From positions 1 to 64,000 of the forward strand of contig JAGNIU010000013.1 of assembly GCA_018000995.1 (NCBI GenBank): a stretch of 64,000 nt of DNA. Reading direction: 5' to 3'. The translations under genes were made by a program, and so were the position numbers. Below are positions 1 through 64,000 of this stretch, piece by piece. The stretch comes from Bacteroidia bacterium (GTDB taxonomy: Bacteria; Bacteroidota; Bacteroidia; B-17B0; Aurantibacillaceae). The number at the start of each line of letters is the position of its first letter. Within the stretch, counting starts at the first letter, position 1. The notes under the pieces are model-generated. The model made no database searches, had not been told where the DNA came from, and saw only the letters and a program-made list of their open reading frames with translations.

Positions 1-480
1 AAAGCAGCAGCAGATAAACTAGCAGCTGAAAAAGCAAACGCAGATAAAGCAGCGGCAGAAAAACTTGCAGCAGAAAAAGCAGCGGCAGACAAAGCAGCTG
101 CAGATAAACTAGCAGCTGAAAAAGCAAACGCAGATAAAGCAGCAGCAGAAAAACTTGCAGCAGAAAAAGCAAACGCAGACAAGGCAGCAGCGGAGAAACT
201 TGCGGCGGAAAAAGCAAACGCAGACAAAGCTGCGGCTGAAAAATTAGCAGCAGAAAAAGCAGCGGCCGACAAAGCTGCTGCAGAGAAATTAGCAGCAGAG
301 AAAGCAAACGCAGATAAAGCAGCAGCAGAAAAACTTGCAGCAGATAAAGCAGCGGCCGACAAAGCAGCGGCAGAAAAATTAGCTGCTGAAAAAGCAAACG
401 CAGATAAGGCAGCAGCGGAGAAACTTGCAGCTGAAAAGGCAGCAGCCGACAAAGCAAACGCAGACAAATTAGCTGCTGAA
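1..480 (+). repeat. 15-bp-period tandem coding repeat
   Basis: Thirty-two consecutive 15-bp units encode K-[AL]-[AN]-A-[DE]. The amino-acid pattern is nearly invariant while synonymous positions vary freely (Leu as cta, ctt or tta; Ala as gca, gcg, gct or gcc). That suggests an old array held at the protein level rather than a fresh slippage array. The array probably continues upstream of the window. Confidence 0.9.
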
Positions 481-1026
481 AAAGCAGCAAGAGACAAAGC
501 TATCGCAGAAAAACTTGCGCAAAAAGAAGCTAAGGATAAAGCACTTGCTGATAAATTAGCGGCAGAGAAAGCGGCACGTGATAAACTTGCTGCAGATAAA
601 GTAGCAGCTGATAAAGCAGCACACGAAAAATTAATGGCTGATAAAGCTGCCCAACAAAAAGAAATTGCAGATAAAGCTGCTGCAGAAAGATTAGCACAAG
701 AACAAGCTAAGAAAGATAAATTAGAAACTGAACGCTTAGCAAGAGAACAAGAAGATGCGAATAAAGGAAAAACTATTATTGTAAAAGATGTTGAACCTGT
801 AACCAATAAACCGGGAGACCCGGATGTGGATGCAAAACATCGAATTGCTTCAACTATCGGTGGCGATAAATACAAAGAGGTTATTAAAAAAGCTGAAGGG
901 TACTTTAAAATGAAACGTTGGGCAGAAGCAAAAACCGCCTACGAGGAAGCTCTAAAATATAAAGCAGCAGATCCATACGCAACAGGTAAACTTGCTGAAA
1001 TTGAAAAATTATTAGCTCCTAAATAA
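1..1026 (+). CDS. Lys/Ala/Glu-rich pentapeptide-repeat protein, 5'-partial
   Basis: The frame is open from base 1 to the TAA at 1024-1026, giving 341 visible residues; the start lies upstream of the window. The first ATG in frame (634) is internal to the repeat and is not the start. About the first 160 residues are head-to-tail five-residue units of pattern K-[AL]-[AN]-A-[DE] (KAAAD, KLAAE, KANAD), followed by less regular K/A/E/D-rich sequence to about residue 250. A short Pro/Gly/Asp linker then leads to a helical, TPR-like tail (YFKMKRWAEAKTAYEEAL). The composition predicts a long charged helix, as in TolA-like spacers, but no enzyme domain is visible. Upstream domains, which could carry a signal peptide or OmpA/TPR modules, are not seen. 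Function unknown; possibly an envelope-spanning or structural protein (inference). Confidence 0.8.
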   Translation, partial: KAAADKLAAEKANADKAAAEKLAAEKAAADKAAADKLAAEKANADKAAAEKLAAEKANADKAAAEKLAAEKANADKAAAEKLAAEKAAADKAAAEKLAAEKANADKAAAEKLAADKAAADKAAAEKLAAEKANADKAAAEKLAAEKAAADKANADKLAAEKAARDKAIAEKLAQKEAKDKALADKLAAEKAARDKLAADKVAADKAAHEKLMADKAAQQKEIADKAAAERLAQEQAKKDKLETERLAREQEDANKGKTIIVKDVEPVTNKPGDPDVDAKHRIASTIGGDKYKEVIKKAEGYFKMKRWAEAKTAYEEALKYKAADPYATGKLAEIEKLLAPK

Positions 1027-1042
1027 ACTAATCTAAAAAATT

Positions 1043-2029
1043 ATGAGCAGTATCATTTTAACAGCTGATGACTACGGCGCTTGTGATTTTATTGATAATG
1101 GTATCATTCGTGCATTACGCAATAAAAAAATAAATACAGTTACAGCTTTTGTTACTCACCCAGATTCTCAGTCACGCTTACAAACTCTTATTGCTTTACG
1201 CGAAGAATTAAAACAACAAAATAATGATGTTTATACTTTTAATATTGGTTTGCACTTTAGTTTAACTTCAGGTACTGCAATTACAGGAAAATCGAGTTTA
1301 ACTAATGATGAAAGTGGTGATGATGGAAAGTTTGAATTTCATGAAGCAAAAAATTATCCGTTCAAAAAAGTAAAGCACGAAGACCTTCAACATGAATTAA
1401 CTGCTCAACTTAATTTATTAGATGAATGGCTAGACAGTACGCCAATAGATCATGTTACTAATCATCACGGGATTTGTTATTTGGATTTAGGTTTTTTTGA
1501 AGAGTATGTGAAAACCATCAATCTTTTCACAAGCAACAAGCTTACTAATAAACTTCCTATTCGCAGTCCAATGAGTTGGCTGAAGAGTGATATGAAAACA
1601 TGGAAGAACGGAAAAGTTTTAATTCCCACTATTAAACAAGGTATAGAGCTTGGTTTCTGGAAAAAAATTGGTGACGTTACCAATAAAAAATTAAGAATCC
1701 GTGAAGAACATGCCTTTGCACTCGAAATAAATTATCCGATTTTTCTGGCGGATACAATTTACGGTTTACCACACGAAGAGAATATTAAATTTTTATTAGA
1801 ACAACTAGCTCCTAAAAATTACTCAGCCGAGTTTATGTTTCATCTCGGACATCCGGGAAGAGAAGTTTCTAACATACAAAAAACAATTGATGAATTAATA
1901 ATGCCTCATGGTATCGACCGCGGCTATTTTTTAAACCGAACAGAAGAACTTAAAGCACTTTCTTCTCTTCCATTAGATTCTTTACTGCAACAACATGACA
2001 TTCAAAAAATATATTTTGCGGAAGCTTAA
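1043..2029 (+). CDS. ChbG/YdjC-family carbohydrate deacetylase
   Basis: A 328-residue protein opening with TADDYG at residues 7-12, the metal-binding Asp-Asp signature of the YdjC/ChbG/HpnK fold. A His-rich motif, DHVTNHHG, at about residue 136 and HLGHPG near the C-terminus supply likely metal ligands. Family members remove N-acetyl groups from chito-oligosaccharides or lipid-linked sugars in a metal-dependent way. No signal peptide is visible, so it is probably cytoplasmic. It lies 16 bp after the repeat protein and 6 bp before the DUF3820 gene, so these may be co-transcribed. The substrate cannot be told from sequence; length fits the family. Confidence 0.85.
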   Translation: MSSIILTADDYGACDFIDNGIIRALRNKKINTVTAFVTHPDSQSRLQTLIALREELKQQNNDVYTFNIGLHFSLTSGTAITGKSSLTNDESGDDGKFEFHEAKNYPFKKVKHEDLQHELTAQLNLLDEWLDSTPIDHVTNHHGICYLDLGFFEEYVKTINLFTSNKLTNKLPIRSPMSWLKSDMKTWKNGKVLIPTIKQGIELGFWKKIGDVTNKKLRIREEHAFALEINYPIFLADTIYGLPHEENIKFLLEQLAPKNYSAEFMFHLGHPGREVSNIQKTIDELIMPHGIDRGYFLNRTEELKALSSLPLDSLLQQHDIQKIYFAEA

Positions 2030-2035
2030 TTTGTA

Positions 2036-2254
2036 ATGATGGAAGCGAACCCTAACCTTTTATTGGAATTAGTAAAAATGGAAATGCCTTTTGGCAGATA
2101 CAAAGGCTATTTGCTTTGCAATTTACCTGTGAGTTATTTAGAGTGGTTTAACAGAAAAGGATTCCCACAAGGAAAACTTGGCGTGTTGTTACAAACCATG
2201 TACGAAATTAAACTGAACGGCTTGGAGCATTTGTTGAATCCCCTGAAGAAATAA
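2036..2254 (+). CDS. DUF3820 family small protein
   Basis: A 72-residue protein with the DUF3820 pattern: MPFGRYKGYLL, then LPVSYLEWF, then GFPQGKLGVLLQTMYEIK. Two ATG codons lie in tandem (2036, 2039) and either may start. The family is small and widespread; a role as a quorum-regulated virulence factor has been proposed for some homologues, but none is established here. Its last 47 bp overlap tail-to-tail with the hydrolase gene on the other strand. Confidence 0.8.
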   Translation: MMEANPNLLLELVKMEMPFGRYKGYLLCNLPVSYLEWFNRKGFPQGKLGVLLQTMYEIKLNGLEHLLNPLKK

Positions 2255-3722
2255 TTTTTCCCGTATCCGTATTTTTAAATTCTTCCTTCTCCCTATTTTG
2301 AGTTATTCTAAATGTTCCATCGTGCACAACGCGCTTCATAACAATTTCAATTAACGTAGTTTGATTAGGGTGAATAATTGCTTTTAATTGCTCTTCTGAA
2401 GCATTTATTTTCGCTCTTACGTAATGTGCAAAACCTGAATTATTATGCGGATCAATATACAAACCTAATTGTTTTACACCTTCTTTTTTTGCACGCAAAG
2501 TCTTCTCACCATACTTAACTTCCGGTCCACCGGCCATTGCAGTATAATTAAAAAAGAAAGTTACGGTTCCTCTACTAATTGAATTTCTTTGTCTGTCGGC
2601 CATAAAACCATGCGGCAATTTATTCGGATCGTTATCGGGCCCCATAAAAATTATATCGCATTCACCAATATCTCTTCCGTCTTCATCAATCACTTTTACA
2701 ATCACCATACTTTTAGGATCATTGATGAAATATTTATCAGGTAACAAAATATTCAAATCTGCTTCCACTAATTCTTGTTGTTGAACTGCCACAACTTGTT
2801 TATCAAAATCTTCACAAACAGTTTTGTAGTCGGTAGCAGTGTTTACTTTGATGCACTTTAAAATAGCTGAGAGCGTTTCGTGTGGATCGCTATTTGCTTT
2901 CACACTTCTCATAATGCCAATTTTATCACCCGAATGCGCTTTACCTTTTACCAATGTAAAAGCTGTTGGGACTGTAGTTTTAAATTCTTTTATCTCCAAC
3001 GCTGCCTCATTTCCATCTGTAACTGCTTGTTGTTCCAAACGAATGTATGATGAATTTAAATTTGCTGCAGCGGCCCGCACTACTCCATCCGAACCCATCT
3101 CACCGGTATATGGATTTACATGATCATAAACACTTCTGTCGATAGTTTGTCCTGTAATAACAAATGGAAAAATAGTTCCCGCTTTCATAAATGCTTCCGA
3201 TTCCAAAACCCAACGTTTGTTTAATTGCCAGGCATCACCACTTCCTAATTCTAACCAATTTAAAACACCTTGTCCCGGCTCCACACCTTCAAACCAAGAT
3301 TTTAAACGGGAGACTCTCGATTTTCCTAATTGAGCTAAAGAAGAACCGAAATTGGCAGGCGCTAACATTATTAAATGGGTGAGCGGACAAGCCACTAAAT
3401 TATTTTTTTGAGAATAGAATTTATCAACCCAATTTCTTATGGCGGGCCCGCCTGTGGAATGAGTGATGATTATACATTTTGTTCCTGCGTTTAACAGAGA
3501 ACCAAGTTCAGTTCTTATTGCAAACTCAAATGCTTTCGAAATATCATCTACGCGAACTTCATCTTTAAAACTAATATATTTTCCTAACCAGATTTGTTTC
3601 ACATCTAATTCCAGACTAGAATCCTTTTCTGATTCCATTTCCAAACGTTGCGCTAAACCTCCATATGAATCTGTGTTGTGTACACTCCAACCATGAACCA
3701 ATACAACTATCCGCTTTGCCAT
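2208..3722 (-). CDS. Lipase/esterase-like alpha/beta hydrolase
   Basis: A 504-residue protein. The N-terminal half is an alpha/beta hydrolase: VLVHGWSVHN at residues 7-16 forms the oxyanion strand, and THSTGG at residues 87-92 is a G-x-S-x-G-like elbow with Ser89 as probable nucleophile (Thr replaces the first Gly). PANFGSSLA follows, as in phospholipase/PGAP1-like lipases. The C-terminal 180 residues look like a separate beta-rich domain that I cannot name. There is no signal peptide. The substrate is probably a lipid ester (inference). The final residues are encoded in the overlap with the DUF3820 gene, so they may be a recent extension. Confidence 0.7.
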   Translation of the reverse strand: MAKRIVVLVHGWSVHNTDSYGGLAQRLEMESEKDSSLELDVKQIWLGKYISFKDEVRVDDISKAFEFAIRTELGSLLNAGTKCIIITHSTGGPAIRNWVDKFYSQKNNLVACPLTHLIMLAPANFGSSLAQLGKSRVSRLKSWFEGVEPGQGVLNWLELGSGDAWQLNKRWVLESEAFMKAGTIFPFVITGQTIDRSVYDHVNPYTGEMGSDGVVRAAAANLNSSYIRLEQQAVTDGNEAALEIKEFKTTVPTAFTLVKGKAHSGDKIGIMRSVKANSDPHETLSAILKCIKVNTATDYKTVCEDFDKQVVAVQQQELVEADLNILLPDKYFINDPKSMVIVKVIDEDGRDIGECDIIFMGPDNDPNKLPHGFMADRQRNSISRGTVTFFFNYTAMAGGPEVKYGEKTLRAKKEGVKQLGLYIDPHNNSGFAHYVRAKINASEEQLKAIIHPNQTTLIEIVMKRVVHDGTFRITQNREKEEFKNTDTGKIISSGDSTNAPSRSV

Positions 3723-3731
3723 AATAAATGT

Positions 3732-3759
3732 TTTGTACTAAAGATATTATTTATATTTG
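3732..3759 (+). promoter_or_regulatory. Bacteroidota-type promoter
   Basis: TTTG at 3732-3735, 16 nt, then TATATTTG at 3752-3759, matching the Bacteroidota housekeeping-sigma pattern. The box ends 8 nt before the ATG at 3768, implying a leader of only a few nucleotides. It supports starting the gene at 3768 rather than at an upstream ATG (3678) inside the divergent hydrolase gene. Confidence 0.65.
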
Positions 3760-3767
3760 AAAAACAA

Positions 3768-4469
3768 ATGAGCACAGAAACTTTATATCTGATTTCCTAC
3801 ATCTGGCTTAGTGTTGCTATTGTAGTTCATATCACCATGTTTTTTATAACCGCGCCATTCGGTCGGCACACCTCTGATAAATGGGGAAAAACTATAAATA
3901 ATAAATTAGGTTGGGTTATTATGGAATCGCCTTCCTTATTAATTATGCTTTACTTTTTGTTTACCGGAACTAATTCTTTTAGCTCTTATATCTGGATTTT
4001 ATTTTTAGTCTGGATTCTACATTACGCCAACCGATCATTTATTTATCCGCTGAGAATAAAAGCAACGCCTAAACAAATTCCGGTTTTTATTGTATTGAAT
4101 GCTATTCTGTTTAATTTTATGAATGCCGGACTAAACGGATATTATCTTTCACATTTCGCTAATAGAGAAGATTACAATTCAGATTGGCTTTACTCTCCTC
4201 ACTTTGTTTTTGGAGTAATTCTTTTTTGCATTGGCGCTTTCATAAATTTAAAATCAGATTCTATTTTGATTAACTTGAGAAAGCCCGGAGAAACAGGCTA
4301 CAAAATTCCTAAAGGCTTTTTGTTCAATTATATTTCTTCCCCTAATTTATTTGGAGAGCTAATCGAATGGAGTGGCTTTGCCCTAATGGCGTGGAATTTA
4401 CCGGCTCTAACATTTATGGTATGGACTTTCGCCAATTTAGTTCCCAGAGCTAAAAACCATCATGATTAG
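3768..4469 (+). CDS. Steroid 5-alpha-reductase family membrane protein, C-terminus cut by TAG
   Basis: A 233-residue, multi-pass membrane protein of the 3-oxo-5-alpha-steroid 4-dehydrogenase (SRD5A-like) family. Hydrophobic segments run throughout, and the C-terminal half has the family signature: KIPKGFLFNYISSPNLFGEL, then EWSGFALMAW, then FANLVPRAKNHHD. Family enzymes use NADPH to reduce double bonds in steroid or lipid substrates. Homologues continue after the HH motif with W-Y and about 20 more residues ending in R-K-x-x-x-P. Here the W position is TAG (4467-4469) and the missing tail is intact in the same frame downstream. It may be a recent pseudogene, a sequence error or a readthrough case. 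The start at 3768 is chosen from the promoter and the absence of overlap. Confidence 0.7.
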   Translation: MSTETLYLISYIWLSVAIVVHITMFFITAPFGRHTSDKWGKTINNKLGWVIMESPSLLIMLYFLFTGTNSFSSYIWILFLVWILHYANRSFIYPLRIKATPKQIPVFIVLNAILFNFMNAGLNGYYLSHFANREDYNSDWLYSPHFVFGVILFCIGAFINLKSDSILINLRKPGETGYKIPKGFLFNYISSPNLFGELIEWSGFALMAWNLPALTFMVWTFANLVPRAKNHHD

Positions 4470-4532
4470 TACAAAAAACAATTTCCTGATTATCCGAGGG
4501 AACGAAAAATAATTTTTCCTTATTTGTATTAA
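4467..4532 (+). other. In-frame remnant of the SRD5A-like C-terminus after a TAG
   Basis: Reading past the TAG in the same frame gives YKKQFPDYP then RERKIIFPYLY and a TAA at 4530-4532. This matches the expected end of the family (H-H-x-W-Y-x-x-K-F-x-D-Y-P-x-x-R-K-x-x-x-P). One base, TGG to TAG, would explain the interruption. Confidence 0.75.
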
Positions 4533-4557
4533 ATCTTTATGCCGATTACACAAACAT

Positions 4558-4576
4558 CCCTTCGGTAAGCTCAGGG
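4558..4576 (-). repeat. GAGCTTGTCGA hairpin repeat, copy 1
   Basis: Read on the minus strand: CCCT, core GAGCTTACCGA, AGGG. The arms are perfectly complementary. It sits in the 125-bp gap between the SRD5A-like gene and the phosphatase stop. A spurious minus-strand frame across it would encode PALSLPKG. Confidence 0.8.
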
Positions 4577-4594
4577 CAGGCTTCCTCGTATGCG

Positions 4595-6589
4595 TTATAT
4601 TCGGATGCCTATAACACAAACATCGTCCACTTGTTCTAAATCACCTTTCCAATTTTGAAATTCATCTTCAAGTTTTATTTTCTGCTCGGCTATTGGCATA
4701 GCGCTGATGGTAATCATTAAATCTACTAATTGATGATACTTAAACTTTTTCCCGTTCGGTCCACCAAACTGATCAGCATAACCATCGGTAAAAATATAAA
4801 TATTGTCATCCTTCTGTAATTTCACTTTATGCGTTTGGTATAAAAGAGGTTTGTCTACTTTACCAATAGCTTGTTTGTTTGGTTTAAACTCAATTATTTT
4901 TCCTTCACGTACAATCCAAAGCGGATTATTAGCGCCTGCCCAATCTATTTCATTTGTTTTTTTATTGAGCAAACACAACGAAATATCCATACCGTCTTTC
5001 ACTTCAGTTTCGCTACGTTCAAATGTTTCAACAACCAACTCACGCGTTTTATCCAAAATTTTACCGGGATCGGTAATTTCAAACTCTTTCACTGTACGGT
5101 TTAAAGCGTTACTACAAACTACACTTACTAAAGCGCCGGGAACACCATGGCCCGTACAATCCGCGGCAGCAATTAAAATATAATCTTTACTCACCACTTC
5201 TATCCAATAAAAATCTCCAGCCACAATATCTTTTGGTTTGTAAAGTATAAATGATTGGGCTAAATTTTCAGTAATCTGACTCATTGGTGGCAAGATAGCT
5301 TCCTGCAATCGTTTGGCGTAAGATATTGATGAAAGAATTTCTTTTTGTTTTTCTTCAATAATAATTTTTTGTTCTTCAGTTTCCTTATTCTTCGCTTCAA
5401 TAATTTCTTTTTGTCTTCTGATAATACGGAAACGGTTATACATCACAGCACCACCAACAATTAATATCAGCAAGCCACCATACAAAGCAATCTTCTGAAT
5501 CCTGTCCTTTTCAATTTGTGTGTTCTTCGCATAAATTAAGGCATCCGTTATTTTTTTCTCGTCAGCATTTTTTAAACTATCGGCCACTAACTTTTTATCA
5601 AACTCAGCTTGTAGTTCCTTTTGTGTAATTTGTTTTTGAACATCCCCCCTATATAAACTATCACGGATACGCTGTGAAATTTCATAATTCCTGAACGCCT
5701 CCTTGTAGTTTCCCATATCCTGATACACCTCCGATAAAACAACTGCAACCGCCATTGTAGCGGTAGGCTCAGGATTATTCTTCAATAAATTTTCTGCCAC
5801 TATCAAATACTTTAAGGCCATATCATTCTTTTTCATTTTATGATATGTGTTTCCGATTTCAGCACCTGTTGTAATAGCCAGTTGAGTATACTCCTCTTTG
5901 TTTGCCATTTCAATAGCTTTTAATTGATACGGTAATGCTTTCTCAAACATATCCTGTTCAAAATACAAGTTTCCAATATTTGCATTAGCAGATGCTATTC
6001 CGTAATTATCTTTTAGCAATTCGTACATGTCTAAACTTTTTTGTCCGTAACTAATCGCTTGTTCATAATCCTTTAAGCCCGTATAAATAATACTTATGTT
6101 GTTTAACGAACTGGCTACTCCTTCAATATTTCCAATTTGCTGCACAATGGTTAAGCAACGTTTTTGATAGCCCAGAGCTTTATTAAACTCTTTCATATCG
6201 ATATACAAACTACCAATATTTCCCATAGCGCTTGAAATACCTCTCTTGTCACCGAGCTCTTCCATCAACTTTAAACATTGCTGATAAGATTCAATCGCTT
6301 TAATAAAATTACCTCTAACCTGATAAGAAGCACCAATAGTATTTAATGCTTTCGATTCAAACTTCTTTAATTTTTTTGCGCGGGCTATTTCTAATTGCTT
6401 TTTTCCTAAAGCAAAACTCGAATCAGGATTAGTGTAAATTAAATCCCAAGCCATTTCGTAGATCGCAGATAAACGAATGGTGTCATGGTTGTTCGTGTTT
6501 TTGAATAACGACCATAACGAATCTTCACGCTGAGAAAAAACATTCAACGTAAAAAATAGAATTATTATGGCGGTTACACTTCTTTTCAT
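4595..6589 (-). CDS. TPR-containing SpoIIE/PP2C serine phosphatase
   Basis: A 664-residue protein starting at the ATG at 6589, whose ATGA overlaps the stop of the upstream phosphatase gene; an in-frame upstream ATG (6613) is less likely. Order: signal-like N-terminus (MKRSVTAIIILFFTLNVFS), about seven TPR units (residues 40-330), a membrane segment (about 373-393), a coiled coil, then a SpoIIE/RsbU-type phosphatase domain from about residue 447. That domain has GDFYW, DCTGHGVPGA, DGMD, TDGYADQ and DDVC carrying the metal-binding Asp residues. The TPRs are expected on the periplasmic side, sensing or scaffolding, with the catalytic domain cytoplasmic. RsbU-type enzymes dephosphorylate anti-anti-sigma factors, but no such partner is encoded nearby. 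Confidence 0.85.
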   Translation of the reverse strand: MKRSVTAIIILFFTLNVFSQREDSLWSLFKNTNNHDTIRLSAIYEMAWDLIYTNPDSSFALGKKQLEIARAKKLKKFESKALNTIGASYQVRGNFIKAIESYQQCLKLMEELGDKRGISSAMGNIGSLYIDMKEFNKALGYQKRCLTIVQQIGNIEGVASSLNNISIIYTGLKDYEQAISYGQKSLDMYELLKDNYGIASANANIGNLYFEQDMFEKALPYQLKAIEMANKEEYTQLAITTGAEIGNTYHKMKKNDMALKYLIVAENLLKNNPEPTATMAVAVVLSEVYQDMGNYKEAFRNYEISQRIRDSLYRGDVQKQITQKELQAEFDKKLVADSLKNADEKKITDALIYAKNTQIEKDRIQKIALYGGLLILIVGGAVMYNRFRIIRRQKEIIEAKNKETEEQKIIIEEKQKEILSSISYAKRLQEAILPPMSQITENLAQSFILYKPKDIVAGDFYWIEVVSKDYILIAAADCTGHGVPGALVSVVCSNALNRTVKEFEITDPGKILDKTRELVVETFERSETEVKDGMDISLCLLNKKTNEIDWAGANNPLWIVREGKIIEFKPNKQAIGKVDKPLLYQTHKVKLQKDDNIYIFTDGYADQFGGPNGKKFKYHQLVDLMITISAMPIAEQKIKLEDEFQNWKGDLEQVDDVCVIGIRI

Positions 6590-8889
6590 TTCACCCGTAT
6601 TCCAATAATGCAAACATCATCAATTTGTTCAAGTGTTCCCTTCCAACTTTCAAAGGTTTCACTTATAACTTTTTTCTGCTCGTCCATTGGCAAATGACTA
6701 TTTGTTAATAGCAATTCGTTTAGCTGTTTGTATTTAAATTTCTTTCCTTTCGGTCCGCCAAATTGATCAGCATAACCATCTGTATACATGTATAAAATAT
6801 CACCTTTTTTAACAGGCAAGGCGTTATGTGTAAAATCATCTTCACGAACCCCAATACCAATTGGCATTTTATCGGCGTGATAATCGTTAATAGCGCCGTT
6901 ACTAATTACAATTGGCTTATTATGAGCTGCTGAATAGGTATACTGATTTGTTTTAGAATCAATACATAATAAAATTCCATCCATTCCATCTTTGCCACCT
7001 TCTTTTGAAATGTTTTTTATTAAACGTTTACGCACGTGATTGAATATTTCGTTCGGTTGCTCAATATTTTTTTGAGTAATAGCTTCATTTAAAAATGAAA
7101 TATTCAATAAACTCATGAATGCACCCGGAACACCATGTCCGGTACTATCGCAAGTGGCTAAATAAAAACGATTGTCCTTTAAAGTAGCCCAATAAAAATC
7201 ACCACTCACAATATCCTTTGGTTTAAAGTAAACAAAATGGTCGGGCAAATTTTTATTCAGAAACGATTCTGATGCCAAAATTGTTGTTTGTATCCGCTTC
7301 GCATACATAATTGAATCCACAATCTCTTTTTGCTTCTCTTCAATTACATTTTTTTGTTTTACCACCTCTGCAGTACGTTCTTCTACCTTTTCCTCCAAGG
7401 TGTGGTTCATGTGACGTAAATCGCCAATTAATTTTCCAATGGAGCCTTGCATTTTTTTAAAACTATCTGCCAATGTTCCTATTTCATCTTTTCTTCCAGT
7501 TGGAATTTCGATGTCTAAATTTCCGTTTCCTAATTCTTGTGCATCAATCGTCAATTCTTTTAAGGGACGAGTTATTTCTCGCGACACAAAATAAGAGGTA
7601 GCAAAAACAAATAGCAATAAAACAGCAAAGGCAGTAATAATGTTATTGCGTAATGTGTTTACTTCTGCAAAAGCTTCTGCCTCATCAATCTCACTTAAAA
7701 TAACCCACTGCATATTTAAAATATCGAGTGGTTTGAATGCAGATAAAACCGATACACCCCGGTAATCATTAAAAATACGAGTATCGCTTACTCCTTTCAA
7801 AGCTTCTTCAGTACCTTGTGTTTTTACTTCTTGTAAGCCAATAGTGCTGTTAAAGTTTTTTATTTTAGAAATAGTTTTTGGGTCTACTTTTAAATCCGCC
7901 AACATCTTAAAATAATCCGTGCTGTCTTCAATTAAAAAACGCGATTGATTCCGAATAGTGTAATCCTCCGCAACAATATAAGTTTCACCTGTTGCTCCTA
8001 AACCCATTTTTGCCCATTGCTGTTTGTTGGTCATGATATCATTAATTTTATCAATAGGCATTTGAAAAACTAAAACGCCAATTTCAGTATCGCCATCAAA
8101 AATAGGTGCTGCAATAAATGAAGAAGGCGCATTATAAGATGGATGATATGGTTTGTAATCCACTAAACGGATTTCTGATTTATTTTTCGCATCTTTTACA
8201 GCATTAAATGCTGACGCTAAATTGGTGTTACGGTGAGGGCCATCCAACAAACAGGAAGCAAAATCAACTTCCTTATAAACTGTATAAACTATATTACCGG
8301 TTTTGTTATCAATTAAAAATATATCATAGTAGCCAAATTTTTCTAAAAAGTTTTTTATAACAGGATGGTATTTAGCATGTGCATTCGTATATGCACTTTC
8401 TTCATTACTCCGTAAAAATTTATGTTTAACTCCAATATTATTTGGGTTATCGATAATGTATTGATTCTGCAAAACAATAGCTTCGGGGTTGCGCGATGTC
8501 TCTTCCTCTATCACCGTTTTTACTTCCATGTTTTTGTTGAGGCGCGGCAAGACTTCGTTATTAAAATACTGATTAGATTTTTCCTTAAGTGCTTTTAATT
8601 TTTCATCATCAATTTTTAACTCAGCACAAATAGTATTGTAACCATTTTTAAATTCTTTCATCGCTTCAATCATCATCGGATTTTCGGCGCTTGTACTTAA
8701 TTGATCTTGTATAATTTGAAAATAGTCTTGGATTTGGCGTGATTTCATTTCACGCACTGCCGTTAACTTTTCGAAGGATTGTTTTTCGAGTGAACTTTTG
8801 GCGCGATTATAACTGATAACGCCAATAACTAACATCGACAGAAAGGCAATGGCAAAAAATGTAACAGTAATCTTTACTCCGATTTTCAT
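6586..8889 (-). CDS. Cache-HAMP SpoIIE/PP2C serine phosphatase
   Basis: A 767-residue sensor phosphatase. A membrane segment at about residues 8-28 is followed by a large periplasmic Cache-like domain (about 35-410), a second membrane segment (about 417-437), HAMP (about 438-492), a coiled coil and a SpoIIE domain (about 545-767) with GDFYW, CDSTGHGVPGAFMS, GGKDGMDG, TDGYADQ and DDVC. Its C-terminal 70 residues closely resemble those of the downstream phosphatase, pointing to a tandem duplication of the output domain with exchange of sensor modules. The stop overlaps the next ATG (ATGA), so the two are probably translated together. The ligand is unknown. Confidence 0.88.
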   Translation of the reverse strand: MKIGVKITVTFFAIAFLSMLVIGVISYNRAKSSLEKQSFEKLTAVREMKSRQIQDYFQIIQDQLSTSAENPMMIEAMKEFKNGYNTICAELKIDDEKLKALKEKSNQYFNNEVLPRLNKNMEVKTVIEEETSRNPEAIVLQNQYIIDNPNNIGVKHKFLRSNEESAYTNAHAKYHPVIKNFLEKFGYYDIFLIDNKTGNIVYTVYKEVDFASCLLDGPHRNTNLASAFNAVKDAKNKSEIRLVDYKPYHPSYNAPSSFIAAPIFDGDTEIGVLVFQMPIDKINDIMTNKQQWAKMGLGATGETYIVAEDYTIRNQSRFLIEDSTDYFKMLADLKVDPKTISKIKNFNSTIGLQEVKTQGTEEALKGVSDTRIFNDYRGVSVLSAFKPLDILNMQWVILSEIDEAEAFAEVNTLRNNIITAFAVLLLFVFATSYFVSREITRPLKELTIDAQELGNGNLDIEIPTGRKDEIGTLADSFKKMQGSIGKLIGDLRHMNHTLEEKVEERTAEVVKQKNVIEEKQKEIVDSIMYAKRIQTTILASESFLNKNLPDHFVYFKPKDIVSGDFYWATLKDNRFYLATCDSTGHGVPGAFMSLLNISFLNEAITQKNIEQPNEIFNHVRKRLIKNISKEGGKDGMDGILLCIDSKTNQYTYSAAHNKPIVISNGAINDYHADKMPIGIGVREDDFTHNALPVKKGDILYMYTDGYADQFGGPKGKKFKYKQLNELLLTNSHLPMDEQKKVISETFESWKGTLEQIDDVCIIGIRVK

Positions 8890-8970
8890 ATGTAGGCAAC
8901 GACTTACTAAAATAAGGGTTTTAATGCAAATAATGTAAAATTTGTTCCTTTAAATAAATTGATAAATGTG

Positions 8971-8978
8971 TATGTTTG
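8971..8978 (+). promoter_or_regulatory. -7 promoter box (TATGTTTG)
   Basis: TATGTTTG fits TAnnTTTG and ends 9 nt before the ATG at 8988. A TTTG at 8941-8944 is the only upstream candidate and its spacing (26 nt) is long. Confidence 0.5.
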
Positions 8979-8987
8979 ACCTCAATA

Positions 8988-9797
8988 ATGGAGACCATCA
9001 TTGCATTCAGTTTGTTTTTAGTAATAGGACTTGTTCTCGGTCTTATTGGTGGTGGTGGCTCTATATTAAGTGTACCGGTTTTGGTGTATTTAATGCATTA
9101 TCCCGCTGAAGAAGCAACAGGTTATTCCTTATTTATTGTTGGTATTACCTCCTTAATTGGTGGTTTTGCCTTTATTAAAAGAGGCGATATTAGCTTCGAA
9201 TCGCTTGTTCAATTTGCTGTACCCTCGTTAATTACCGTTTTTTTAGTACGAAAATACCTTATTCCATATTTACCGGAAGTGTTTTTTACCATTGGTGATT
9301 ACGCTGTTACAAAACAGCTTTTTATTATGTTACTTTTTGCTGTTTTAATCGTTCTCTCCTCGTACAGCATGATTAAAAAACAGAAACCAAATTACCGTAC
9401 TGATGCTATGTGGGAAGAGTTTTCGAAATCACCAATACGCGTTTATTTTGTGATTTTATTAGCCATTTTAGTTGGATTTTTAACAGGTTTTGTTGGTGCA
9501 GGCGGTGGCTTTATTATAGTACCCGTTTTATTGTTTTTTCTGAGAGTTCCGGTTAAAAAATCGATTGGCACCTCACTATGTATCATCGCACTTAATTCCT
9601 TAATAGGTTTTACAGGCAATTTGGGTCATTTACAGATAGATTGGAACTTATTGCTTACAGCTTCTGCAATTTGCGTGGCCGGTATCTTAGTTGGGAATGT
9701 AATTTCAGTCAAAATTTCGGCACATAAACTCAAGCCTGCCTTCGGGTGGTTTACCCTTATTGTCGGTATCTTTGTAATAGTAAAGGAACTTTTTTAA
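8988..9797 (+). CDS. TauE/SafE family sulfite/anion exporter
   Basis: A 269-residue polytopic membrane protein with two internally similar halves, each opening with the Gly-rich TauE signature (LGLIGGGGSILSVPVL near the start, GFVGAGGGFIIVPVLLFF about residue 165). The ATG at 8988 is preferred over an in-frame TTG at 8976 that lies inside the promoter box. Family members export sulfite, sulfonates or related anions. It is 10 bp upstream of a persulfide dioxygenase-rhodanese gene, so export of sulfite made by that enzyme is the likely job (inference from adjacency). Confidence 0.87.
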   Translation: METIIAFSLFLVIGLVLGLIGGGGSILSVPVLVYLMHYPAEEATGYSLFIVGITSLIGGFAFIKRGDISFESLVQFAVPSLITVFLVRKYLIPYLPEVFFTIGDYAVTKQLFIMLLFAVLIVLSSYSMIKKQKPNYRTDAMWEEFSKSPIRVYFVILLAILVGFLTGFVGAGGGFIIVPVLLFFLRVPVKKSIGTSLCIIALNSLIGFTGNLGHLQIDWNLLLTASAICVAGILVGNVISVKISAHKLKPAFGWFTLIVGIFVIVKELF

Positions 9798-9807
9798 ATA
9801 TAAGAAT

Positions 9808-11208
9808 ATGCATATAGAACAGATTTACACAGGTTGTTTAGCGCAAGGCGCTTATTACATCCGTTCAGAAAACGAAGCGGCTATTATTGACCCTTTACGC
9901 GAAACTCTACCATACACTTCACGTGCCGAAAAAGACGGTGTGAAAATTAAATATATTTTTGAAACGCATTTTCATGCAGATTTTGTTTCAGGTCATGTTG
10001 ACTTAGCTAAAAAAACCGGAGCGAAAATTGTATTCGGCCCCAGCGCAAAAACCAATTACGAAAGTTATGTAGCCAAAGATGGTGAAGAATTTAAAGTAGG
10101 AAAGATCACTATAAAAGTTTTACATACACCCGGACATACTTTAGAGTCATCTACTTTTTTATTGCTAGATGAAAATAATATTCCGCATTCTATTTTTAGT
10201 GGTGATACTTTGTTTATTGGTGATGTTGGTCGCCCCGATTTAGCTATTAAAAGTGATTTAACTCAGGAAGATTTAGCAGGAATGCTTTTTGATTCGTTAC
10301 AAACTAAAATTAAAACGCTTCCTGATAATGTAATTGTTTATCCTGCACACGGAGCAGGTTCTGCTTGTGGCAAAAACATGAGTAAAGAAACATTTGATAC
10401 TTTAGGAAATCAAAAACAAAAAAATTATGCTTTGGTAATGAATTCGAAAAAAGATTTTATTACTGAATTAACTACCGGCATTTTACCTCCACCACAATAT
10501 TTTTCTAAAAACGCCATGCTAAACAAAACCGGTTATTCGGCTTTTGATGATGTTATGGAAAAAGGAAGTAAAGCATTATCCCCTGCAGAATTCGAAGCTA
10601 TTGCAAACTCTGGCGATACTTTAGTTTTAGATGTACGCAAGTCTGAAGAATTTGCAAAAGCTCACATACCAAATTCTATTTTCATTGGTATCGACGGACA
10701 ATTTGCCCCATGGGTAGGTGCTTTAATTACAGATTTAAAACAACCTATTGTTTTAGTTGCACCTGCCGGACGCGAGGAAGAAGTGGTGATGCGATTAAGC
10801 CGTGTGGGTTATGATAATTGTGTTGGTTATTTAAAAGGTGGTATTGATGCCTGGAAAAATGCAGGTAAAGAATTATCGAGTATTACTTCTATTACAGCTG
10901 AAGAATTTGCAGGAAAAATTAATAGCGGCATCACTGTTTTAGATGTGAGAAAGCCGGGTGAATACAGTAATCAGCACCTTAAAGATGTGCCAAATTTACC
11001 TTTGGATTTTATTAATGATTGGACCAGTACTACAGATAAAAACAAAGAATATTATATTCATTGTGCCGGTGGTTATCGCAGTATGATTGCAGCTTCTATT
11101 CTTAAGGCAAGAGGCTTTGATAAGTTAGTGGATGTTGCCGGAGGTTTTGCTGCTATCAGTAAAACTAGCGCCCCACTTACTGAAGTGAGTTCTTGCTCTA
11201 AATCATAG
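9808..11208 (+). CDS. Persulfide dioxygenase-like MBL-fold protein with two rhodanese domains
   Basis: A 466-residue cytoplasmic fusion. Residues 1-230 are a metallo-beta-lactamase fold of the ETHE1/persulfide dioxygenase type: THFHADFVSGH, HTPGHT, FSGDTLFIGDVGRPD and PAHGAG carry the metal ligands. Two rhodanese domains follow (about 258-350 and 362-460). The second has a proper Cys loop, HCAGGYRS, at about residue 419. In the first, the loop reads VAPAGRE, so the catalytic Cys is absent. The enzyme is expected to oxidise glutathione persulfide to sulfite, with the active rhodanese moving sulfane sulfur. The upstream exporter fits that pathway. A nested hairpin after the stop probably ends the transcript. 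Confidence 0.88.
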   Translation: MHIEQIYTGCLAQGAYYIRSENEAAIIDPLRETLPYTSRAEKDGVKIKYIFETHFHADFVSGHVDLAKKTGAKIVFGPSAKTNYESYVAKDGEEFKVGKITIKVLHTPGHTLESSTFLLLDENNIPHSIFSGDTLFIGDVGRPDLAIKSDLTQEDLAGMLFDSLQTKIKTLPDNVIVYPAHGAGSACGKNMSKETFDTLGNQKQKNYALVMNSKKDFITELTTGILPPPQYFSKNAMLNKTGYSAFDDVMEKGSKALSPAEFEAIANSGDTLVLDVRKSEEFAKAHIPNSIFIGIDGQFAPWVGALITDLKQPIVLVAPAGREEEVVMRLSRVGYDNCVGYLKGGIDAWKNAGKELSSITSITAEEFAGKINSGITVLDVRKPGEYSNQHLKDVPNLPLDFINDWTSTTDKNKEYYIHCAGGYRSMIAASILKARGFDKLVDVAGGFAAISKTSAPLTEVSSCSKS

Positions 11209-11220
11209 CTCTCTAATTTT

Positions 11221-11293
11221 GCCACAAAAACACTAAGGCTCTAAATCCCACTAAAACATTTGGTGGGATTTTGTGTTTTTGAGATTTTGTGGC
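11221..11293 (+). terminator. Nested hairpin terminator
   Basis: Inner stem AATCCCAC (11244-11251) pairs with GTGGGATT (11263-11270). An outer CAAAAACAC (11225-11233) pairs with GTGTTTTTG (11273-11281), and GCCACAAAA (11221-11229) can pair instead with TTTTGTGGC (11285-11293). The two outer pairings compete, so the structure may have alternative forms. A T-run follows the inner stem. Confidence 0.7.
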
Positions 11294-11309
11294 GTACATT
11301 TGATGAACA

Positions 11310-11687
11310 ATGTTCAAAGACACCAAACTATACAGCATACTCGCCAACAAATGTCCTCACTGTCACAAAGGGCAATTTTTTAAAAGTAAACATCCTTACG
11401 ATTTTTCTCATTTTGGGAAGATGAATAGTGAATGTGATGTTTGCAAAGAAGGTTTTGAAAGAGAAAGCGGTTATTATTTAGGCGCCATGTACGTTAGTTA
11501 TGGCATGAACATTGGACTAGGCATCGGATTGTTTTTACTAACTGTTGTCTTGATGAATTTAGATACGCTCACTTTCCTGTTTATTTTTTTAGGAACAGTG
11601 TTAGTTCTTTTCCCATTAAACTTTTGGTTGTCACGATTGATTTGGATAAATCTTTTTGTGAAGTACGATAAGAAGCTTAATAACTAA
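11310..11687 (+). CDS. DUF983 family membrane protein
   Basis: A 125-residue protein with two zinc-ribbon-like Cys pairs (CPHCHKG at about residues 15-21 and CDVCKEGF near 44) followed by two membrane segments, the layout of DUF983. Function of the family is unknown. The ATG at 11310 gives the usual length. Its last 11 bp overlap the 3' end of the minus-strand GNAT gene, a convergent pair. Confidence 0.82.
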   Translation: MFKDTKLYSILANKCPHCHKGQFFKSKHPYDFSHFGKMNSECDVCKEGFERESGYYLGAMYVSYGMNIGLGIGLFLLTVVLMNLDTLTFLFIFLGTVLVLFPLNFWLSRLIWINLFVKYDKKLNN

Positions 11688-12933
11688 GCGTCTCCTCTTT
11701 AAAAGGATTTCTTGGAATCCAATCACTTGGTTGCAGGAAACTGATAAATGGTTTTAATACCATTCTTGAAACTGTATTCTGTGGTTTTATATAACAGGTT
11801 AATTCTTGTGCACGGGCACCAATAGTACTTTTAATTTCGCCGGCTGTACGTCCTAAATTTAAACGCTGCTTTTTTAAAGTGATAGCTTGCTCTAAAAAAT
11901 TATACAAAATGTTTTGGTACAAATCAATTTCTTTATTTAATTCATAATCAAAGCCAATATAATGCGCCTCTAAACAAGAATCAGAAATATCAATTCCCGA
12001 TGTAAAGGCCACTAAGTTTCCATTGTAATAAAAAGCCGTAACCGTAAATCGTTCGGCAAAATTTTGTTTACAATCCAAAAAATAATTCTCCGGCAACTTT
12101 ACCAATTTAAATTTAGCGTGATTATAAACTTGCTCGTATAACTTATAAATATTTTTATTCTCTGCTTTCAATTCTGCTTCCGTAAAAGTTTTTACTTCGA
12201 GATTCGCTCCGTGTTTCAAAATAGTCTTAGCGCGGTTGCGGTATTTTTTCGAGAATAATGCAATGTATTCGCTCACAGAATTTACTTGTGCAGGGATATC
12301 CACCACCATATTGGGCTCCACACTAAATTCAATATATTTTTCACGGTTAAAAAAACATTTTGATTGTTTTAGTACCGGTGATTCAAAATCTTTTACTAAC
12401 ACTGCTGATACTTTTCCGCGTAATTTTTCTTTGCTACCTAAACGCTCTATTAAATCTTCAATAATTCTAAACTCTTCCGCTCTGCTTAATTTATCTTTAA
12501 ATAAAAAAGCGTGTTCGCCACTCACTACATTATTACCACAAGTTAGTAAGCGCATAATCACTTCATCTTTATTATTGTCGATATAATTCTCAAATAATTG
12601 AGCGCGCTTCGATTTTAGGGTGTTGATTTTACTGTCTAACAAATCACCAAAAGCACCGGCTTGAAAATCTATTACCTGAAAATAAGCAATAGCAAATGGC
12701 ATAGCGTGCTTGTAAATAATAATGTAACGGGATTGGAAATTTTTGCCGGGAATGGATTCGAAGGTTTTTAGATAGTTTAAATCCAAAAAAATATTTTTTC
12801 GTTGAAGCACTTCATCCCAATGATTTTTTTCCACATCGTCGGCCGAATCAAAACTCACAAAACTTAATTCGTTCTCTAGTTTATTCGATCGGTGATAACC
12901 GGCCAGTTTTTCTATGTGTTTGCAAAAAAACAT
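11677..12933 (-). CDS. GNAT-superfamily / FemAB-like acyltransferase
   Basis: A 418-residue protein with a C-terminal acyltransferase region: TVTAFYYNGNLVAFTSGI, then AHYIGFDYELN, then LNLGRTAGEIKSTIG. This resembles the FemAB-like GNAT proteins often annotated as peptidoglycan-biosynthesis related. There is no signal peptide or clear membrane segment. It lies 32 bp downstream of the APS kinase-like gene on the same strand and is probably co-transcribed. Substrate unknown. Confidence 0.65.
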   Translation of the reverse strand: MFFCKHIEKLAGYHRSNKLENELSFVSFDSADDVEKNHWDEVLQRKNIFLDLNYLKTFESIPGKNFQSRYIIIYKHAMPFAIAYFQVIDFQAGAFGDLLDSKINTLKSKRAQLFENYIDNNKDEVIMRLLTCGNNVVSGEHAFLFKDKLSRAEEFRIIEDLIERLGSKEKLRGKVSAVLVKDFESPVLKQSKCFFNREKYIEFSVEPNMVVDIPAQVNSVSEYIALFSKKYRNRAKTILKHGANLEVKTFTEAELKAENKNIYKLYEQVYNHAKFKLVKLPENYFLDCKQNFAERFTVTAFYYNGNLVAFTSGIDISDSCLEAHYIGFDYELNKEIDLYQNILYNFLEQAITLKKQRLNLGRTAGEIKSTIGARAQELTCYIKPQNTVSRMVLKPFISFLQPSDWIPRNPFKEETLSY

Positions 12934-12965
12934 TCTTATAAAAATACCAAGTATTAAAACGTTAA

Positions 12966-13493
12966 TTAGTGTAAATTTCTTAAAAAAGCATAAAGCGCTT
13001 CAACACTCTGGTTCTCCGACTGGTTTTGTGTATCAATAATGAAATGCGCATCTTTCGGCACATCAAATGGAGCCGAAATACCTGTAAAATTTGGAATTTC
13101 CCCTTTAAGGGCTTTTCCATATAAGCCCTTTACATCTCTGTCTTTACATACTTCCAGCGAAGTTGAAATATGAACCAATTTAAATTTATCTCCCAAAATT
13201 GATTTAGCAATATCCCTTAAATCGTTAGTCGGGGTAATTAAACTGCAAATAACAATAAAGTTATTGGTGCATAGTAGTTTAGCGATTTCAGCTGTTCGTC
13301 GTATGTTCTCTTTGCGGTCGGTTTCCGAAAAACTTAATCCGGCGTTAATACCATTCCGTAATACATCTCCATCCAAAACTTCACACAAAATATTTTCGTC
13401 TTGCAGCTTTTTTTCAAGCGCATAAGCGATAGTTGATTTTCCGGCACCCGAAAGTCCCGTCATCCATAAAACTACAGGTGTAACAGCAGGCAT
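12966..13493 (-). CDS. cysC: Adenylylsulfate kinase-like protein
   Basis: A 175-residue P-loop kinase of the CysC family: GLSGAGKS at residues 13-20, LDGDVLRNG (40-48), GLSFSETDRKENIRR (52-66) and KGLYGKALKGEIPNFTGIS in the C-terminal part. Canonical enzymes phosphorylate APS to PAPS. The usual S-P-[YF]-R stretch before the conserved R-D is here TPTNDLRD (about residues 87-93), losing an aromatic and an Arg thought to contact substrate. No cysD/cysN or sulfotransferase is in the window. It may be a true PAPS supplier for sulfation or a diverged kinase; the symbol is given on family grounds. Confidence 0.75.
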   Translation of the reverse strand: MPAVTPVVLWMTGLSGAGKSTIAYALEKKLQDENILCEVLDGDVLRNGINAGLSFSETDRKENIRRTAEIAKLLCTNNFIVICSLITPTNDLRDIAKSILGDKFKLVHISTSLEVCKDRDVKGLYGKALKGEIPNFTGISAPFDVPKDAHFIIDTQNQSENQSVEALYAFLRNLH

Positions 13494-13559
13494 AATTATT
13501 CAATAAATTTAAGCTTAAAGAAGCAAAAAAAGAATTATTTTTATAGAGAATTGAGGAAT

Positions 13560-14450
13560 ATGGAATTAATAAAGAGCCCTTCAGTAGATCAGGTTGGAAT
13601 TGAGGAAAGAATAACCCGGTTTAATACCAGAAGTATAAAAAAACACAGCAAAATTCAAGGCTTAAAGTTGGCCTTGAACATGATTGATTTAACTACACTT
13701 GAGGGAAAAGATACCGAAGGAAAAGTTAGACAAATGTGTTACAAAGCCATGCACCCGGCCGATCACATCACCGGTTTACCAACCGTAGCAGCAGTTTGCG
13801 TTTATCCCACGTTTGTGAAGGTGGCAAAAAAAGCTTTAGAAAATTCGAACGTAAAAGTAGCATCCGTTGCAACTGCATTCCCAAGCGGAAATTCAACTTT
13901 AGAAATAAAATTAAACGATACAAAATTAGCAGTTGATGACGGTGCTGATGAAGTAGACATGGTAATTAGCCGAGGCGAATTTTTAGAAGGCAATTATAAT
14001 TTTGTGTTTGATGAAATTGCTGCCATTAAAGAAGCTTGTGGTAAAGCACGTTTAAAAGTAATTTTAGAAACAGGTGAGCTGTGTACTTTAGATAACGTTC
14101 GTAAAGCATCCGACATAGCTATTTTAGCAGGAGCCGATTTTATAAAAACATCAACAGGGAAAATTCAACCCGCTGCAACAATGCCTGTCACTTTAGTGAT
14201 GTTACAAGCGATTAACGATTACTATCACAAAACAGGAAAAATGATTGGCATGAAACCGGCAGGTGGAATTTCAACTTCAAAAGTAGCTTTACAATATTTA
14301 GTAATGCTACACGAAACATTAGGAAACAAATGGCTAACAAACGAATGGTTCCGTTTTGGCGCCAGCAGTTTGGCTAACGATATTATTTTACAATTAGGTA
14401 AAGAACAAAAAGGCGTTTATTATAGTAAGGATTATATCAGTAATGATTAA
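13560..14450 (+). CDS. deoC: Deoxyribose-phosphate aldolase
   Basis: A 296-residue DeoC/LacD-fold aldolase with DDGADEVDMVIS, LKVILETGEL, GADFIKTSTGK (Schiff-base Lys) and MKPAGGIS. It splits 2-deoxyribose 5-phosphate into glyceraldehyde 3-phosphate and acetaldehyde in nucleoside catabolism. The ATG at 13560 is chosen over an in-frame TTG at 13551. The aldehyde dehydrogenase immediately downstream could oxidise the acetaldehyde. A 57-66 bp divergent region separates it from cysC. Confidence 0.95.
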   Translation: MELIKSPSVDQVGIEERITRFNTRSIKKHSKIQGLKLALNMIDLTTLEGKDTEGKVRQMCYKAMHPADHITGLPTVAAVCVYPTFVKVAKKALENSNVKVASVATAFPSGNSTLEIKLNDTKLAVDDGADEVDMVISRGEFLEGNYNFVFDEIAAIKEACGKARLKVILETGELCTLDNVRKASDIAILAGADFIKTSTGKIQPAATMPVTLVMLQAINDYYHKTGKMIGMKPAGGISTSKVALQYLVMLHETLGNKWLTNEWFRFGASSLANDIILQLGKEQKGVYYSKDYISND

Positions 14451-14462
14451 AATGAATACTTG

Positions 14463-14544
14463 AACAATAGAACATCTGAACAATTGAATGGCGAATTAAC
14501 AACTTCTAAATTCAATTGTTCGCTTGTTCAAATGTTCTAATGTT
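14463..14544. repeat. 8-bp-period inverted array, element A
   Basis: Left arm: three 8-bp units AACAnnnG (14463-14486) plus a decayed fourth. Right arm: four 8-bp units CnnnTGTT in perfect register (14513-14544). The units are reverse complements, so the element can fold into a long imperfect hairpin. It fills most of the gap between deoC and the aldehyde dehydrogenase gene. Confidence 0.75.
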
Positions 14545-14565
14545 TTAAGAAGAGTACCATAAGAT

Positions 14566-16032
14566 ATGAAAGACAAAGAAAATACAAACGAGGTTTTCAC
14601 AGATTGGAAATATGCTCCTGCTCCCGAGAGCACTGATCATATTAAAATAAATAAGCAGTACGATTTATTTATTAATGGAAAGTTTGTAAAACCAAACAGC
14701 AAAAAATATTTCGCCACTATTAATCCGGCTACTGAAGAAAAATTATCAGAGGTTGCTGAAGCGAATGAGAAAGATGTTGACCTTGCTGTAACCTCAGCCA
14801 AAAATGCTTACGATAAAGTGTGGAAGAAAATGCCGGCGAAAGAACGCAGCAAATATATTTTCCGTATTGCCCGTTTAATGCAAGAGCGCGCCCGTGAATT
14901 CGCTGTGATTGAAACTATGAATGGCGGCAAACCTATTCGTGAAAGTAGAGATGTAGATGTTCCTTTAGCTGCAAATCACTTTTTCTATTACGCAGGCTGG
15001 GCTGATAAATTAGATTACGCTTTCCCCAATAAAAAACCACAATCCTTAGGGGTAGCAGGACAAATCATTCCTTGGAACTTCCCATTATTAATGGCAGCAT
15101 GGAAAATTGCTCCTGCTTTAGCAACAGGAAATACAGTTGTTTTAAAACCTGCTGAGACTACTCCACTCACTGCTTTAAAATTAGCAGAGTTAATTCGTGA
15201 TAGCGGTTTACCGGATGGTGTTGTAAATATTATTACCGGTTTCGGAAAAACAGGAGCAGCAATAGTAAATCATCCTAAAGTAAACAAGGTTGCTTTTACA
15301 GGAAGTACTGATGTTGGAAAATTAATTCAGAAATCAATTGCAGGCACCAATAAAAAAGCAACTCTTGAATTAGGAGGCAAGGCAGCCAATATTATTTTTG
15401 ATGATGCGCCCATCGACCAAGCTGTTGAAGGCATCGTGAATGGAATTTTCTTTAATCAAGGTCATGTTTGTTGTGCTGGCTCTCGTTTGTTTGTACAAGA
15501 GAATGTAGCAGATATTGTGATTGCTAAATTAAAACAACGTTTAGAGACTTTAATTGTAGGAAATCCTCTCGATAAAAACACCGACATCGGCGCTATCAAT
15601 TCGAAAGAACAATTAAATAAAATTAATGAGTTCATTAAAATTGGTGTTGCAGAAGGTGCAGAAATGCATCAAAGCAATTGTTCTGTACCAACGAATGGTT
15701 TCTTTTGCAGACCAACATTATTTTTACACACCTCCCAATCACACCGCATTGTACAAGAAGAAATTTTCGGTCCCGTTTTAGCTATACAAACTTTCCGTAC
15801 AATTGAAGAAGTGATTGAGAAAGCGAATAACATTCCTTACGGTTTAAGTGCAGGAGTTTGGACAGACAAAGGTTCTAAAATTTTTAATCTTACTTCTAAA
15901 TTGCGCGCAGGTGTAATTTGGGCTAACACTTATAATAAATTTGATCCTGCTTCACCATTTGGTGGATATAAGGAAAGTGGTTTCGGTCGCGAAGGTGGCT
16001 TACATGGTTTAATGCCTTACTTAAGTTTTTAA
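14566..16032 (+). CDS. NAD(P)-dependent aldehyde dehydrogenase
   Basis: A 488-residue ALDH-superfamily enzyme: IIPWNFPLLMAAWKIAPALA (cofactor binding), FTGSTDVGK, LELGGKAANI (general-base Glu), NQGHVCCAGSRLFV (nucleophile Cys), EEIFGPVL and PFGGYKESGFGRE. The partner deoC makes acetaldehyde, which this enzyme probably oxidises to acetate; adjacency rather than sequence supports that substrate. Full length for the family, no signal peptide. holA follows after 3 bp. Confidence 0.92.
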   Translation: MKDKENTNEVFTDWKYAPAPESTDHIKINKQYDLFINGKFVKPNSKKYFATINPATEEKLSEVAEANEKDVDLAVTSAKNAYDKVWKKMPAKERSKYIFRIARLMQERAREFAVIETMNGGKPIRESRDVDVPLAANHFFYYAGWADKLDYAFPNKKPQSLGVAGQIIPWNFPLLMAAWKIAPALATGNTVVLKPAETTPLTALKLAELIRDSGLPDGVVNIITGFGKTGAAIVNHPKVNKVAFTGSTDVGKLIQKSIAGTNKKATLELGGKAANIIFDDAPIDQAVEGIVNGIFFNQGHVCCAGSRLFVQENVADIVIAKLKQRLETLIVGNPLDKNTDIGAINSKEQLNKINEFIKIGVAEGAEMHQSNCSVPTNGFFCRPTLFLHTSQSHRIVQEEIFGPVLAIQTFRTIEEVIEKANNIPYGLSAGVWTDKGSKIFNLTSKLRAGVIWANTYNKFDPASPFGGYKESGFGREGGLHGLMPYLSF

Positions 16033-16035
16033 ACT

Positions 16036-17106
16036 GTGAGCAAAGAACTCAATCAAATACAATTAGATATTAAGAGGCGTCTCTTTAAACCCATTTATTT
16101 TTTATGTGGTGAAGAGCCGTATTATATTGATGTGATTTCTGATGCGCTCGAAAAATCAGTACTAGATGAGAACGAAAAAGAATTTAATCAAACCATTACT
16201 TACGGAAAAGACACCGACCTAGCTACCATTTTAAGTTTAGCGAAACAGTTTCCGATGATGAGCGAGTATCAGGTGGTAATTGTAAAAGAAGCTCAGAACA
16301 TAAAAGAATTAAATAAAAGTGCTGGCGATGATGATGAAGAGGATAATTCTAAATCATCAAAAAAATCAAACGCAACTGCTCAGTTTTTAGCTTATGTGCA
16401 GAGTCCACAACCAACAACTATTTTAGTTTTCTGTTACAAATACAAAACACTTGATAAACGTAGTGCTTTAGCAAAAGCCATTCAGAAAAATGCGGTTTAT
16501 GTAGAGTTCTCGAAACTATACGATAATCAAATTCCGGATTGGATTAATAATTACGTTAAAGAAAAAAAATACACTATTAATCCTAAAGCTTCTTTTTTAC
16601 TATCAGAATTTTTAGGAAGTGATTTATCTAAAATAGCCAATGAGATTGACAAGCTCGTTATTAATTTACAAGATGGGAGCGAAATTACTGCAGAATCAGT
16701 GCAAGACAATATTGGAATTAGTAAAGAGTATAACGTGTTTGAATTTCAGGATGCATTAGCAAAGAAAGATGTTTTAAAAGCCAATCGCATTATTAATTAT
16801 TTTGCTGCTAACGAAAAAGAACATCATCCTGTTATGATAACAGGGTCTTTATATGGCTACTTCTCAAAAATATTAAAATATCATTTCCTGGCCGATAAAA
16901 GTAAGTTTACAGCCGCGCAGGCTTTAGGTGTGAATCCGTTTTTTGTAGAGGGTTATGCAAGAGCAGCGGCTAATTACAATACCGGAAAACTAAAAAACAT
17001 ATTCGCATATTTAAAAGAATGCGATTTAAAAACCAAAGGTGTTGATAATACAGGCACACCGAATGGCGAACTTCTAAAAGAATTAGTGTTTAAGATTCTT
17101 CACTAA
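16036..17106 (+). CDS. holA: DNA polymerase III subunit delta
   Basis: A 356-residue clamp-loader delta subunit: KPIYFLCGEEPYYID at the N-terminus, VIVKEAQNIKEL, a central LSEFLGSDLSKIANEIDKLV segment and a C-terminal helical domain ending in TGTPNGELLKELVFKI. It works with gamma/tau and delta' to open the sliding clamp. The start is GTG at 16036, 3 bp after the ALDH stop; no ATG gives the conserved N-terminus. The Lys/Ser/Asp-rich insert near residues 98-116 looks like a flexible loop. Confidence 0.9.
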   Translation: MSKELNQIQLDIKRRLFKPIYFLCGEEPYYIDVISDALEKSVLDENEKEFNQTITYGKDTDLATILSLAKQFPMMSEYQVVIVKEAQNIKELNKSAGDDDEEDNSKSSKKSNATAQFLAYVQSPQPTTILVFCYKYKTLDKRSALAKAIQKNAVYVEFSKLYDNQIPDWINNYVKEKKYTINPKASFLLSEFLGSDLSKIANEIDKLVINLQDGSEITAESVQDNIGISKEYNVFEFQDALAKKDVLKANRIINYFAANEKEHHPVMITGSLYGYFSKILKYHFLADKSKFTAAQALGVNPFFVEGYARAAANYNTGKLKNIFAYLKECDLKTKGVDNTGTPNGELLKELVFKILH

Positions 17107-17125
17107 AAAATTACTTCAATTGTCA

Positions 17126-17144
17126 TCCTGAGCTTGTCGAAGGG
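17126..17144 (+). repeat. GAGCTTGTCGA hairpin repeat, copy 2
   Basis: TCCT, core GAGCTTGTCGA, AGGG; arms pair with one T-G wobble. It lies in the 100-bp gap between holA and the DUF4349 gene and shares the flank GTCA with the copy at 61647. Confidence 0.85.
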
Positions 17145-17207
17145 CGAATTAACATTTCTTGGGTTTTACCTTTTTGGATGTTGGGTATAAATTAAAAACC
17201 AACCACC

Positions 17208-18182
17208 ATGAGAAATAAAACTAATGGCGTATTTAACTTTAAGAAAGTTAAGCGCAAAAATTTAAGTACTTCACTAGTACTAGTTCCTGTTTTATCAATT
17301 TTTTTATTTGGCTGCGGTGCCAATATGGAAGAGCGTTTCGCCACCGAAAATACAAAAGCCGAAATGGATTCAGTAAGAAGTGTTGCAACCTCGAATGCTG
17401 CAGTTGTTGGTAAGGCCGACAGTACTCACACCTTTATAAGAACCGCCGATATTAAATTTAAAGTGAAAGATGTAAAACAATCTACATTTGATATTGAAGA
17501 TTTAGTAGCAAAACATAATGGCTATATTACTTATACCAATTTATCGAGCAACATCTCTTACCAAAATAAAGTTCAAATAAGTGAAGACTCTTGTAAAGAA
17601 CGCACTTACTATGTTGTGGATAATTCTGTAACGATGAGAATTCCAAACACTGAATTAGATGCTGTGTTACGCGGCTTAGCTCCCTTTATGGATTTTTTAG
17701 ATCACCGCACTATAAAAGCGGATGATATTAAGTATACTTTATTATCCAATCAATTAGCTGAGAAACGTTATAAAAACTACAAGCAGCGTTATACAAAAGC
17801 AATAGATACAAAAGGTAGAAAATTAAAAGAAACAGTAATAGCTGAAGAGACTCTTGCTACAAATGAACAAATAGCCGATAATAAAACTATTGAAAGTCTT
17901 GAGCTAATGGATCAGGTAAATTACAGCACAGTTACTTTGTATATTTATCAACCTCAAACTATAAAAGAAGCGCTTGTTGCCAATGAAAAAACAATCGCGC
18001 CTTATGTTCCATCGTTTGGAGAACGTTTAGGCGGTGCATTTAAAGATGGTTGGTTTGTATTTGAACAGATTATTTTATTCTTCGTAAACATTTGGGGCGT
18101 ACTTGTTCTAATGGTTGCGATGTTCTTTTTAATTCGTTGGTTTGTTTTATTCCTTGGTAAACAAGCGGTGAGAAAAGCTTAG
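17208..18182 (+). CDS. DUF4349 domain lipoprotein
   Basis: A 324-residue envelope protein. A lipobox (LFGCGAN, about residues 34-40) follows a basic, hydrophobic N-terminus. The DUF4349 core follows: FIRTADIKFKVKDVKQSTFD, then a coiled-coil region and LMDQVNYSTVTLYIYQP. The C-terminus has a membrane segment (about residues 280-315). Members are found as predicted anchored or lipid-modified proteins of unknown function. A terminator follows the stop. Confidence 0.85.
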   Translation: MRNKTNGVFNFKKVKRKNLSTSLVLVPVLSIFLFGCGANMEERFATENTKAEMDSVRSVATSNAAVVGKADSTHTFIRTADIKFKVKDVKQSTFDIEDLVAKHNGYITYTNLSSNISYQNKVQISEDSCKERTYYVVDNSVTMRIPNTELDAVLRGLAPFMDFLDHRTIKADDIKYTLLSNQLAEKRYKNYKQRYTKAIDTKGRKLKETVIAEETLATNEQIADNKTIESLELMDQVNYSTVTLYIYQPQTIKEALVANEKTIAPYVPSFGERLGGAFKDGWFVFEQIILFFVNIWGVLVLMVAMFFLIRWFVLFLGKQAVRKA

Positions 18183-18194
18183 GCTACTGCAACT

Positions 18195-18230
18195 AAAAAA
18201 TCTCCTGAAAAAAACATCAGGGGATTTTTT
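18195..18230. terminator. Bidirectional terminator
   Basis: AAAAAATCTCCTGA (18195-18208) pairs with TCAGGGGATTTTTT (18217-18230) around an A-rich loop, with one wobble. It has T-runs for both directions, between the convergent DUF4349 gene and the lipoprotein gene at 18308. Confidence 0.85.
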
Positions 18231-18307
18231 TAACTAACCCTGTTTTCTGGGATAAAAAGGAATTTGCAGTACAACTATTATCACCAATCCTGAACTTTAC
18301 TTTATAA

Positions 18308-18523
18308 CTATTCTAAATGGCAATTCTCCACATCCGAAGAAAACACATCATCATTCGAAGCACAAGATTCTTCTGCCGCTTTTTTATACAATGGCCCGGC
18401 TTTAAAATGATCACCATAACTTTTTTCACCAGTGGACTTCTCTGTACAAACACAAACATAATCTTTTTTACATGACGTTGCGATTGCTAAAACTACAATT
18501 GCTGCTAATACTACTTTGCTCAT
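18308..18523 (-). CDS. Small Cys-rich lipoprotein
   Basis: A 71-residue predicted lipoprotein: MSKVVLAAIVVLAIATSC ends in a lipobox Cys, followed by KKDYVCVCTEKS and further Cys residues (CASNDD, ENCHLE) that could form disulfides. No family recognised. It follows the T9SS protein gene by 9 bp and is probably the last gene of that operon. Confidence 0.7.
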   Translation of the reverse strand: MSKVVLAAIVVLAIATSCKKDYVCVCTEKSTGEKSYGDHFKAGPLYKKAAEESCASNDDVFSSDVENCHLE

Positions 18524-18532
18524 ACCTATATT

Positions 18533-20200
18533 TTAGTTAATAATTAATTTTTGTGTGTTTACCCCATTTTGTGAAACGACCTTGACAAAATACACTCCTT
18601 TTGCTAAATGACTTATATTCATTTCTGTTTTACTCTCTTTAACAACACTTGACATTAAAATTTTACCGGAAACATCGAAAACACTCAAAGTTACTGGAAA
18701 ACCATTTATCTCTTCAAAATTTACATTTATGGTTTCATTACTTGGATTCGGATAGAATGAGAAATGATTGCTATTGGCAATTTCGTTGTTATTAGTTGTA
18801 ACCGCACTCGGTAAAATATATAGCAGTCCGGTTTTTTTTGTTGATATAAAATACAGCCTACTGTTTGTGCCGTTTGATACTGGTATTAAATTATCAATCC
18901 AGGAAGTCAAAGGCCCTACACCAATGTCTGTTATCATCTTTGTTCCTAAAGTCGTACCATCACTTTCCCATAATTCATCACCATTGGTAAAATCATCAAA
19001 GGTAAAATACAACCTTCCATTTAATGAAACCGCTTTTTCTTTGGTAGGCTGGTATACTGGTCCGGAGGTTCCTCCATATAATCCAGATTTAACCAATATA
19101 GTATTATTCAATGGTAAATCATACTTATACAAACTATAGTCAGGCGCTACACCAGTGCTTCTATCAAAAAAATAGATAGAGCTATCTACTTTTGTTAAGC
19201 GACAAAACTCGCTGTTAAAATTTGGTGCTACGTAAAGAGTATTCGTACCAATAGTTGTGCCATCACTTACACATAAATTAGTTTTATTTGAAACCAAAGC
19301 TGAAAAATATAGTTTATTATTTAAACCTACTAAATAGTTCGGATTTGAAGATGCGCCGATTAGAGGCGAGAAATCTTTTACCATAACGGTCCCAAGAGTG
19401 GTGCCATCTGTTTTCCATAATTCATTTCCATCATTTGCTGAAGTGCAAGTAAAATAAAGTATATTATTAACAACAACGAAATTAGATGGGTTAGAGGATT
19501 GTGAACCAGTATATAAATCTTTTACTAACAAGGTTCCGCTAGTAGTTCCATCTGTTTTATAAAGTTCAAATCCTGTGGAGCCATCTGAAGCGACAAAAAA
19601 CAAGGTATTACTAACTACTGCTGTGTACTTTGAATACAATAAAACCGGTATTTGCATTCCATTACCTGTTGGATTAATATTTTTCACCAATTGAGTTCCA
19701 ATTGTTGTTCCATCAGATTTCCATAATTCGTTCCCATCAACTCCATCGTTGGCCATAAAATAGATTGCATTTCCCATTCTTGTAAAATGTTCGAATGCGC
19801 CATTATTAGAACCTGGATAAATATCTTTTACTAAACTAGTTCCTGCATTTGTTCCATCAGTAATCCACAACTCTCTTCCTACAGTACCGTCATTTGCAGT
19901 AAATAAAACAGAATTTGAATTTAACTGGGTAAAATTACCAGGACTTGATGAGCCAAAAGAATTAGGGTTAATGTTTTTCACTAAAACAGTTCCAACCTCC
20001 GTGCTATCACTAACAAATAATTCTGCCCCTTGCCCTGAAACAAAAGGATCTGAACCTTGAAAATAAAACTTGTTGTTTATTAAGTTTACATAAAAATCAC
20101 AATCAATATTCTTTATTGGTGTAGTAGAATACACTGTTGACAATTGAGCGCTAATACTTATTGAAATTTGCGTCAATAATATTAATAGAATTTTTCGCAT
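18533..20200 (-). CDS. ELWxxDGT-repeat protein with T9SS sorting domain
   Basis: A 555-residue secreted protein. A signal peptide (MRKILLILLTQISISISA) is followed by about seven ELWxxDGT-type repeats such as ELWITDGTNAGTSLVKDI and ELWKSDGTTIGTQLVKNI, predicted to form a beta-propeller-like surface module. A type A T9SS C-terminal domain ends the protein (FYPNPSNETINVNF to GVYFVKVVS). It should be exported by the Sec and type IX routes to the cell surface. The gene is 1 bp from the upstream lipoprotein gene. Function of this repeat class is not established. Confidence 0.9.
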   Translation of the reverse strand: MRKILLILLTQISISISAQLSTVYSTTPIKNIDCDFYVNLINNKFYFQGSDPFVSGQGAELFVSDSTEVGTVLVKNINPNSFGSSSPGNFTQLNSNSVLFTANDGTVGRELWITDGTNAGTSLVKDIYPGSNNGAFEHFTRMGNAIYFMANDGVDGNELWKSDGTTIGTQLVKNINPTGNGMQIPVLLYSKYTAVVSNTLFFVASDGSTGFELYKTDGTTSGTLLVKDLYTGSQSSNPSNFVVVNNILYFTCTSANDGNELWKTDGTTLGTVMVKDFSPLIGASSNPNYLVGLNNKLYFSALVSNKTNLCVSDGTTIGTNTLYVAPNFNSEFCRLTKVDSSIYFFDRSTGVAPDYSLYKYDLPLNNTILVKSGLYGGTSGPVYQPTKEKAVSLNGRLYFTFDDFTNGDELWESDGTTLGTKMITDIGVGPLTSWIDNLIPVSNGTNSRLYFISTKKTGLLYILPSAVTTNNNEIANSNHFSFYPNPSNETINVNFEEINGFPVTLSVFDVSGKILMSSVVKESKTEMNISHLAKGVYFVKVVSQNGVNTQKLIIN

Positions 20201-20201
20201 G

Positions 20202-20696
20202 CTATTTTTTACTTATAGATGAAAAGGTTGCTGTAATTGCGGTAATACTTGTATTTGTGGCATTACTCACTGTAACATTACAATCGCCGGATATTGTTGC
20301 TGTTGAAGCAGCTGTTATGCTTATATTCTGACTTCCTACACCTGAATATAAAGTGTTACTTTTTACAAAATCAAAACTTACTGTTTTTGTACCAACACTA
20401 ATATTATTTTGAGGCGTCCAATTAATTTCAAAAAAATTCGCTGTACTTGTTCCATATCCTTTGTAAGCTCTAATTCCGGTACCCCAAGTTCCTGTAACCC
20501 AATGAGCCGAATCAGCATTAATAACCGCGCCTCCATTTTCCTGCCAAATAAACGATCCCGAAGCAATAGTTGGTCCACCTGTTGTTGTTGTGGAGTTGGT
20601 TTGTCCCGCCACGGGCTCATTCTTCTTTTTACAAGAAAAAAGCATACTTGCTACTAGTAGCATAATCGTTGTTTTTGTGAGAATTTGAATTTTCAT
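20202..20696 (-). CDS. Secreted lipoprotein, unknown
   Basis: A 164-residue protein with signal peptide and lipobox (VASMLFSCKKK), a Thr/Gly/Ser-rich linker, then about 120 residues of beta-rich sequence (SGSFIWQENGG, VSFDFVKSNTLYS). It resembles small beta-sandwich lipoproteins of Bacteroidota but no family is recognised. It sits between the two ELWxxDGT genes with 14 bp and 1 bp spacing, so it is part of the same operon and may be a surface partner (inference). Confidence 0.7.
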   Translation of the reverse strand: MKIQILTKTTIMLLVASMLFSCKKKNEPVAGQTNSTTTTGGPTIASGSFIWQENGGAVINADSAHWVTGTWGTGIRAYKGYGTSTANFFEINWTPQNNISVGTKTVSFDFVKSNTLYSGVGSQNISITAASTATISGDCNVTVSNATNTSITAITATFSSISKK

Positions 20697-20711
20697 TTTT
20701 TCAGTTTTAAG

Positions 20712-22427
20712 TTATTCAATAATAAATTTTTTAGTACTCTGATTGTTTTTATTAGTTACAGTTACGAAGTAAACTCCACTTCTAAAGCTATTTGTTTTTA
20801 ATGCGAAATTACCTGACGTGATTGTTTCAGTTAAAACCTCTTCACCTAAAATGTTCGTGATTCTTATAAATGTTGGCTCTGTACTTAAAAGATGAAATTT
20901 TAGATTTAAAATATCTTTTACTGGATTGGGGTATACAACTAAATCTATAGATTCCTTTACATTGTCTTTTATAGAAGAAGCAATTCCTAATTTAAGTTTC
21001 CAAAGAGTAGCATCTGATGATGAAGAGGCAGAAGTGCTTCCGTAAAAATAAACATCGCCATTAAATATAGTCATCGAATTATAAGCATAATCTGTAAAAG
21101 TGAATAAACTGTAGGTGGATATCGCTTTGTTTGTTCCTGCAGTTGTACCATCGGATGTCCAAATTTCTTCTTGATGACTTCCATTACCTGAAGTTACACC
21201 ATTCGATCGCGACTGAGCTACAAAGACAAACTTATTACCCAAAACAGTTTTTTTATTCGTAAACCAAATATCATAATCGAAATTAGAATTATCAATCCCT
21301 GACAATGTACCTGTTGCAATATCTTTTAATAAGGTAACAGTATTATTAGCTACTGAGTATCCCCATAATTCTGTACCTAAATTTGTTGTATTTACACTCA
21401 AGAATAAATCAGTTCCATTTGTTCCTAATATTGCATTTGTTCCTTTTACTGTTCCTAATACTGCATCGTTATAACTTAAGTCGCCAACCATGTTTGGGGT
21501 AGATGTTGAAATCGAATACAAATCGCCAAAAGGAGAGTACATAGTAGGTGTATAGGTAGTAGCGCCAAATAAAATTGCATTTTGATGTACTACTGCATTA
21601 CTTGTAAGCGTCAAATTACCCGTCTCTAAAGTTGGCATAACACCAACAGTTCCATCAGTTTTATAGAGTCCATATTTAAATCCACTCACAGTAGCTGTAA
21701 AATATAAATGGCTATTGAATACAAAAAAATTACTTGTAAAGTTGGTAGAACTGGTCCCATTATGTAAATCATAAACCATTTGTGTATTTGCAGATGTTCC
21801 ATCCGTTACCCATAGCTCCTCGCCGTTAGCAATATTATTAGCTACAAAATAAAATTTATTACCAAACACAGCGCAAAATGCTTTTGATACACCGGAAGAA
21901 TTTCCAACCGCTATATCTTTAACCATTTGTGTACCTGCTAATGTTCCATCTGTAGCCCATAATTCGGCACCGGTTGCCGTACTGTCTTTTGTGAAAAATA
22001 ATTTTCCATTTGCAACCTTTGGATTAATTAGCATATTTTCAGAGATAATTGAGCCAATGTTACAAAGTTTTACTGTACCAATAGATGTACCATCTGTAAC
22101 GTAAAGTGATTTATTACTATTAAATTTACTTACAAAAAATAACTTACCTAATGCTGAAACAATAGCACTTGGAGTATATCCGGTAATTAGGCTTGACGTT
22201 GCAAGAAAGGTACTAGTATTTACTGTAGTACCATCGGTTTGCCATAAATTGTTTCCAAAACTTGAATTTTGGCCCGGATGAATGAGCTTACTATTAAAAT
22301 CACTCATTGAGGTATGATTAGTTGGAAAGAAAAAATCGTTGTACTTCTTAACTAATACAATCGAATCTTGGGATTTAAGCATTGCGCTTATGCATAACAT
22401 TAACGAAAGTGTAAGAGCCTTTTTCAT
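20712..22427 (-). CDS. ELWxxDGT-repeat protein with T9SS sorting domain
   Basis: A 571-residue secreted protein starting at the ATG at 22427 (an upstream in-frame ATG at 22457 adds residues before the signal peptide and overlaps the promoter box). MKKALTLSLMLCISAMLKS is the signal peptide. Repeats include NLWQTDGT, SLYVTDGT, ELWATDGTLAGTQMVKDI, ELWVTDGT and EIWTSDGTTAGT. A T9SS type A domain ends the protein (VYPNPVKDILNLKF to GVYFVTVTN). It is a paralogue of the 18533 gene and first in the four-gene operon. Confidence 0.9.
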   Translation of the reverse strand: MKKALTLSLMLCISAMLKSQDSIVLVKKYNDFFFPTNHTSMSDFNSKLIHPGQNSSFGNNLWQTDGTTVNTSTFLATSSLITGYTPSAIVSALGKLFFVSKFNSNKSLYVTDGTSIGTVKLCNIGSIISENMLINPKVANGKLFFTKDSTATGAELWATDGTLAGTQMVKDIAVGNSSGVSKAFCAVFGNKFYFVANNIANGEELWVTDGTSANTQMVYDLHNGTSSTNFTSNFFVFNSHLYFTATVSGFKYGLYKTDGTVGVMPTLETGNLTLTSNAVVHQNAILFGATTYTPTMYSPFGDLYSISTSTPNMVGDLSYNDAVLGTVKGTNAILGTNGTDLFLSVNTTNLGTELWGYSVANNTVTLLKDIATGTLSGIDNSNFDYDIWFTNKKTVLGNKFVFVAQSRSNGVTSGNGSHQEEIWTSDGTTAGTNKAISTYSLFTFTDYAYNSMTIFNGDVYFYGSTSASSSSDATLWKLKLGIASSIKDNVKESIDLVVYPNPVKDILNLKFHLLSTEPTFIRITNILGEEVLTETITSGNFALKTNSFRSGVYFVTVTNKNNQSTKKFIIE

Positions 22428-22454
22428 ACTTATAATGAGGTTTAAATTATAATT

Positions 22455-22482
22455 CAAAATTATAACTACTACAGCGCATCAA
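22455..22482 (-). promoter_or_regulatory. Bacteroidota-type promoter for the ELWxxDGT operon
   Basis: On the minus strand: TTG (22482-22480), 17 nt, TAATTTTG (22462-22455), then 27 nt to the ATG at 22427. It lies just downstream of the response-regulator stop. Confidence 0.65.
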
Positions 22483-22527
22483 CAATCCCCAATGGTAAGG
22501 ATTTTCATATCCATACTTATATGGATA

Positions 22528-23175
22528 CTATTTTATGTGCCCGGATTGAATGGCATATTTGATAAGTCCAACTAACGTCTTACAATTAGTTTTTTGCATA
22601 ATATTCAACCGATGCGTATCGACAGTTTGTTTACTTATGAATAACTTTTCAGCTATCTCTTTACTAGTATATTCCTGAACAATTAATTCCAAAACCTCCT
22701 TTTCACGCTGTGTGAGTGTATTCTTAAGCGTTTCTTTTTTTTCTCTCTGAAATAGGTTCAGAATAATTGGTAAAATATCCTGACTAAAATATGTTCCATC
22801 ACCCAATATGCGTCCAATGGCGTTTACAAATTCTTCTTGCCCCGTATTTTTAAGCATATAGCCATCAGCCTCAGCGTTCAATGCATCTTTAACAATGGCT
22901 ATACTATTATGCATGCTAAGCACTAATACCTTAATATTTGGATATTTTTCCTTAACTATTTTGCATAGTTCAATACCACTCAATAATGGCATTGTAATAT
23001 CAGTAATAATTAGTTGGAATTCATTTGGCTTTGAATTAATCATTTCTATAGCTTGTTGTCCATTTAAGGCTTCACCTTTTACTACGTAATTTTTTTGTGA
23101 AGACAACATGCTCTTTAAACCATCAATTACTAATTGATGATCATCAACAATTAGTAGGTTAATTAGTTCGCGCAT
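22528..23175 (-). CDS. NarL/FixJ-family response regulator
   Basis: A 215-residue regulator. The receiver domain carries Asp11/Asp12 and a phospho-acceptor Asp59 in ITDITMPLLSG, with Lys and Ser at the usual switch positions (LVLSMHNS, YMLKNTG). A LuxR-type helix-turn-helix ends the protein (LTQREKEVLELIVQEY, EIAEKLFISKQTVDTHR). Its start lies inside the end of the histidine kinase gene (17-bp overlap), so the two form a coupled two-component system. The ELWxxDGT operon directly downstream is a plausible target, though untested. Confidence 0.92.
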   Translation of the reverse strand: MRELINLLIVDDHQLVIDGLKSMLSSQKNYVVKGEALNGQQAIEMINSKPNEFQLIITDITMPLLSGIELCKIVKEKYPNIKVLVLSMHNSIAIVKDALNAEADGYMLKNTGQEEFVNAIGRILGDGTYFSQDILPIILNLFQREKKETLKNTLTQREKEVLELIVQEYTSKEIAEKLFISKQTVDTHRLNIMQKTNCKTLVGLIKYAIQSGHIK

Positions 23176-25189
23176 AAGGTATAGTGATTATGTAACTTGT
23201 GCCTTGATTTATTGTTGATTTCTGGGTGCAATTTCCTTGTAACTGTTCTATTCTACTTCTAATGTTTTTCAATCCAATACCATCCCCTTCGCCTTGAGTC
23301 GTAGAATTAAAACCAATTCCATCATCCGATAAATTTAAGGAGATATAATCCGCTGTGTAATCCATATTTATATTGAGTTTAGTGGCATTTGCATATTTTA
23401 ATGTATTAGACGCAATTTCTTGTACAATTCTATATAAATAAAGTTCCGTTTTCCTTGTAAAAATCAAATTTTTAAACTCTTCCGAAATACTTAGGTTTAC
23501 TTTAGTTTTATTGTTTGAGGCATTTATCTGCTCCTTTAGATTTTCTATTGCCACTGCTATTCCTCTTGACAAATCATCCGGCATCAAATTATGAGATAAA
23601 CTTCTAAGTTCATTAATACTTTGATCTACTAATTCTGCTACTTCCATCGGATTAACATTAGACTGAGTTAAACGCATTTTCGCTACAGATAATTTTTGCC
23701 CAATACCGTCATGTAGTTCTCGAGCAATCCGGGCTCGTTCTTGCTGTTCTGTTTCAAAAGCAGCATTAGCCACCATCTCCTGATGCTTCAATTCTTGGCG
23801 TGACTTATTGCTCCGGTATATGAGATAAACCACAGTACCTAAACTAAGCAATAAAAAAATGAAAAATAATACTATTTGCTGTCGACGTTTATTAGAATTT
23901 AGAAGTTCAGTTTGACGTAATTGATTTTCATACTTTAATTTTTGGTTCTCACTTTCCTTTTTGTCGGTTTCGTATTTCAATTGTAGCTCAGATGTGATGG
24001 CAAAATTTTCTGAAATAACTAGAGAATCTTTTATGTTATTATATAACTCATTATAACGAAGTGCGGTTCTAAAATCATTTACAGCAAAATAATAATCAGC
24101 TGCAGCTTTATAAATGCTTTTTACAATGTTTTTTTGAATATCACTATGAACGTACTTAAGCACAGTATCCAAATTCATTTTTGCTAACTCCAATTTTTTT
24201 GATTTCGAATAAAGAGTAACTAAATTAACTCCCGCTGAAACATAGCTTTCCGTAATAAACGGATTCATTGAACTCTCCTTTGCTTTCTCGAAATTAACTA
24301 TTGCCTTATCTGCCAAATTAGATGCGTCATAAATTAATCCTAAATGATCATACCCGGTGGCAATCCCTATTTTATTATCTACTTTTTCAAAATTCTCTAA
24401 TGCTGCATATGTATAAAAAAGTGCTGAATCGTATCGGTTTAGTCGGTAGTAGATTAGCCCAAGACCCATATTTGAATAGCTAAGTCCGTTTAAACTATTT
24501 AGCTCCTCCCAAATATGGATCGATTTAAGTTCATACTGTAAAGCTGATTGGTATTTTTTTTGTTCCTTATAAACTACAGAAATGTTATGGCAAACATTAG
24601 CAATTCCAACCTTATCACTTATTTCTTCCTTAATTTTTAGTGCTTCCAGCAATAATCTTACACCTTCACTAAACCAATTCTTCGAAATGTAGAGGCTTGC
24701 CAAATTCAAACACGCACTCGACAACGGCTTTCTATACTTGTGCTTCTTACAAAGATCAATGGATTGTAGATAATATTTTTGAGCGCTGTCAAATTGCGGA
24801 ACTTCCGAGTAAACATTTCCAATATTACTATATGCTTTAGCAATTCTTAAAGTATCTTTCAGCGAATGCCAAATTTCAATTGAAGAAAGGTACACTTGTA
24901 CAGCTTCTTTAAGTTGACCAAGCATATTATAATTATAAGCAATTGTATTTAAGGCGTGCGCTTCAATCTTCTTTAATTTCTTTTCCCTTGAAAACGCCAA
25001 AGCTTTTTTTCCCGTTTCCAATCCCTCTTTGGCATTTTCATTGCCAAGCTCCCAAGCAAGCAAGCAAAGTGTATTTCCTCGAGAGGTGTCGCTTAAATTA
25101 GATGATAAACTTTTTCTTAAACTGTCTATCTGACTTTGTTGAGAAAACAAACTATAACTCAGGAAAATAAATGCTAAAAGTATTCGCAT
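23159..25189 (-). CDS. TPR-containing sensor histidine kinase (HisKA_3 type)
   Basis: A 676-residue kinase. A signal peptide (MRILLAFIFLSYSLFS) and about eight TPR units (residues 30-390) are followed by a coiled coil, a membrane segment (about 435-457) and a NarX-type kinase core: ARELHDGIGQKLSVAK with phospho-acceptor His about 493, then the HATPase motifs EIASNTLKYA, SDDGIGF and GIGLKNIRSR. The TPR region is predicted periplasmic. The partner is the overlapping response regulator. Confidence 0.92.
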   Translation of the reverse strand: MRILLAFIFLSYSLFSQQSQIDSLRKSLSSNLSDTSRGNTLCLLAWELGNENAKEGLETGKKALAFSREKKLKKIEAHALNTIAYNYNMLGQLKEAVQVYLSSIEIWHSLKDTLRIAKAYSNIGNVYSEVPQFDSAQKYYLQSIDLCKKHKYRKPLSSACLNLASLYISKNWFSEGVRLLLEALKIKEEISDKVGIANVCHNISVVYKEQKKYQSALQYELKSIHIWEELNSLNGLSYSNMGLGLIYYRLNRYDSALFYTYAALENFEKVDNKIGIATGYDHLGLIYDASNLADKAIVNFEKAKESSMNPFITESYVSAGVNLVTLYSKSKKLELAKMNLDTVLKYVHSDIQKNIVKSIYKAAADYYFAVNDFRTALRYNELYNNIKDSLVISENFAITSELQLKYETDKKESENQKLKYENQLRQTELLNSNKRRQQIVLFFIFLLLSLGTVVYLIYRSNKSRQELKHQEMVANAAFETEQQERARIARELHDGIGQKLSVAKMRLTQSNVNPMEVAELVDQSINELRSLSHNLMPDDLSRGIAVAIENLKEQINASNNKTKVNLSISEEFKNLIFTRKTELYLYRIVQEIASNTLKYANATKLNINMDYTADYISLNLSDDGIGFNSTTQGEGDGIGLKNIRSRIEQLQGNCTQKSTINQGTSYIITIPYARTN

Positions 25190-25219
25190 GCCTTTTATAA
25201 AGGTAAATATTAACTAATT

Positions 25220-25274
25220 AAAACCAACACCTGAATGTAAAATTCAACATATAAAATACTTGGTGCTAGGTTTT
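25220..25274 (-). terminator. Terminator after the S41 peptidase gene
   Basis: AAAACCAACACC (25220-25231) pairs with GGTGCTAGGTTTT (25262-25274) with small mismatches; an inner stem TGAAT/ATTCA (25232-25236, 25242-25246) extends it. Read on the minus strand it follows the peptidase stop and ends in T-rich sequence. Confidence 0.6.
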
Positions 25275-25279
25275 AAAAC

Positions 25280-26971
25280 TTAAAAACGTTTTCTTGGATT
25301 AAAAGGTTTGTTTGGCTGTTCTATTGTAGTTAAGATACTCTTTGCCTTTCCTTCGGTCGACAACACCTCAATAGCAGCCTGTATATCTCTATCCGCCTTT
25401 ACACTTTGACCGATACGGCCTAATTGAAAATAATAACGTGAGGCTATTTCTTCTTCAATGAATTGCTTTATTTCTGCTTTGTTTTTTACTAAGTCGTCTT
25501 TTTTATCTGCTTTAATTTTAGCACCCAGACTTTCGTATTCAGCTTTAATGTTAGTAAAATATTTTTCGTTCTCAGCTTCTTTTTTTAATTCCTCCATCAC
25601 TAATTCTGTTTCGGTTTTATAGCTGTAATCTTTATCCTTTAAAAAAGCCATAAACTCATCGTAATCTGCATTAGTAATCTGAAACTCTTTTACAGGTGGG
25701 ATTTTTTCATGCTTTAAAACATATTGCGTTGCGTAAGTGAAAATCAGATTCTTGTTTAATAAAGCTAAAGTGATGTTACTTAATTTATGTTCACCTGTTT
25801 TTATATCCGGCAAAATACCTGCTCCATCATATACAATTCTACCACCTTTGGTTTTGAAAGCTGTAATTAAAGAATCAGGCACTTTTTCAACACGTCCTTC
25901 TTCATCTTTATTGCTATAATCTAAAGCTTGCACACAACGGCCGCTGGGGATATAATATTTAGCAACGGTTACTTTTAATTTAGCATTGTACATTAACTCA
26001 CGGGTTTGTTGCACTAACCCTTTTCCATAAGAACGAGAACCAATCAATACTGCTCTGTCTAAATCTTGCAAAGAACCTGCAACAATTTCTGCGGCTGAAG
26101 CAGAATTCTCATCAATTAAAACAACTAATGGAATTTGCGTGTCAATTGGATTATATAACGAAACATAAGTTCTCTCCCAATCCGAAATTTTTCCTTTGGT
26201 ATAAACTACTTCTTTATTTTTATCGATGAAAAAATTCACAATATTTACCGCCTCTTGCAATAATCCGCCGGGATTGCCGCGTAAATCAATTACCAAAGAC
26301 TTACAATTTTTTTCCTTCAATTTTAAAAACGCATCTTTTACCAATACACTACAATTTTCAGTAAAGCTTGTAAGTCTTATATAACCGGTGTTATCGTTAA
26401 GCATGGTTGAATAAGGAACCGCCGGAACTTTTATTTCTTCACGCATTAAACTTATCTCGGCTGGTATTGTTTGTCCGGCATGAATAACTTTTAATTTTAA
26501 TGGTGAACCAGCATTTCCTTTTAAAAGCGGACGAACATCATCCGATTTTTTTCCTTTTACAGATTGGCCGTTCACTTCAACAATTTCATCGCCCGCTCTA
26601 ATGCCTGCGCGGTGAGCAGAGAATCCTTCGTAAGGATCAACAACAATTATTTTTCCTTCAATATCCGTAACTAATGCACCCACTCCACCGTATTCGCCGG
26701 TAGTCATGTACATAAAATCTTCAATATCGTTTTCAGTAATATAATTTGTGTAAGGATCCAAAGATTCCAACATGGCATCAATGGCGGTTTTCATTAATTG
26801 TCCCGGTTTAGTTTCATCCACATAAGATTCGTTAAGAACACGGTATAAGCTTGAGAAAATATCTAAGTTTTTTGATACTTCAAATAAATCGGTTGGGGCA
26901 AAGCTGGCAAAGAATATTGCTACAGAAGCAATAAGTATGATGTATGTTTTTTTATTGAATAGTTTTTTCAT
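25280..26971 (-). CDS. S41 family C-terminal processing peptidase
   Basis: A 563-residue tail-specific protease. An N-terminal membrane anchor (about residues 9-26) precedes a PDZ domain (about 92-165; YGGVGALV, GIRAGDEIVEVNG) and the peptidase fold with IDLRGNPGGLL, ENSASAAEIVAG (catalytic Ser292) and SRSYGKGLVQ (catalytic Lys317). A helical C-terminal extension of about 180 residues follows, as in Bacteroidota homologues. It acts in the periplasm on misfolded or tagged proteins. rnpA lies 46 bp upstream in the same direction. Confidence 0.93.
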   Translation of the reverse strand: MKKLFNKKTYIILIASVAIFFASFAPTDLFEVSKNLDIFSSLYRVLNESYVDETKPGQLMKTAIDAMLESLDPYTNYITENDIEDFMYMTTGEYGGVGALVTDIEGKIIVVDPYEGFSAHRAGIRAGDEIVEVNGQSVKGKKSDDVRPLLKGNAGSPLKLKVIHAGQTIPAEISLMREEIKVPAVPYSTMLNDNTGYIRLTSFTENCSVLVKDAFLKLKEKNCKSLVIDLRGNPGGLLQEAVNIVNFFIDKNKEVVYTKGKISDWERTYVSLYNPIDTQIPLVVLIDENSASAAEIVAGSLQDLDRAVLIGSRSYGKGLVQQTRELMYNAKLKVTVAKYYIPSGRCVQALDYSNKDEEGRVEKVPDSLITAFKTKGGRIVYDGAGILPDIKTGEHKLSNITLALLNKNLIFTYATQYVLKHEKIPPVKEFQITNADYDEFMAFLKDKDYSYKTETELVMEELKKEAENEKYFTNIKAEYESLGAKIKADKKDDLVKNKAEIKQFIEEEIASRYYFQLGRIGQSVKADRDIQAAIEVLSTEGKAKSILTTIEQPNKPFNPRKRF

Positions 26972-27017
26972 TTAAATGCTTGAAATCCTAATTAAAATTA
27001 CGGAATATTTTCGGGTA

Positions 27018-27404
27018 CTAAGCACCACTTATACTAATTTGCTTAGTTAAATTATTCAAAAGTTTTGCAAGTGACTTAAAGATGACGTCATATTCCTCGC
27101 TTTTATTCCCATAATAAAGCCAAGCGATATTTAGTTTGGTTTGTCCAACTAAACCATAAAACTCACCCTTTTGGAGCCGATACCCCTCGCGCATCCGGCG
27201 TTTTAATTTATTGCGGTCGTTAGCATGTTTGAACTTTTTTTTAGGGACCACAAACATGGCTTTTACCTCTGGTTTTGTTTCGGTTTTTTCAGCAAGATAA
27301 ATGAGTTTTATAGGGTAAGCACTAAGGGTTTGTCCCTTTTCGAAGAGCATATCTATTTGCTTTTTACTGCAAAGGCGTTCGTTTTTATGGAAGGTATTAG
27401 CCAG
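27018..27404 (-). CDS. rnpA: RNase P protein component
   Basis: The RNase P protein, recognised by FKHANDRNKLKRRMREGY, the RNR-type RNA-binding helix. The first ATG (27350) yields only 110 residues and begins inside the family's first strand. Upstream in the same frame the conserved N-terminal helix is present: FHKNERLCSKKQID directly before MLFEKG. No ATG, GTG or TTG precedes it before a stop at 27431-27429; CTG at 27404 is the best candidate and gives 128 residues, the usual length. ATA at 27425 is another possibility. The start is therefore uncertain, with the 27350 ATG as fallback. With RNase P RNA it matures tRNA 5' ends. No rpmH lies upstream. Confidence 0.8.
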   Translation of the reverse strand: MANTFHKNERLCSKKQIDMLFEKGQTLSAYPIKLIYLAEKTETKPEVKAMFVVPKKKFKHANDRNKLKRRMREGYRLQKGEFYGLVGQTKLNIAWLYYGNKSEEYDVIFKSLAKLLNNLTKQISISGA

Positions 27405-27507
27405 GCTGAATTTTTTAGTAAATATACATTATAAGAGCGGAAATGACAGAAAGGGTTGTTATTTGAGTTTATTTTTTTACTTTTACACCGAATTAATTTA
27501 AACAACA

Positions 27508-27663
27508 ATGGGAAAAGGCGATAAAAGATCGAAACGCGGAAAAATACACATAGGTAGCTATGGTAGAACACGTCCGAAGAAAAAAGCTGCTAAAAAAGCA
27601 AATGCTGCAGCTAAAAAAGGAAAAGCAGCTCCTAAAAAAGCGGCTAAAAAAGCAGCAAAATAA
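27508..27663 (+). CDS. 30S ribosomal protein THX
   Basis: A 51-residue basic protein: GKGDKRSKRGKIHIGSYG followed by RTRPKKK and a Lys/Ala-rich tail. The Gly-Lys-Gly-Asp-Lys opening and the R-G-K-I-x-x-G-S-Y-G core are those of THX, a small basic peptide bound in the 30S head and common in Bacteroidota and Thermus. The AK-rich C-terminal extension is longer than in Thermus. It is divergent from rnpA and followed by a strong terminator. It is below usual ORF-length cutoffs and easily missed. Confidence 0.88.
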   Translation: MGKGDKRSKRGKIHIGSYGRTRPKKKAAKKANAAAKKGKAAPKKAAKKAAK

Positions 27664-27668
27664 AAATT

Positions 27669-27690
27669 ATCCCGCCCAGGCGGGATTTTT
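27669..27690 (+). terminator. Intrinsic terminator of the THX gene
   Basis: ATCCCGCC (27669-27676) and GGCGGGAT (27679-27686) form a GC-rich stem around CA, followed by a T-run, 5 bp after the THX stop. Confidence 0.92.
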
Positions 27691-27699
27691 TAATTAAAT

Positions 27700-27731
27700 A
27701 AAAAGCCCAATGAAAATTCATAGGGCTTTTT
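27700..27731. terminator. Terminator of the Bax1-I gene
   Basis: AAAAAGCCC (27700-27708) pairs with GGGCTTTTT (27723-27731), with an inner ATGAA/TTCAT stem. Placed just after the minus-strand Bax1-I stop and usable in either direction. Confidence 0.85.
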
Positions 27732-27749
27732 TATTGATAATGTTTTCTA

Positions 27750-28487
27750 TTAATCTCTCTTACCGAACAAACGTAAAAGGTAAAGGAAGATATTGATGAA
27801 ATCTAAATAAAGAGTTAATGCTCCCATGATGCTCATCTTTTTAAATGGAGTACTACCATCATCTTCAGCAGCCATGTTTTTAATTTTCTGAACATCCCAA
27901 GCTGTTAAACCTGTAAAGATTATTACTCCTAAAATACTGGTGATAAAGCCCATCGTGTCGCTTTTCATGAAAATGTTTATTACAGAAGCGATAATAATTC
28001 CAAATAAACCAATCATTAATAAACTTCCCATTTTAGTTAAATCAGTTTTTGTAGTATAACCTGCAATTGCCATAATAGCAAATAAAGCAACTGTACTTAA
28101 AAACACATTTACAATTGAACCTAATGAATATACCATGAAGATGAAACTTAAACTGATGCCGTTCACTGCAGCGTATGCTAAGAACACAGCGATTAATGCA
28201 GGATAAGAAAGTTTATTAAAGCCAAATGACATTAATAACACAAATCCTAATGGTGCAAACATAACCACCCAAGCTAAAGTTGACAATTTATATCCACCAC
28301 CTTCTGCTTCGGTAAACAACATTTGTACTAAACTTGGCACAAAAGCAAAAAGCATTGATGCGATTGTAGTCATTACTAATGCTACCGACATCCAAGCAAA
28401 AACAGAACGCAATAAATTACTTGTAGTAACTACTGATGCATATTCAATTTTGTCGATGTTTGTTCCTCTGAAATTTTGATTTTCCAT
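27750..28487 (-). CDS. Bax inhibitor-1/YccA family membrane protein
   Basis: A 245-residue protein with about seven membrane segments and the Bax1-I ending in which Asp residues follow helix 6 (TGLTAWDVQKIKNMA, then ALTLYLDFINIFLYLLRLFG). Bacterial homologues (YccA, BsYetJ) are membrane proteins linked to pH-dependent calcium leak or FtsH control. The gene is 30 bp downstream of odhB; the gap holds no obvious terminator, so it could share that transcript. Confidence 0.92.
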   Translation of the reverse strand: MENQNFRGTNIDKIEYASVVTTSNLLRSVFAWMSVALVMTTIASMLFAFVPSLVQMLFTEAEGGGYKLSTLAWVVMFAPLGFVLLMSFGFNKLSYPALIAVFLAYAAVNGISLSFIFMVYSLGSIVNVFLSTVALFAIMAIAGYTTKTDLTKMGSLLMIGLFGIIIASVINIFMKSDTMGFITSILGVIIFTGLTAWDVQKIKNMAAEDDGSTPFKKMSIMGALTLYLDFINIFLYLLRLFGKRD

Positions 28488-28517
28488 TTTTATATATTTT
28501 ACAGTTAAATTTAATTA

Positions 28518-29783
28518 TTATAATCCTAATAATATTTCCTCCGGGTTTTTACCACCGAATAACATTTTGCTTGGGTTCTCAAGCATTTCTTTTACTTTCA
28601 CTAAGAAACCAACGCTTTCTTTTCCATCAATAATACGGTGATCGTAACTTAAAGCAATGTACATCATCGGACGAATTTTTACTTCTCCGTTAACAGCCAT
28701 TGGTCGGTCAACTACATTATGCATTCCTAAAATGGCACTCTGTGGTGGATTGATAATTGGTGTACTCATCATACTTCCAAAAACGCCGCCATTAGTAATC
28801 GTAAATGTTCCGCCTTCCATATCGGCAATAGTTAATTTACCATCGCGTGCTTTAATTGCTAATTCTTTTATACCTAATTCTATTTGCGCAAGACTCATTA
28901 ATTCTGCATTTCGTAATACCGGAACCATTAATCCTTTTGGAGCGCTTACCGCAATCCCAATATCACAATACTTGTTGTAAATAATTTCATCTCCGTCAAT
29001 CATTCCATTCACTGCAGGATAATGATATAAGGCTTCAGTAACTGCTTTCGTAAAGAAACTCATGAAACCAATGTTGCTTCCGTAAACTTCTTTAAATTTA
29101 TCTTTGTACTTAGCACGTATAGCGTAAATCGCACTCATATCAACTTCATTAAATGTAGTTAACATGGCTGTTTCGTTTTTCACAGCAACCAAACGTTTAG
29201 CAACTGTTTTACGAAGCGCAGTCATTTTTACTTTATCTTTTTCTCTTCCGCCCTTCCAACTATTTGAAAGCACTTCCTGTACATTTGGTAAACCATTCGA
29301 TAAAGCTGCTAACACATCTTGTTTTGTTATACGACCATCTTTACCGGTTCCATTTATCTGAGCTGATTTTACACCATTCTCATTCATAATTTTTGCTGCA
29401 GAAACGCTCGGCGTTCCTTTTGCATAACTCTCAGATTTTTCAACCACAGGAGTTGCAACGGCAACCTTTTTCTCTTCCTTCTTGGTCACTGAGCTTGTCG
29501 AAGTGTCAACCTTCGTTTCAGTTTTTGGTTTCGCTTCTGGTTTAAAAGAAGTATCAATCTTTACTACAACGGCTCCAACCTTTACAGTATCGCCTTCAGC
29601 TGCTAAAACTTCTATCTTTCCGCTTTCTTCAGCGTTTAGCGTTAAAGTTGCTTTATCTGAATCGATCTCGGCAAGAACTTCATCTTTTTCTACAACATCA
29701 CCACTTTTTCTAACCCAGCGCGCAATGGTTACTTCTGTAATCGATTCACCCGGACTTGGTACTTTTAATTCTACAATTGCCAT
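28518..29783 (-). CDS. odhB: 2-oxoglutarate dehydrogenase E2 (dihydrolipoyl succinyltransferase)
   Basis: A 421-residue E2. Lipoyl domain at residues 1-78 with the lipoyl Lys in EIDSDKATL (Lys44), a flexible Lys/Glu/Thr-rich linker (79-115), an E1/E3-binding domain (about 120-160, [20 protein letters not shown]) and the catalytic domain ending in [12 protein letters not shown] with the active-site His. It transfers the succinyl group to CoA in the TCA cycle. The linker residues TSTSSVT (94-100) are encoded by a copy of the GAGCTTGTCGA hairpin repeat on the opposite strand. The gene is 10 bp after odhA, an operon. Confidence 0.95.
29487..29505 (+). repeat. GAGCTTGTCGA hairpin repeat inside odhB, copy 3
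   Basis: CACT, core GAGCTTGTCGA, AGTG; arms perfectly complementary but different in sequence from the CCCT/AGGG copies. The coding strand of odhB reads TCG-ACA-AGC-TCA through the core, giving STSS in the interdomain linker. Confidence 0.85.
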
Positions 29784-29793
29784 AAAATTTATT

Positions 29794-32526
29794 TTATTTC
29801 ACTAATACTTTTGAAAATATTTTACTCATGATCATTTCATTCTCTTCGTTATGACGTTTTGCAAATCCTGTTGCAGGAGATGCTGCATCATCACGACCAA
29901 TATATTTTAAATTCAATGAACGCACAGCATGATCTACATGACGCCAAGCTCCTGCGTTTTCTGTTTCTTCCTGTACCCACATTAAATCTTTTGCCTTACT
30001 ATATTTTTTCAGAATTGCTTCCACTTGTTTGTGAGGGAAAGGATACAACTGTTCGATACGCACAAACGCAACATCATCTGCTCCTTCTTTTTCTCTGCGT
30101 TCAATTAAATCGTAATAAATTTTTCCTGAACAAAATGCAATGCGTGTTACTTTTTTAGAATCTGCCTTCACATCATCTAATACTTCTTGGAATCCGCCTT
30201 TTGTGAAATCAGCTAACTTACTTACGCAAGCCGGGTAACGCAATAATTTTTTCGGCGTAAAACAAATTAATGGCTTACGGAAATCATGTTTTAACTGACG
30301 GCGTAGAGCATGAAACTGTTGTGCCGGAGTTGTTGCGTTAATAACGTAAACATTATTATTAGCGCACATTTGTAAAAAGCGCTCCATACGTGCTGATGAA
30401 TGTTCAGGGCCTTGTCCTTCATAACCATGAGGCAATAACATTACCAATCCGTTCATGCGTCGCCATTTATTTTCTGCGGCAACTACATATTGATCAATAA
30501 TAATTTGAGCACCATTAAAGAAATCCCCAAACTGCGCTTCCCAAATCGTTAAAATATTTGGTGCAGCAAAAGCGTATCCATATTCAAAACCTAAAACACC
30601 ATATTCACTTAAGTGAGAATTAAAAATTCTTAATTCACCTTTAGCATCAATATTATTTAATGGCGTGTATTCTTCTTCACTGTCTTCAATTTTTACAACA
30701 GCGTGGCGGTGACTAAATGTTCCTCGTTCCACATCTTGTCCAGTAAAACGAACGTGGTGTCCTTCTTTCATTAAAGAAGCATAACCTAATAATTCACCCA
30801 TGGCCCAATCGTAATTATCGTTGGTGATCATGGCTTTTCTATCTTCAAATACTTTCTGAATTTTATTGAAGAATTTTTTGTCTTTAGGAAGTTCTGTTGT
30901 TTTCTTTGCTAATTCTAGAAATGCTTTTTCATTTATAGAAGTATCAGGAGAAGTTTCAAAATCCTTATCGGTTGCCATTCGTACACCTTTCCAATTTCCT
31001 TCTAAGAAAGAAGTAATTTTCGCAGTAACACTTTTACGCGCTTCATCCAGATAAGTATCTAATTTATTTCTGAATTCCTTTTCTATTTCTTTTGCTTCAG
31101 CAGCTAATTCCGAGCCATCTTCTTCTAATTTCTTAACGTAAATTTCTTTTACATTAGGATGAGCAGCAATTGCTTTATATAAAATAGGTTGTGTAAAACG
31201 TGGCTCATCACCTTCGTTATGTCCGTATTTTCTGTAACACAATACATCAATAAATACATCGCGGTGAAACGTTTGACGGAAATCCATTGCTAATTGTGAA
31301 ATAAAACATAAAGCTTCCACATCATCACCATTCACGTGAAACACGGGTGATAACACTACTTTAGCAATATCTGTACAATAAGTTGATGAACGAGCATCTA
31401 AAAAGTTTGTTGTAAAACCAATTTGATTATTAATTACGAAGTGAATTGTTCCTCCGGTTTTATAACCATCGAGCTGACTCATCTGTAACACCTCATAAAC
31501 AATACCTTGTCCGGCAATAGCAGCATCACCGTGAATTAAAACTGGACAAACTTTTGAATTATCGCCACTATATTGGTTATCAATTTTTGCACGTGAAATT
31601 CCTTCTACAACAGGACTCACAGTTTCTAAGTGAGACGGATTCGGTGTTAAACTAATGTGAACTTTATTCCCATCCTCACTTAATTTATCACTTGAATAAC
31701 CCATGTGATATTTTACATCCCCATCAAATAAGGAATCCTCACTTGGTCTTCCTTCAAATTCCGTGAAAACATCCTTATAGCTTTTTTGCATGATGTTCGT
31801 TAACACATTCAAACGACCACGATGCGCCATTCCAATAACATAATCACCAATGCCTAAATGAGAACCGTGTTCAATAAGAGCGGACATGCCGGGGATTATT
31901 GATTCACCACCTTCTAAAGAAAAACGTTTTTGTCCAACAAATTTGGTATGTAAATAGCTTTCGAAAACAACAGCCTGCGTTAATTTTTTAAGAATAGTAC
32001 GTTTTTCGTTTGTATTGAATGAAGGAGTGTTTTTAGATTTCTCCATGCGTTCTTGAAGCCATTTAACAACTTTTGGCTCACGCATAAACATATACTCAGC
32101 GCCAATACTTCCGCAATACGTTTGCTCTAAATGCGAAATAATATCTTTCAATTTAGCAGAACCTAAACCAATTTCATTTCCTGCTTGGAAAACAGTATCT
32201 AAATCTTTCTCCGATAATCCGAAATTTTCAAGAGCCAAAGTTGGTTCATAAGTACGGCGCTGACGAACCGGATTTGTTTTTGTAAATAGATGTCCGCGCT
32301 GACGATAGCCTGCAATAAGTCCAATTACTTTAAACTCTTTTGCAATGTTCTCAGGAATACCGCCACCACTTGATTTGCTGTCGTAATTAGTGCTGGCAAA
32401 CTCAAATCCTTTAAAAAAATCGCGCCAAGAGGCATCTACTGAATTAGGGTCCTTTACATACTGCTCGAAAAGGCTTTCAATAGCAGTAACATCGCTGGTT
32501 CCTATATATGAAAATTTGTCTGTCAT
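29794..32526 (-). CDS. odhA: 2-oxoglutarate dehydrogenase E1 component
   Basis: A 910-residue thiamine-diphosphate enzyme: N-terminal E2-binding start ([19 protein letters not shown]), [37 protein letters not shown] (cofactor region), [17 protein letters not shown] and the C-terminal [17 protein letters not shown]. It decarboxylates 2-oxoglutarate and passes the succinyl group to the OdhB lipoyl arm. Length is typical for Bacteroidota. E3 (lpd) is not in the window. Confidence 0.97.
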
Positions 32527-32547
32527 AAAGAATCAAAAAGTAAAGCA

Positions 32548-32555
32548 CAAATTTA
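32548..32555 (-). promoter_or_regulatory. -7 promoter box for odhA-odhB
   Basis: TAAATTTG on the minus strand, 21 nt before the odhA ATG at 32526. No clear -33 TTG is seen at the expected spacing. It is back-to-back with the promoter of the SPOR gene. Confidence 0.5.
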
Positions 32556-32577
32556 GCACTTTAATAGGAATTTCTTG

Positions 32578-32585
32578 TATTTTTG
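32578..32585 (+). promoter_or_regulatory. -7 promoter box for the SPOR gene
   Basis: TATTTTTG ends 4 nt before GTG 32590, so transcription would begin at or next to the start codon. The in-frame TTG at 32575 overlaps the box and is therefore an unlikely start. Confidence 0.55.
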
Positions 32586-32589
32586 TAGA

Positions 32590-32988
32590 GTGAATAAAGC
32601 GCTTGTTTTTACATATTTACTGCTTATTTCCTTTATAGGTTTAGCCCAGGAAAACCCAAATACGGGTCAAATGCAAACCGATTTAAAGGTGAAGCAATTA
32701 ATGGATAAAAAAGCCTCTTATAACCGCTTAAATAATGGCGAATATGATGGTTTCCGCATTAAAATTCATTTTGGAGTAGATAGAATTAAAGCGCGTGAAA
32801 TAAAGTCGAAATTTGCTGCTAAATTTCAAGATTATACGCCTTATGAGGATTACGATCAGCCTAATTTTATAATTGTGGTTGGCGATTTCAGAACTAAGTT
32901 AGAAGCTTTTGAAGCCCTTAAAAAAGTACAAATAGAATTCCCCAACAGCTTTATTATTAAAAGCAAAATAAAACCGATGAAGGTTTAA
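32590..32988 (+). CDS. SPOR-like secreted protein
   Basis: A 132-residue protein from GTG 32590. A signal peptide (MNKALVFTYLLLISFIGLAQ) is followed by a linker and a C-terminal domain with two beta-alpha-beta units (FRIKIHFG…EIKSKFAAKF and FIIVVGDFRTKLEAFEALKK), typical of SPOR peptidoglycan-binding domains. These bind denuded glycan strands, often at division sites. The oxidoreductase gene follows after 6 bp. Confidence 0.78.
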   Translation: MNKALVFTYLLLISFIGLAQENPNTGQMQTDLKVKQLMDKKASYNRLNNGEYDGFRIKIHFGVDRIKAREIKSKFAAKFQDYTPYEDYDQPNFIIVVGDFRTKLEAFEALKKVQIEFPNSFIIKSKIKPMKV

Positions 32989-32994
32989 AACGCG

Positions 32995-34524
32995 ATGAAA
33001 GTTAGTATCATAGGCGCGGGCATGTCGGGTTTAACTGCAGGATGCTATCTTCAACAAAACGGTTTTGAAACAGAAATTTTCGAAAAACATGCTATTCCCG
33101 GAGGACTTTGCACCAGTTGGCATAAGAATGGCTATACCATTGATGGTTGCATTCATTGGATTTTAGGAAGTGATGAAGGAAGTTCGTTCAACAAAATGTG
33201 GACTGAAATTCTCGATATGAAAAAAATCGAGTTTGTGAATCATGATATCCGCATTGAAGTTGAAGTAAAGAACACGAAAGACAGACACGGTAGTAATGTG
33301 TTTAAATTGTACACTAATTTAGATCAGCTTCATAAGTATTTATTGGATTTATCGCCTGAAGACAAAAAACCGATTGATGAATTAATCAAATCGATGCGCA
33401 TTATGCAGAAGTTTGATTTACCTCCGGTAATGGATGAATTACCATTCTTTCAATCCATGATTCGCGGGATAAAAATGACGCGCTACTTGGAATTTTTATA
33501 TTGGTTTTTGAAATTAAAAAATGAAACGAATTATACGTTTGCTAAAAAATTAAAGAGTCCGTTTTTACGCGAGAGTTTTGAATTATTGTATGATGGAAAC
33601 GAAGTAAATATTTTAGTAGTAACCATGCCACTCTCTTGCTTCGATAAAAAAAGTGCGGGTTATCCGGTTGGCGGCTCATTAGAGTTTGCTAAAAAAGTGG
33701 AGCAAAGTTATTTAGAATTAGGAGGGAAAATTCATTACAAAACACCCGTTAAAAAAATACTGGTTGAAGGTGATACTGCCAAAGGTTTATTGGTGAGAAA
33801 TGATGTGAAACATTATTCAGATATAATTTTATCGGCAAGCGATTGGCATTTCACGGTCTTTGATTTGTTAGATGGAAAATTCACAAACAATCACATGCTC
33901 GAATTACGCGACCTTAAAAAATTGGAAGTGTTTTATTCGATTGTGCATTTAGGTTTTGGAATTAATGCCGATTTAAAAGACCAACCACATTTTTCGCGAT
34001 ACCCATTAAAAACAGATTTAATTTTACCCGACGGCACAAAATATGACCGATTAGAAGTTCACGTTTACAATTACGATAGAACGATGGCACCTCCCGGAAA
34101 AAGTGCTGTTGTAGTTAGTTTTTACACTAAGAATGGAGATTGGTGGTTAGATTTAAGAAAAAATAATCGTCCCGAATACCGCAAAGTAAAAAAAGAATTT
34201 ACCGAGAAAATTATCGATTTATTAGATGAACGATTAGGCGGCATAAAAGATAAATTAGAGATGAGCGACATGGCCACGCCTGCCACCGTTTACCGTTACA
34301 CCAATAATTGGAAAGGCAGTACACAAGGCTGGCTACCCGGAAAATATTTATTGGCGCCAAGTCCTGTTGGATTTCTTTTACCTGGGTTAAAAAACTTTTA
34401 TTTCAGCAGCCATTGGAACCAACCCGGCGGAGGTTTGCCTATTGCTATTAAAACCGGGCGCGATGTAACGAAAGCCATTTGCAAAGCCACCGGAAAAAAG
34501 TTCATCACCATCAAAAAAGTTTAA
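32995..34524 (+). CDS. CrtI-type FAD-dependent oxidoreductase (phytoene desaturase/isomerase-like)
   Basis: A 509-residue flavoprotein opening with SIIGAGMSGLTAG (dinucleotide-binding G-x-G-x-x-G) and EKHAIPGGLCTSW. The C-terminal FAD segment is FYFSSHWNQPGGGLPIA. Relatives are phytoene desaturases, carotenoid isomerases and retinol saturases. No crtB or other carotenoid gene is nearby, so the substrate could be another polyene or lipid. It shares strand and close spacing (37 bp) with the downstream C45 gene. Confidence 0.82.
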   Translation: MKVSIIGAGMSGLTAGCYLQQNGFETEIFEKHAIPGGLCTSWHKNGYTIDGCIHWILGSDEGSSFNKMWTEILDMKKIEFVNHDIRIEVEVKNTKDRHGSNVFKLYTNLDQLHKYLLDLSPEDKKPIDELIKSMRIMQKFDLPPVMDELPFFQSMIRGIKMTRYLEFLYWFLKLKNETNYTFAKKLKSPFLRESFELLYDGNEVNILVVTMPLSCFDKKSAGYPVGGSLEFAKKVEQSYLELGGKIHYKTPVKKILVEGDTAKGLLVRNDVKHYSDIILSASDWHFTVFDLLDGKFTNNHMLELRDLKKLEVFYSIVHLGFGINADLKDQPHFSRYPLKTDLILPDGTKYDRLEVHVYNYDRTMAPPGKSAVVVSFYTKNGDWWLDLRKNNRPEYRKVKKEFTEKIIDLLDERLGGIKDKLEMSDMATPATVYRYTNNWKGSTQGWLPGKYLLAPSPVGFLLPGLKNFYFSSHWNQPGGGLPIAIKTGRDVTKAICKATGKKFITIKKV

Positions 34525-34561
34525 GCTGCTCAAGCCTTTATTATTCGTAAATTAGCAGAAC

Positions 34562-36265
34562 ATGCTAAGAAAGATTTTCAGGATAGTATTCAGAAGTTTT
34601 TTAGTCTTTATTTTTTTATTGATTGGCTTTGCTATTTATTTTGTAATCGCCATTCAAATTCCAGAACCAAAAATTACAGATAATTCCGCCTTAACCAAAG
34701 AACGCGTTCAACGCTCTGAAAATTTCTATACTGTAGGAAATAGTTGGTTGAAGAAAAGCGAAAGTGGTTTGTGGGAATTGTATGTAGAAGGTGATGCGTT
34801 TGAAAGAGGCGCAGCAAACGGACATTTAACAAAAGAGTTGGCGCAATTTCAGGAAGATGCTTTCATTCATCAAATACAAATTTTGATTCCTGATTTAAAC
34901 TATTTAAAATTTCTAAAATATTTCGTCGCCTACTTTAATCGTCATTTACCTGATAACATAACAGAAGAATATAAAGAAGAGATTTATGGTATCTCGCGTT
35001 TTGCCTCTGATAAATATGATTTTGTTGGTCCGAAATACCACCGCATTTTAAATTATCATGGTGCTCACGATATTGGTCATGCCTTGCAAGATAAAAATAT
35101 GACCGTTGGTTGCACATCGTTTGGCGTATGGAATGATAAGAGTGCTGATGGAGAATTACTAATTGCCCGCAACTTTGATTTTTTTAGTGGTGATGAATTT
35201 GCACAGAATAAAATTGTACAATTCACCAATCCAAAACTCGGTTATAAATTTGCCACGATAACATGGGCCGGATTTATTGGCGCTGCCAGTGGGATGAATG
35301 AAAAAGGAATTACGGTTACAATTAACGCTGCTAAAAGTGAAATTCCAACTGATGCCGCAACACCGATTGCGCTTTTAGCAAGAGAAATTTTGCAATACGC
35401 TAAAAATATAAATGAAGCTATTGCCATTGCTAAAAAAAGAAATGTGTTTGTATCGGAAAGCATTTTAATTGGAAGTGCAACTGATAACAAAGCCATTATC
35501 ATTGAGAAAACACCATCCGCAATAGATGTGTATGATGCGGGAAGTAATGAAATAACTTGTTCTAATCATTATCAGGGAAAAGAATTTTCGAACACTTTAA
35601 GTAATTTGAAAAATTTAAATGAAAGCTCTTCTCTATACCGTAAAATAAGATTGAAGCAATTATTAAATGAAGAAAAGAAAATAGACTATGAAGATGCTGC
35701 TGATATTTTAAGAGATCAAAAAGGTATTAACGATAAAAACATTGGTCTGGGAAATGAAAAAGCCATGAACCAATTAATAGCGCATCACGGCGTAATTTTT
35801 AAACCAAAAAGCGGATTAATGTGGGTATCTACCGCTCCGTATCAATGCGGTGAATTTGTGTGTTACGATTTAAATAAAGTGTTTAAAGAGTATACCAAAC
35901 TCACAGAAGATGAAGAAATTATTTCAGATTCTTTAACCATTCCTGCCGATGAATTTTTGAAAAGCGAAGATTATAAGCAGTTTGTGAAATTCAAGAATTT
36001 AAAATACTACATTCAATATATCACAAAAGCACCCGGTTATATTTATCTCAGCGGTAAACTTGAAAACGCTTTTGTTGAAAGTAATCCGCAAAGCTATTAC
36101 ACTTACCAAATTTTAGGAGATTACTTTAAATCCAAATACAATTACCAAGCTGCATTTAACTATTACAAAAAAGCTTTAGTCAAAGAAATCGCCTCTGTAA
36201 AAGAGGAAAATCAGATTAAAAAGGACATGATGAAGTGCTTTAACAGTTTAAATATGCATAAGTAA
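34562..36265 (+). CDS. C45-family Ntn-hydrolase/acyltransferase, membrane-anchored
   Basis: A 567-residue protein. An N-terminal membrane segment (about residues 10-32) is followed by a C45-type Ntn-hydrolase fold: YVEGDAFERGAANGHLT, then VGCTSFGVW with the candidate N-terminal-nucleophile Cys at about residue 183, ARNFDFFSG, and GFIGAASGMNEKGITVTINA. The C-terminal 100 residues look TPR-like (YYTYQILGDYFKSKYNYQ). Family members include acyl-CoA:6-aminopenicillanate acyltransferase and acid-ceramidase-like amidases that self-cleave before Cys. Substrate unknown; probably acts outside the inner membrane on an amide or acyl-lipid (inference). Confidence 0.75.
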   Translation: MLRKIFRIVFRSFLVFIFLLIGFAIYFVIAIQIPEPKITDNSALTKERVQRSENFYTVGNSWLKKSESGLWELYVEGDAFERGAANGHLTKELAQFQEDAFIHQIQILIPDLNYLKFLKYFVAYFNRHLPDNITEEYKEEIYGISRFASDKYDFVGPKYHRILNYHGAHDIGHALQDKNMTVGCTSFGVWNDKSADGELLIARNFDFFSGDEFAQNKIVQFTNPKLGYKFATITWAGFIGAASGMNEKGITVTINAAKSEIPTDAATPIALLAREILQYAKNINEAIAIAKKRNVFVSESILIGSATDNKAIIIEKTPSAIDVYDAGSNEITCSNHYQGKEFSNTLSNLKNLNESSSLYRKIRLKQLLNEEKKIDYEDAADILRDQKGINDKNIGLGNEKAMNQLIAHHGVIFKPKSGLMWVSTAPYQCGEFVCYDLNKVFKEYTKLTEDEEIISDSLTIPADEFLKSEDYKQFVKFKNLKYYIQYITKAPGYIYLSGKLENAFVESNPQSYYTYQILGDYFKSKYNYQAAFNYYKKALVKEIASVKEENQIKKDMMKCFNSLNMHK

Positions 36266-36285
36266 TAAAAATTTCGTCTTTGCTT

Positions 36286-36318
36286 TTTGATAATCCGACT
36301 AATACTTTATTATCTTTG
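36286..36318 (+). promoter_or_regulatory. Bacteroidota-type promoter
   Basis: TTTG at 36286-36289, 21 nt, TATCTTTG at 36311-36318, then 36 nt to the ATG at 36355. Confidence 0.75.
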
Positions 36319-36354
36319 AGTTAAAATTTACACCTTTTCATAAATAAAAACACC

Positions 36355-38337
36355 ATGAAGTATTACTACAAAAAATTATTCATTGCTTTTTTATCCTTTA
36401 GTCTTTGTACTAATTTATTAAAAGCACAGGTATTTCCTGAATCTTTCGAAGGCAGTTTCCCTCCTACAGGATGGGTTATGTTTGACAATGGTGTTGGAAC
36501 TGTTGAATCTTGGACAACTACTGCAACAGCACATACAGGAACTCAAGCCGCTTACATTCAATATGAAAATGTAACCGCCGGTACAGCCGAAGATTGGCTG
36601 GTATCTCCTCTAGCGGCTATTTCAGCTACAGCAAATATTTTATCATTTTGGGAAAGGGAAAGCTATACAACCAATTGGGGAAGTGTTTACAGCATCTTAG
36701 TTTCAACTTCTTCACAAACTAATATTGGCACTTTTACAACTGTAGCAACCTATTCTGAAACAACTGTAAACCCATTAGTGTACAGAAATCGCTTAATAAA
36801 TCTAAGCGCTTATAATGGGCAAAATATTTATATCGCGTTTAAAATGCAGAATGATGACGGCGATGATTGGTTTCTTGACAATATTCAATTAAGTGGCGGA
36901 TGCGTTACTCCACCGTCAGCTGGGTTAATTACAGGAACTGCTAATACTGTTTACGGCAATACCAATCAATATACTGTTACACCAATAACAGGAAACCTTC
37001 AATGGCTTAGCGGACCTTCTGCAAGTGGTCCGTGGACCGCCATAGCCGGTGCTACAAATACACCTCAAAATATTCAAGCTACAATGGGTGGAACAATGTA
37101 TTTAACGGTTGTTGCAAGTTCAACAGTTGGTGGTTGTGTTAACGATACAAGTAATGTGCCTTTTGCAGTTAGTGTTTTCTTTCCGGGAGATAATACCTGC
37201 ACCTCTGCTTCTTTGAGCATAGGCCCATCAACAACTTATTACGGCTTTTTTGGCGCATCAGTACAAACCGGAGAAGTTCAGCCTCCTGCGGGAACTTGTA
37301 CCAGTCAGCAAACCTGGTGTAACAATACTTTACATAATACAAGATGGTTTAATTTTACTGCTCCCGCATCAGGACATGTAATTATCCAAACACCTGATTT
37401 TGATACGCAAATAGCTGTTTGGAAAGCAAGCGCTTGTTCTGATCTTTTAAGTTCTTCAACAGCAACATTTGTTTGTGCTAACGACGATGACCCTAATTAC
37501 ATTACCAATGGCGGAGATCAATTTTCGTCTTATTTACATGCAGGCTGTTTAACTCCGGGACTTGTTTACTATTTGCAAGTAGATGGTTATGCTGCAGCAA
37601 CAGCAGGAGATTCAACCCGTATTATTATCACAGACGGGGCTACTCCACTTGACCCATCCTTCACAGGTTTAAGTAGCAATTATTGTTTACCCGGCGCAAG
37701 CTCTTCTCCATTAACAGCTGCTAGTAGTGGTGGATTTATCACTTTAAATTCAAGCACCATTACCATTGCGGCATTTAATCCTGTCACAGCAGGCGTTGGT
37801 ACACATACAGTGCATCATACCGTTAGTGGCTGCAAAACAAATTCGGTTGTTATTGTTGTTAATTCACCATCAGTTAATGCTGCATCAAGTTCAAGTTTAT
37901 TATGTACAGGGCAATCAGCCACGCTTACTGCAACTGGCGCTACAACTTATTCATGGAGCACAGCATCTACGGGAACAGCAATTACGATTAGTCCAAGTGT
38001 CACTACAACTTATTCAGTTACCGGAACAACAGGTAGTTGTAGTACCACCACAGCTTTTACCCAATCGGTTTCAGCTTGTACGGGCTCAAATGAAATTTCA
38101 TCTACAGATTTAGGATTGAATGTTTATCCCAACCCAAACACAGGTTTATTTACTGTAAATGCAGAACAAATAATTGATGAGATTATAGTGACAGATTTAC
38201 TTGGGAAAAAAGTTTATAACCTAAAACCTTTATCTAAAACTGTTGTCGTTGATATAAAAATCCTTAATCAGGGTGTTTATTTTGTATCTGTAAAACACGA
38301 CTCACAAATAACTACTGTTAAGGTGATTAAAGACTAA
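36355..38337 (+). CDS. Secreted adhesin-like protein, choice-of-anchor J domain and T9SS sorting domain
   Basis: A 660-residue secreted protein. A signal peptide (ending LLKAQ) is followed by a cleaved-adhesin/choice-of-anchor J domain (about residues 25-180: PESFEGSFPPTGW, AEDWLVSP, DDWFLDNIQL). An Ig-like segment, a second beta-sandwich (about 280-430) and a Cys/Ser/Thr-rich Ig-like repeat (SATLTATGATTYSWS) follow. A T9SS type A domain ends the protein (VYPNPNTGLFTVN to GVYFVSVKH). It is likely exposed on the cell surface, perhaps binding glycans or surfaces; a strong promoter and terminator flank it as a single-gene unit. Confidence 0.88.
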   Translation: MKYYYKKLFIAFLSFSLCTNLLKAQVFPESFEGSFPPTGWVMFDNGVGTVESWTTTATAHTGTQAAYIQYENVTAGTAEDWLVSPLAAISATANILSFWERESYTTNWGSVYSILVSTSSQTNIGTFTTVATYSETTVNPLVYRNRLINLSAYNGQNIYIAFKMQNDDGDDWFLDNIQLSGGCVTPPSAGLITGTANTVYGNTNQYTVTPITGNLQWLSGPSASGPWTAIAGATNTPQNIQATMGGTMYLTVVASSTVGGCVNDTSNVPFAVSVFFPGDNTCTSASLSIGPSTTYYGFFGASVQTGEVQPPAGTCTSQQTWCNNTLHNTRWFNFTAPASGHVIIQTPDFDTQIAVWKASACSDLLSSSTATFVCANDDDPNYITNGGDQFSSYLHAGCLTPGLVYYLQVDGYAAATAGDSTRIIITDGATPLDPSFTGLSSNYCLPGASSSPLTAASSGGFITLNSSTITIAAFNPVTAGVGTHTVHHTVSGCKTNSVVIVVNSPSVNAASSSSLLCTGQSATLTATGATTYSWSTASTGTAITISPSVTTTYSVTGTTGSCSTTTAFTQSVSACTGSNEISSTDLGLNVYPNPNTGLFTVNAEQIIDEIIVTDLLGKKVYNLKPLSKTVVVDIKILNQGVYFVSVKHDSQITTVKVIKD

Positions 38338-38352
38338 AAGCACGCTATTTAT

Positions 38353-38386
38353 AAAAAGCCGTTACGCAATAGTGTGGCGGCTTTTT
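38353..38386 (+). terminator. Intrinsic terminator
   Basis: AAAAAGCCG (38353-38361) pairs with CGGCTTTTT (38378-38386) and continues into T residues, 15 bp after the T9SS protein stop. Confidence 0.88.
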
Positions 38387-38420
38387 TATTGTTATATATT
38401 TTACTAATTTGCCGTTTAGA

Positions 38421-39716
38421 ATGTCTATCCCAGTAATAGAAAAAGGTACCCAACAGGAAATAACATTGTTTCAGGAAAAAAAGCTGAAAGAGCTGTTGAC
38501 CTATACTCTTTCTAATTCTACTTATTACAAAAATTTATTTAAAGCAAATGGCATTGCTGTGAATTCAATAAATACAATTGAAGATCTTGTTAAGGTTCCA
38601 GTAACAACAAAAGATGATTTATATAAGTTTAATAAAGATTTTATTTGTGTTTCTCCCAATAAAATAATTGATTACGTAACTACAAGCGGAACATTAGGCG
38701 ACCCATTAACTTTTGCGCTTACGAATAATGATTTAGAACGTTTAGCGTATAACGAAATTATTTCTTTGGCTTGTACAGGAGCAACAAGTGATGATGTTTT
38801 TCAATTAATGACAACCCTGGATCGTCGTTTTATGGCGGGACTTGCTTATTTTTTAGGCATTAAACAAATGGGCGCCGGCGTTATTAGAGTTGGTAATGGC
38901 ATGCCGGAATTTCAATGGGACACAATTAAAAGATTAACTCCCACTATCGCCATTGCAGTTCCATCATTTGTTTTAAAACTAATTGAGTTTGCTGAACAAA
39001 ATAATATCGATTACAAAAATTGTTCTATCAAAAAAATAGTTTGTATTGGTGAGAGTTTACGAAACGAAGATTTCTCCTTAAACACTTTAGGAAAACGCAT
39101 TAAAGAAAAATGGGATGTAGAATTATACAGCACTTATGCTTCTACAGAGATGGGCGCTGCATTTACAGAATGTAAAGCCGGAAAAGGCGGACATCACCAT
39201 CCTGAATTATTAATTGTAGAATTACTTGATGAAACAAATAAACCCGTAAAAAACGGCGAGCCAGGTGAATTAACTGTAACTACACTAGGTGTTGAAGGCA
39301 TGCCTTTGTTACGTTTTAAAACCGGTGATGTTTGCATTGCTCATACAGAACCCTGCTCGTGCGGCAGAACCACTATGCGTTTGAGTCCGATTTTAGGACG
39401 TAAACAGCAAATGATAAAATTTAAGGGTACAAGTTTATATCCGCCATCGTTGTATGATATTTTAAACCACGTTCCTTATATTAAAAACTATATTGTTGAA
39501 GTGCATACTAACGATATTGATACTGATGAAATCAGCATAACTATTGGTGTTATTAATCCGCCGCAAAATTTTGAGAAAGAATTAAAAGATCATTTCAGAG
39601 CTAAATTACGCGTAGCGCCAAATATTAAAACAGATACACCCGAAAATATTACTAAAATTCAATTTCCGGAAATGAGTCGTAAACCTATTACGTTTTTTGA
39701 CAGGAGAAAAAAATGA
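38421..39716 (+). CDS. Phenylacetate-CoA ligase-like adenylate-forming enzyme
   Basis: A 431-residue member of the PaaK family: TTSGTLGDPLTFALT is the P-loop-like nucleotide motif, YSTYASTEMGAAF and RFKTGDVCIAH follow, with a C-terminal domain (GRKQQMIKFKGTSLYPPSLYD). It activates a carboxylate as acyl-adenylate and transfers it to CoA. The ATG at 38421 is preferred over an in-frame TTG at 38409. The next gene overlaps by ATGA and an acyltransferase follows, so a free acid other than phenylacetate may be used; no paaABCD genes are near. Confidence 0.85.
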   Translation: MSIPVIEKGTQQEITLFQEKKLKELLTYTLSNSTYYKNLFKANGIAVNSINTIEDLVKVPVTTKDDLYKFNKDFICVSPNKIIDYVTTSGTLGDPLTFALTNNDLERLAYNEIISLACTGATSDDVFQLMTTLDRRFMAGLAYFLGIKQMGAGVIRVGNGMPEFQWDTIKRLTPTIAIAVPSFVLKLIEFAEQNNIDYKNCSIKKIVCIGESLRNEDFSLNTLGKRIKEKWDVELYSTYASTEMGAAFTECKAGKGGHHHPELLIVELLDETNKPVKNGEPGELTVTTLGVEGMPLLRFKTGDVCIAHTEPCSCGRTTMRLSPILGRKQQMIKFKGTSLYPPSLYDILNHVPYIKNYIVEVHTNDIDTDEISITIGVINPPQNFEKELKDHFRAKLRVAPNIKTDTPENITKIQFPEMSRKPITFFDRRKK

Positions 39717-40765
39717 AATATTTTCTTTTCATACTTTGGGTTTTGATATCTGTTTTATCTTCTAAATCGCAGACCTATTGCGTTTACATACAACTAACAA
39801 GCACAAACTTTGCTTACATTGACGAAAATGGAAAGATTTTATATTCTGAAGACATCGACCCTCTTGTTAATGAAAGAATCTTTCCGCTTAAAAATGGTCT
39901 TGGAAGAATAAGGCGTAAAGGAAAGTTTGGCTACATAAATCACCTTGGTCAAGTTGTTATTCCTATTATTTATGACTCTGCTAAAGATTTTGAAGGTGGG
40001 ATTGCAGAAGTAAAAATTGATAATAAATGGGGTTACATCAATACAAAAGGAGAATTAGAAATAAGGCCACAATTTGAGACCGTTAATCGTTTCTGCGAAA
40101 ACCTTGCAGCTTTTAGTTTGAATGGCAGACATGGTTTCATTAATAACGAAGGGAAAATAGTAATAATCCCAATGTTTGATTTGGTTTCAAATTTCTTTAA
40201 TAACCGAGCTTGGGTTCTTGTAGGTGATAAATGGGGCGCCATCAATAAAACCGGGGCTTTCGTTTTCCCTCTTGATTATGAAGCGGTTTGCGATTTTAGT
40301 GAAGGTTACGCTTGGGTTAAAGTTGGTCCTCATTGGGGTTTAATTGATTCTCTTAACAAATATATTATTCCGCTAAGCGAAAGAAATAATCTAGTGTATG
40401 GTCTTTCTAACAAGACAAACGATTTTGCTCAAGTTAGTAACGGACTTTTGATTTCAAAGGCAAATAATAAAGTTGGATATTGTAGTTTGCCCTCACTAAA
40501 AAAAACCATTGCTTCCAAATTTGACGAGGGTTCAGAATTTGAACAAGGCACTGCAATTGTATCTATTGAAAATAAAAAAGGAATTATTGACACAAGTGGG
40601 GATTATTTATCCAATCTCCCGTATAAAGAAATAAAAAGAATTGGTGATAAAAATATTTTTGCTGTAAAGCAAGAAGATAAGGAGTGGGGTTTACTAGATG
40701 TTACTTCCAACACTTTTTTTCCATTGCCTTGCAAAAATATTTTCTATATCGAAAAAATTAAATAA
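39713..40765 (+). CDS. WG-repeat protein
   Basis: A 350-residue protein with a signal peptide (MKYFLFILWVLISVLSSKS) and at least five WG repeats: GKFGYINHLGQVVIPIIYD, NKWGYINTKGELEIRPQFE, GRHGFINNEGKIVII, DKWGAINKTGAFVFPLDYE and HWGLIDSLNKYIIP. WG repeats form beta structures of unclear role, often in secreted proteins. Its ATGA start overlaps the ligase stop and the acyltransferase gene begins 2 bp after, so all three are one operon. Confidence 0.9.
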   Translation: MKYFLFILWVLISVLSSKSQTYCVYIQLTSTNFAYIDENGKILYSEDIDPLVNERIFPLKNGLGRIRRKGKFGYINHLGQVVIPIIYDSAKDFEGGIAEVKIDNKWGYINTKGELEIRPQFETVNRFCENLAAFSLNGRHGFINNEGKIVIIPMFDLVSNFFNNRAWVLVGDKWGAINKTGAFVFPLDYEAVCDFSEGYAWVKVGPHWGLIDSLNKYIIPLSERNNLVYGLSNKTNDFAQVSNGLLISKANNKVGYCSLPSLKKTIASKFDEGSEFEQGTAIVSIENKKGIIDTSGDYLSNLPYKEIKRIGDKNIFAVKQEDKEWGLLDVTSNTFFPLPCKNIFYIEKIK

Positions 40766-40767
40766 TT

Positions 40768-41955
40768 ATGATGAAAAAATTTACGGTGGAAAAACCGTTA
40801 CATACATCCGATTTCGCTAAAAATTTTAGCTTTGAAGAATTGCGTCCGTATTACGATAGTGAATGCAATGAGATGATGCATGAGATGGCGAAAGATCCTA
40901 TTTATTTACAATTGGTTTCTTATTTATGGCCTGGGATTACAAAAGAAGAAGCTGTTGCAAAGGCACATAACATCAAAAGTATTTACGATTTCCAAACCGG
41001 GTATATGTCGTACGCTATTTGGAGTATCGTAAAAAATAGTTCGGCCGGATTAAGCTGGAGCGGTATTGAAAATTTAGACAGTAATAAAGCCTATTTATTT
41101 ATTGCCAATCACCGCGATATTTTATTAGACAGCGCCTTGCTTCAAATTATTTTAGAGAAAGAAAATTTTGCAACTTCTGAAATTACTTTTGGCAGCAATT
41201 TAAAAGAACAAGGCTTTATTACCAATTTTGGACGTATGAACAGAATGTTTACTGTTAAACGTGAAGGTACTGCAAAAGAATTGTATGATATATCCCGTCA
41301 ACTCAGCGCTTATATTCGTCATACTATTATTGATAAAAATTCAAGCGTTTGGATTGCTCAACGTAATGGCCGAACTAAAGATGGTTACGACCAAACACAA
41401 ACCGGTTTACTTAAAATGTTAGCCATGAGTGGCGGGAAAGATTTTGTACAATGTTTTTCTGAGTTAAATATTGTTCCGCTTAGTATCAGTTACGAATACG
41501 AACCTTGCGATTTTTTAAAAGTACAGGAATTGTATTTATCTTCTCTTCACAGTAAATACATTAAAGCGCCGGGGGAAGATTTAAATAGTATTGTTACCGG
41601 TATTAAACAGCCCAAAGGCAAGATTCATTTAACTTTTGGAAAACCAATTAAGGAAGAATTAATTGAGATTAATAAATTCACAAACGATAACGACAAAATA
41701 AAACAATTGGCTGCTTTGATTGATAATCGGATTCATAAGGATTATAAATTGAATGCAGTGAATTACATTGCTTACGATTTAAACCATAATACAAATGTGT
41801 TTGCAAATAATTATTCTGTGGCAGAAAAAGAAAGCTTTATAAATTATGTGAATGAAAAAACTGCTGCTCTAAGCGGAGAGCCCGATGTGCTTAAAAATAT
41901 TTTAGTCAAAATGTATGCAGCTCCAGTTGAAAACAAGTTGGAAACAAAGGGCTAA
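40768..41955 (+). CDS. PlsC-like acyltransferase
   Basis: A 395-residue protein with a glycerolipid-acyltransferase core: FIANHRDILLDSALL (the NHx4-5D motif, His and Asp), TFGSNLKEQGF, VKREGTAKELYD and IAQRNGRTKDGYDQTQTGLL, resembling PlsB/PlsC-type enzymes acting on lysophospholipid or glycerol-phosphate. Two tandem ATGs (40768, 40771) are equally good. No membrane segment is evident. Its acyl donor could be the acyl-CoA made by the operon's PaaK-like ligase (inference). Confidence 0.8.
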   Translation: MMKKFTVEKPLHTSDFAKNFSFEELRPYYDSECNEMMHEMAKDPIYLQLVSYLWPGITKEEAVAKAHNIKSIYDFQTGYMSYAIWSIVKNSSAGLSWSGIENLDSNKAYLFIANHRDILLDSALLQIILEKENFATSEITFGSNLKEQGFITNFGRMNRMFTVKREGTAKELYDISRQLSAYIRHTIIDKNSSVWIAQRNGRTKDGYDQTQTGLLKMLAMSGGKDFVQCFSELNIVPLSISYEYEPCDFLKVQELYLSSLHSKYIKAPGEDLNSIVTGIKQPKGKIHLTFGKPIKEELIEINKFTNDNDKIKQLAALIDNRIHKDYKLNAVNYIAYDLNHNTNVFANNYSVAEKESFINYVNEKTAALSGEPDVLKNILVKMYAAPVENKLETKG

Positions 41956-41983
41956 GGGTATCCAAATTTATTACCCAGATTGT

Positions 41984-42012
41984 TTTGAATTTCAATTAAA
42001 TTTATATATTTG
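41984..42012 (+). promoter_or_regulatory. Bacteroidota-type promoter
   Basis: TTTG at 41984-41987, exactly 17 nt, TATATTTG at 42005-42012, then 18 nt to the ATG at 42031. One of the best matches in the window. Confidence 0.8.
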
Positions 42013-42030
42013 CTAAAACCTATAAATACT

Positions 42031-42639
42031 ATGAAAAATATTAAAAGTTTAATTATTGCAGCAGCCGTTCTATTATCGGGTACTGTTAGCGCTCAAAAAT
42101 GGAGCGAAGGAAAAGACCTTTCTTACTTAAAAGGTGAAAAAGAAATACTAGTAAAATTCACTTATGATAACATGACCGCCGGTAAGAAAAAAGCTGAGGC
42201 CGATTATATCAAAGAAAAATCTGATGATTACAACAAGAAAGAACCTGGAAAAGGCGACAAATGGGCTAAATCTTGGGAAGAAAATAAATTAGGTGTTTAT
42301 GCCCCTAAATTTGAAGAGTTATTTAATAAAGTATCAGGTGATCTTGCCGGCGACAGAAATAAGTCAAACGCAAAATACACATTAATCATTCACACATTAA
42401 GAATGGAGCCGGGTTGGAATATTGGTATTTCTAAAATGCCAGCATCTTGCGATTTTGAGATTTTAATTGTTGAAACTGCAAATCCTTCTGTAGTTAAATC
42501 AAAGGGTATGATGTATAACATTCCGGGCTCTCAGTTCGCCGGATATGATTTTGACGTTTCAGCTCGTATTGGTGAGTGTTACGCAAAATGCGGTAAAGAT
42601 TTAGGTAAAAAATTAGGTAAAGCTGCTAAAGTAAAATAA
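42031..42639 (+). CDS. Secreted protein, unknown
   Basis: A 202-residue protein with a signal peptide (MKNIKSLIIAAAVLLSGTVSA). An in-frame TTG at 42010 lies in the promoter and is rejected as start. The mature part is Lys-rich, with YTLIIHTLRMEPGWNIGI and CDFEILIVETANP suggesting a beta-rich core, and a basic C-terminus (GKDLGKKLGKAAK). No family recognised. It has its own promoter and terminator, so it is probably a stand-alone unit. Confidence 0.75.
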   Translation: MKNIKSLIIAAAVLLSGTVSAQKWSEGKDLSYLKGEKEILVKFTYDNMTAGKKKAEADYIKEKSDDYNKKEPGKGDKWAKSWEENKLGVYAPKFEELFNKVSGDLAGDRNKSNAKYTLIIHTLRMEPGWNIGISKMPASCDFEILIVETANPSVVKSKGMMYNIPGSQFAGYDFDVSARIGECYAKCGKDLGKKLGKAAKVK

Positions 42640-42657
42640 TCGTCTATTTTTAATCTT

Positions 42658-42687
42658 AAAACCCCGGCTAAAACCGGGGTTTTTTTA
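42658..42687 (+). terminator. Intrinsic terminator
   Basis: AAAACCCCGG (42658-42667) pairs with CCGGGGTTTT (42674-42683), followed by more T residues, 18 bp after the stop. Confidence 0.93.
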
Positions 42688-42794
42688 TGCCCAATCTTTT
42701 GATTTAAATCTATTTGATTTTTTAGAAAAATTCACTTTTTTTCAGGACGTTTATTGGCCCTATTTTAGTAATTTGCATATAAATTCACGTATTT

Positions 42795-43610
42795 ATGAAA
42801 AAGTACTTTTTAGCATATTTGCTGGTTATTTCTTTTGGAATTCAAGCTCAACAATCTAAAAAAGGCATCGACCCTAAATACGTGTTTTGTTATAAGAACA
42901 CATCCTTTAGTACGGATGATTATAAAATTTACATTGAAGATGCTATTAACGAAGACGGCCTATCGAAATTTAAAATCCGCATATTTAATAAAACTAACGA
43001 TTACCTTATTTTTAAACCAAGTGATATTGTTTTTAAAATAGGAACGCAGGAAGTTGCGTGTAAGGAAAAACAAATTCTCATTTTACCAAACGAAGAAAAC
43101 TGGAAAGTACTTAGCGTTAAAGGCAAAGGTTTTCAGGAAGAAAAATATACTATCGAATTAAAACAAATGTATAAAGTTTCAGCAAGTAGCGAGCCCATAA
43201 AAGTTGAAGATTTAAGTTTACCAAGCTCAAACACCGAATTCATTGCCGGCAAATTTAAGTACAAGATTAAAAAAGTTGATTTAAAAACTGATAAATCTGT
43301 TATACGATGCGAATGCGTTTACGAAGGCGATGGCGTTGGGATTTTATCTCCCGGAAAATGTATTGCTGTAATGCCTAAAGGACAAGAAAACGCTAATGCA
43401 GATAAATTTAAAAGTTGCTTATTAGAAAAAGGTAAAGGAGAAAGTTTTTTAATTGAGTTCCGCGAAATGAAAGAGGGAGGCGATATGCAGAAAGGTCCGC
43501 TTAAATTAATTTGGGGCGAAACTTTTAAAGAATCTAAACAAGAGCCAATAGCCGGCGGAAAAATAAATTTAGAATTGGACGGTCCGAAAACCGGAGAAAG
43601 AAATCAATAA
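42795..43610 (+). CDS. Secreted protein, unknown
   Basis: A 271-residue protein with a signal peptide (MKKYFLAYLLVISFGIQAQ). Beta-strand-rich sequence follows (FKIRIFNKTNDYLIFKPSDI, FKYKIKKVDLKTDKSVIRC) with paired Cys residues, suggesting a beta-sandwich domain of the kind found in periplasmic accessory proteins. No family recognised. It ends 2 bp before the convergent gatA stop. Confidence 0.72.
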   Translation: MKKYFLAYLLVISFGIQAQQSKKGIDPKYVFCYKNTSFSTDDYKIYIEDAINEDGLSKFKIRIFNKTNDYLIFKPSDIVFKIGTQEVACKEKQILILPNEENWKVLSVKGKGFQEEKYTIELKQMYKVSASSEPIKVEDLSLPSSNTEFIAGKFKYKIKKVDLKTDKSVIRCECVYEGDGVGILSPGKCIAVMPKGQENANADKFKSCLLEKGKGESFLIEFREMKEGGDMQKGPLKLIWGETFKESKQEPIAGGKINLELDGPKTGERNQ

Positions 43611-43612
43611 GA

Positions 43613-45040
43613 TTAAATTTTCGAAGCTATATCAAACAACTTTCCTTCTTCGAAATAATTAGCCATTAGTTGAATCCCCATTGGTAAACCATTGCTGTGT
43701 TTACCACATGGAACAGAAATTGCAGGAACACCTGCGATGTTAGCTTGTACTGTAAAAATGTCTTCTAAATACATTTTAATAGGGTCAGCACTATTTTTTC
43801 CAAACTCAAATGCAGTTCCCGGAGTTGAAGGCGTCACAATAAAATCGTATTCCTTTAAAATATCGAATGTTTTTTGTTGTAATAGTTTTCTTACTTTTTG
43901 TCCTTTTGCATAATACGCATCGTAATAGCCAGCGCTCAATACAAAAGTGCCAAGCATGATACGGCGTTTTACTTCTTTACCAAAACCTTCGCTGCGTGAT
44001 TTTTTATATGTGCTTTCTAAATCTGTTGCTTTAGCTGTGCGGAAACCATAATGCACACCATCGAAACGCGAAAGATTTGATGAAGCTTCAGCCGTGGTTA
44101 AAACATAATATACAGGCACTAAAAAATCTAAGTAAGGAAAATCAACCGCTTTAACAGTATGACCTTGCTTTTTAAATTCTTCTAATTTATTTAAAACAGA
44201 TTGTTTCACTTCAGGATCTAAACCATTGGCTTCGATACAATCTTTTAAGTAAGCAATTTTATATTTGGTTGGTGAGCTTGTCGAACTATTGTTTTCTGAT
44301 GTTGTATAAGAAGGAACAGGTTTTTGTGAAGCGGTACTATCAAATTCATCGGCACCTGCAATTACTTCCATTACTAAAGCAGCATCTTCAACTGTCTTTG
44401 TAATTGGACCAATTTGATCGAATGAAGAAGCGTAGGCGATTAATCCCCAACGAGAAACTCTTCCGTAAGTCGGTTTAAATCCAACAACACCACAAAACGA
44501 AGCGGGCTGACGAATAGAACCACCTGTATCAGAACCTAAAGCTACGTGACAAAAATTTGCTGCAACCGAAGCTGCTGCTCCGCCCGATGAACCGCCTGGA
44601 ACAAACTTTTCGTTTAAAGGATTTAATACTTTTCCGTAAGCAGAATTTTCATTACTGCTTCCCATCGCGAACTCATCGCAATTTGTTCTGCCAATAATTA
44701 TTGCATCCTGCGCTAATAATTTTTCTACAACTGTTGCAGAGAATAGTGATTCAAATCCTTCAAGTATTTTTGATGAAGCCGAAACTTTATGTCCTTTGTA
44801 ACAGATATTATCTTTTAAAGCAACAATAACACCAGCTAATTTACCTGCAGTTTTGCTCTTAATTTTTTCGTCAATTTTTTGAGCTTGTTCTAAAGCACTT
44901 TTTTCAAATACTTCTAAAAAAACATTCAGGTTTTTCTTTTCTGAAATAGTCTTTAAAGTTTCGTTTAAAATAGAAACGCAATTGGTTTTCCCCGAAAGTA
45001 AATCGGCTTGCAAATTTTTTATGGAAGTAAATGTGTACAT
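43613..45040 (-). CDS. gatA: Asp-tRNA(Asn)/Glu-tRNA(Gln) amidotransferase subunit A
   Basis: A 475-residue amidase. The Ser-cis-Ser-Lys triad is visible: Lys76 in ALKDNICYKG, Ser151 in PGGSSGGAAASVA and Ser175 in GSDTGGSIRQPASFCG. GatA makes ammonia from glutamine to amidate mischarged Asp/Glu-tRNA with GatB and GatC, which are not in the window. The ATG at 45040 is chosen over 45061. A GAGCTTGTCGA hairpin copy encodes SSTSSPT (252-258) in a loop where homologues lack this stretch. The C-terminus, ending FDIASKI, is slightly short. Confidence 0.93.
   Translation of the reverse strand: MYTFTSIKNLQADLLSGKTNCVSILNETLKTISEKKNLNVFLEVFEKSALEQAQKIDEKIKSKTAGKLAGVIVALKDNICYKGHKVSASSKILEGFESLFSATVVEKLLAQDAIIIGRTNCDEFAMGSSNENSAYGKVLNPLNEKFVPGGSSGGAAASVAANFCHVALGSDTGGSIRQPASFCGVVGFKPTYGRVSRWGLIAYASSFDQIGPITKTVEDAALVMEVIAGADEFDSTASQKPVPSYTTSENNSSTSSPTKYKIAYLKDCIEANGLDPEVKQSVLNKLEEFKKQGHTVKAVDFPYLDFLVPVYYVLTTAEASSNLSRFDGVHYGFRTAKATDLESTYKKSRSEGFGKEVKRRIMLGTFVLSAGYYDAYYAKGQKVRKLLQQKTFDILKEYDFIVTPSTPGTAFEFGKNSADPIKMYLEDIFTVQANIAGVPAISVPCGKHSNGLPMGIQLMANYFEEGKLFDIASKI
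44270..44288 (+). repeat. GAGCTTGTCGA hairpin repeat inside gatA, copy 4
   Basis: TGGT, core GAGCTTGTCGA, ACTA; arms pair with one G-T wobble and again differ in sequence from other copies. The gatA strand reads TCG-ACA-AGC-TCA, the same phase as in odhB. Confidence 0.85.
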
Positions 45041-45050
45041 TTTTAAATAA

Positions 45051-45083
45051 TAAAGCGCCACTCTTTTTCAGAATGACGCTTTA
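45051..45083 (-). terminator. Hairpin between tatA and gatA
   Basis: TAAAGCGCCA (45051-45060) pairs with TGACGCTTTA (45074-45083) apart from one mismatch. On the minus strand a T-rich run follows, so it may end the tatA transcript or attenuate entry into gatA. Confidence 0.6.
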
Positions 45084-45098
45084 AAGATAAATTAAAAA

Positions 45099-45284
45099 TT
45101 ATTTTTTGTCTGATTCAGTTGAATCAACACCTTTTGAAGCGTCTTTAAAATCTTTAATACCACGGCCTAAGCCTTTCATTAATTCAGGTATTTTTTTACC
45201 GCCAAATAATAATAATACGATGATTAGGATGATGATAATCTCCGAAGGACCCATTCCAAAAATCAATGTGAACAAACTTGTCAT
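45099..45284 (-). CDS. tatA: Twin-arginine translocase TatA/TatE-type subunit
   Basis: A 61-residue protein with a short N-terminus, one membrane helix ([13 protein letters not shown]), the hinge [20 protein letters not shown] and an acidic/polar tail, the classic TatA layout. TatA oligomers form the pore for folded proteins together with TatC, which is not in the window. The hairpin after its stop separates it from gatA. Confidence 0.92.
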
Positions 45285-45326
45285 TGCTTTAAATTTAGAC
45301 TACAAAGTTAATAAATTAAAAGGATA

Positions 45327-45356
45327 TTGCAAATTGCTGGAAATGAGCTATTTTTG
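45327..45356 (+). promoter_or_regulatory. Bacteroidota-type promoter
   Basis: TTG at 45327-45329, 19 nt, TATTTTTG at 45349-45356, then 20 nt to the mce ATG at 45377. Confidence 0.7.
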
Positions 45357-45376
45357 TCTTATTTAACACTAATTCC

Positions 45377-45781
45377 ATGATCAAAAAAATAGAACATATT
45401 GGCATAGCGGTAAAGAATTTAGACAATTCGAATGCCCTATTTAAAAAGCTATTTGGGAGCGAACATTATAAAATTGAGAAAGTAGAAAGCGAAGGCGTAA
45501 GCACCAGTTTTTTTATGTTAGGTGAAACTAAGATTGAATTAGTGGCTTCCACAACAAACGATAGCTCAATCGCAAAATTTATTGAGAAAAAAGGTGAAGG
45601 CATTCATCATATTGCGTATGCCGTTGATGATATCATTTCTGAAATGGAACGCTTAAAAAAAGAAGGTTTCGAATTAATAAATCAACAACCGAAAGATGGC
45701 GCTGATAATAAACTAATCTGCTTTCTACATCCAAAAAGTACAAATGGTGTTTTGGTGGAGTTATGTCAAGAAAAGAAATAA
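45377..45781 (+). CDS. mce: Methylmalonyl-CoA epimerase
   Basis: A 134-residue vicinal-oxygen-chelate protein: EHIGIAVKNLDNS at the N-terminus, a central GEGIHHIAYAVDDI and a C-terminal HPKSTNGVLVELCQ. The His and Glu residues fit the metal site. It interconverts (R)- and (S)-methylmalonyl-CoA between propionyl-CoA carboxylase and methylmalonyl-CoA mutase. Neither partner is in the window. Length is typical. Confidence 0.92.
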   Translation: MIKKIEHIGIAVKNLDNSNALFKKLFGSEHYKIEKVESEGVSTSFFMLGETKIELVASTTNDSSIAKFIEKKGEGIHHIAYAVDDIISEMERLKKEGFELINQQPKDGADNKLICFLHPKSTNGVLVELCQEKK

Positions 45782-45790
45782 TTTAACTAG

Positions 45791-45962
45791 AACAATGTGA
45801 CAATTCGGCAATTTGACGATTTGGCAATGAAACTTCTTCAAACTTACACTACAGTAATTAAATTAATTTTTTGGAAAGATTCTAAACATTGGATTGAATC
45901 TGTTTAACCAAAAAAAACAATTGACTCATTGTCGAATTGCCCAATTGACTAATTGCTCAATC
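45791..45962. repeat. 8-bp-period inverted array, element B
   Basis: Left arm (45791-45828): AACAAT then GTGACAAT, TCGGCAAT, TTGACGAT, TTGGCAAT, consensus TnGnCAAT. Right arm (45920-45962): ATTGACTC, ATTGTCGA, ATTGCCCA, ATTGACTA, ATTGCTCA, ATC, consensus ATTGnCnA, the reverse complement. The 91 bp between the arms are AT-rich with no recognised gene. The right arm runs into the stop codon (45957-45959) of the minus-strand deacylase gene. This is the longest gene-free interval in the window (175 bp). Confidence 0.85.
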
Positions 45963-46901
45963 TTCCATTCCAATATGAATAAGGGCATCGCCTTCATTCA
46001 CTACCGGTTGATTATTAATGCCTACAATATATCCTGAAACATGCGCTAATACTTTATGTTCTACTTCTCCAAAAGGATTACAAATAACACCTAACAAATC
46101 ATCTTTGCGAACATGTGCGCCATTATTTGCGTTCATGTGAAACAAACCACTTGCTCCTGCTCTAATCCAAGTATCATTTTTTAATTTTACAGGGGCGTTG
46201 TTAGGAATATCTAAATCCAACATTTTATACGCTTTCATCAATCGCAAACAACCGCTTAAGCCTTCGTTAATAGACAAATAATCGAAACGCATGCTTTCGC
46301 CACCTTCAAAAACCAAAATCGGTTTATTTTTTTTCGATGCTTCTTTTCTTAAAGTGCCATCGCGGTATTTACTATCAATAATTAATGGTGCTGAAAATTT
46401 CTTGGCGATTGCTAAATTCTCAGGGAAATCAAACACACAACGAATCTGAGGGAAATTATTGATTTTTGCGCCGCCGGTATGGAAATCAATTCCAAAATCA
46501 ATTAATGGAATAATATGTTTCATTAAATCGTAAGCAATTCTGCTTCCTAACGAACCATTTTTTGTTCCCGGAAAACAACGATTTAAATCGCGACCATCAG
46601 GTAAATCTCGCGTTGAATACAAAAACGAAACAATATTTATTACGGGAATAGCAATGATAGTTCCACATTTCAAATTCTTTACTTCATCACGCCCGACTAA
46701 TTTTCTAATAATTTCAATACCGTTTGTTTCCTCGCCATGTAACCCTGCGCTAAATAAAATTGTTGGTCCGGGTTTTTTTGAACGAATTACATGAACAGGA
46801 ATTTTAATAGATGACTTTGTATGCAATTCATAAGAATTCAGAATAACAGTTTTGTTTTCTCCCGGGGAAATATCCTGACCGTTAATTGTAATTGTACTCA
46901 T
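45957..46901 (-). CDS. Succinylglutamate desuccinylase/aspartoacylase-family carboxypeptidase
   Basis: A 314-residue M14-type zinc enzyme: GLHGEETNGIEII supplies His and Glu metal ligands, DLNRCFPG the substrate Arg, and IDFHTGG the third ligand. A C-terminal lipoyl-like barrel (GLFHMNANNGAHVRKDDLLG to GYIVGINNQPVV) replaces the usual AstE tail. It ends a four-gene minus-strand operon 5 bp after rimK. With a Glu-adding ATP-grasp enzyme upstream, removal of added glutamates or a related amide is a likely role (inference). Confidence 0.85.
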   Translation of the reverse strand: MSTITINGQDISPGENKTVILNSYELHTKSSIKIPVHVIRSKKPGPTILFSAGLHGEETNGIEIIRKLVGRDEVKNLKCGTIIAIPVINIVSFLYSTRDLPDGRDLNRCFPGTKNGSLGSRIAYDLMKHIIPLIDFGIDFHTGGAKINNFPQIRCVFDFPENLAIAKKFSAPLIIDSKYRDGTLRKEASKKNKPILVFEGGESMRFDYLSINEGLSGCLRLMKAYKMLDLDIPNNAPVKLKNDTWIRAGASGLFHMNANNGAHVRKDDLLGVICNPFGEVEHKVLAHVSGYIVGINNQPVVNEGDALIHIGMED

Positions 46902-46906
46902 AAAAA

Positions 46907-47803
46907 TTATTCGCCCGGCTTATTAAATTCATTACGTTCAACATACTCAATAATTTTTCCGGCAATATCTACACCGGTGGCGCCTTCAATACCTTCTAAT
47001 CCGGGAGATGAATTTACCTCCATTACTAAAGGACCTCTATCACTTTGCAATAAATCCACACCTGCTATCGCTAATCCTAATTTTTTTGCAGCCTTAATTG
47101 CTGTGGCTCTTTCTTCTGAGCTTAAATTTATTACAGATGCACTTCCTCCTCTATGTAAATTACTTCTGAACTCTCCTTCCTTTGCCTGACGTTTCATTGC
47201 GCCTACAATTTGTCCGTCTACAACAAACACTCGGATATCAGCACCACGGGATTCTTTAATAAATTCCTGCACTAAAATACTAGCATCTAATTTCAAAAAT
47301 GCCTCTATTACAGATTTAGCTGCTTTCTGATTCTCAGCTAAAATTACGCCAATGCCTTGGGTACCTTCTAATAACTTCACAACACAAGGCGCGCCGCCAA
47401 TGGCTTCAATAACGCTATCAATATCTTTATCTTTTGGTGATGAAGCAAAAGCTGTTTTTGGAATTCCTAAACCCGCACGTGCTAAAATTTGTAAGCTACG
47501 GAGTTTATCCCGAGAGCGAACTAAGGCTTGTGATTCAACGGCAGTAAATATTTTCATCATCTCAAACTGACGAACTACGGCTGAACCATAAAAAGTAGCT
47601 GATGCGCCAATACGTGGTATAACGGCGTTAACACCCATCACTTCTTTACCGTTAAAATAAATATGCGGACGACCTTGTTCAATTACCAATACACATTTCA
47701 TGTGATCGAGTAATAACATTTCGTGTCCGCGTTGTTCACCTGCCTCTATAAGACGTCTGGTTGAATACAAATTACGGTTGCGTGATAAAAGTGCTATTTT
47801 CAT
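46907..47803 (-). CDS. rimK: RimK-family ATP-grasp glutamate ligase
   Basis: A 298-residue ATP-grasp ligase: N-terminal [24 protein letters not shown]-type segment [45 protein letters not shown] and [13 protein letters not shown] (metal-binding Glu/Asn). RimK adds glutamates to the C-terminus of ribosomal protein S6 in Escherichia coli; relatives modify other acceptors. S6 is not in the window. It lies 14 bp after the retropepsin gene. Confidence 0.92.
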
Positions 47804-47817
47804 AGTATAATTATGAG

Positions 47818-48288
47818 CTAAATATAATCATTAATTGTTTTATCAATTCTTAATCCCCCGGTGTGTATTTTATTTACATCAACAATAAATTTACCTTTTA
47901 ACAAACGGCGGCCAATTAAAACCGGATAGCGCATGCTTTCGCGATCGCTAAGTGAAAGTGTAGTGTGGATTGTTTTTTTTCCGAGCTTAATACTAGTTTT
48001 AATAATATAGCGCTCTTCTATTTCACCAAAAGAGTTTTTTATTTTCTTTTTATCAAATTCAGTGAATTCATGAATGTATTTCGAAAACTCAGGATGTGAA
48101 CTATCAAATACTTTAAAACACAATACAGGTTCGTTATTCCTAGTTCTAATTTCTATATCTGTACAATGAATGGAAGATGTATATGCGCCGGTATCTATCT
48201 TCGCTTCTATAGAAAATAAATTCAGTGCAGGGAAATCTACAAATTCCCTCCTGCCAATTAAACGCATTTTATTTTTCGACTCAGTCAC
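47818..48288 (-). CDS. RimB-like retropepsin (RimK-associated aspartyl protease)
   Basis: A 156-residue protein of the family often annotated ATP-dependent zinc protease: [13 protein letters not shown], then [13 protein letters not shown] with the retropepsin D-T-G active-site motif (Asp at about residue 32), and [18 protein letters not shown]. Members occur next to RimK-type ligases. It sits between the oxidoreductase (12 bp) and rimK (14 bp) and may trim or regulate RimK products. Confidence 0.87.
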
Positions 48289-48300
48289 TTTATTAAATGG

Positions 48301-49365
48301 TTAATTTACAAAAAACTTATTAAAGCGCGATACATTAACTTCTTCTAATAGTGGCTCGTTTGATTTAAAATAATTAACCAACCGTTGAGCAAAATACGGA
48401 GCCAACATAACCCCTTTAGTACCAAGTCCGTTAAATAGAAAAACGTTTTTATGTTTAGGATGCTGCCCCATAACAGGTCGACGATCGATAACCGATGGTC
48501 TTACACCGGCCTCATGTTTTAGTATGGCATAATCCACCTCCGATATTTTTTTGAACTTATCCTGTAATTCCTGAGTTGCCGATTGAGACTGATTTTCGTT
48601 TAAATCATCCCAATTATATGTAGCGCCTAACTTATAGGTATCACTTTCTAACTGCATCAAAAATGCATTCTTGTTAATGATATTTGTTCCAATATTGACG
48701 TTCTTGGTTTTAATTGTTAGCACTTCACCTTTTGCAGGTTTAAACGGAACGTAATTAAAGTATGGGTTGTTTTTTATTAAGTATCCTTCAGCAAAAACAA
48801 TATTATTAGCGTTTATGTTTTTGTAAGAAATAGTTTCGCCAATACTTAAATCTTGATGATTGAATTCTTCAACCAACATACTTTGTTTCTCCATTAAAAA
48901 TAATTGAGTCGCTTCTAAAAATGTTTTTACATCAAGGTTGCCCGATTTTAAAACTTTAGAATAGCCAAACGCTGAAATTTTTATTCCGTTAAAATCATTG
49001 TCATGATAAATAGTTTTATCAAGATAATTTTCCAATTCCCCATTAGCTTTTTTCTTCCACAAATCAGCTTCTTGTTGTTCTGAAAACAATTTTACAATAT
49101 GGCGTTCGATAATTAGTGGGGTTTTAAATTTCAGTTCTGCTTGCTTGTAAAACGCTAAAAGCTCAGGCAACAAGTCGTCAATCATCCAACTTTTAGTTAA
49201 TCTTTTAAAAACAATCGGGTTCCAAATACCGGCTGCAATTTTTGAGCAAGATGATAATTCAGGTTTATCAATTAGGATTACAGTATAACCTGCCTCAATA
49301 AGTTTTATCGATAAAACACTACCCGCAAGGCCCTGTCCAACAACTATAAAATCAACGTTTGTCAT
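48301..49365 (-). CDS. D-amino-acid oxidase family FAD-dependent oxidoreductase
   Basis: A 354-residue DAO-fold flavoenzyme: FIVVGQGLAGSVLSIKLIEA (dinucleotide fold), GIWNPIVFKRLTKSW, a central substrate domain and HEAGVRPSVIDRRPVMG then LFNGLGTKGVMLAPYFAQRL. Relatives oxidise secondary or D-amino acids. First gene of the operon with the retropepsin and rimK; whether its substrate relates to glutamate tails is unknown. Confidence 0.82.
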   Translation of the reverse strand: MTNVDFIVVGQGLAGSVLSIKLIEAGYTVILIDKPELSSCSKIAAGIWNPIVFKRLTKSWMIDDLLPELLAFYKQAELKFKTPLIIERHIVKLFSEQQEADLWKKKANGELENYLDKTIYHDNDFNGIKISAFGYSKVLKSGNLDVKTFLEATQLFLMEKQSMLVEEFNHQDLSIGETISYKNINANNIVFAEGYLIKNNPYFNYVPFKPAKGEVLTIKTKNVNIGTNIINKNAFLMQLESDTYKLGATYNWDDLNENQSQSATQELQDKFKKISEVDYAILKHEAGVRPSVIDRRPVMGQHPKHKNVFLFNGLGTKGVMLAPYFAQRLVNYFKSNEPLLEEVNVSRFNKFFVN

Positions 49366-49382
49366 TTGAGTTAGATACCCTG

Positions 49383-50003
49383 CTATTTTTTCTTAGGCTT
49401 GTATCCTCTTTTTTCGCCTCTGTATGCTCCCGAAAAATAACAGATGATGCGGGCACCGGCCATTCTTTGAAGCGCTGTGATGTCAGCAAACAATTCAATT
49501 CCTAAACCCACATCATATTTTACTTTATATACAGCCTGCAAACAAATATAACCGCCTAATGCGGTATTAGAAGTGACTTTAAATAAACCGGATGTATCTG
49601 TTGAACCTACTACGAAATAAGAATAAGAAGGCCCCACAAAACCAGCCAGATTAAATAAATTTTTCTCGTAGCGATAACCATAACAAAAGTGCCCTTGAAT
49701 ATTTGTGTTACGCAAAAATTCGTCGCCACTCATAAAAAAACCCATCTGAAAATACTCTTTTTGTAAGTGAAATTGAAAATCAACATTCAATGCGCTTTGT
49801 ATATCCTTCCTGATATCAGAGTACGCCTTACCTGCCCCAAAGGTTAGGTAACTATTATATTTACGATACCGCTTGCCGTCATATATAATTTCCTGCTTGC
49901 GATTATAAGGCAGAGTGTCTTTCTGAGCTAAACAGTACGAAAAGCAAAAAGTTAAAAATATGACGAAGGCATTTTTCAATACTGCTAATTTACGTACAAT
50001 CAA
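49383..50003 (-). CDS. Outer-membrane protein, unknown
   Basis: A 206-residue protein with a signal peptide (KNAFVIFLTFCFSYCLAQ) and alternating beta-strand sequence (YLTFGAGKAYSDIR, FQFHLQKEYFQMGFFMSG, NLAGFVGPSYSYFVV), as expected for a small outer-membrane barrel. It lies 17 bp upstream of the DAO gene on the same strand. No family recognised. Confidence 0.7.
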   Translation of the reverse strand: MIVRKLAVLKNAFVIFLTFCFSYCLAQKDTLPYNRKQEIIYDGKRYRKYNSYLTFGAGKAYSDIRKDIQSALNVDFQFHLQKEYFQMGFFMSGDEFLRNTNIQGHFCYGYRYEKNLFNLAGFVGPSYSYFVVGSTDTSGLFKVTSNTALGGYICLQAVYKVKYDVGLGIELFADITALQRMAGARIICYFSGAYRGEKRGYKPKKK

Positions 50004-50016
50004 TTATATTTTGCGC

Positions 50017-50024
50017 TATATTTG
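50017..50024 (+). promoter_or_regulatory. -7 promoter box (TATATTTG)
   Basis: TATATTTG ends 8 nt before the GTG at 50033. The divergent barrel gene starts 13 bp to the left. No clear TTG at the expected -33 spacing. Confidence 0.55.
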
Positions 50025-50032
50025 TTGTAATT

Positions 50033-50545
50033 GTGAAGTTTCCCCTAAACATATTAATAATAACTTTAACGGCTATCTTGAGTTCTTGTGGTGGTGGCGA
50101 GCCGAATGCCATTAAAAACATCGATAAAGATTCAACTGCTAATTCTTTTAAGTGGATTGAGGGTAAATATATTGTAATGAATGATGAGGCCGGATTTTAT
50201 TACGAAGAATGGATTAAAGTTGACAAGAACAACTATACCGGAATAGGGTATGCCTTAACCCGTGATTGCATTGATACGGTTTTTAGTATGAAAATGCGAC
50301 TAATACACGAAAAAGAAAAAACAACTCTGTTTTACGATGTAAAAAATCAGAACGAAAACAAAGAAACCGAATTTACTTTAACCAAAGGCGAAAATAATGT
50401 TTATGTTTTCGAAAATCCCTTTCGCGACTTCCCTTCCATTATGCAATACAAAATTCTTGGCGATTCGGTTATAGAAGTTACCGAAAGAGGTTTTGCCAAA
50501 AATAAAGAAAAGGTTATCGAATACAGGGCCACCAAAATGAATTAG
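50033..50545 (+). CDS. DUF6265-like lipoprotein
   Basis: A 170-residue lipoprotein starting at GTG 50033. The lipobox (ILSSCGGG) is followed by FKWIEGKY and YYEEWIKVDKNNYTGIGYA, the opening of DUF6265-type beta-barrel-like domains (calycin-like), and then NNVYVFENPFRDFPSIMQY. Function unknown. The last 4 bp overlap the convergent barrel gene. Confidence 0.72.
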   Translation: MKFPLNILIITLTAILSSCGGGEPNAIKNIDKDSTANSFKWIEGKYIVMNDEAGFYYEEWIKVDKNNYTGIGYALTRDCIDTVFSMKMRLIHEKEKTTLFYDVKNQNENKETEFTLTKGENNVYVFENPFRDFPSIMQYKILGDSVIEVTERGFAKNKEKVIEYRATKMN

Positions 50546-53500
50546 AAAAACGCTCTTACCTGTGCCCCACCAATATGTACAATTTTTGAATTAGGCGATT
50601 TTCTACCGTCGTAATTTAAACTTACCTGAATGTTTCCGGTTAAATTCCGTTGGTAACTGATAACCCAGGTATAATTATATCCCGGCTTTAAAGCGTTTAA
50701 CATTTCGTAAGCTACCGGAGAATTTTCTACATCATTATAAGTAATAGTTAAAAAATCGGCACGTAAATTAAAGCTGCCTTTTTCCGATTGATTGTAACGC
50801 ATTTCTATTGCATAATCGTTAATTAAAGCTTTTTGAAAACCACCCTCACCTAAATTTTGCTTTTGCGTATACTTAAAAATAGCACTTAACCTAAAAGCAG
50901 TATTAGGCTGGAAACTCAATTTCTCCTCCATATCATAAAATTCAATTTTATAATTACGCGTGACAAAAAACTGAGAGGCATATGTTTTAAATCCACCCGA
51001 ATTATTACTTAAAAAACTCCAGGCTTTTAAAAAGTTTAAACGGATTCTCACTTCATGCGAGAAATTATCACGCGAATCGAAACCATTTAATAATAATTGC
51101 TTGTTTTTGTTATTCAAGAAAGTATAATCCATACCAAAAAAGGTGGCCGACTGGTTAAAAAATAAACTCTGACGCAAAGCATAATTGGTTGATAAAAGCG
51201 AGGTGTCACTTACACTACTCGAGAAGAAATCATAATTAAAAAACTGTCCATTGTCGTAAGTTTTATTGTCAACCCGATAAACAGATTGAGTGGCAAAACG
51301 CGAAATAAATTTTGTAAAACCACCACTCGTCTCTTTTAAAAATACACTTGGTCGTAGGTTAAACGAAAAACTCAATTGATTTTGTAACACTTTTACATAT
51401 TGGTTGGTTGGTGTGTATACTCTTATGTATTTTGCCTGATCGCTATATTGCGCAATTTCAAATTCATTTAATTCCTTAATGGCGTTTCCGTTATAATCAT
51501 TCCAAGCATATTGCCCCTGCCCCGGTGCCACTTCTATATAATAAAACTCTTTTTTGTTTTCGAGACCATAACCTGTTTCGTAAAATAAGGTAGCTGAAAT
51601 AAATCCTTTTATTAAACGCGGACTATACTCCAAACGACTCAATAAAGTATTATCCGGTTTTAAAGAAGTGCCAACAATATTTTTTAAATGCAATTCGCGA
51701 TAAGTAAAATAAAAAGTGATGGGATGGTTTCGCAGGCTGTAAATGCCTAATTGCATACCAATGTTTTGAGCGTATGTACTGTCTTTTATTTCTTTACCAT
51801 AAGCTTGCTTATCTCTGCGTTCGCGGTAAAATAATTTTATTTTATTTTTTGCAGAATCCGTATTTGAAATGCTCGCTTCCCAATCCCAGAATTGATACGT
51901 TCTTGGCATGATAGTATTAGTAAGCGATGATTTGAAAATATTATTCTCAAATTCATCACTTAAGGTTAATCGTACCTTGCCAAGTCCTTGCGATATTAAA
52001 CTTTTGTGGCGGTAAAACTCTGTGTTAATTGGATTATTATTTGTGGTTAAATATGATCCACTATAATCAGAAACAAATTTTCCTTTTGTATAGAGTGCTT
52101 TTAACTGTTGTTTGTAGCCCGCAAAAAAACTTCCTTCCTGAAAAGTATTGAAACCATACATCAAACGGTACCGGTTTGCTTTTTCTACTCCTACTTCAGC
52201 AAAAGCTATATGCTGATCGGCATTAATTGCATCCACATAAGGCCGGTTCCAATCACGTTGAAATTCAATTGAACGAAACCGCTCCACTTGCGTAAAATTT
52301 TGTTGCAGATATTCGTAATTCAAATTATATACCATTTTTACAGGCACTTTATCATTCGTGTCTTTTTGCAAATAGCTTTTATTTAAACTTTTGAATTTGT
52401 ACCCGTAACCTTGGTCGTTATAACTATCGTGAGGACTAAACGTATTAATATCATTTTTAGTAAACACACCTTCCATAACCAAATTATGATTTGCGTTAAA
52501 AGTGTACTCGAAACCGCCTGTTGCCATTTGATGTTGCTTTGGTGTAACTAGAGGGATTAGCGGTTCGTAATTTCCTTGCGGCACACCGGCAATTGGCGCT
52601 ACCCATTTATAAACTTTACCATTGGCAGTTGATGTTACCTGAATGTAATTTCCTTTTAGCGCACCAACAATTGAAAAACGAACACGGTATTTTGCACTAT
52701 CAGGATTTGTTGAATAAACAAAAATACCAGGGTACAAAACAGAACTTACCGTTGTATCTTTCTTCCAATAAAAAACTTCCGAATCATTAAACGAAGCTAA
52801 CTCTGCTCCCGAATAAACAGCTTTACTTAAAGTATCACCAATATCAAACATCACTTTCTTTTGGTCTTGCGTTAAAACTTGTTGAAGCGAACGGTTTTTA
52901 TTATCCTGCTCACTAAAAACATTTCCAAAAATTTTCAATCTGCCAATCTCCACTTCTTCACCAAAAAAAGCTAAAGACCTTCCATAATTTCTTTCTGCGT
53001 ATTGAAACTCCGCCGTAATACGTTTGTCTTTTGTAATAATTTGCTTGGCTGTAAATGTTAATTCAGCCGTGTTATAATCAATTATATAATCGTTTTCTTG
53101 TCCGCGTTGCAATAATCTTCCATCCAAATAAATTTTTTCTGTTCCTGATAAAACAATAATAAATGGTTCGTTATTTGCCCCGGTTAAACGATAAGGACCT
53201 TGATTATTTTCTGTACCAATAATTATATTCCTTGCAAATTTCCCTTTAGAAACTGCACCTGCTACTTGTGTTTTAAAGGTGATAGCTTTTTTTCCGGCAC
53301 TGTCTTTATACGTATTAGAAATATAAGCCCCTTGTGCACGTTTATAAAAATTCATGAAATATGAATTGGAAGGGCGCGACAACTGATAATCACCCACAAT
53401 TAATTTTGTATTGTAATTAGAAAGTTGAATAAATACTTTATCAAACTCCTGCAATTGCGCTGTAGTTCCATCCGCCTGAAATGGAATATTATTGTCGGTA

Positions 53501-54027
53501 GCGGCCATTACCATATCAATTTCGGGAGTTAATTTGCCACTCACTTGTAAATTTAAGTTTGAGTTCACAACCACATCCTGATTATTTCCAAACGTAATTC
53601 CCCTGCTAATACTTCCGTTTTTATTCAAACCATCGTTCATAAATAAACTATTTGAATTTGGCGATTCGTTAAAAGAAATAGAAAACGGATTGCTTGGTCG
53701 CGATAAATCTTTTGTAATCATCGCAGGATCTTTATGAAAATAATTTTTCTCTAAATTATAAGGGAGTGTTTTATAACTTATCACTAATCCATCTGGTCGC
53801 GGACTTCCTTTTTCAAAAATAATAGCATGGCGCCTGTAATCAACTTTATATTTAACTGTGCTATCATTTACATTTATACTTCCGGGTACTAAACTCAACG
53901 AATCAAGATAAATGGTGTCGTTTGAAGTAATAAATAACTTTGTTTTTTGAGATTGGTTTAATTGCGAAAACGCCGCTCCTGTTATAAAACAGAAAACAAT
54001 AAGAAGCAGTCGTTGTTTAGTTTTCAC
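50542..54027 (-). CDS. Large SprA-like outer-membrane beta-barrel protein
   Basis: A 1161-residue protein starting at GTG 54027 with a signal peptide (KTKQRLLLIVFCFITGAAFS). An N-terminal region has SISRGITFGNNQDVVVNSNL and LNLQVSGKLTPEIDMVMAA, then DNNIPFQADG and DKVFIQL, which resemble the N-terminal domain of the T9SS translocon protein SprA. The rest is alternating aromatic beta strands ending in a short strand (IVHIGGAQVRAFF) typical of Bam-inserted barrels. SprA itself is about twice as long, so this is a shorter relative or analogue. Relation to T9SS is an inference from local sequence; no Gld/Por genes are near. Confidence 0.6.
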   Translation of the reverse strand: MKTKQRLLLIVFCFITGAAFSQLNQSQKTKLFITSNDTIYLDSLSLVPGSINVNDSTVKYKVDYRRHAIIFEKGSPRPDGLVISYKTLPYNLEKNYFHKDPAMITKDLSRPSNPFSISFNESPNSNSLFMNDGLNKNGSISRGITFGNNQDVVVNSNLNLQVSGKLTPEIDMVMAATDNNIPFQADGTTAQLQEFDKVFIQLSNYNTKLIVGDYQLSRPSNSYFMNFYKRAQGAYISNTYKDSAGKKAITFKTQVAGAVSKGKFARNIIIGTENNQGPYRLTGANNEPFIIVLSGTEKIYLDGRLLQRGQENDYIIDYNTAELTFTAKQIITKDKRITAEFQYAERNYGRSLAFFGEEVEIGRLKIFGNVFSEQDNKNRSLQQVLTQDQKKVMFDIGDTLSKAVYSGAELASFNDSEVFYWKKDTTVSSVLYPGIFVYSTNPDSAKYRVRFSIVGALKGNYIQVTSTANGKVYKWVAPIAGVPQGNYEPLIPLVTPKQHQMATGGFEYTFNANHNLVMEGVFTKNDINTFSPHDSYNDQGYGYKFKSLNKSYLQKDTNDKVPVKMVYNLNYEYLQQNFTQVERFRSIEFQRDWNRPYVDAINADQHIAFAEVGVEKANRYRLMYGFNTFQEGSFFAGYKQQLKALYTKGKFVSDYSGSYLTTNNNPINTEFYRHKSLISQGLGKVRLTLSDEFENNIFKSSLTNTIMPRTYQFWDWEASISNTDSAKNKIKLFYRERRDKQAYGKEIKDSTYAQNIGMQLGIYSLRNHPITFYFTYRELHLKNIVGTSLKPDNTLLSRLEYSPRLIKGFISATLFYETGYGLENKKEFYYIEVAPGQGQYAWNDYNGNAIKELNEFEIAQYSDQAKYIRVYTPTNQYVKVLQNQLSFSFNLRPSVFLKETSGGFTKFISRFATQSVYRVDNKTYDNGQFFNYDFFSSSVSDTSLLSTNYALRQSLFFNQSATFFGMDYTFLNNKNKQLLLNGFDSRDNFSHEVRIRLNFLKAWSFLSNNSGGFKTYASQFFVTRNYKIEFYDMEEKLSFQPNTAFRLSAIFKYTQKQNLGEGGFQKALINDYAIEMRYNQSEKGSFNLRADFLTITYNDVENSPVAYEMLNALKPGYNYTWVISYQRNLTGNIQVSLNYDGRKSPNSKIVHIGGAQVRAFF

Positions 54028-54119
54028 AAAAAAATATAGGTTTTTAAAGATATAAAATCCCTGTTAACACAGCAGAGAGTATTCTAATGTAAAACGGAAA
54101 AAAGTCTTTATAAATTGTG

Positions 54120-54150
54120 TTTGTGAGCCCATATTAAATTGATACTTTAG
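54120..54150 (+). promoter_or_regulatory. Probable promoter of xth
   Basis: TTTG at 54120-54123, 19 nt, TACTTTAG at 54143-54150 (one mismatch to TAnnTTTG), then 17 nt to the ATG at 54168. Confidence 0.5.
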
Positions 54151-54167
54151 AGCCAAATTACCGGATT

Positions 54168-54935
54168 ATGCCTCGCATTATTACATACAACGTTAACGGA
54201 ATACGTGCTGCCATGGGCAAGGGATTAATTGACTGGATGCGTGCTGCGGACCCTGATATTTTATGTGTTCAAGAGATTAAAGCATCACCCGAACAAGTAG
54301 GTGTATTTGAATTTGAGGAGTTGGGTTATCACCACTATTGGCATCCTGCTCAAAAAAAGGGATATAGCGGTGTTGCCATTTTTTCGAAGCAAAAACCTAA
54401 TAAAGTAGAATACGGTTGTGGGATTCCTGAATATGATTTTGAAGGTCGTTTTATTAGAGCCGATTACGGAGATACTTCAGTTATTAGTGTTTATCACCCT
54501 AGCGGAAGTAGTGGTGAGGAGCGACAAGCCTTCAAGATGAAGTGGTTAAGTGATTTTCAAAACTATATTAAAGATTTAGAAAAAAAACGGCCAAAACTTA
54601 TTGTGTCTGGTGATTACAATATTTGCCATAAAGCCATTGATATTCATAATCCCATTTCTAATGCCAAAACCTCAGGCTTTTTACCAGAAGAGAGGGAATG
54701 GATGGAGCAGTTTATACAATCAGGATTCGTGGATACATTCCGACATTTCAATAAAGAGCCGCATCAGTATAGTTGGTGGAGCTATCGTGCCGGATCGAGG
54801 GGGAAAAATTTGGGATGGCGCATTGATTATAACATGGTTACGAAAAACCTTGAAAACCAACTCAAACGCTCGGTAATTCTGCCCGAAGCAATGCATAGCG
54901 ACCACTGTCCCGTTATGCTCGAAATTGACTTTTAA
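54168..54935 (+). CDS. xth: Exodeoxyribonuclease III
   Basis: A 255-residue EEP-fold nuclease: ITYNVNGIRAA (metal Asn), LCVQEIKAS (metal Glu), YSGVAIFSK, VSGDYNICHKAIDIHNP (Asp-Asn pair) and SDHCPVMLEI (Asp-His). It cuts at abasic sites and degrades 3' ends in base-excision repair. Length and motif order fit XthA of Bacteroidota. Confidence 0.94.
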   Translation: MPRIITYNVNGIRAAMGKGLIDWMRAADPDILCVQEIKASPEQVGVFEFEELGYHHYWHPAQKKGYSGVAIFSKQKPNKVEYGCGIPEYDFEGRFIRADYGDTSVISVYHPSGSSGEERQAFKMKWLSDFQNYIKDLEKKRPKLIVSGDYNICHKAIDIHNPISNAKTSGFLPEEREWMEQFIQSGFVDTFRHFNKEPHQYSWWSYRAGSRGKNLGWRIDYNMVTKNLENQLKRSVILPEAMHSDHCPVMLEIDF

Positions 54936-55007
54936 AGAGGGCTTGCCCCTAAATGGGGGAAATATTAAATTATTACTAAAAAAATTAGTTTTTTTTACTT
55001 AAAAGAT

Positions 55008-55015
55008 TAATTTTG
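55008..55015 (+). promoter_or_regulatory. -7 promoter box (TAATTTTG)
   Basis: TAATTTTG ends 29 nt before the ATG at 55045. A GTG in frame at 55015 coincides with the last base of the box, so it is rejected as start. Confidence 0.5.
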
Positions 55016-55044
55016 TGGGGTATAACAGACTTATTTTTAGCTCT

Positions 55045-56808
55045 ATGAATAAATATTTTGGCGCAGTAATAATTCCAATTTTGGCTTTAGGGCTTTTTAG
55101 CTCTTGTGGTGGTGGTGATAATAAAGATCATGGCGGATCAGAAGCAAAAGGTGGAATTTATTTAGGTGGCGTTGCCCGCCTGAACGAAGTGGAAAACATT
55201 AAAAGTCTTTTCCCAATTTCTATTAACGATCAAGTGAGTTTTCACTTAGGCGCTCAGGTATATGAGGGGTTATTAAAATTTAATCAAACTGATTTAAGTT
55301 TAATGCCTGCATTGGCTACTCGTTGGGATATCAGCGCAGATCAAACGGAATACACTTTCCATTTACGTCAAGGTGTTGTGTTTCATGACGACCCTTGTTT
55401 TCCTGACGGAAAAGGAAGAGCTGTAACTGCAAATGATTTTAAATATTGTTTGGATAAACTTTGTGTTTCTGATCCAACTAATAACTTATTTGATTACACT
55501 TTCAAAGATCGCGTTTCAGGTGCAAACGAATCTTTCGAAGCATCAAAAACAGGGAAAAAAATTGGTTGTTCAGGTGTTAAAGTAATTAACGACTCTACTC
55601 TTTCAATTAAATTATATCACTCTGATCCAAGCTTCATGAATATTTTAGCGATGCCTTGTGTTTATGTTTATCCACAAGAAGCATTTGCAAAATACGGAAC
55701 TGATATGCGTACTAAAACTGTTGGTACCGGTCCTTTCGCTATTGAAACTGTAAAAGAAGGTGAAGTTATTATCATGAAGAAAAATCCTAACTATTGGGGT
55801 GTTGATGTTCATGGAAATAAATTACCTTACTTAGATGGTATTAAGTGGACGTTCATCCGCGAAAAACAATCTGAAGTATTAGAATTTAAACGTGGTAATT
55901 TAGATATGATTTACCGTATTCCGGTTGCTATGTTCCATGAATTAATGGGAGATTTAGAGCACGCGAAAGAACGTAAATCAGAATTTAATATTTTAAACTC
56001 TGTTGCTTTAAACACTAACTATTACGGATTCAACACCAAAAGCCCTATCTTCTCTAAAAAAGAAGTTCGTCAGGCGTTTAACTATGCGATCGACCGTCAA
56101 AAAATTGCTGATTTCACTTTACAAGGTGAAGTTAATCCTGCAAACTACGGTATCGTTCCGTATAACGAGGCTTTCGAAAAAGCAGGTTACAATTATAAAG
56201 AAGTTGGTGGCTATAGCTACGATCCTGCAAAAGCAAAAGAATTAATGAAACAAGCAGGTTATCCTGATGGAAAAGGTTTCCCGAAATTAGTTCTTGAAAT
56301 TAATGGTGGTGGTGGCGACCGTAATATTTTAACAGCTGAAGTAATTCAGAAAATGTTAAAGGAAAATATCAATGTTGATTTTGAAATTAACACTGTGCCT
56401 TTCGCTGAACATATCGAAAACGTACAAACCGCGAAAATCGATTTCTTCCGTTATGGCTGGACTGCTGATTATCCGGATCCTGAAACATTCCTTGCTAATT
56501 TCTACGGTAAAAATGTACCTGCAACTTTACAGGAAAAATCTTATACAAACTTTACGCGTTACACTAATCCACGTTTCGATTCATTGTATATGGCAGCGCG
56601 CTTTATAATGGACGGCGCTAAACGTTTTGAGATGTTATCTCAAGCAGAAAAATTATTAGTTGAAGACGCTCCTCTCATGGCTATTTATTATGACGAGAAC
56701 TTCCGTTTAGAGCATTTAAACGTTCGTAATTTACCTGAGAACTCAATGAACTTTATGGATTTAACAACTACTTACCTTATCCCTGCCGATAAGATGAAGA
56801 AGAAATAA
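55045..56808 (+). CDS. Peptide/oligopeptide ABC transporter substrate-binding lipoprotein
   Basis: A 587-residue SBP_bac_5 family lipoprotein. Lipobox (LGLFSSC, Cys about residue 20) and Gly-rich linker are followed by the family signature (YEGLLKFNQTDLSLMPALAT, then GVVFHDDP and TANDFKYCLDKL) and EVRQAFNYAIDRQKIADF. These proteins bind peptides or nickel for ABC import. No permease or ATPase gene is adjacent, so this one works with transporters elsewhere or has another role. Confidence 0.9.
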   Translation: MNKYFGAVIIPILALGLFSSCGGGDNKDHGGSEAKGGIYLGGVARLNEVENIKSLFPISINDQVSFHLGAQVYEGLLKFNQTDLSLMPALATRWDISADQTEYTFHLRQGVVFHDDPCFPDGKGRAVTANDFKYCLDKLCVSDPTNNLFDYTFKDRVSGANESFEASKTGKKIGCSGVKVINDSTLSIKLYHSDPSFMNILAMPCVYVYPQEAFAKYGTDMRTKTVGTGPFAIETVKEGEVIIMKKNPNYWGVDVHGNKLPYLDGIKWTFIREKQSEVLEFKRGNLDMIYRIPVAMFHELMGDLEHAKERKSEFNILNSVALNTNYYGFNTKSPIFSKKEVRQAFNYAIDRQKIADFTLQGEVNPANYGIVPYNEAFEKAGYNYKEVGGYSYDPAKAKELMKQAGYPDGKGFPKLVLEINGGGGDRNILTAEVIQKMLKENINVDFEINTVPFAEHIENVQTAKIDFFRYGWTADYPDPETFLANFYGKNVPATLQEKSYTNFTRYTNPRFDSLYMAARFIMDGAKRFEMLSQAEKLLVEDAPLMAIYYDENFRLEHLNVRNLPENSMNFMDLTTTYLIPADKMKKK

Positions 56809-56825
56809 TGTTTTAAATCATTTTT

Positions 56826-56858
56826 AAAAACCCCGGTCAAATTTGATCGGGGTTTTTT
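56826..56858 (+). terminator. Intrinsic terminator
   Basis: AAAAACCCCG (56826-56835) pairs with CGGGGTTTTT (56848-56857); an inner TCAAA/TTTGA extends the stem. A T-run follows. Confidence 0.92.
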
Positions 56859-56887
56859 ATTTTTATATCCTTAACTTTATAAGGTAA

Positions 56888-57559
56888 ATGCCAAATCAGG
56901 AACATATAATTATTGTTGCCGGCGGAAGCGGTAAACGTATTAAAGGAAATATTCCAAAACAGTTTATTGAAGTTAATGGTAAACCGCTTATTGTTTATAC
57001 CATTGAAAAATTTCTAAACTACAATCCTGAAATCAACATGTGCATTGTTGCACACAAAGATTACTTACAGCATTTAAATGATTTACTAAAGAAATATTTC
57101 CCTAATAAAAATATTACGACAACTATCGGCGGTGACACACGATTTGATTCCGTTAAAAACGGTTTAGCACTTATTGAAGAAAGTTATTCGGTTGTAGGTA
57201 TTCACGATGCAGCGCGACCAATGGTAAGTGTTGATACTATTAAACGTTGTTTTGAAACTGCTGCACAAAAAGGAAATGCAATTCCAGTAGTGGATGTTAA
57301 CGAGAGTATTCGCGTAATTGAAAACAATAGTAACAAAGCCGTTAACCGTACTAATTATAAAGTTATTCAAACTCCACAATGTTTTAATACTACCGCTATT
57401 AAAAAAGCATTTGAACAAGATTATAGTATCCTGTTTACCGATGATGCCAGCGTGTTAGAAAAAACAGGCGAGAAAATTATTTTAGTGGAAGGCAACACAG
57501 AGAATATAAAAATTACTCACGATACAGATTTGATTTTAGCACAGCACTTGTTAAAATGA
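56888..57559 (+). CDS. ispD: 2-C-methyl-D-erythritol 4-phosphate cytidylyltransferase
   Basis: A 223-residue nucleotidyltransferase: IVAGGSGKRIKGNIPKQF (CTP site), NGKPLIVYTIEKF, GGDTRFDSVKNGL, GIHDAARPMVS (catalytic Arg region), TPQCF and TDDASVLEKTG. It makes CDP-ME in the non-mevalonate isoprenoid pathway. Its stop overlaps the polX start (ATGA). Confidence 0.94.
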   Translation: MPNQEHIIIVAGGSGKRIKGNIPKQFIEVNGKPLIVYTIEKFLNYNPEINMCIVAHKDYLQHLNDLLKKYFPNKNITTTIGGDTRFDSVKNGLALIEESYSVVGIHDAARPMVSVDTIKRCFETAAQKGNAIPVVDVNESIRVIENNSNKAVNRTNYKVIQTPQCFNTTAIKKAFEQDYSILFTDDASVLEKTGEKIILVEGNTENIKITHDTDLILAQHLLK

Positions 57560-59223
57560 CCACAGAAGAAATTGCCGATAGTCTTGAACTCACAGCTAAG
57601 CTCATGGAACTGCATGAGGAAAATCCTTTTAAAGTAAAAGCTGTTGCTAATGGCGCCTACAAATTAGCCAAAACTCGAATTGAATTAGCAGGAAAATCAC
57701 AAGCCGAAATTGAACAAATTGAAGGTATTGGAAAAGGTATCGCTGCAAAAATTTCGGAGATGTTGGAAAAAGGTACTACTGATGAATTAGAAGAACTGAA
57801 AAGCAAAACACCCCAAGGCATTATCGACATCATGAATATCAAAGGCCTGGGACCAAAAAAAGTTCGTCAGCTTTGGCAGGAACTGCATATAGAGAGTGTT
57901 GGAGAATTATTATACGCCTGCAACGAAAATCGTTTAGTTGATTTAAAAGGTTTCGGAACTAAGACTCAGGAAAGCATTAAACAAAATATTGAATTTGCAC
58001 AAAACAATTCCGGTAAATTACATTATGCTAATGCCGAGAAGTTAGGATTAAATTTACTAAACGGATTAAAAAAAGTAAAAGGCGTTTTCGAAGAAGTTTC
58101 TTTTACAGGAGAATTGCGCAGGAGAAATGACATCATCACCAAAATAGAATTACTTTGTTCGGTAAATGATTTCGAAAGAGCAAAAACCGGTTTAACGAAT
58201 GCAGGATATACCGAAGACGAAGAAATTGAAAATACATTTGTTTCAGGAAATGCAGGTTGTCCGGTTTTAATTTATTTATGTGAACCTGATAATTTTTATA
58301 AAGAATTATTTTTAACTACAGGCTCAGGTGATTTTATTCAGGATTTTTTGGAAGTGGAAATAGATGCGCCTCAATCGGAAGAAGAAATATTTGAATCTTT
58401 AAACCTTCAATATGTAGAACCGGAACTGCGCGAATCACAAAACATTATTAGTTTAGCGGAGTCCAATAAAATTCCAAAGCTTATTGAGTTTAAAGATTTA
58501 AAAGGAAGTTTGCACAACCACAGTACCTATAGTGACGGGATGCATTCGCTGGAAGAAATGGCCGTTCATTGTAAAAGTTTAGGTTACGAATATTTAGGTA
58601 TTTGCGATCACTCTCAGTCTGCTTTTTACGCCGATGGTTTAAAACCCGAAACAGTTTTAATTCAGCAACAGGAAATTGAAAAGTTAAATAAACAATTAGC
58701 GCCTTTCAAAATATTTAAAGGTATTGAAAGCGATATCTTAAATGACGGTAGTTTAGATTACACCGAAGACATTCTTAAAACTTTTGATTTTGTCGTGGCT
58801 TCCGCTCACTCTAATTTAAAAATGAATGAAGAAAAAGCGAATGAACGTTTAATTAAAGCTATTGAAAATCCTTACACCACAATACTTGGACATCCCACAG
58901 GAAGATTATTGTTGTCCCGCGCAGGTTACCCCATCAATCACAAAAAAATAATTGATGCTTGTGCTGCTAATGGAGTGATTATTGAATTAAACGCTCACCC
59001 CTACCGTCTGGACATTGACTGGAGCTGGATTCCTTATTGCTTAGAAAAAGGTGTGAAAATTTCTATTAATCCGGATGCTCACCAAAAAGAAGGTTATAAT
59101 GATATGCAATACGGTGTTTATTCTGCCAGAAAAGGCATGTTGGATAAAGCCAATTGCTTCAACGCAATGAGTTTAGTGGAAATTGAAAAATATTTTGTGT
59201 CCCGAAAGACCGCTATTAAATAA
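57556..59223 (+). CDS. PolX-family protein with intact PHP nuclease and degenerate polymerase domain
   Basis: A 555-residue PolX. Three helix-hairpin-helix motifs (IEGIGKG at 55-61, IKGLGPKK at 95-102, LKGFGTK at 130-136) precede a palm region. The canonical G-S-x-R-R-x3-T-x-x-D-x-D is here TGELRRRNDIITKIE (184-198), so both catalytic Asp are lost, and the third is replaced near VLIYLCE (237-243); the GSK motif reads TTGSGDF. The PHP domain is intact: HNHSTYSDG (His320, His322), DH 351-352, GIESDI (Glu391), SAHSN (His418), GHPTGR (His446) and NPDAH (Asp507, His509). A nuclease-only role in base-excision repair is likely. Confidence 0.88.
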   Translation: MTTEEIADSLELTAKLMELHEENPFKVKAVANGAYKLAKTRIELAGKSQAEIEQIEGIGKGIAAKISEMLEKGTTDELEELKSKTPQGIIDIMNIKGLGPKKVRQLWQELHIESVGELLYACNENRLVDLKGFGTKTQESIKQNIEFAQNNSGKLHYANAEKLGLNLLNGLKKVKGVFEEVSFTGELRRRNDIITKIELLCSVNDFERAKTGLTNAGYTEDEEIENTFVSGNAGCPVLIYLCEPDNFYKELFLTTGSGDFIQDFLEVEIDAPQSEEEIFESLNLQYVEPELRESQNIISLAESNKIPKLIEFKDLKGSLHNHSTYSDGMHSLEEMAVHCKSLGYEYLGICDHSQSAFYADGLKPETVLIQQQEIEKLNKQLAPFKIFKGIESDILNDGSLDYTEDILKTFDFVVASAHSNLKMNEEKANERLIKAIENPYTTILGHPTGRLLLSRAGYPINHKKIIDACAANGVIIELNAHPYRLDIDWSWIPYCLEKGVKISINPDAHQKEGYNDMQYGVYSARKGMLDKANCFNAMSLVEIEKYFVSRKTAIK

Positions 59224-59224
59224 T

Positions 59225-59320
59225 TTGTCAATTAGACAATTTGTCGATTATTTGCTATATTTAATATGAAACAAATTAATTTTTCATTGTCAAATTGACC
59301 CATCGCCAAATTGACTAATT
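59225..59320. repeat. 8-bp-period inverted array, element C
   Basis: Left arm TTGTCAAT, TAGACAAT, TTGTCGAT (59225-59248); right arm ATTGTCAA, ATTGACCC, ATCGCCAA, ATTGACTA, ATT (59286-59320). Same TnGnCAAT / ATTGnCnA consensus and 8-bp register as element B, with a 37-bp spacer. It fills the gap between the PolX-like and GH3 genes and begins 2 bp after the stop. Confidence 0.85.
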
Positions 59321-59327
59321 ATTTTAA

Positions 59328-60836
59328 ATGCCAATTATAAATTCCATAGCATCATGGCTCATGAAAAAGCGTCTGCATCAGATAGAGCTTTTTGTGAAAT
59401 ACCCGCATGATGTTCAGGAAGAATGGATGTTTAAATTATTATCGGAAGCAAAAGATACAGAATTTGGAAAACGTCATCACTTTAGCGCCATAAAAAACTA
59501 CGAGCAATTTAAACGTAATATTCCTTTACAGGATTACGAAAGTTTAAAACCTTCGATAGAACTGACTCGTCGTGGCGCGCAAAACTTATTATGGCCTGGC
59601 GAAATAAAATGGTTCGCTAAAAGTAGTGGTACAACAGACAAAAGTAAATTTATTCCCGTTAGCGCTGAATCTTTAGATGGTTGTCATTATAATGCAGGAC
59701 GCGATATGGTAACTTTACATTGCGTAAATAATCCCGAGACTCTATTATTTACAGGAAAAAATTTAGCGTTGGGCGGAAGTTTTAAAACAGATGTATTTGG
59801 TAATCATAATTCATTTCATGGCGATGTAAGTGCTATCATCATTCAAAATCTTCCTATGTGGGCAGAGTTTTTCAGAGCGCCGGATGTAAATATTGCATTG
59901 ATGGACGAATGGGAAAGCAAGTTGCAGAAAATGGCTGAGACTATGATGAATGAAAATGTAACGAGTCTTGCCGGCGTACCAAGTTGGATGTTGGTGTTAC
60001 TGAAAAAAGTGCTTCAACTAAAAAATGCAAAAACTATTGATGAAGTCTGGCCGAACTTAGAAGTGTATTTTCATGGCGGTGTAAGTTTTACTCCCTATAA
60101 AGAACAATTCCGGCAATTATTCAATAACGATAAGATCAATTATATTCAGATGTACAGTGCTTCCGAGGGATTTTTTGGAATTCAAGATGTACCAGGTCGA
60201 AATGATATGCTCTTGATGTTGGATTATGGTATTTTTTATGAGTTCATTCCTATTGAAGATATTGGTTTAGAAGATCCTCGCGTTTATAATTTATCAGAGG
60301 TAAAAACAGGTCTAAATTATGCGATGGTGATTACAACAAATGCGGGATTATGGCGTTATCAGATTGGTGACACCGTTCAATTTACAGATACAAATCCGTA
60401 TCGCATTATTGTTTCTGGTCGCACTAAACATTTTATAAATGTATTTGGAGAGGAAGTAATGGTTCATAATACCGATCAAGCCATTTTTAAAGCCTGCGAA
60501 AAAACACATGCTATGGTTTCAGATTATACTGTTGCACCAGTTTATATGAACGAAACCAGCGGTTCACACGAATGGCTAATTGAATTTGAAAAAGAGCCGG
60601 ATGATTTTGAGTTTTTTGTAAAGGAGTTAGATTCATGTTTAAAACAATTAAACTCCGATTACGAAGCTAAACGTTATAACGATTATGTGTTAAAATCACC
60701 AATAGTAAAATTATTGCCAAAAGGCAGTTTTTACAATTGGCTAAAATCAAACAACCGCTTAGGCGGACAATTTAAAGTGCCCCGCTTAAATAATGGCAGG
60801 GAATTTGTAGATAGTATTAGTAAATCAGTTCTGTGA
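59328..60836 (+). CDS. GH3 auxin-responsive promoter family protein
   Basis: A 502-residue GH3-family acyl-adenylate enzyme: WFAKSSGTTDKSKFIPVS (ATP-binding motif I), YSASEGFFGIQD (motif II), TNAGLWRYQIGDTVQF (motif III with the adenylate Asp) and VFGEEVMVHN. Plant homologues join amino acids to jasmonate or auxin; bacterial members are known but their substrates are not. The next gene overlaps its stop (GTGA). Confidence 0.9.
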   Translation: MPIINSIASWLMKKRLHQIELFVKYPHDVQEEWMFKLLSEAKDTEFGKRHHFSAIKNYEQFKRNIPLQDYESLKPSIELTRRGAQNLLWPGEIKWFAKSSGTTDKSKFIPVSAESLDGCHYNAGRDMVTLHCVNNPETLLFTGKNLALGGSFKTDVFGNHNSFHGDVSAIIIQNLPMWAEFFRAPDVNIALMDEWESKLQKMAETMMNENVTSLAGVPSWMLVLLKKVLQLKNAKTIDEVWPNLEVYFHGGVSFTPYKEQFRQLFNNDKINYIQMYSASEGFFGIQDVPGRNDMLLMLDYGIFYEFIPIEDIGLEDPRVYNLSEVKTGLNYAMVITTNAGLWRYQIGDTVQFTDTNPYRIIVSGRTKHFINVFGEEVMVHNTDQAIFKACEKTHAMVSDYTVAPVYMNETSGSHEWLIEFEKEPDDFEFFVKELDSCLKQLNSDYEAKRYNDYVLKSPIVKLLPKGSFYNWLKSNNRLGGQFKVPRLNNGREFVDSISKSVL

Positions 60837-61636
60837 GAAGAATTTTAAAATATAGTTTCATTGTTTTAATCTGCCTTAGCAGTTTAGCTTTTATTGTTAA
60901 AGACGGTAAAACACTTTATACTATAAAACACGCTTTCAATATATTTACCAGCGATAATCTTAGTAATATTTACTTAATAAACGGTGAAGAACTAATAAAG
61001 TACAACGCCACCGGAAAACAATTATTAAAATACAGCAACAAACGCTACGGTAACATTACCACCATTGATGCCACCAACGCTTTAAAGATTTTACTGTATT
61101 ACAAAGATTTTCAGCAATTGATTTTTTTAGATAGTCAGCTCTCACAAAACGGAGATGCCATTTCCTTAGAAAGTTTAGGTTACGAACAAACCGATTTAGT
61201 TTGTACATCGTTTAGCAATGGTTTCTGGATTTATAATAAACAAACCAACGAATTAATTCGCTTCGGCCAGAATTCGCAAGCCATTGCAAAAACCGGAAAC
61301 TTAAAACAATTATTACAAGCAGAATTGAAGCCGGATTTTATGACTGAACACAATAGTTACTTGTATTTAAATTGTCCGGATATTGGTGTTTACGTTTTTG
61401 ATATGTATGGCACTTTTAATAAAATAATAAGTCTTAAACACCTGCCCGCTTTTCAAGTGAGTAACAACATTCTTTATTTTTATAAAGACAATAAATTTTG
61501 TTCCTACAACACAAAAGCGTTTGAGGAGCGTTGCATCCCTTATAACGACACTTTAATCAAGAACATCCGGATTGAAAAAGACCGTCTTTTTCTACAGTAC
61601 GTCGACTCGATAAAAACCATTGAGAATTTACCATAA
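60833..61636 (+). CDS. Membrane-anchored or secreted beta-propeller-like protein
   Basis: A 267-residue protein from GTG 60833, overlapping the GH3 stop. The N-terminus (YSFIVLICLSSLAFIV) is a signal or anchor. Repeating segments (NIYLINGEELIKYNATGKQL, FWIYNKQTNELIRFG, GVYVFDMYGTFNKII) look like propeller blades, as in proteins that track a signal or transport. No family recognised. A hairpin repeat and a weak terminator follow. Confidence 0.7.
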   Translation: MRRILKYSFIVLICLSSLAFIVKDGKTLYTIKHAFNIFTSDNLSNIYLINGEELIKYNATGKQLLKYSNKRYGNITTIDATNALKILLYYKDFQQLIFLDSQLSQNGDAISLESLGYEQTDLVCTSFSNGFWIYNKQTNELIRFGQNSQAIAKTGNLKQLLQAELKPDFMTEHNSYLYLNCPDIGVYVFDMYGTFNKIISLKHLPAFQVSNNILYFYKDNKFCSYNTKAFEERCIPYNDTLIKNIRIEKDRLFLQYVDSIKTIENLP

Positions 61637-61646
61637 TTTGCCGTCA

Positions 61647-61665
61647 TCCTGAGCTTGCCGAAGGG
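61647..61665 (+). repeat. GAGCTTGTCGA hairpin repeat, copy 5
   Basis: TCCT, core GAGCTTGCCGA, AGGG; arms pair with one T-G wobble. Intergenic, 10 bp after the preceding stop. Confidence 0.85.
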
Positions 61666-61670
61666 CCGCG

Positions 61671-61694
61671 AAAACCTTGCCCAATAAGGCTTTT
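61671..61694 (+). terminator. Weak terminator-like hairpin
   Basis: AAAACCTT (61671-61678) and AAGG-C-TTTT (61686-61694) form a short stem with a T-rich end. Confidence 0.45.
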
Positions 61695-61712
61695 CATGAT
61701 TTTTAGCATTTA

Positions 61713-61743
61713 TTGCTGAATCCCCCTAAAATTTGTATTTTTG
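61713..61743 (+). promoter_or_regulatory. Bacteroidota-type promoter
   Basis: TTG at 61713-61715, 20 nt, TATTTTTG at 61736-61743, then 19 nt to the ATG at 61763. Confidence 0.7.
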
Positions 61744-61762
61744 AGCCTTATTTTTTACTCTA

Positions 61763-62827
61763 ATGGCTAAGTTCAATTCCCTAAAAGTTAAAGACATTAA
61801 ACGCGAAACCGCTGATGCAGTTTCTGTGGCTTTTGATGTACCTTCAACGCTACAAATTCCTTATCAATATAAACAAGGACAATACATTACTTTAAAACTA
61901 AATATTAATGGCGAAGAACTTCGTCGTTCGTATAGTATTTGTACCAGTCCGTATACCGAAAAAGAATTACGTGTTGCGATTAAAGAAGTAAAAGACGGAA
62001 GAGCTTCTACATTCATTAATCAAAAATTAAAAGTGGGTGATGTTATTGAAGTGATGACCCCAATGGGAAGTTTTCATTCAGTATTATCAGGCAGCAATAA
62101 GAAGAATTACGTGTTGTTTGCAGGCGGAAGCGGAATTACGCCGATGATGAGCATTTTAAAAAGTATTTTACATATCGAGAAACAAAGCAATGTTACTTTA
62201 ATTTATGCTAACCGCGATGAAGATTCTACCATCTTTAAAACTGAGTTAGAAAAAATTGCTTCCGACAATAAAGATCATTTTAAATTAGTAAACGTTTATG
62301 ATAATCCTAAAACGCAAGTAGCAGATTTACATAAAGGATTAATTACAACCGATAAAGCAATTGCATTAATTGAGAATTACGGTGGTGTTACTGCTGACGA
62401 ATATTTTATTTGCGGTCCGGGCCCGATGATGGAAAATGTAAAAACCACATTAGAAGGATTAAAAATTGCAAAAGAAAAAATTCACATCGAATATTTTACA
62501 GCTGTAGCAGATGCTGTTGCTAAAGCTGAAGGTAAAGGACAGAATGTAAAAAGTAAAATCACCATTATACAATATGGTATTGAAACTCAACTGGAGTTAA
62601 ATACCGACGGAGCAAGTATTTTAGATGCTGCTATTGATGCAGGTGTTGATGCTCCGTTTAGTTGCAAAGGTGCAGTATGTTGTACTTGCCGTGCTAAAAT
62701 AATTGAAGGTGAAGTAAAAATGGACGCTAATTTTGCCTTAACAGATGCAGAGGTTGCAGAAGGTTTTGTTTTAACTTGTCAAGCACATCCTTTAACTGAA
62801 AAAGTTATTGTTGATTACGACGCTTAA
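61763..62827 (+). CDS. PaaE-like ferredoxin-NADP(+) reductase family protein
   Basis: A 354-residue flavin/iron-sulfur reductase. FAD-binding RSYSICTSP (about residues 53-61), NAD(P)-binding FAGGSGITPMMSIL and CGPGPMM, then a C-terminal plant-type 2Fe-2S domain with CKGAVCCTC and a distal Cys in VLTCQAHP. This is the layout of PaaE, the reductase of phenylacetyl-CoA epoxidase. No paaABC is in the window, so it may serve another oxygenase. Its own promoter precedes it. Confidence 0.88.
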   Translation: MAKFNSLKVKDIKRETADAVSVAFDVPSTLQIPYQYKQGQYITLKLNINGEELRRSYSICTSPYTEKELRVAIKEVKDGRASTFINQKLKVGDVIEVMTPMGSFHSVLSGSNKKNYVLFAGGSGITPMMSILKSILHIEKQSNVTLIYANRDEDSTIFKTELEKIASDNKDHFKLVNVYDNPKTQVADLHKGLITTDKAIALIENYGGVTADEYFICGPGPMMENVKTTLEGLKIAKEKIHIEYFTAVADAVAKAEGKGQNVKSKITIIQYGIETQLELNTDGASILDAAIDAGVDAPFSCKGAVCCTCRAKIIEGEVKMDANFALTDAEVAEGFVLTCQAHPLTEKVIVDYDA

Positions 62828-62848
62828 CCTCACCATAACCCCACCCGA

Positions 62849-62883
62849 TTCGCAAGCGAACCGTCCTCTCCTATGAGGAGAGG
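62849..62883. repeat. Paired hairpins in convergent intergenic region
   Basis: TTCGC-AA-GCGAA (62849-62860) and CCTCTCCT-ATG-AGGAGAGG (62865-62883) are two adjacent short stems in the 79-bp gap between the convergent PaaE-like and barrel genes. They may terminate both transcripts or be a REP-like palindrome. Confidence 0.6.
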
Positions 62884-62906
62884 AAAATTACGTTTTCAAA
62901 AAGAAA

Positions 62907-63668
62907 TTAGAATTTTACTCCCAACCCTAAATTCAAGTGATTTCCTGTGATGTATAAGGAAGATGGCGTGAAAGTATCCTTCAATAAATATGGGGAGAAT
63001 CCATAACGATAAGTCAGTTCAGCAAAAAAACAATTACGGTACGTTTTCAAATTATTCTTTTGTATTCCTAATGTGAAACTCATAAATGGATTATTGCGTT
63101 TGCTGAATAATTTATTTTTGAATTCAATCACTTCATACGTTTTGTGAACCAGTTCACCATCTTGTTTCACTTTTAATTGAGCATCCATCATCACACGGAA
63201 GTGATAGCCTATCATTACATAAGGCGTAAAGCGCGCATTATTCTCATGATTAAAACATAATTTTAATTGAATGGGAATTGCAAATTCATGAAAGTACAAT
63301 GAGTAATTATAATTCATATCGCCGGTGTAAAGCTGTATACTATCCGGTTTAAAATAATAGGATTTAAAATTTATACCATGCACCATATAATCAACACCAA
63401 TCAACAAAAACGAATTGTGCTTATAGGTAAGACGAATCTCTTCACTAAAACTAATTAAGCCCGACATTTTTTGCGTTGGATTTGACGCGTGATTTTTATT
63501 TATTTTATAAAATCCGATCACTGGCCCCAACGTCAAACGAGAACGAATGATGCGTGATTGTCCTGGTGATGGTGCGGGTTTAAACAGAGGCGAATTATCC
63601 GCAAAGAGATTATAACTGCTTAACAGAACAAATAAAAAAGTACAAAGTATAAATTTGAATTTATACAT
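62907..63668 (-). CDS. Outer-membrane beta-barrel protein, unknown
   Basis: A 253-residue protein with a signal peptide (KFILCTFLFVLLSSYNLFA) and alternating strands: RLTLGPVIGFYKI, FSEEIRLTYKHNSFLLIGVD, FAIPIQLKLCFNHEN, RFTPYVMIGYHFRVMMD and a C-terminal GNHLNLGLGVKF with the terminal Phe of Bam substrates. Probably a small porin-like or adhesin barrel. It lies 5 bp downstream of the SDR gene on the same strand. Confidence 0.75.
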   Translation of the reverse strand: MYKFKFILCTFLFVLLSSYNLFADNSPLFKPAPSPGQSRIIRSRLTLGPVIGFYKINKNHASNPTQKMSGLISFSEEIRLTYKHNSFLLIGVDYMVHGINFKSYYFKPDSIQLYTGDMNYNYSLYFHEFAIPIQLKLCFNHENNARFTPYVMIGYHFRVMMDAQLKVKQDGELVHKTYEVIEFKNKLFSKRNNPFMSFTLGIQKNNLKTYRNCFFAELTYRYGFSPYLLKDTFTPSSLYITGNHLNLGLGVKF

Positions 63669-63673
63669 AGAGC

Positions 63674-64000
63674 TTAAGTGTTTCTTTTAACCGTAGTTGA
63701 ATTAGCCTGTGCGGCAGGCATAATAATTACATCATTAATATTTACGTGTGCAGGTCGCGATGCCATCCAATAAATTGTTTCAGCAACATCATCGGGTGTT
63801 AGCGGTTGTAAACCTTCGTATACTTTTTTAGCGCGGTCTTCATCACCGTCGAAACGTACAATGCTAAATTCTGTTTCCACCATTCCAGGGTTTACAGCAG
63901 ATACTTTTATGTTGTGAGGCAACAAATCAATTCGCATACCTTTGTTTAAAGCATCAACAGCGTGTTTTGTTCCGCAATACACATTTCCGTTAGCGTAAGC
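63674..64000 (-). CDS. Short-chain dehydrogenase/reductase, 5'-partial
   Basis: The C-terminal 108 residues of a classical SDR, running off the window's right edge. The catalytic Y-x-x-x-K is visible as VYCGTKHAV, with the frame continuing upstream to the edge (ending YANGN). A GTG in frame at 63982 falls at the catalytic motif and is not the start. VNPGMVETEF and PLTPDDVAETIYWM follow, as in YdfG-type NADP-dependent dehydrogenases. Substrate unknown. Confidence 0.88.
   Translation of the reverse strand, partial: AYANGNVYCGTKHAVDALNKGMRIDLLPHNIKVSAVNPGMVETEFSIVRFDGDEDRAKKVYEGLQPLTPDDVAETIYWMASRPAHVNINDVIIMPAAQANSTTVKRNT

Follow-up and report, generated by a model that had tools for sequence, protein, structure and literature searches.

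The DNA analyzed here, a 64,000-nucleotide stretch of a Bacteroidia bacterium contig (hereafter the window), carries at positions 17,126 to 17,144 a short hairpin that recurs elsewhere in the same window, which raises the question of what kind of element it is and which enzyme, if any, it belongs to. A sequence-only reading had described five copies of 19 bp, each with 4-nt arms around an 11-nt core, and all five were recovered at the positions listed in Table 1. The arms were also as described, with CCCT/AGGG, TCCT/AGGG with one wobble, CACT/AGTG, and TGGT/ACTA with one wobble. With at most one mismatch allowed, the core GAGCTTGYCGA matched the window six times, whereas shuffled sequences averaged 0.91 matches. 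The match additional to the five copies, at 16646 (GAGCTTGTCAA), had no arms. The core of the 4558 copy was one base off GAGCTTGNCGA, the exact core used for the genome-wide counts below. The 29487 copy is located in the linker between the lipoyl and E3-binding domains of the E2 subunit, where the minus strand encodes DTSTSSV. When folded as DNA, the window copies were weak (−1.2 to 0 kcal/mol) and did no better than shuffled sequences (three of the five copies tested), under standard DNA parameters that give no credit to possible sheared G-A pairs. Therefore, the evidence for structure comes from the genome-wide set and not from these five copies.

Table 1. Hairpin copies in the window and the unpaired tags on their 5′ sides
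Feature	Position	Strand	Context
CCCT-GAGCTTACCGA-AGGG	4558..4576	-	CCTG in tag position; intergenic, convergent genes on either side
5′ unpaired tag GTCA (GTC subfamily)	17122..17125	+	defined tag position, from sequence
TCCT-GAGCTTGTCGA-AGGG	17126..17144	+	about 20 bp past the stop of the DNA polymerase III delta gene (16036-17106)
5′ tag TGGT (YGG subfamily)	29483..29486	+	
CACT-GAGCTTGTCGA-AGTG	29487..29505	+	in frame within the 2-oxoacid dehydrogenase E2 gene (28518-29783, minus)
5′ tag TGGT (YGG subfamily)	44266..44269	+	
TGGT-GAGCTTGTCGA-ACTA	44270..44288	+	in frame within gatA (43613-45040, minus), variable loop
5′ tag GTCA (CGTC at 61642-61645)	61643..61646	+	GTC-type
TCCT-GAGCTTGCCGA-AGGG	61647..61665	+	about 10 bp past the stop of ORF 60833-61636

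The survey of the whole source genome (3.61 Mb in 77 contigs) yielded 112 exact copies of GAGCTTGNCGA and none of the reversed-pattern control. The variable base of the motif was T in 55 copies, C in 38, and A in 19, GAGCTTGTCGA occurred 55 times in the genome, and the motif extended to TGAGCTTGNCGAA in 109 of the 112 copies. Watson–Crick complementarity at arm positions 1 to 4 was 97, 98, 93, and 82%, compared with 96, 60, 35, and 30% for shuffled partners. Positions 2 to 4 were all paired in 86 of the 112 copies, whereas 5000 shuffles gave a mean of 10.1 and a maximum of 23. The comparison with shuffled controls had been fixed beforehand as the check on arm complementarity, and in view of this clear excess the observation of covarying arms stands. 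Since the arms covary far beyond shuffles, a paired form of the repeat is conserved. The earlier division into an 11-nt core and 4-nt arms needs one correction: the closing T-A pair hardly varies and the conserved block is therefore 13 nt long, with the covarying arm beyond it.

The hairpin unit has an unpaired 5′ tag and a short stem whose pairs covary freely, and its variable loop is enclosed by a constant TGAG/CGAA frame; the most constant feature of the repeat is the GA that flanks the loop at either end. Strictly paired arms were mostly 4–8 bp long, and only by counting G-A as stem does the loop inside the G-C pair come to 5 nt (CTTGN). The tags of the 112 copies were YGG in 45, GTC in 31, CYTG in 13, and other sequences in 23. 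In inverted pairs of YGG copies, the tags faced inward in 14 of 14 cases at distances of 37–76 bp, and only 2 of 21 inverted pairs had the same 4-nt arm. Together with the quadruple repeat units around one of the nuclease genes described below (on contig C69), these pairs show the inverted pair recurring as a unit, in the manner of REPIN- or MITE-like elements. A literature search with the motif sequence returned only primers and unrelated matches. As a separate observation, another genome carries seven same-strand TGAGCTTGNCGAA copies at a spacing of 111–112 bp (G320:C1:438775-439457), forming a tandem array that contains the hairpin.

Short extragenic palindromes in inverted pairs resemble REP elements, and the sequence-only reading had pointed to a linked REP-associated tyrosine transposase (RAYT) of the Y1 type as the possible mover. 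The genome does contain three Y1_Tnp genes, but all three lack an armed copy in the surrounding 1.5 kb or so, two of their products are IS200-like proteins of 148–154 aa, and the tag is YGG or GTC instead of GTAG. The linkage that was observed is to GIY-YIG genes. The RAYT was consequently rejected as the mover, and we find mobilization of this kind hardly credible. The repeats might instead act at the RNA level, being kept for gene expression as terminators or stabilizers of mRNA 3′ ends, as the wobble pairs in the arms and the position of three of the five window copies directly past stop codons would allow. Against such a role, some copies lie within genes, the strands are used about equally by the 112 copies (54 and 58), single copies fold weakly (DNA parameters), and no T-run follows the 17126 copy. 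A known RNA family was also dismissed, as the window had no Rfam match, and an RNA element would leave unexplained the correspondence between nuclease and loop that is presented below. We therefore regard an RNA-level function as very unlikely.

The GIY-YIG gene scan of the source genome identified ten genes. The best of the ten is C64:104915-105133, with a product of about 115 aa and six hairpins distributed over both sides. The gene C69:58179-58391 has nine hairpins, in arrays on both sides, with the core GAGCTTG[A/C]CGA. The two proteins are 46% identical and matched Pfam PF01541 as their sole Pfam family (E = 5.5e-18 and 3.2e-16), with no match in NCBIfam, PADLOC, or PHROGs. The catalytic GIY-YIG residues Y, Y, G, R, H, and E are invariant, and the tail following the catalytic domain had a pLDDT of about 50–69, being disordered in the prediction made without DNA. 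Two side observations concern other GIY-YIG genes. The L048 gene (C12, at about 14 kb) is flanked by two inverted TCCAACGTCA pairs at 1397, 1476, 1815, and 1894 of that locus, possibly a repeat type of its own. A TGCTACAA..TGTAGCAAG-like palindrome lies upstream of three GIY-YIG genes of the source genome (L047, about 1750-1780; L049, about 1325-1352; L048, 1284-1302) and may be an operator or promoter element that they share.

The linkage between hairpin and nuclease was examined across bacteria by scanning one genome for each species, which gave 80 named loci of the nuclease clade. They came mostly from Bacteroidota, with others labelled Leptospiraceae, Spirochaetia, Anaerolineales, Cloacimonadota, Calditrichia, Sulfurovum, and Gammaproteobacteria, labels that carry the usual risk because many of the sources are metagenome bins. 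Using the pattern arm-TGAG-N(4-14)-CGAA-arm, the hairpin density was 4.76 per kb within 300 bp of the gene and 1.23 per kb at 300–600 bp, falling further to 0.15, 0.11, and finally 0.074 per kb at 2.5–6 kb. The density within 300 bp was thus 64 times that at 2.5–6 kb, and the reversed-pattern control found none near the gene. A hairpin was present within 600 bp in 73 of the 80 loci, and on both sides in 49. Since the TGAG..CGAA pattern presupposes the frame, an unbiased search was also run for any stem of at least 7 bp with any loop of 9–19 nt. GAG..CGA loops made up 152 of the 251 hairpins near the nuclease but only 7 of 154 far from it, which upholds the constant flanking GA noted in the earlier reading; the tandem G-A pairs that it had proposed are compatible with these flanks.

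At the level of whole genomes, the close nuclease clade was present in 15 of 37 genomes rich in the 13-mer and in 54 of 358 others (odds ratio 3.8, p =.0004). In the other 22 of the 37 motif-rich genomes, either the nuclease has been lost or other enzymes serve the repeats. Carriage of the nuclease by plasmids or phages was negligible, the only records being distant ones, 3 from plasmids and 14 from phages.

The loops can be sorted into classes, one of which usually predominates at a given locus. Within a locus, the loop class was identical in 0.73 of hairpin pairs, compared with 0.27 after shuffling. In the 65 loci whose loop could be classified, the protein columns that carried most information on the loop class all fell just past the catalytic domain, mostly at residues 82–94. 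Loops of the form CGNAGY went with the tail C-x-N-x-[T/S]-H (C and N in 31 of 31), GNNYY loops with A-Y-R-D (A in 19, R in 18, and D in 19 of 20), and CYTGN loops, the class of the window, with K-N-Y-x-Q (N in 10 of 14). In the training set, agreement at classifiable loci was 30/30 for C-x-N, 18/19 for AYR, and 9/9 for KN. The rule was written down before unseen loci were retrieved. In the unseen loci L207-L266, it held in 16 of 16 cases where motif and loop were both classifiable, a pass that used a profile, an anchored tail motif, and one loop class widened to CGNAG[CTA] after an earlier pass had been seen; under the strict loop class, the result was 13 of 13. Adding the previously seen unnamed loci gave 26 of 26 (permutation maximum 20), the L058-L086 part of this hold-out not being blind, as its flanks had been seen earlier. 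The core-domain tree had few supported branches, with the loop class changing 40 times, and well-supported branches provided only one or two independent contrasts, which leaves that test underpowered. In the source genome, the C64 nuclease follows the rule, with the tail KNRTQYP and CTTGT loops, while the C69 tail RSKSN falls outside all three motifs and its loop class is not predicted. The tail of the enzyme predicts the loop of the surrounding hairpins, which suggests an enzyme-to-DNA recognition code that can be read from the protein.

Some loci stand apart from the three classes. Nucleases whose tail has KK followed by F or W mostly had no TGAG..CGAA hairpins of ordinary loop length; L064, L070, L071, L077, L075, L085, L230, and L249 were flanked by TGAGTAGC..GTATCGAA with long loops or by GTATCGAGAAC. 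Such tails and their own repeats could form a fourth class of the code. At L084 (G281), the AYRD motif is read out of frame despite flanking GNNYY loops, which suggests that this nuclease gene is frameshifted and perhaps decaying.

The tag showed a second correspondence, with the clade of the nuclease. Clade 1 nucleases, with S after YYTG, had [C/T/A]GG in the tag position, and clade 2 nucleases, with V, F, M, or I after YYTG, had the GTCA tag; the GTC tag was found at 28 of 34 clade 2 loci versus 1 of 88 clade 1 loci. The source genome contains both sets. At core position 8, YGG-tagged copies had T in 44 of 45 cases and GTC-tagged copies had C or A in 30 of 31, the 17126 copy being the sole GTC-tagged one with T. 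These two combinations of tag and core match the flanks of the C64 (clade 1, YGG) and C69 (clade 2, GTC) nucleases, respectively. Accordingly typed by their tags, the window copies at 29487 and 44270 are YGG, those at 17126 and 61647 are GTC, and the one at 4558 is CCTG.

It may be asked whether the repeats and the nuclease genes simply travel together, through hitchhiking or shared insertion hot spots, with no recognition between them. The tail codons and the downstream repeat are frequently only tens of bases apart (median 30 nt), so that physical linkage contributes and some co-inheritance is expected. However, hairpins upstream of the gene, taken alone, also agreed with the tail in 148 of 163 cases, which argues against simple linkage of the tail codons to the adjoining repeat. 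The loop-tail rule holds within clade 1 and clade 2 separately, constraint acts on loop and tag but leaves the stem sequence free, and the two repeat sets of one genome match its two nucleases. Co-travel is consequently quite unlikely as the explanation. A regulatory or restriction-like function is a different matter, since it is compatible with the main explanation: the nuclease would mark self through its repeats and limit the uptake or integration of single-stranded DNA. The Ssn nuclease of Neisseria is said to modulate natural transformation through its repeats, which speaks for such a role, whereas the nucleases described here had no PADLOC match. We consider this role possible, although we would not favor it.

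Copies within genes provide evidence for movement of the repeats. In the source genome, an inverted repeat pair sits in frame in priA (contig C64; L041 3221-5842), where it adds about 25 residues in the helicase region. The same site is filled in the source genome and two congeners (L283-L285) and empty in L286, L287, L288, and L290. Likewise, the gatA site is filled in the source genome (L267) and in L268, and it has no hairpin in two congeners (L269 and L272). Copies are therefore present or absent at the same site in relatives, as is characteristic of mobile repeats, and they have been gained and lost in frame within genes among congeners. Their in-frame entry into essential genes (priA, gatA, and the E2 subunit) shows such elements reshaping proteins.

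The reading that we prefer, with a probability of roughly 0.75 for the whole including the proposed recognition and spread, is that the repeats are dispersed hairpin sites of small resident GIY-YIG nucleases. Most likely, they are the hairpin target sites of cognate Ssn-like nucleases, with cleavage being what we infer from the correspondences above. Each nuclease gene lies among clustered repeats of its own type. When a repeat becomes single-stranded, on the lagging strand or during repair or uptake, it would fold into the hairpin, which the cognate nuclease would most likely bind and nick. Recognition would have three parts: the core or clade would go with the tag, the short post-catalytic tail would go with the loop, and the stem would be needed only as a pair. 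A free but paired stem, a constant GAG..CGA, a loop matched to the tail, and a tag matched to the clade are what an enzyme specific for both structure and sequence would impose on a folded strand. Repair of the nick may then copy or move the repeats, singly or as inverted pairs, and bring about their spread, with the genome copies distant from the nuclease as its putative non-autonomous dependants. A GIY-YIG enzyme cuts DNA and is not known to rejoin it, which weighs against this account at the step from the nick to a new copy.

The correspondences also bear on palindromes in general. With a linked nuclease whose tail predicts the loop, the upkeep and spread of such palindromes can be tested directly, using a single small protein and hairpins made synthetically. 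The results suggest a family of hairpin-specific DNA nucleases with targets that can be read from sequence. A modular code, in which the tag is read by the core and the loop by a tail of about eight residues, leaving the stem free, may explain dispersed palindromes of many phyla including the CGTC-tagged REPs, a generalization that we hold at slightly better than even; if true, it would let the hairpin target be predicted from the protein sequence of the nuclease.

Among the closest known systems are the Ssn enzymes, reportedly described in Nat Commun in 2025 as GIY-YIG nucleases with many homologues that cut single-stranded DNA at a dispersed Neisseria repeat. Both systems combine a small GIY-YIG protein with a dispersed palindromic repeat and putative recognition, and the present nucleases have the GIY-YIG domain with invariant catalytic residues; the loop-tail and tag-clade correspondences are not known to have been reported for Ssn. 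Of the solved structures, 1zg2 and 1ywl, both UPF0213 proteins, come closest in sequence as well as in fold, and neither of these GIY-YIG entries is known to be described with a linked repeat or specificity tail. The family shares with RAYTs, GTAG REPs, and REPINs the arrangement of a resident, single-copy enzyme gene from which non-autonomous hairpins are dispersed in inverted pairs. It differs in having another tag and a GIY-YIG enzyme in place of HUH/Y1, with neither the GTAG tag nor the flanked Y1 transposase that define GTAG REPs.

Short palindromes inserted in frame in genes are also known as RPE-4 and RPE-6 of Rickettsia, whose sequence differs (PMC3733652). Another of the closest known systems is the superfamily of CGTC-tagged REPs, which was defined in five phyla including Bacteroidetes, with a stem of 8–9 bp and a loop of 4–5 nt, and apparently has no dedicated transposase (Di Nocera et al., 2013, PMC3733652). 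The view of the sequence-only reading that the family has no accepted name must be qualified accordingly: the GTC-tagged copies fit this superfamily. The GTC subfamily has the unpaired CGTC/TGTC tag followed by AT, a short stem, and a loop of 5 nt if the G-A positions are taken as stem, and it shares inverted dimers, intragenic copies, Bacteroidetes hosts, and the lack of a RAYT with the published elements (PMC3733652). The GTC tag, however, marks one subfamily only (31 of the 112 copies). Unlike CGTC REPs, the window family shows G-A positions in tandem and has no more than 4–8 variable stem pairs, its larger subfamily is YGG-tagged and forms pairs with inward tags (14/14), and its repeats flank GIY-YIG genes where no associated transposase was reported for the published ones (PMC3733652). 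Beside distant alphaproteobacterial and clostridial relatives (L303-L305), a look for CGTC REPs gave nothing clear. A third GIY-YIG clade had a GTC-tagged hairpin within 450 bp in 27 of 30 loci, most of these hairpins being classic CGTC REPs; one of its members, L054 of the source genome (C5, about 94.9–95.3 kb), is flanked by hairpins such as GTC-ATCCCGAA-CTTGT-TTCGGGAT at 1446-1466 and 1781-1801. Palindromes of the CGTC and related types are found across many phyla and have been described as lacking a dedicated enzyme, and given the position of the third clade beside CGTC REPs, their absent partner is probably a family of GIY-YIG nucleases.
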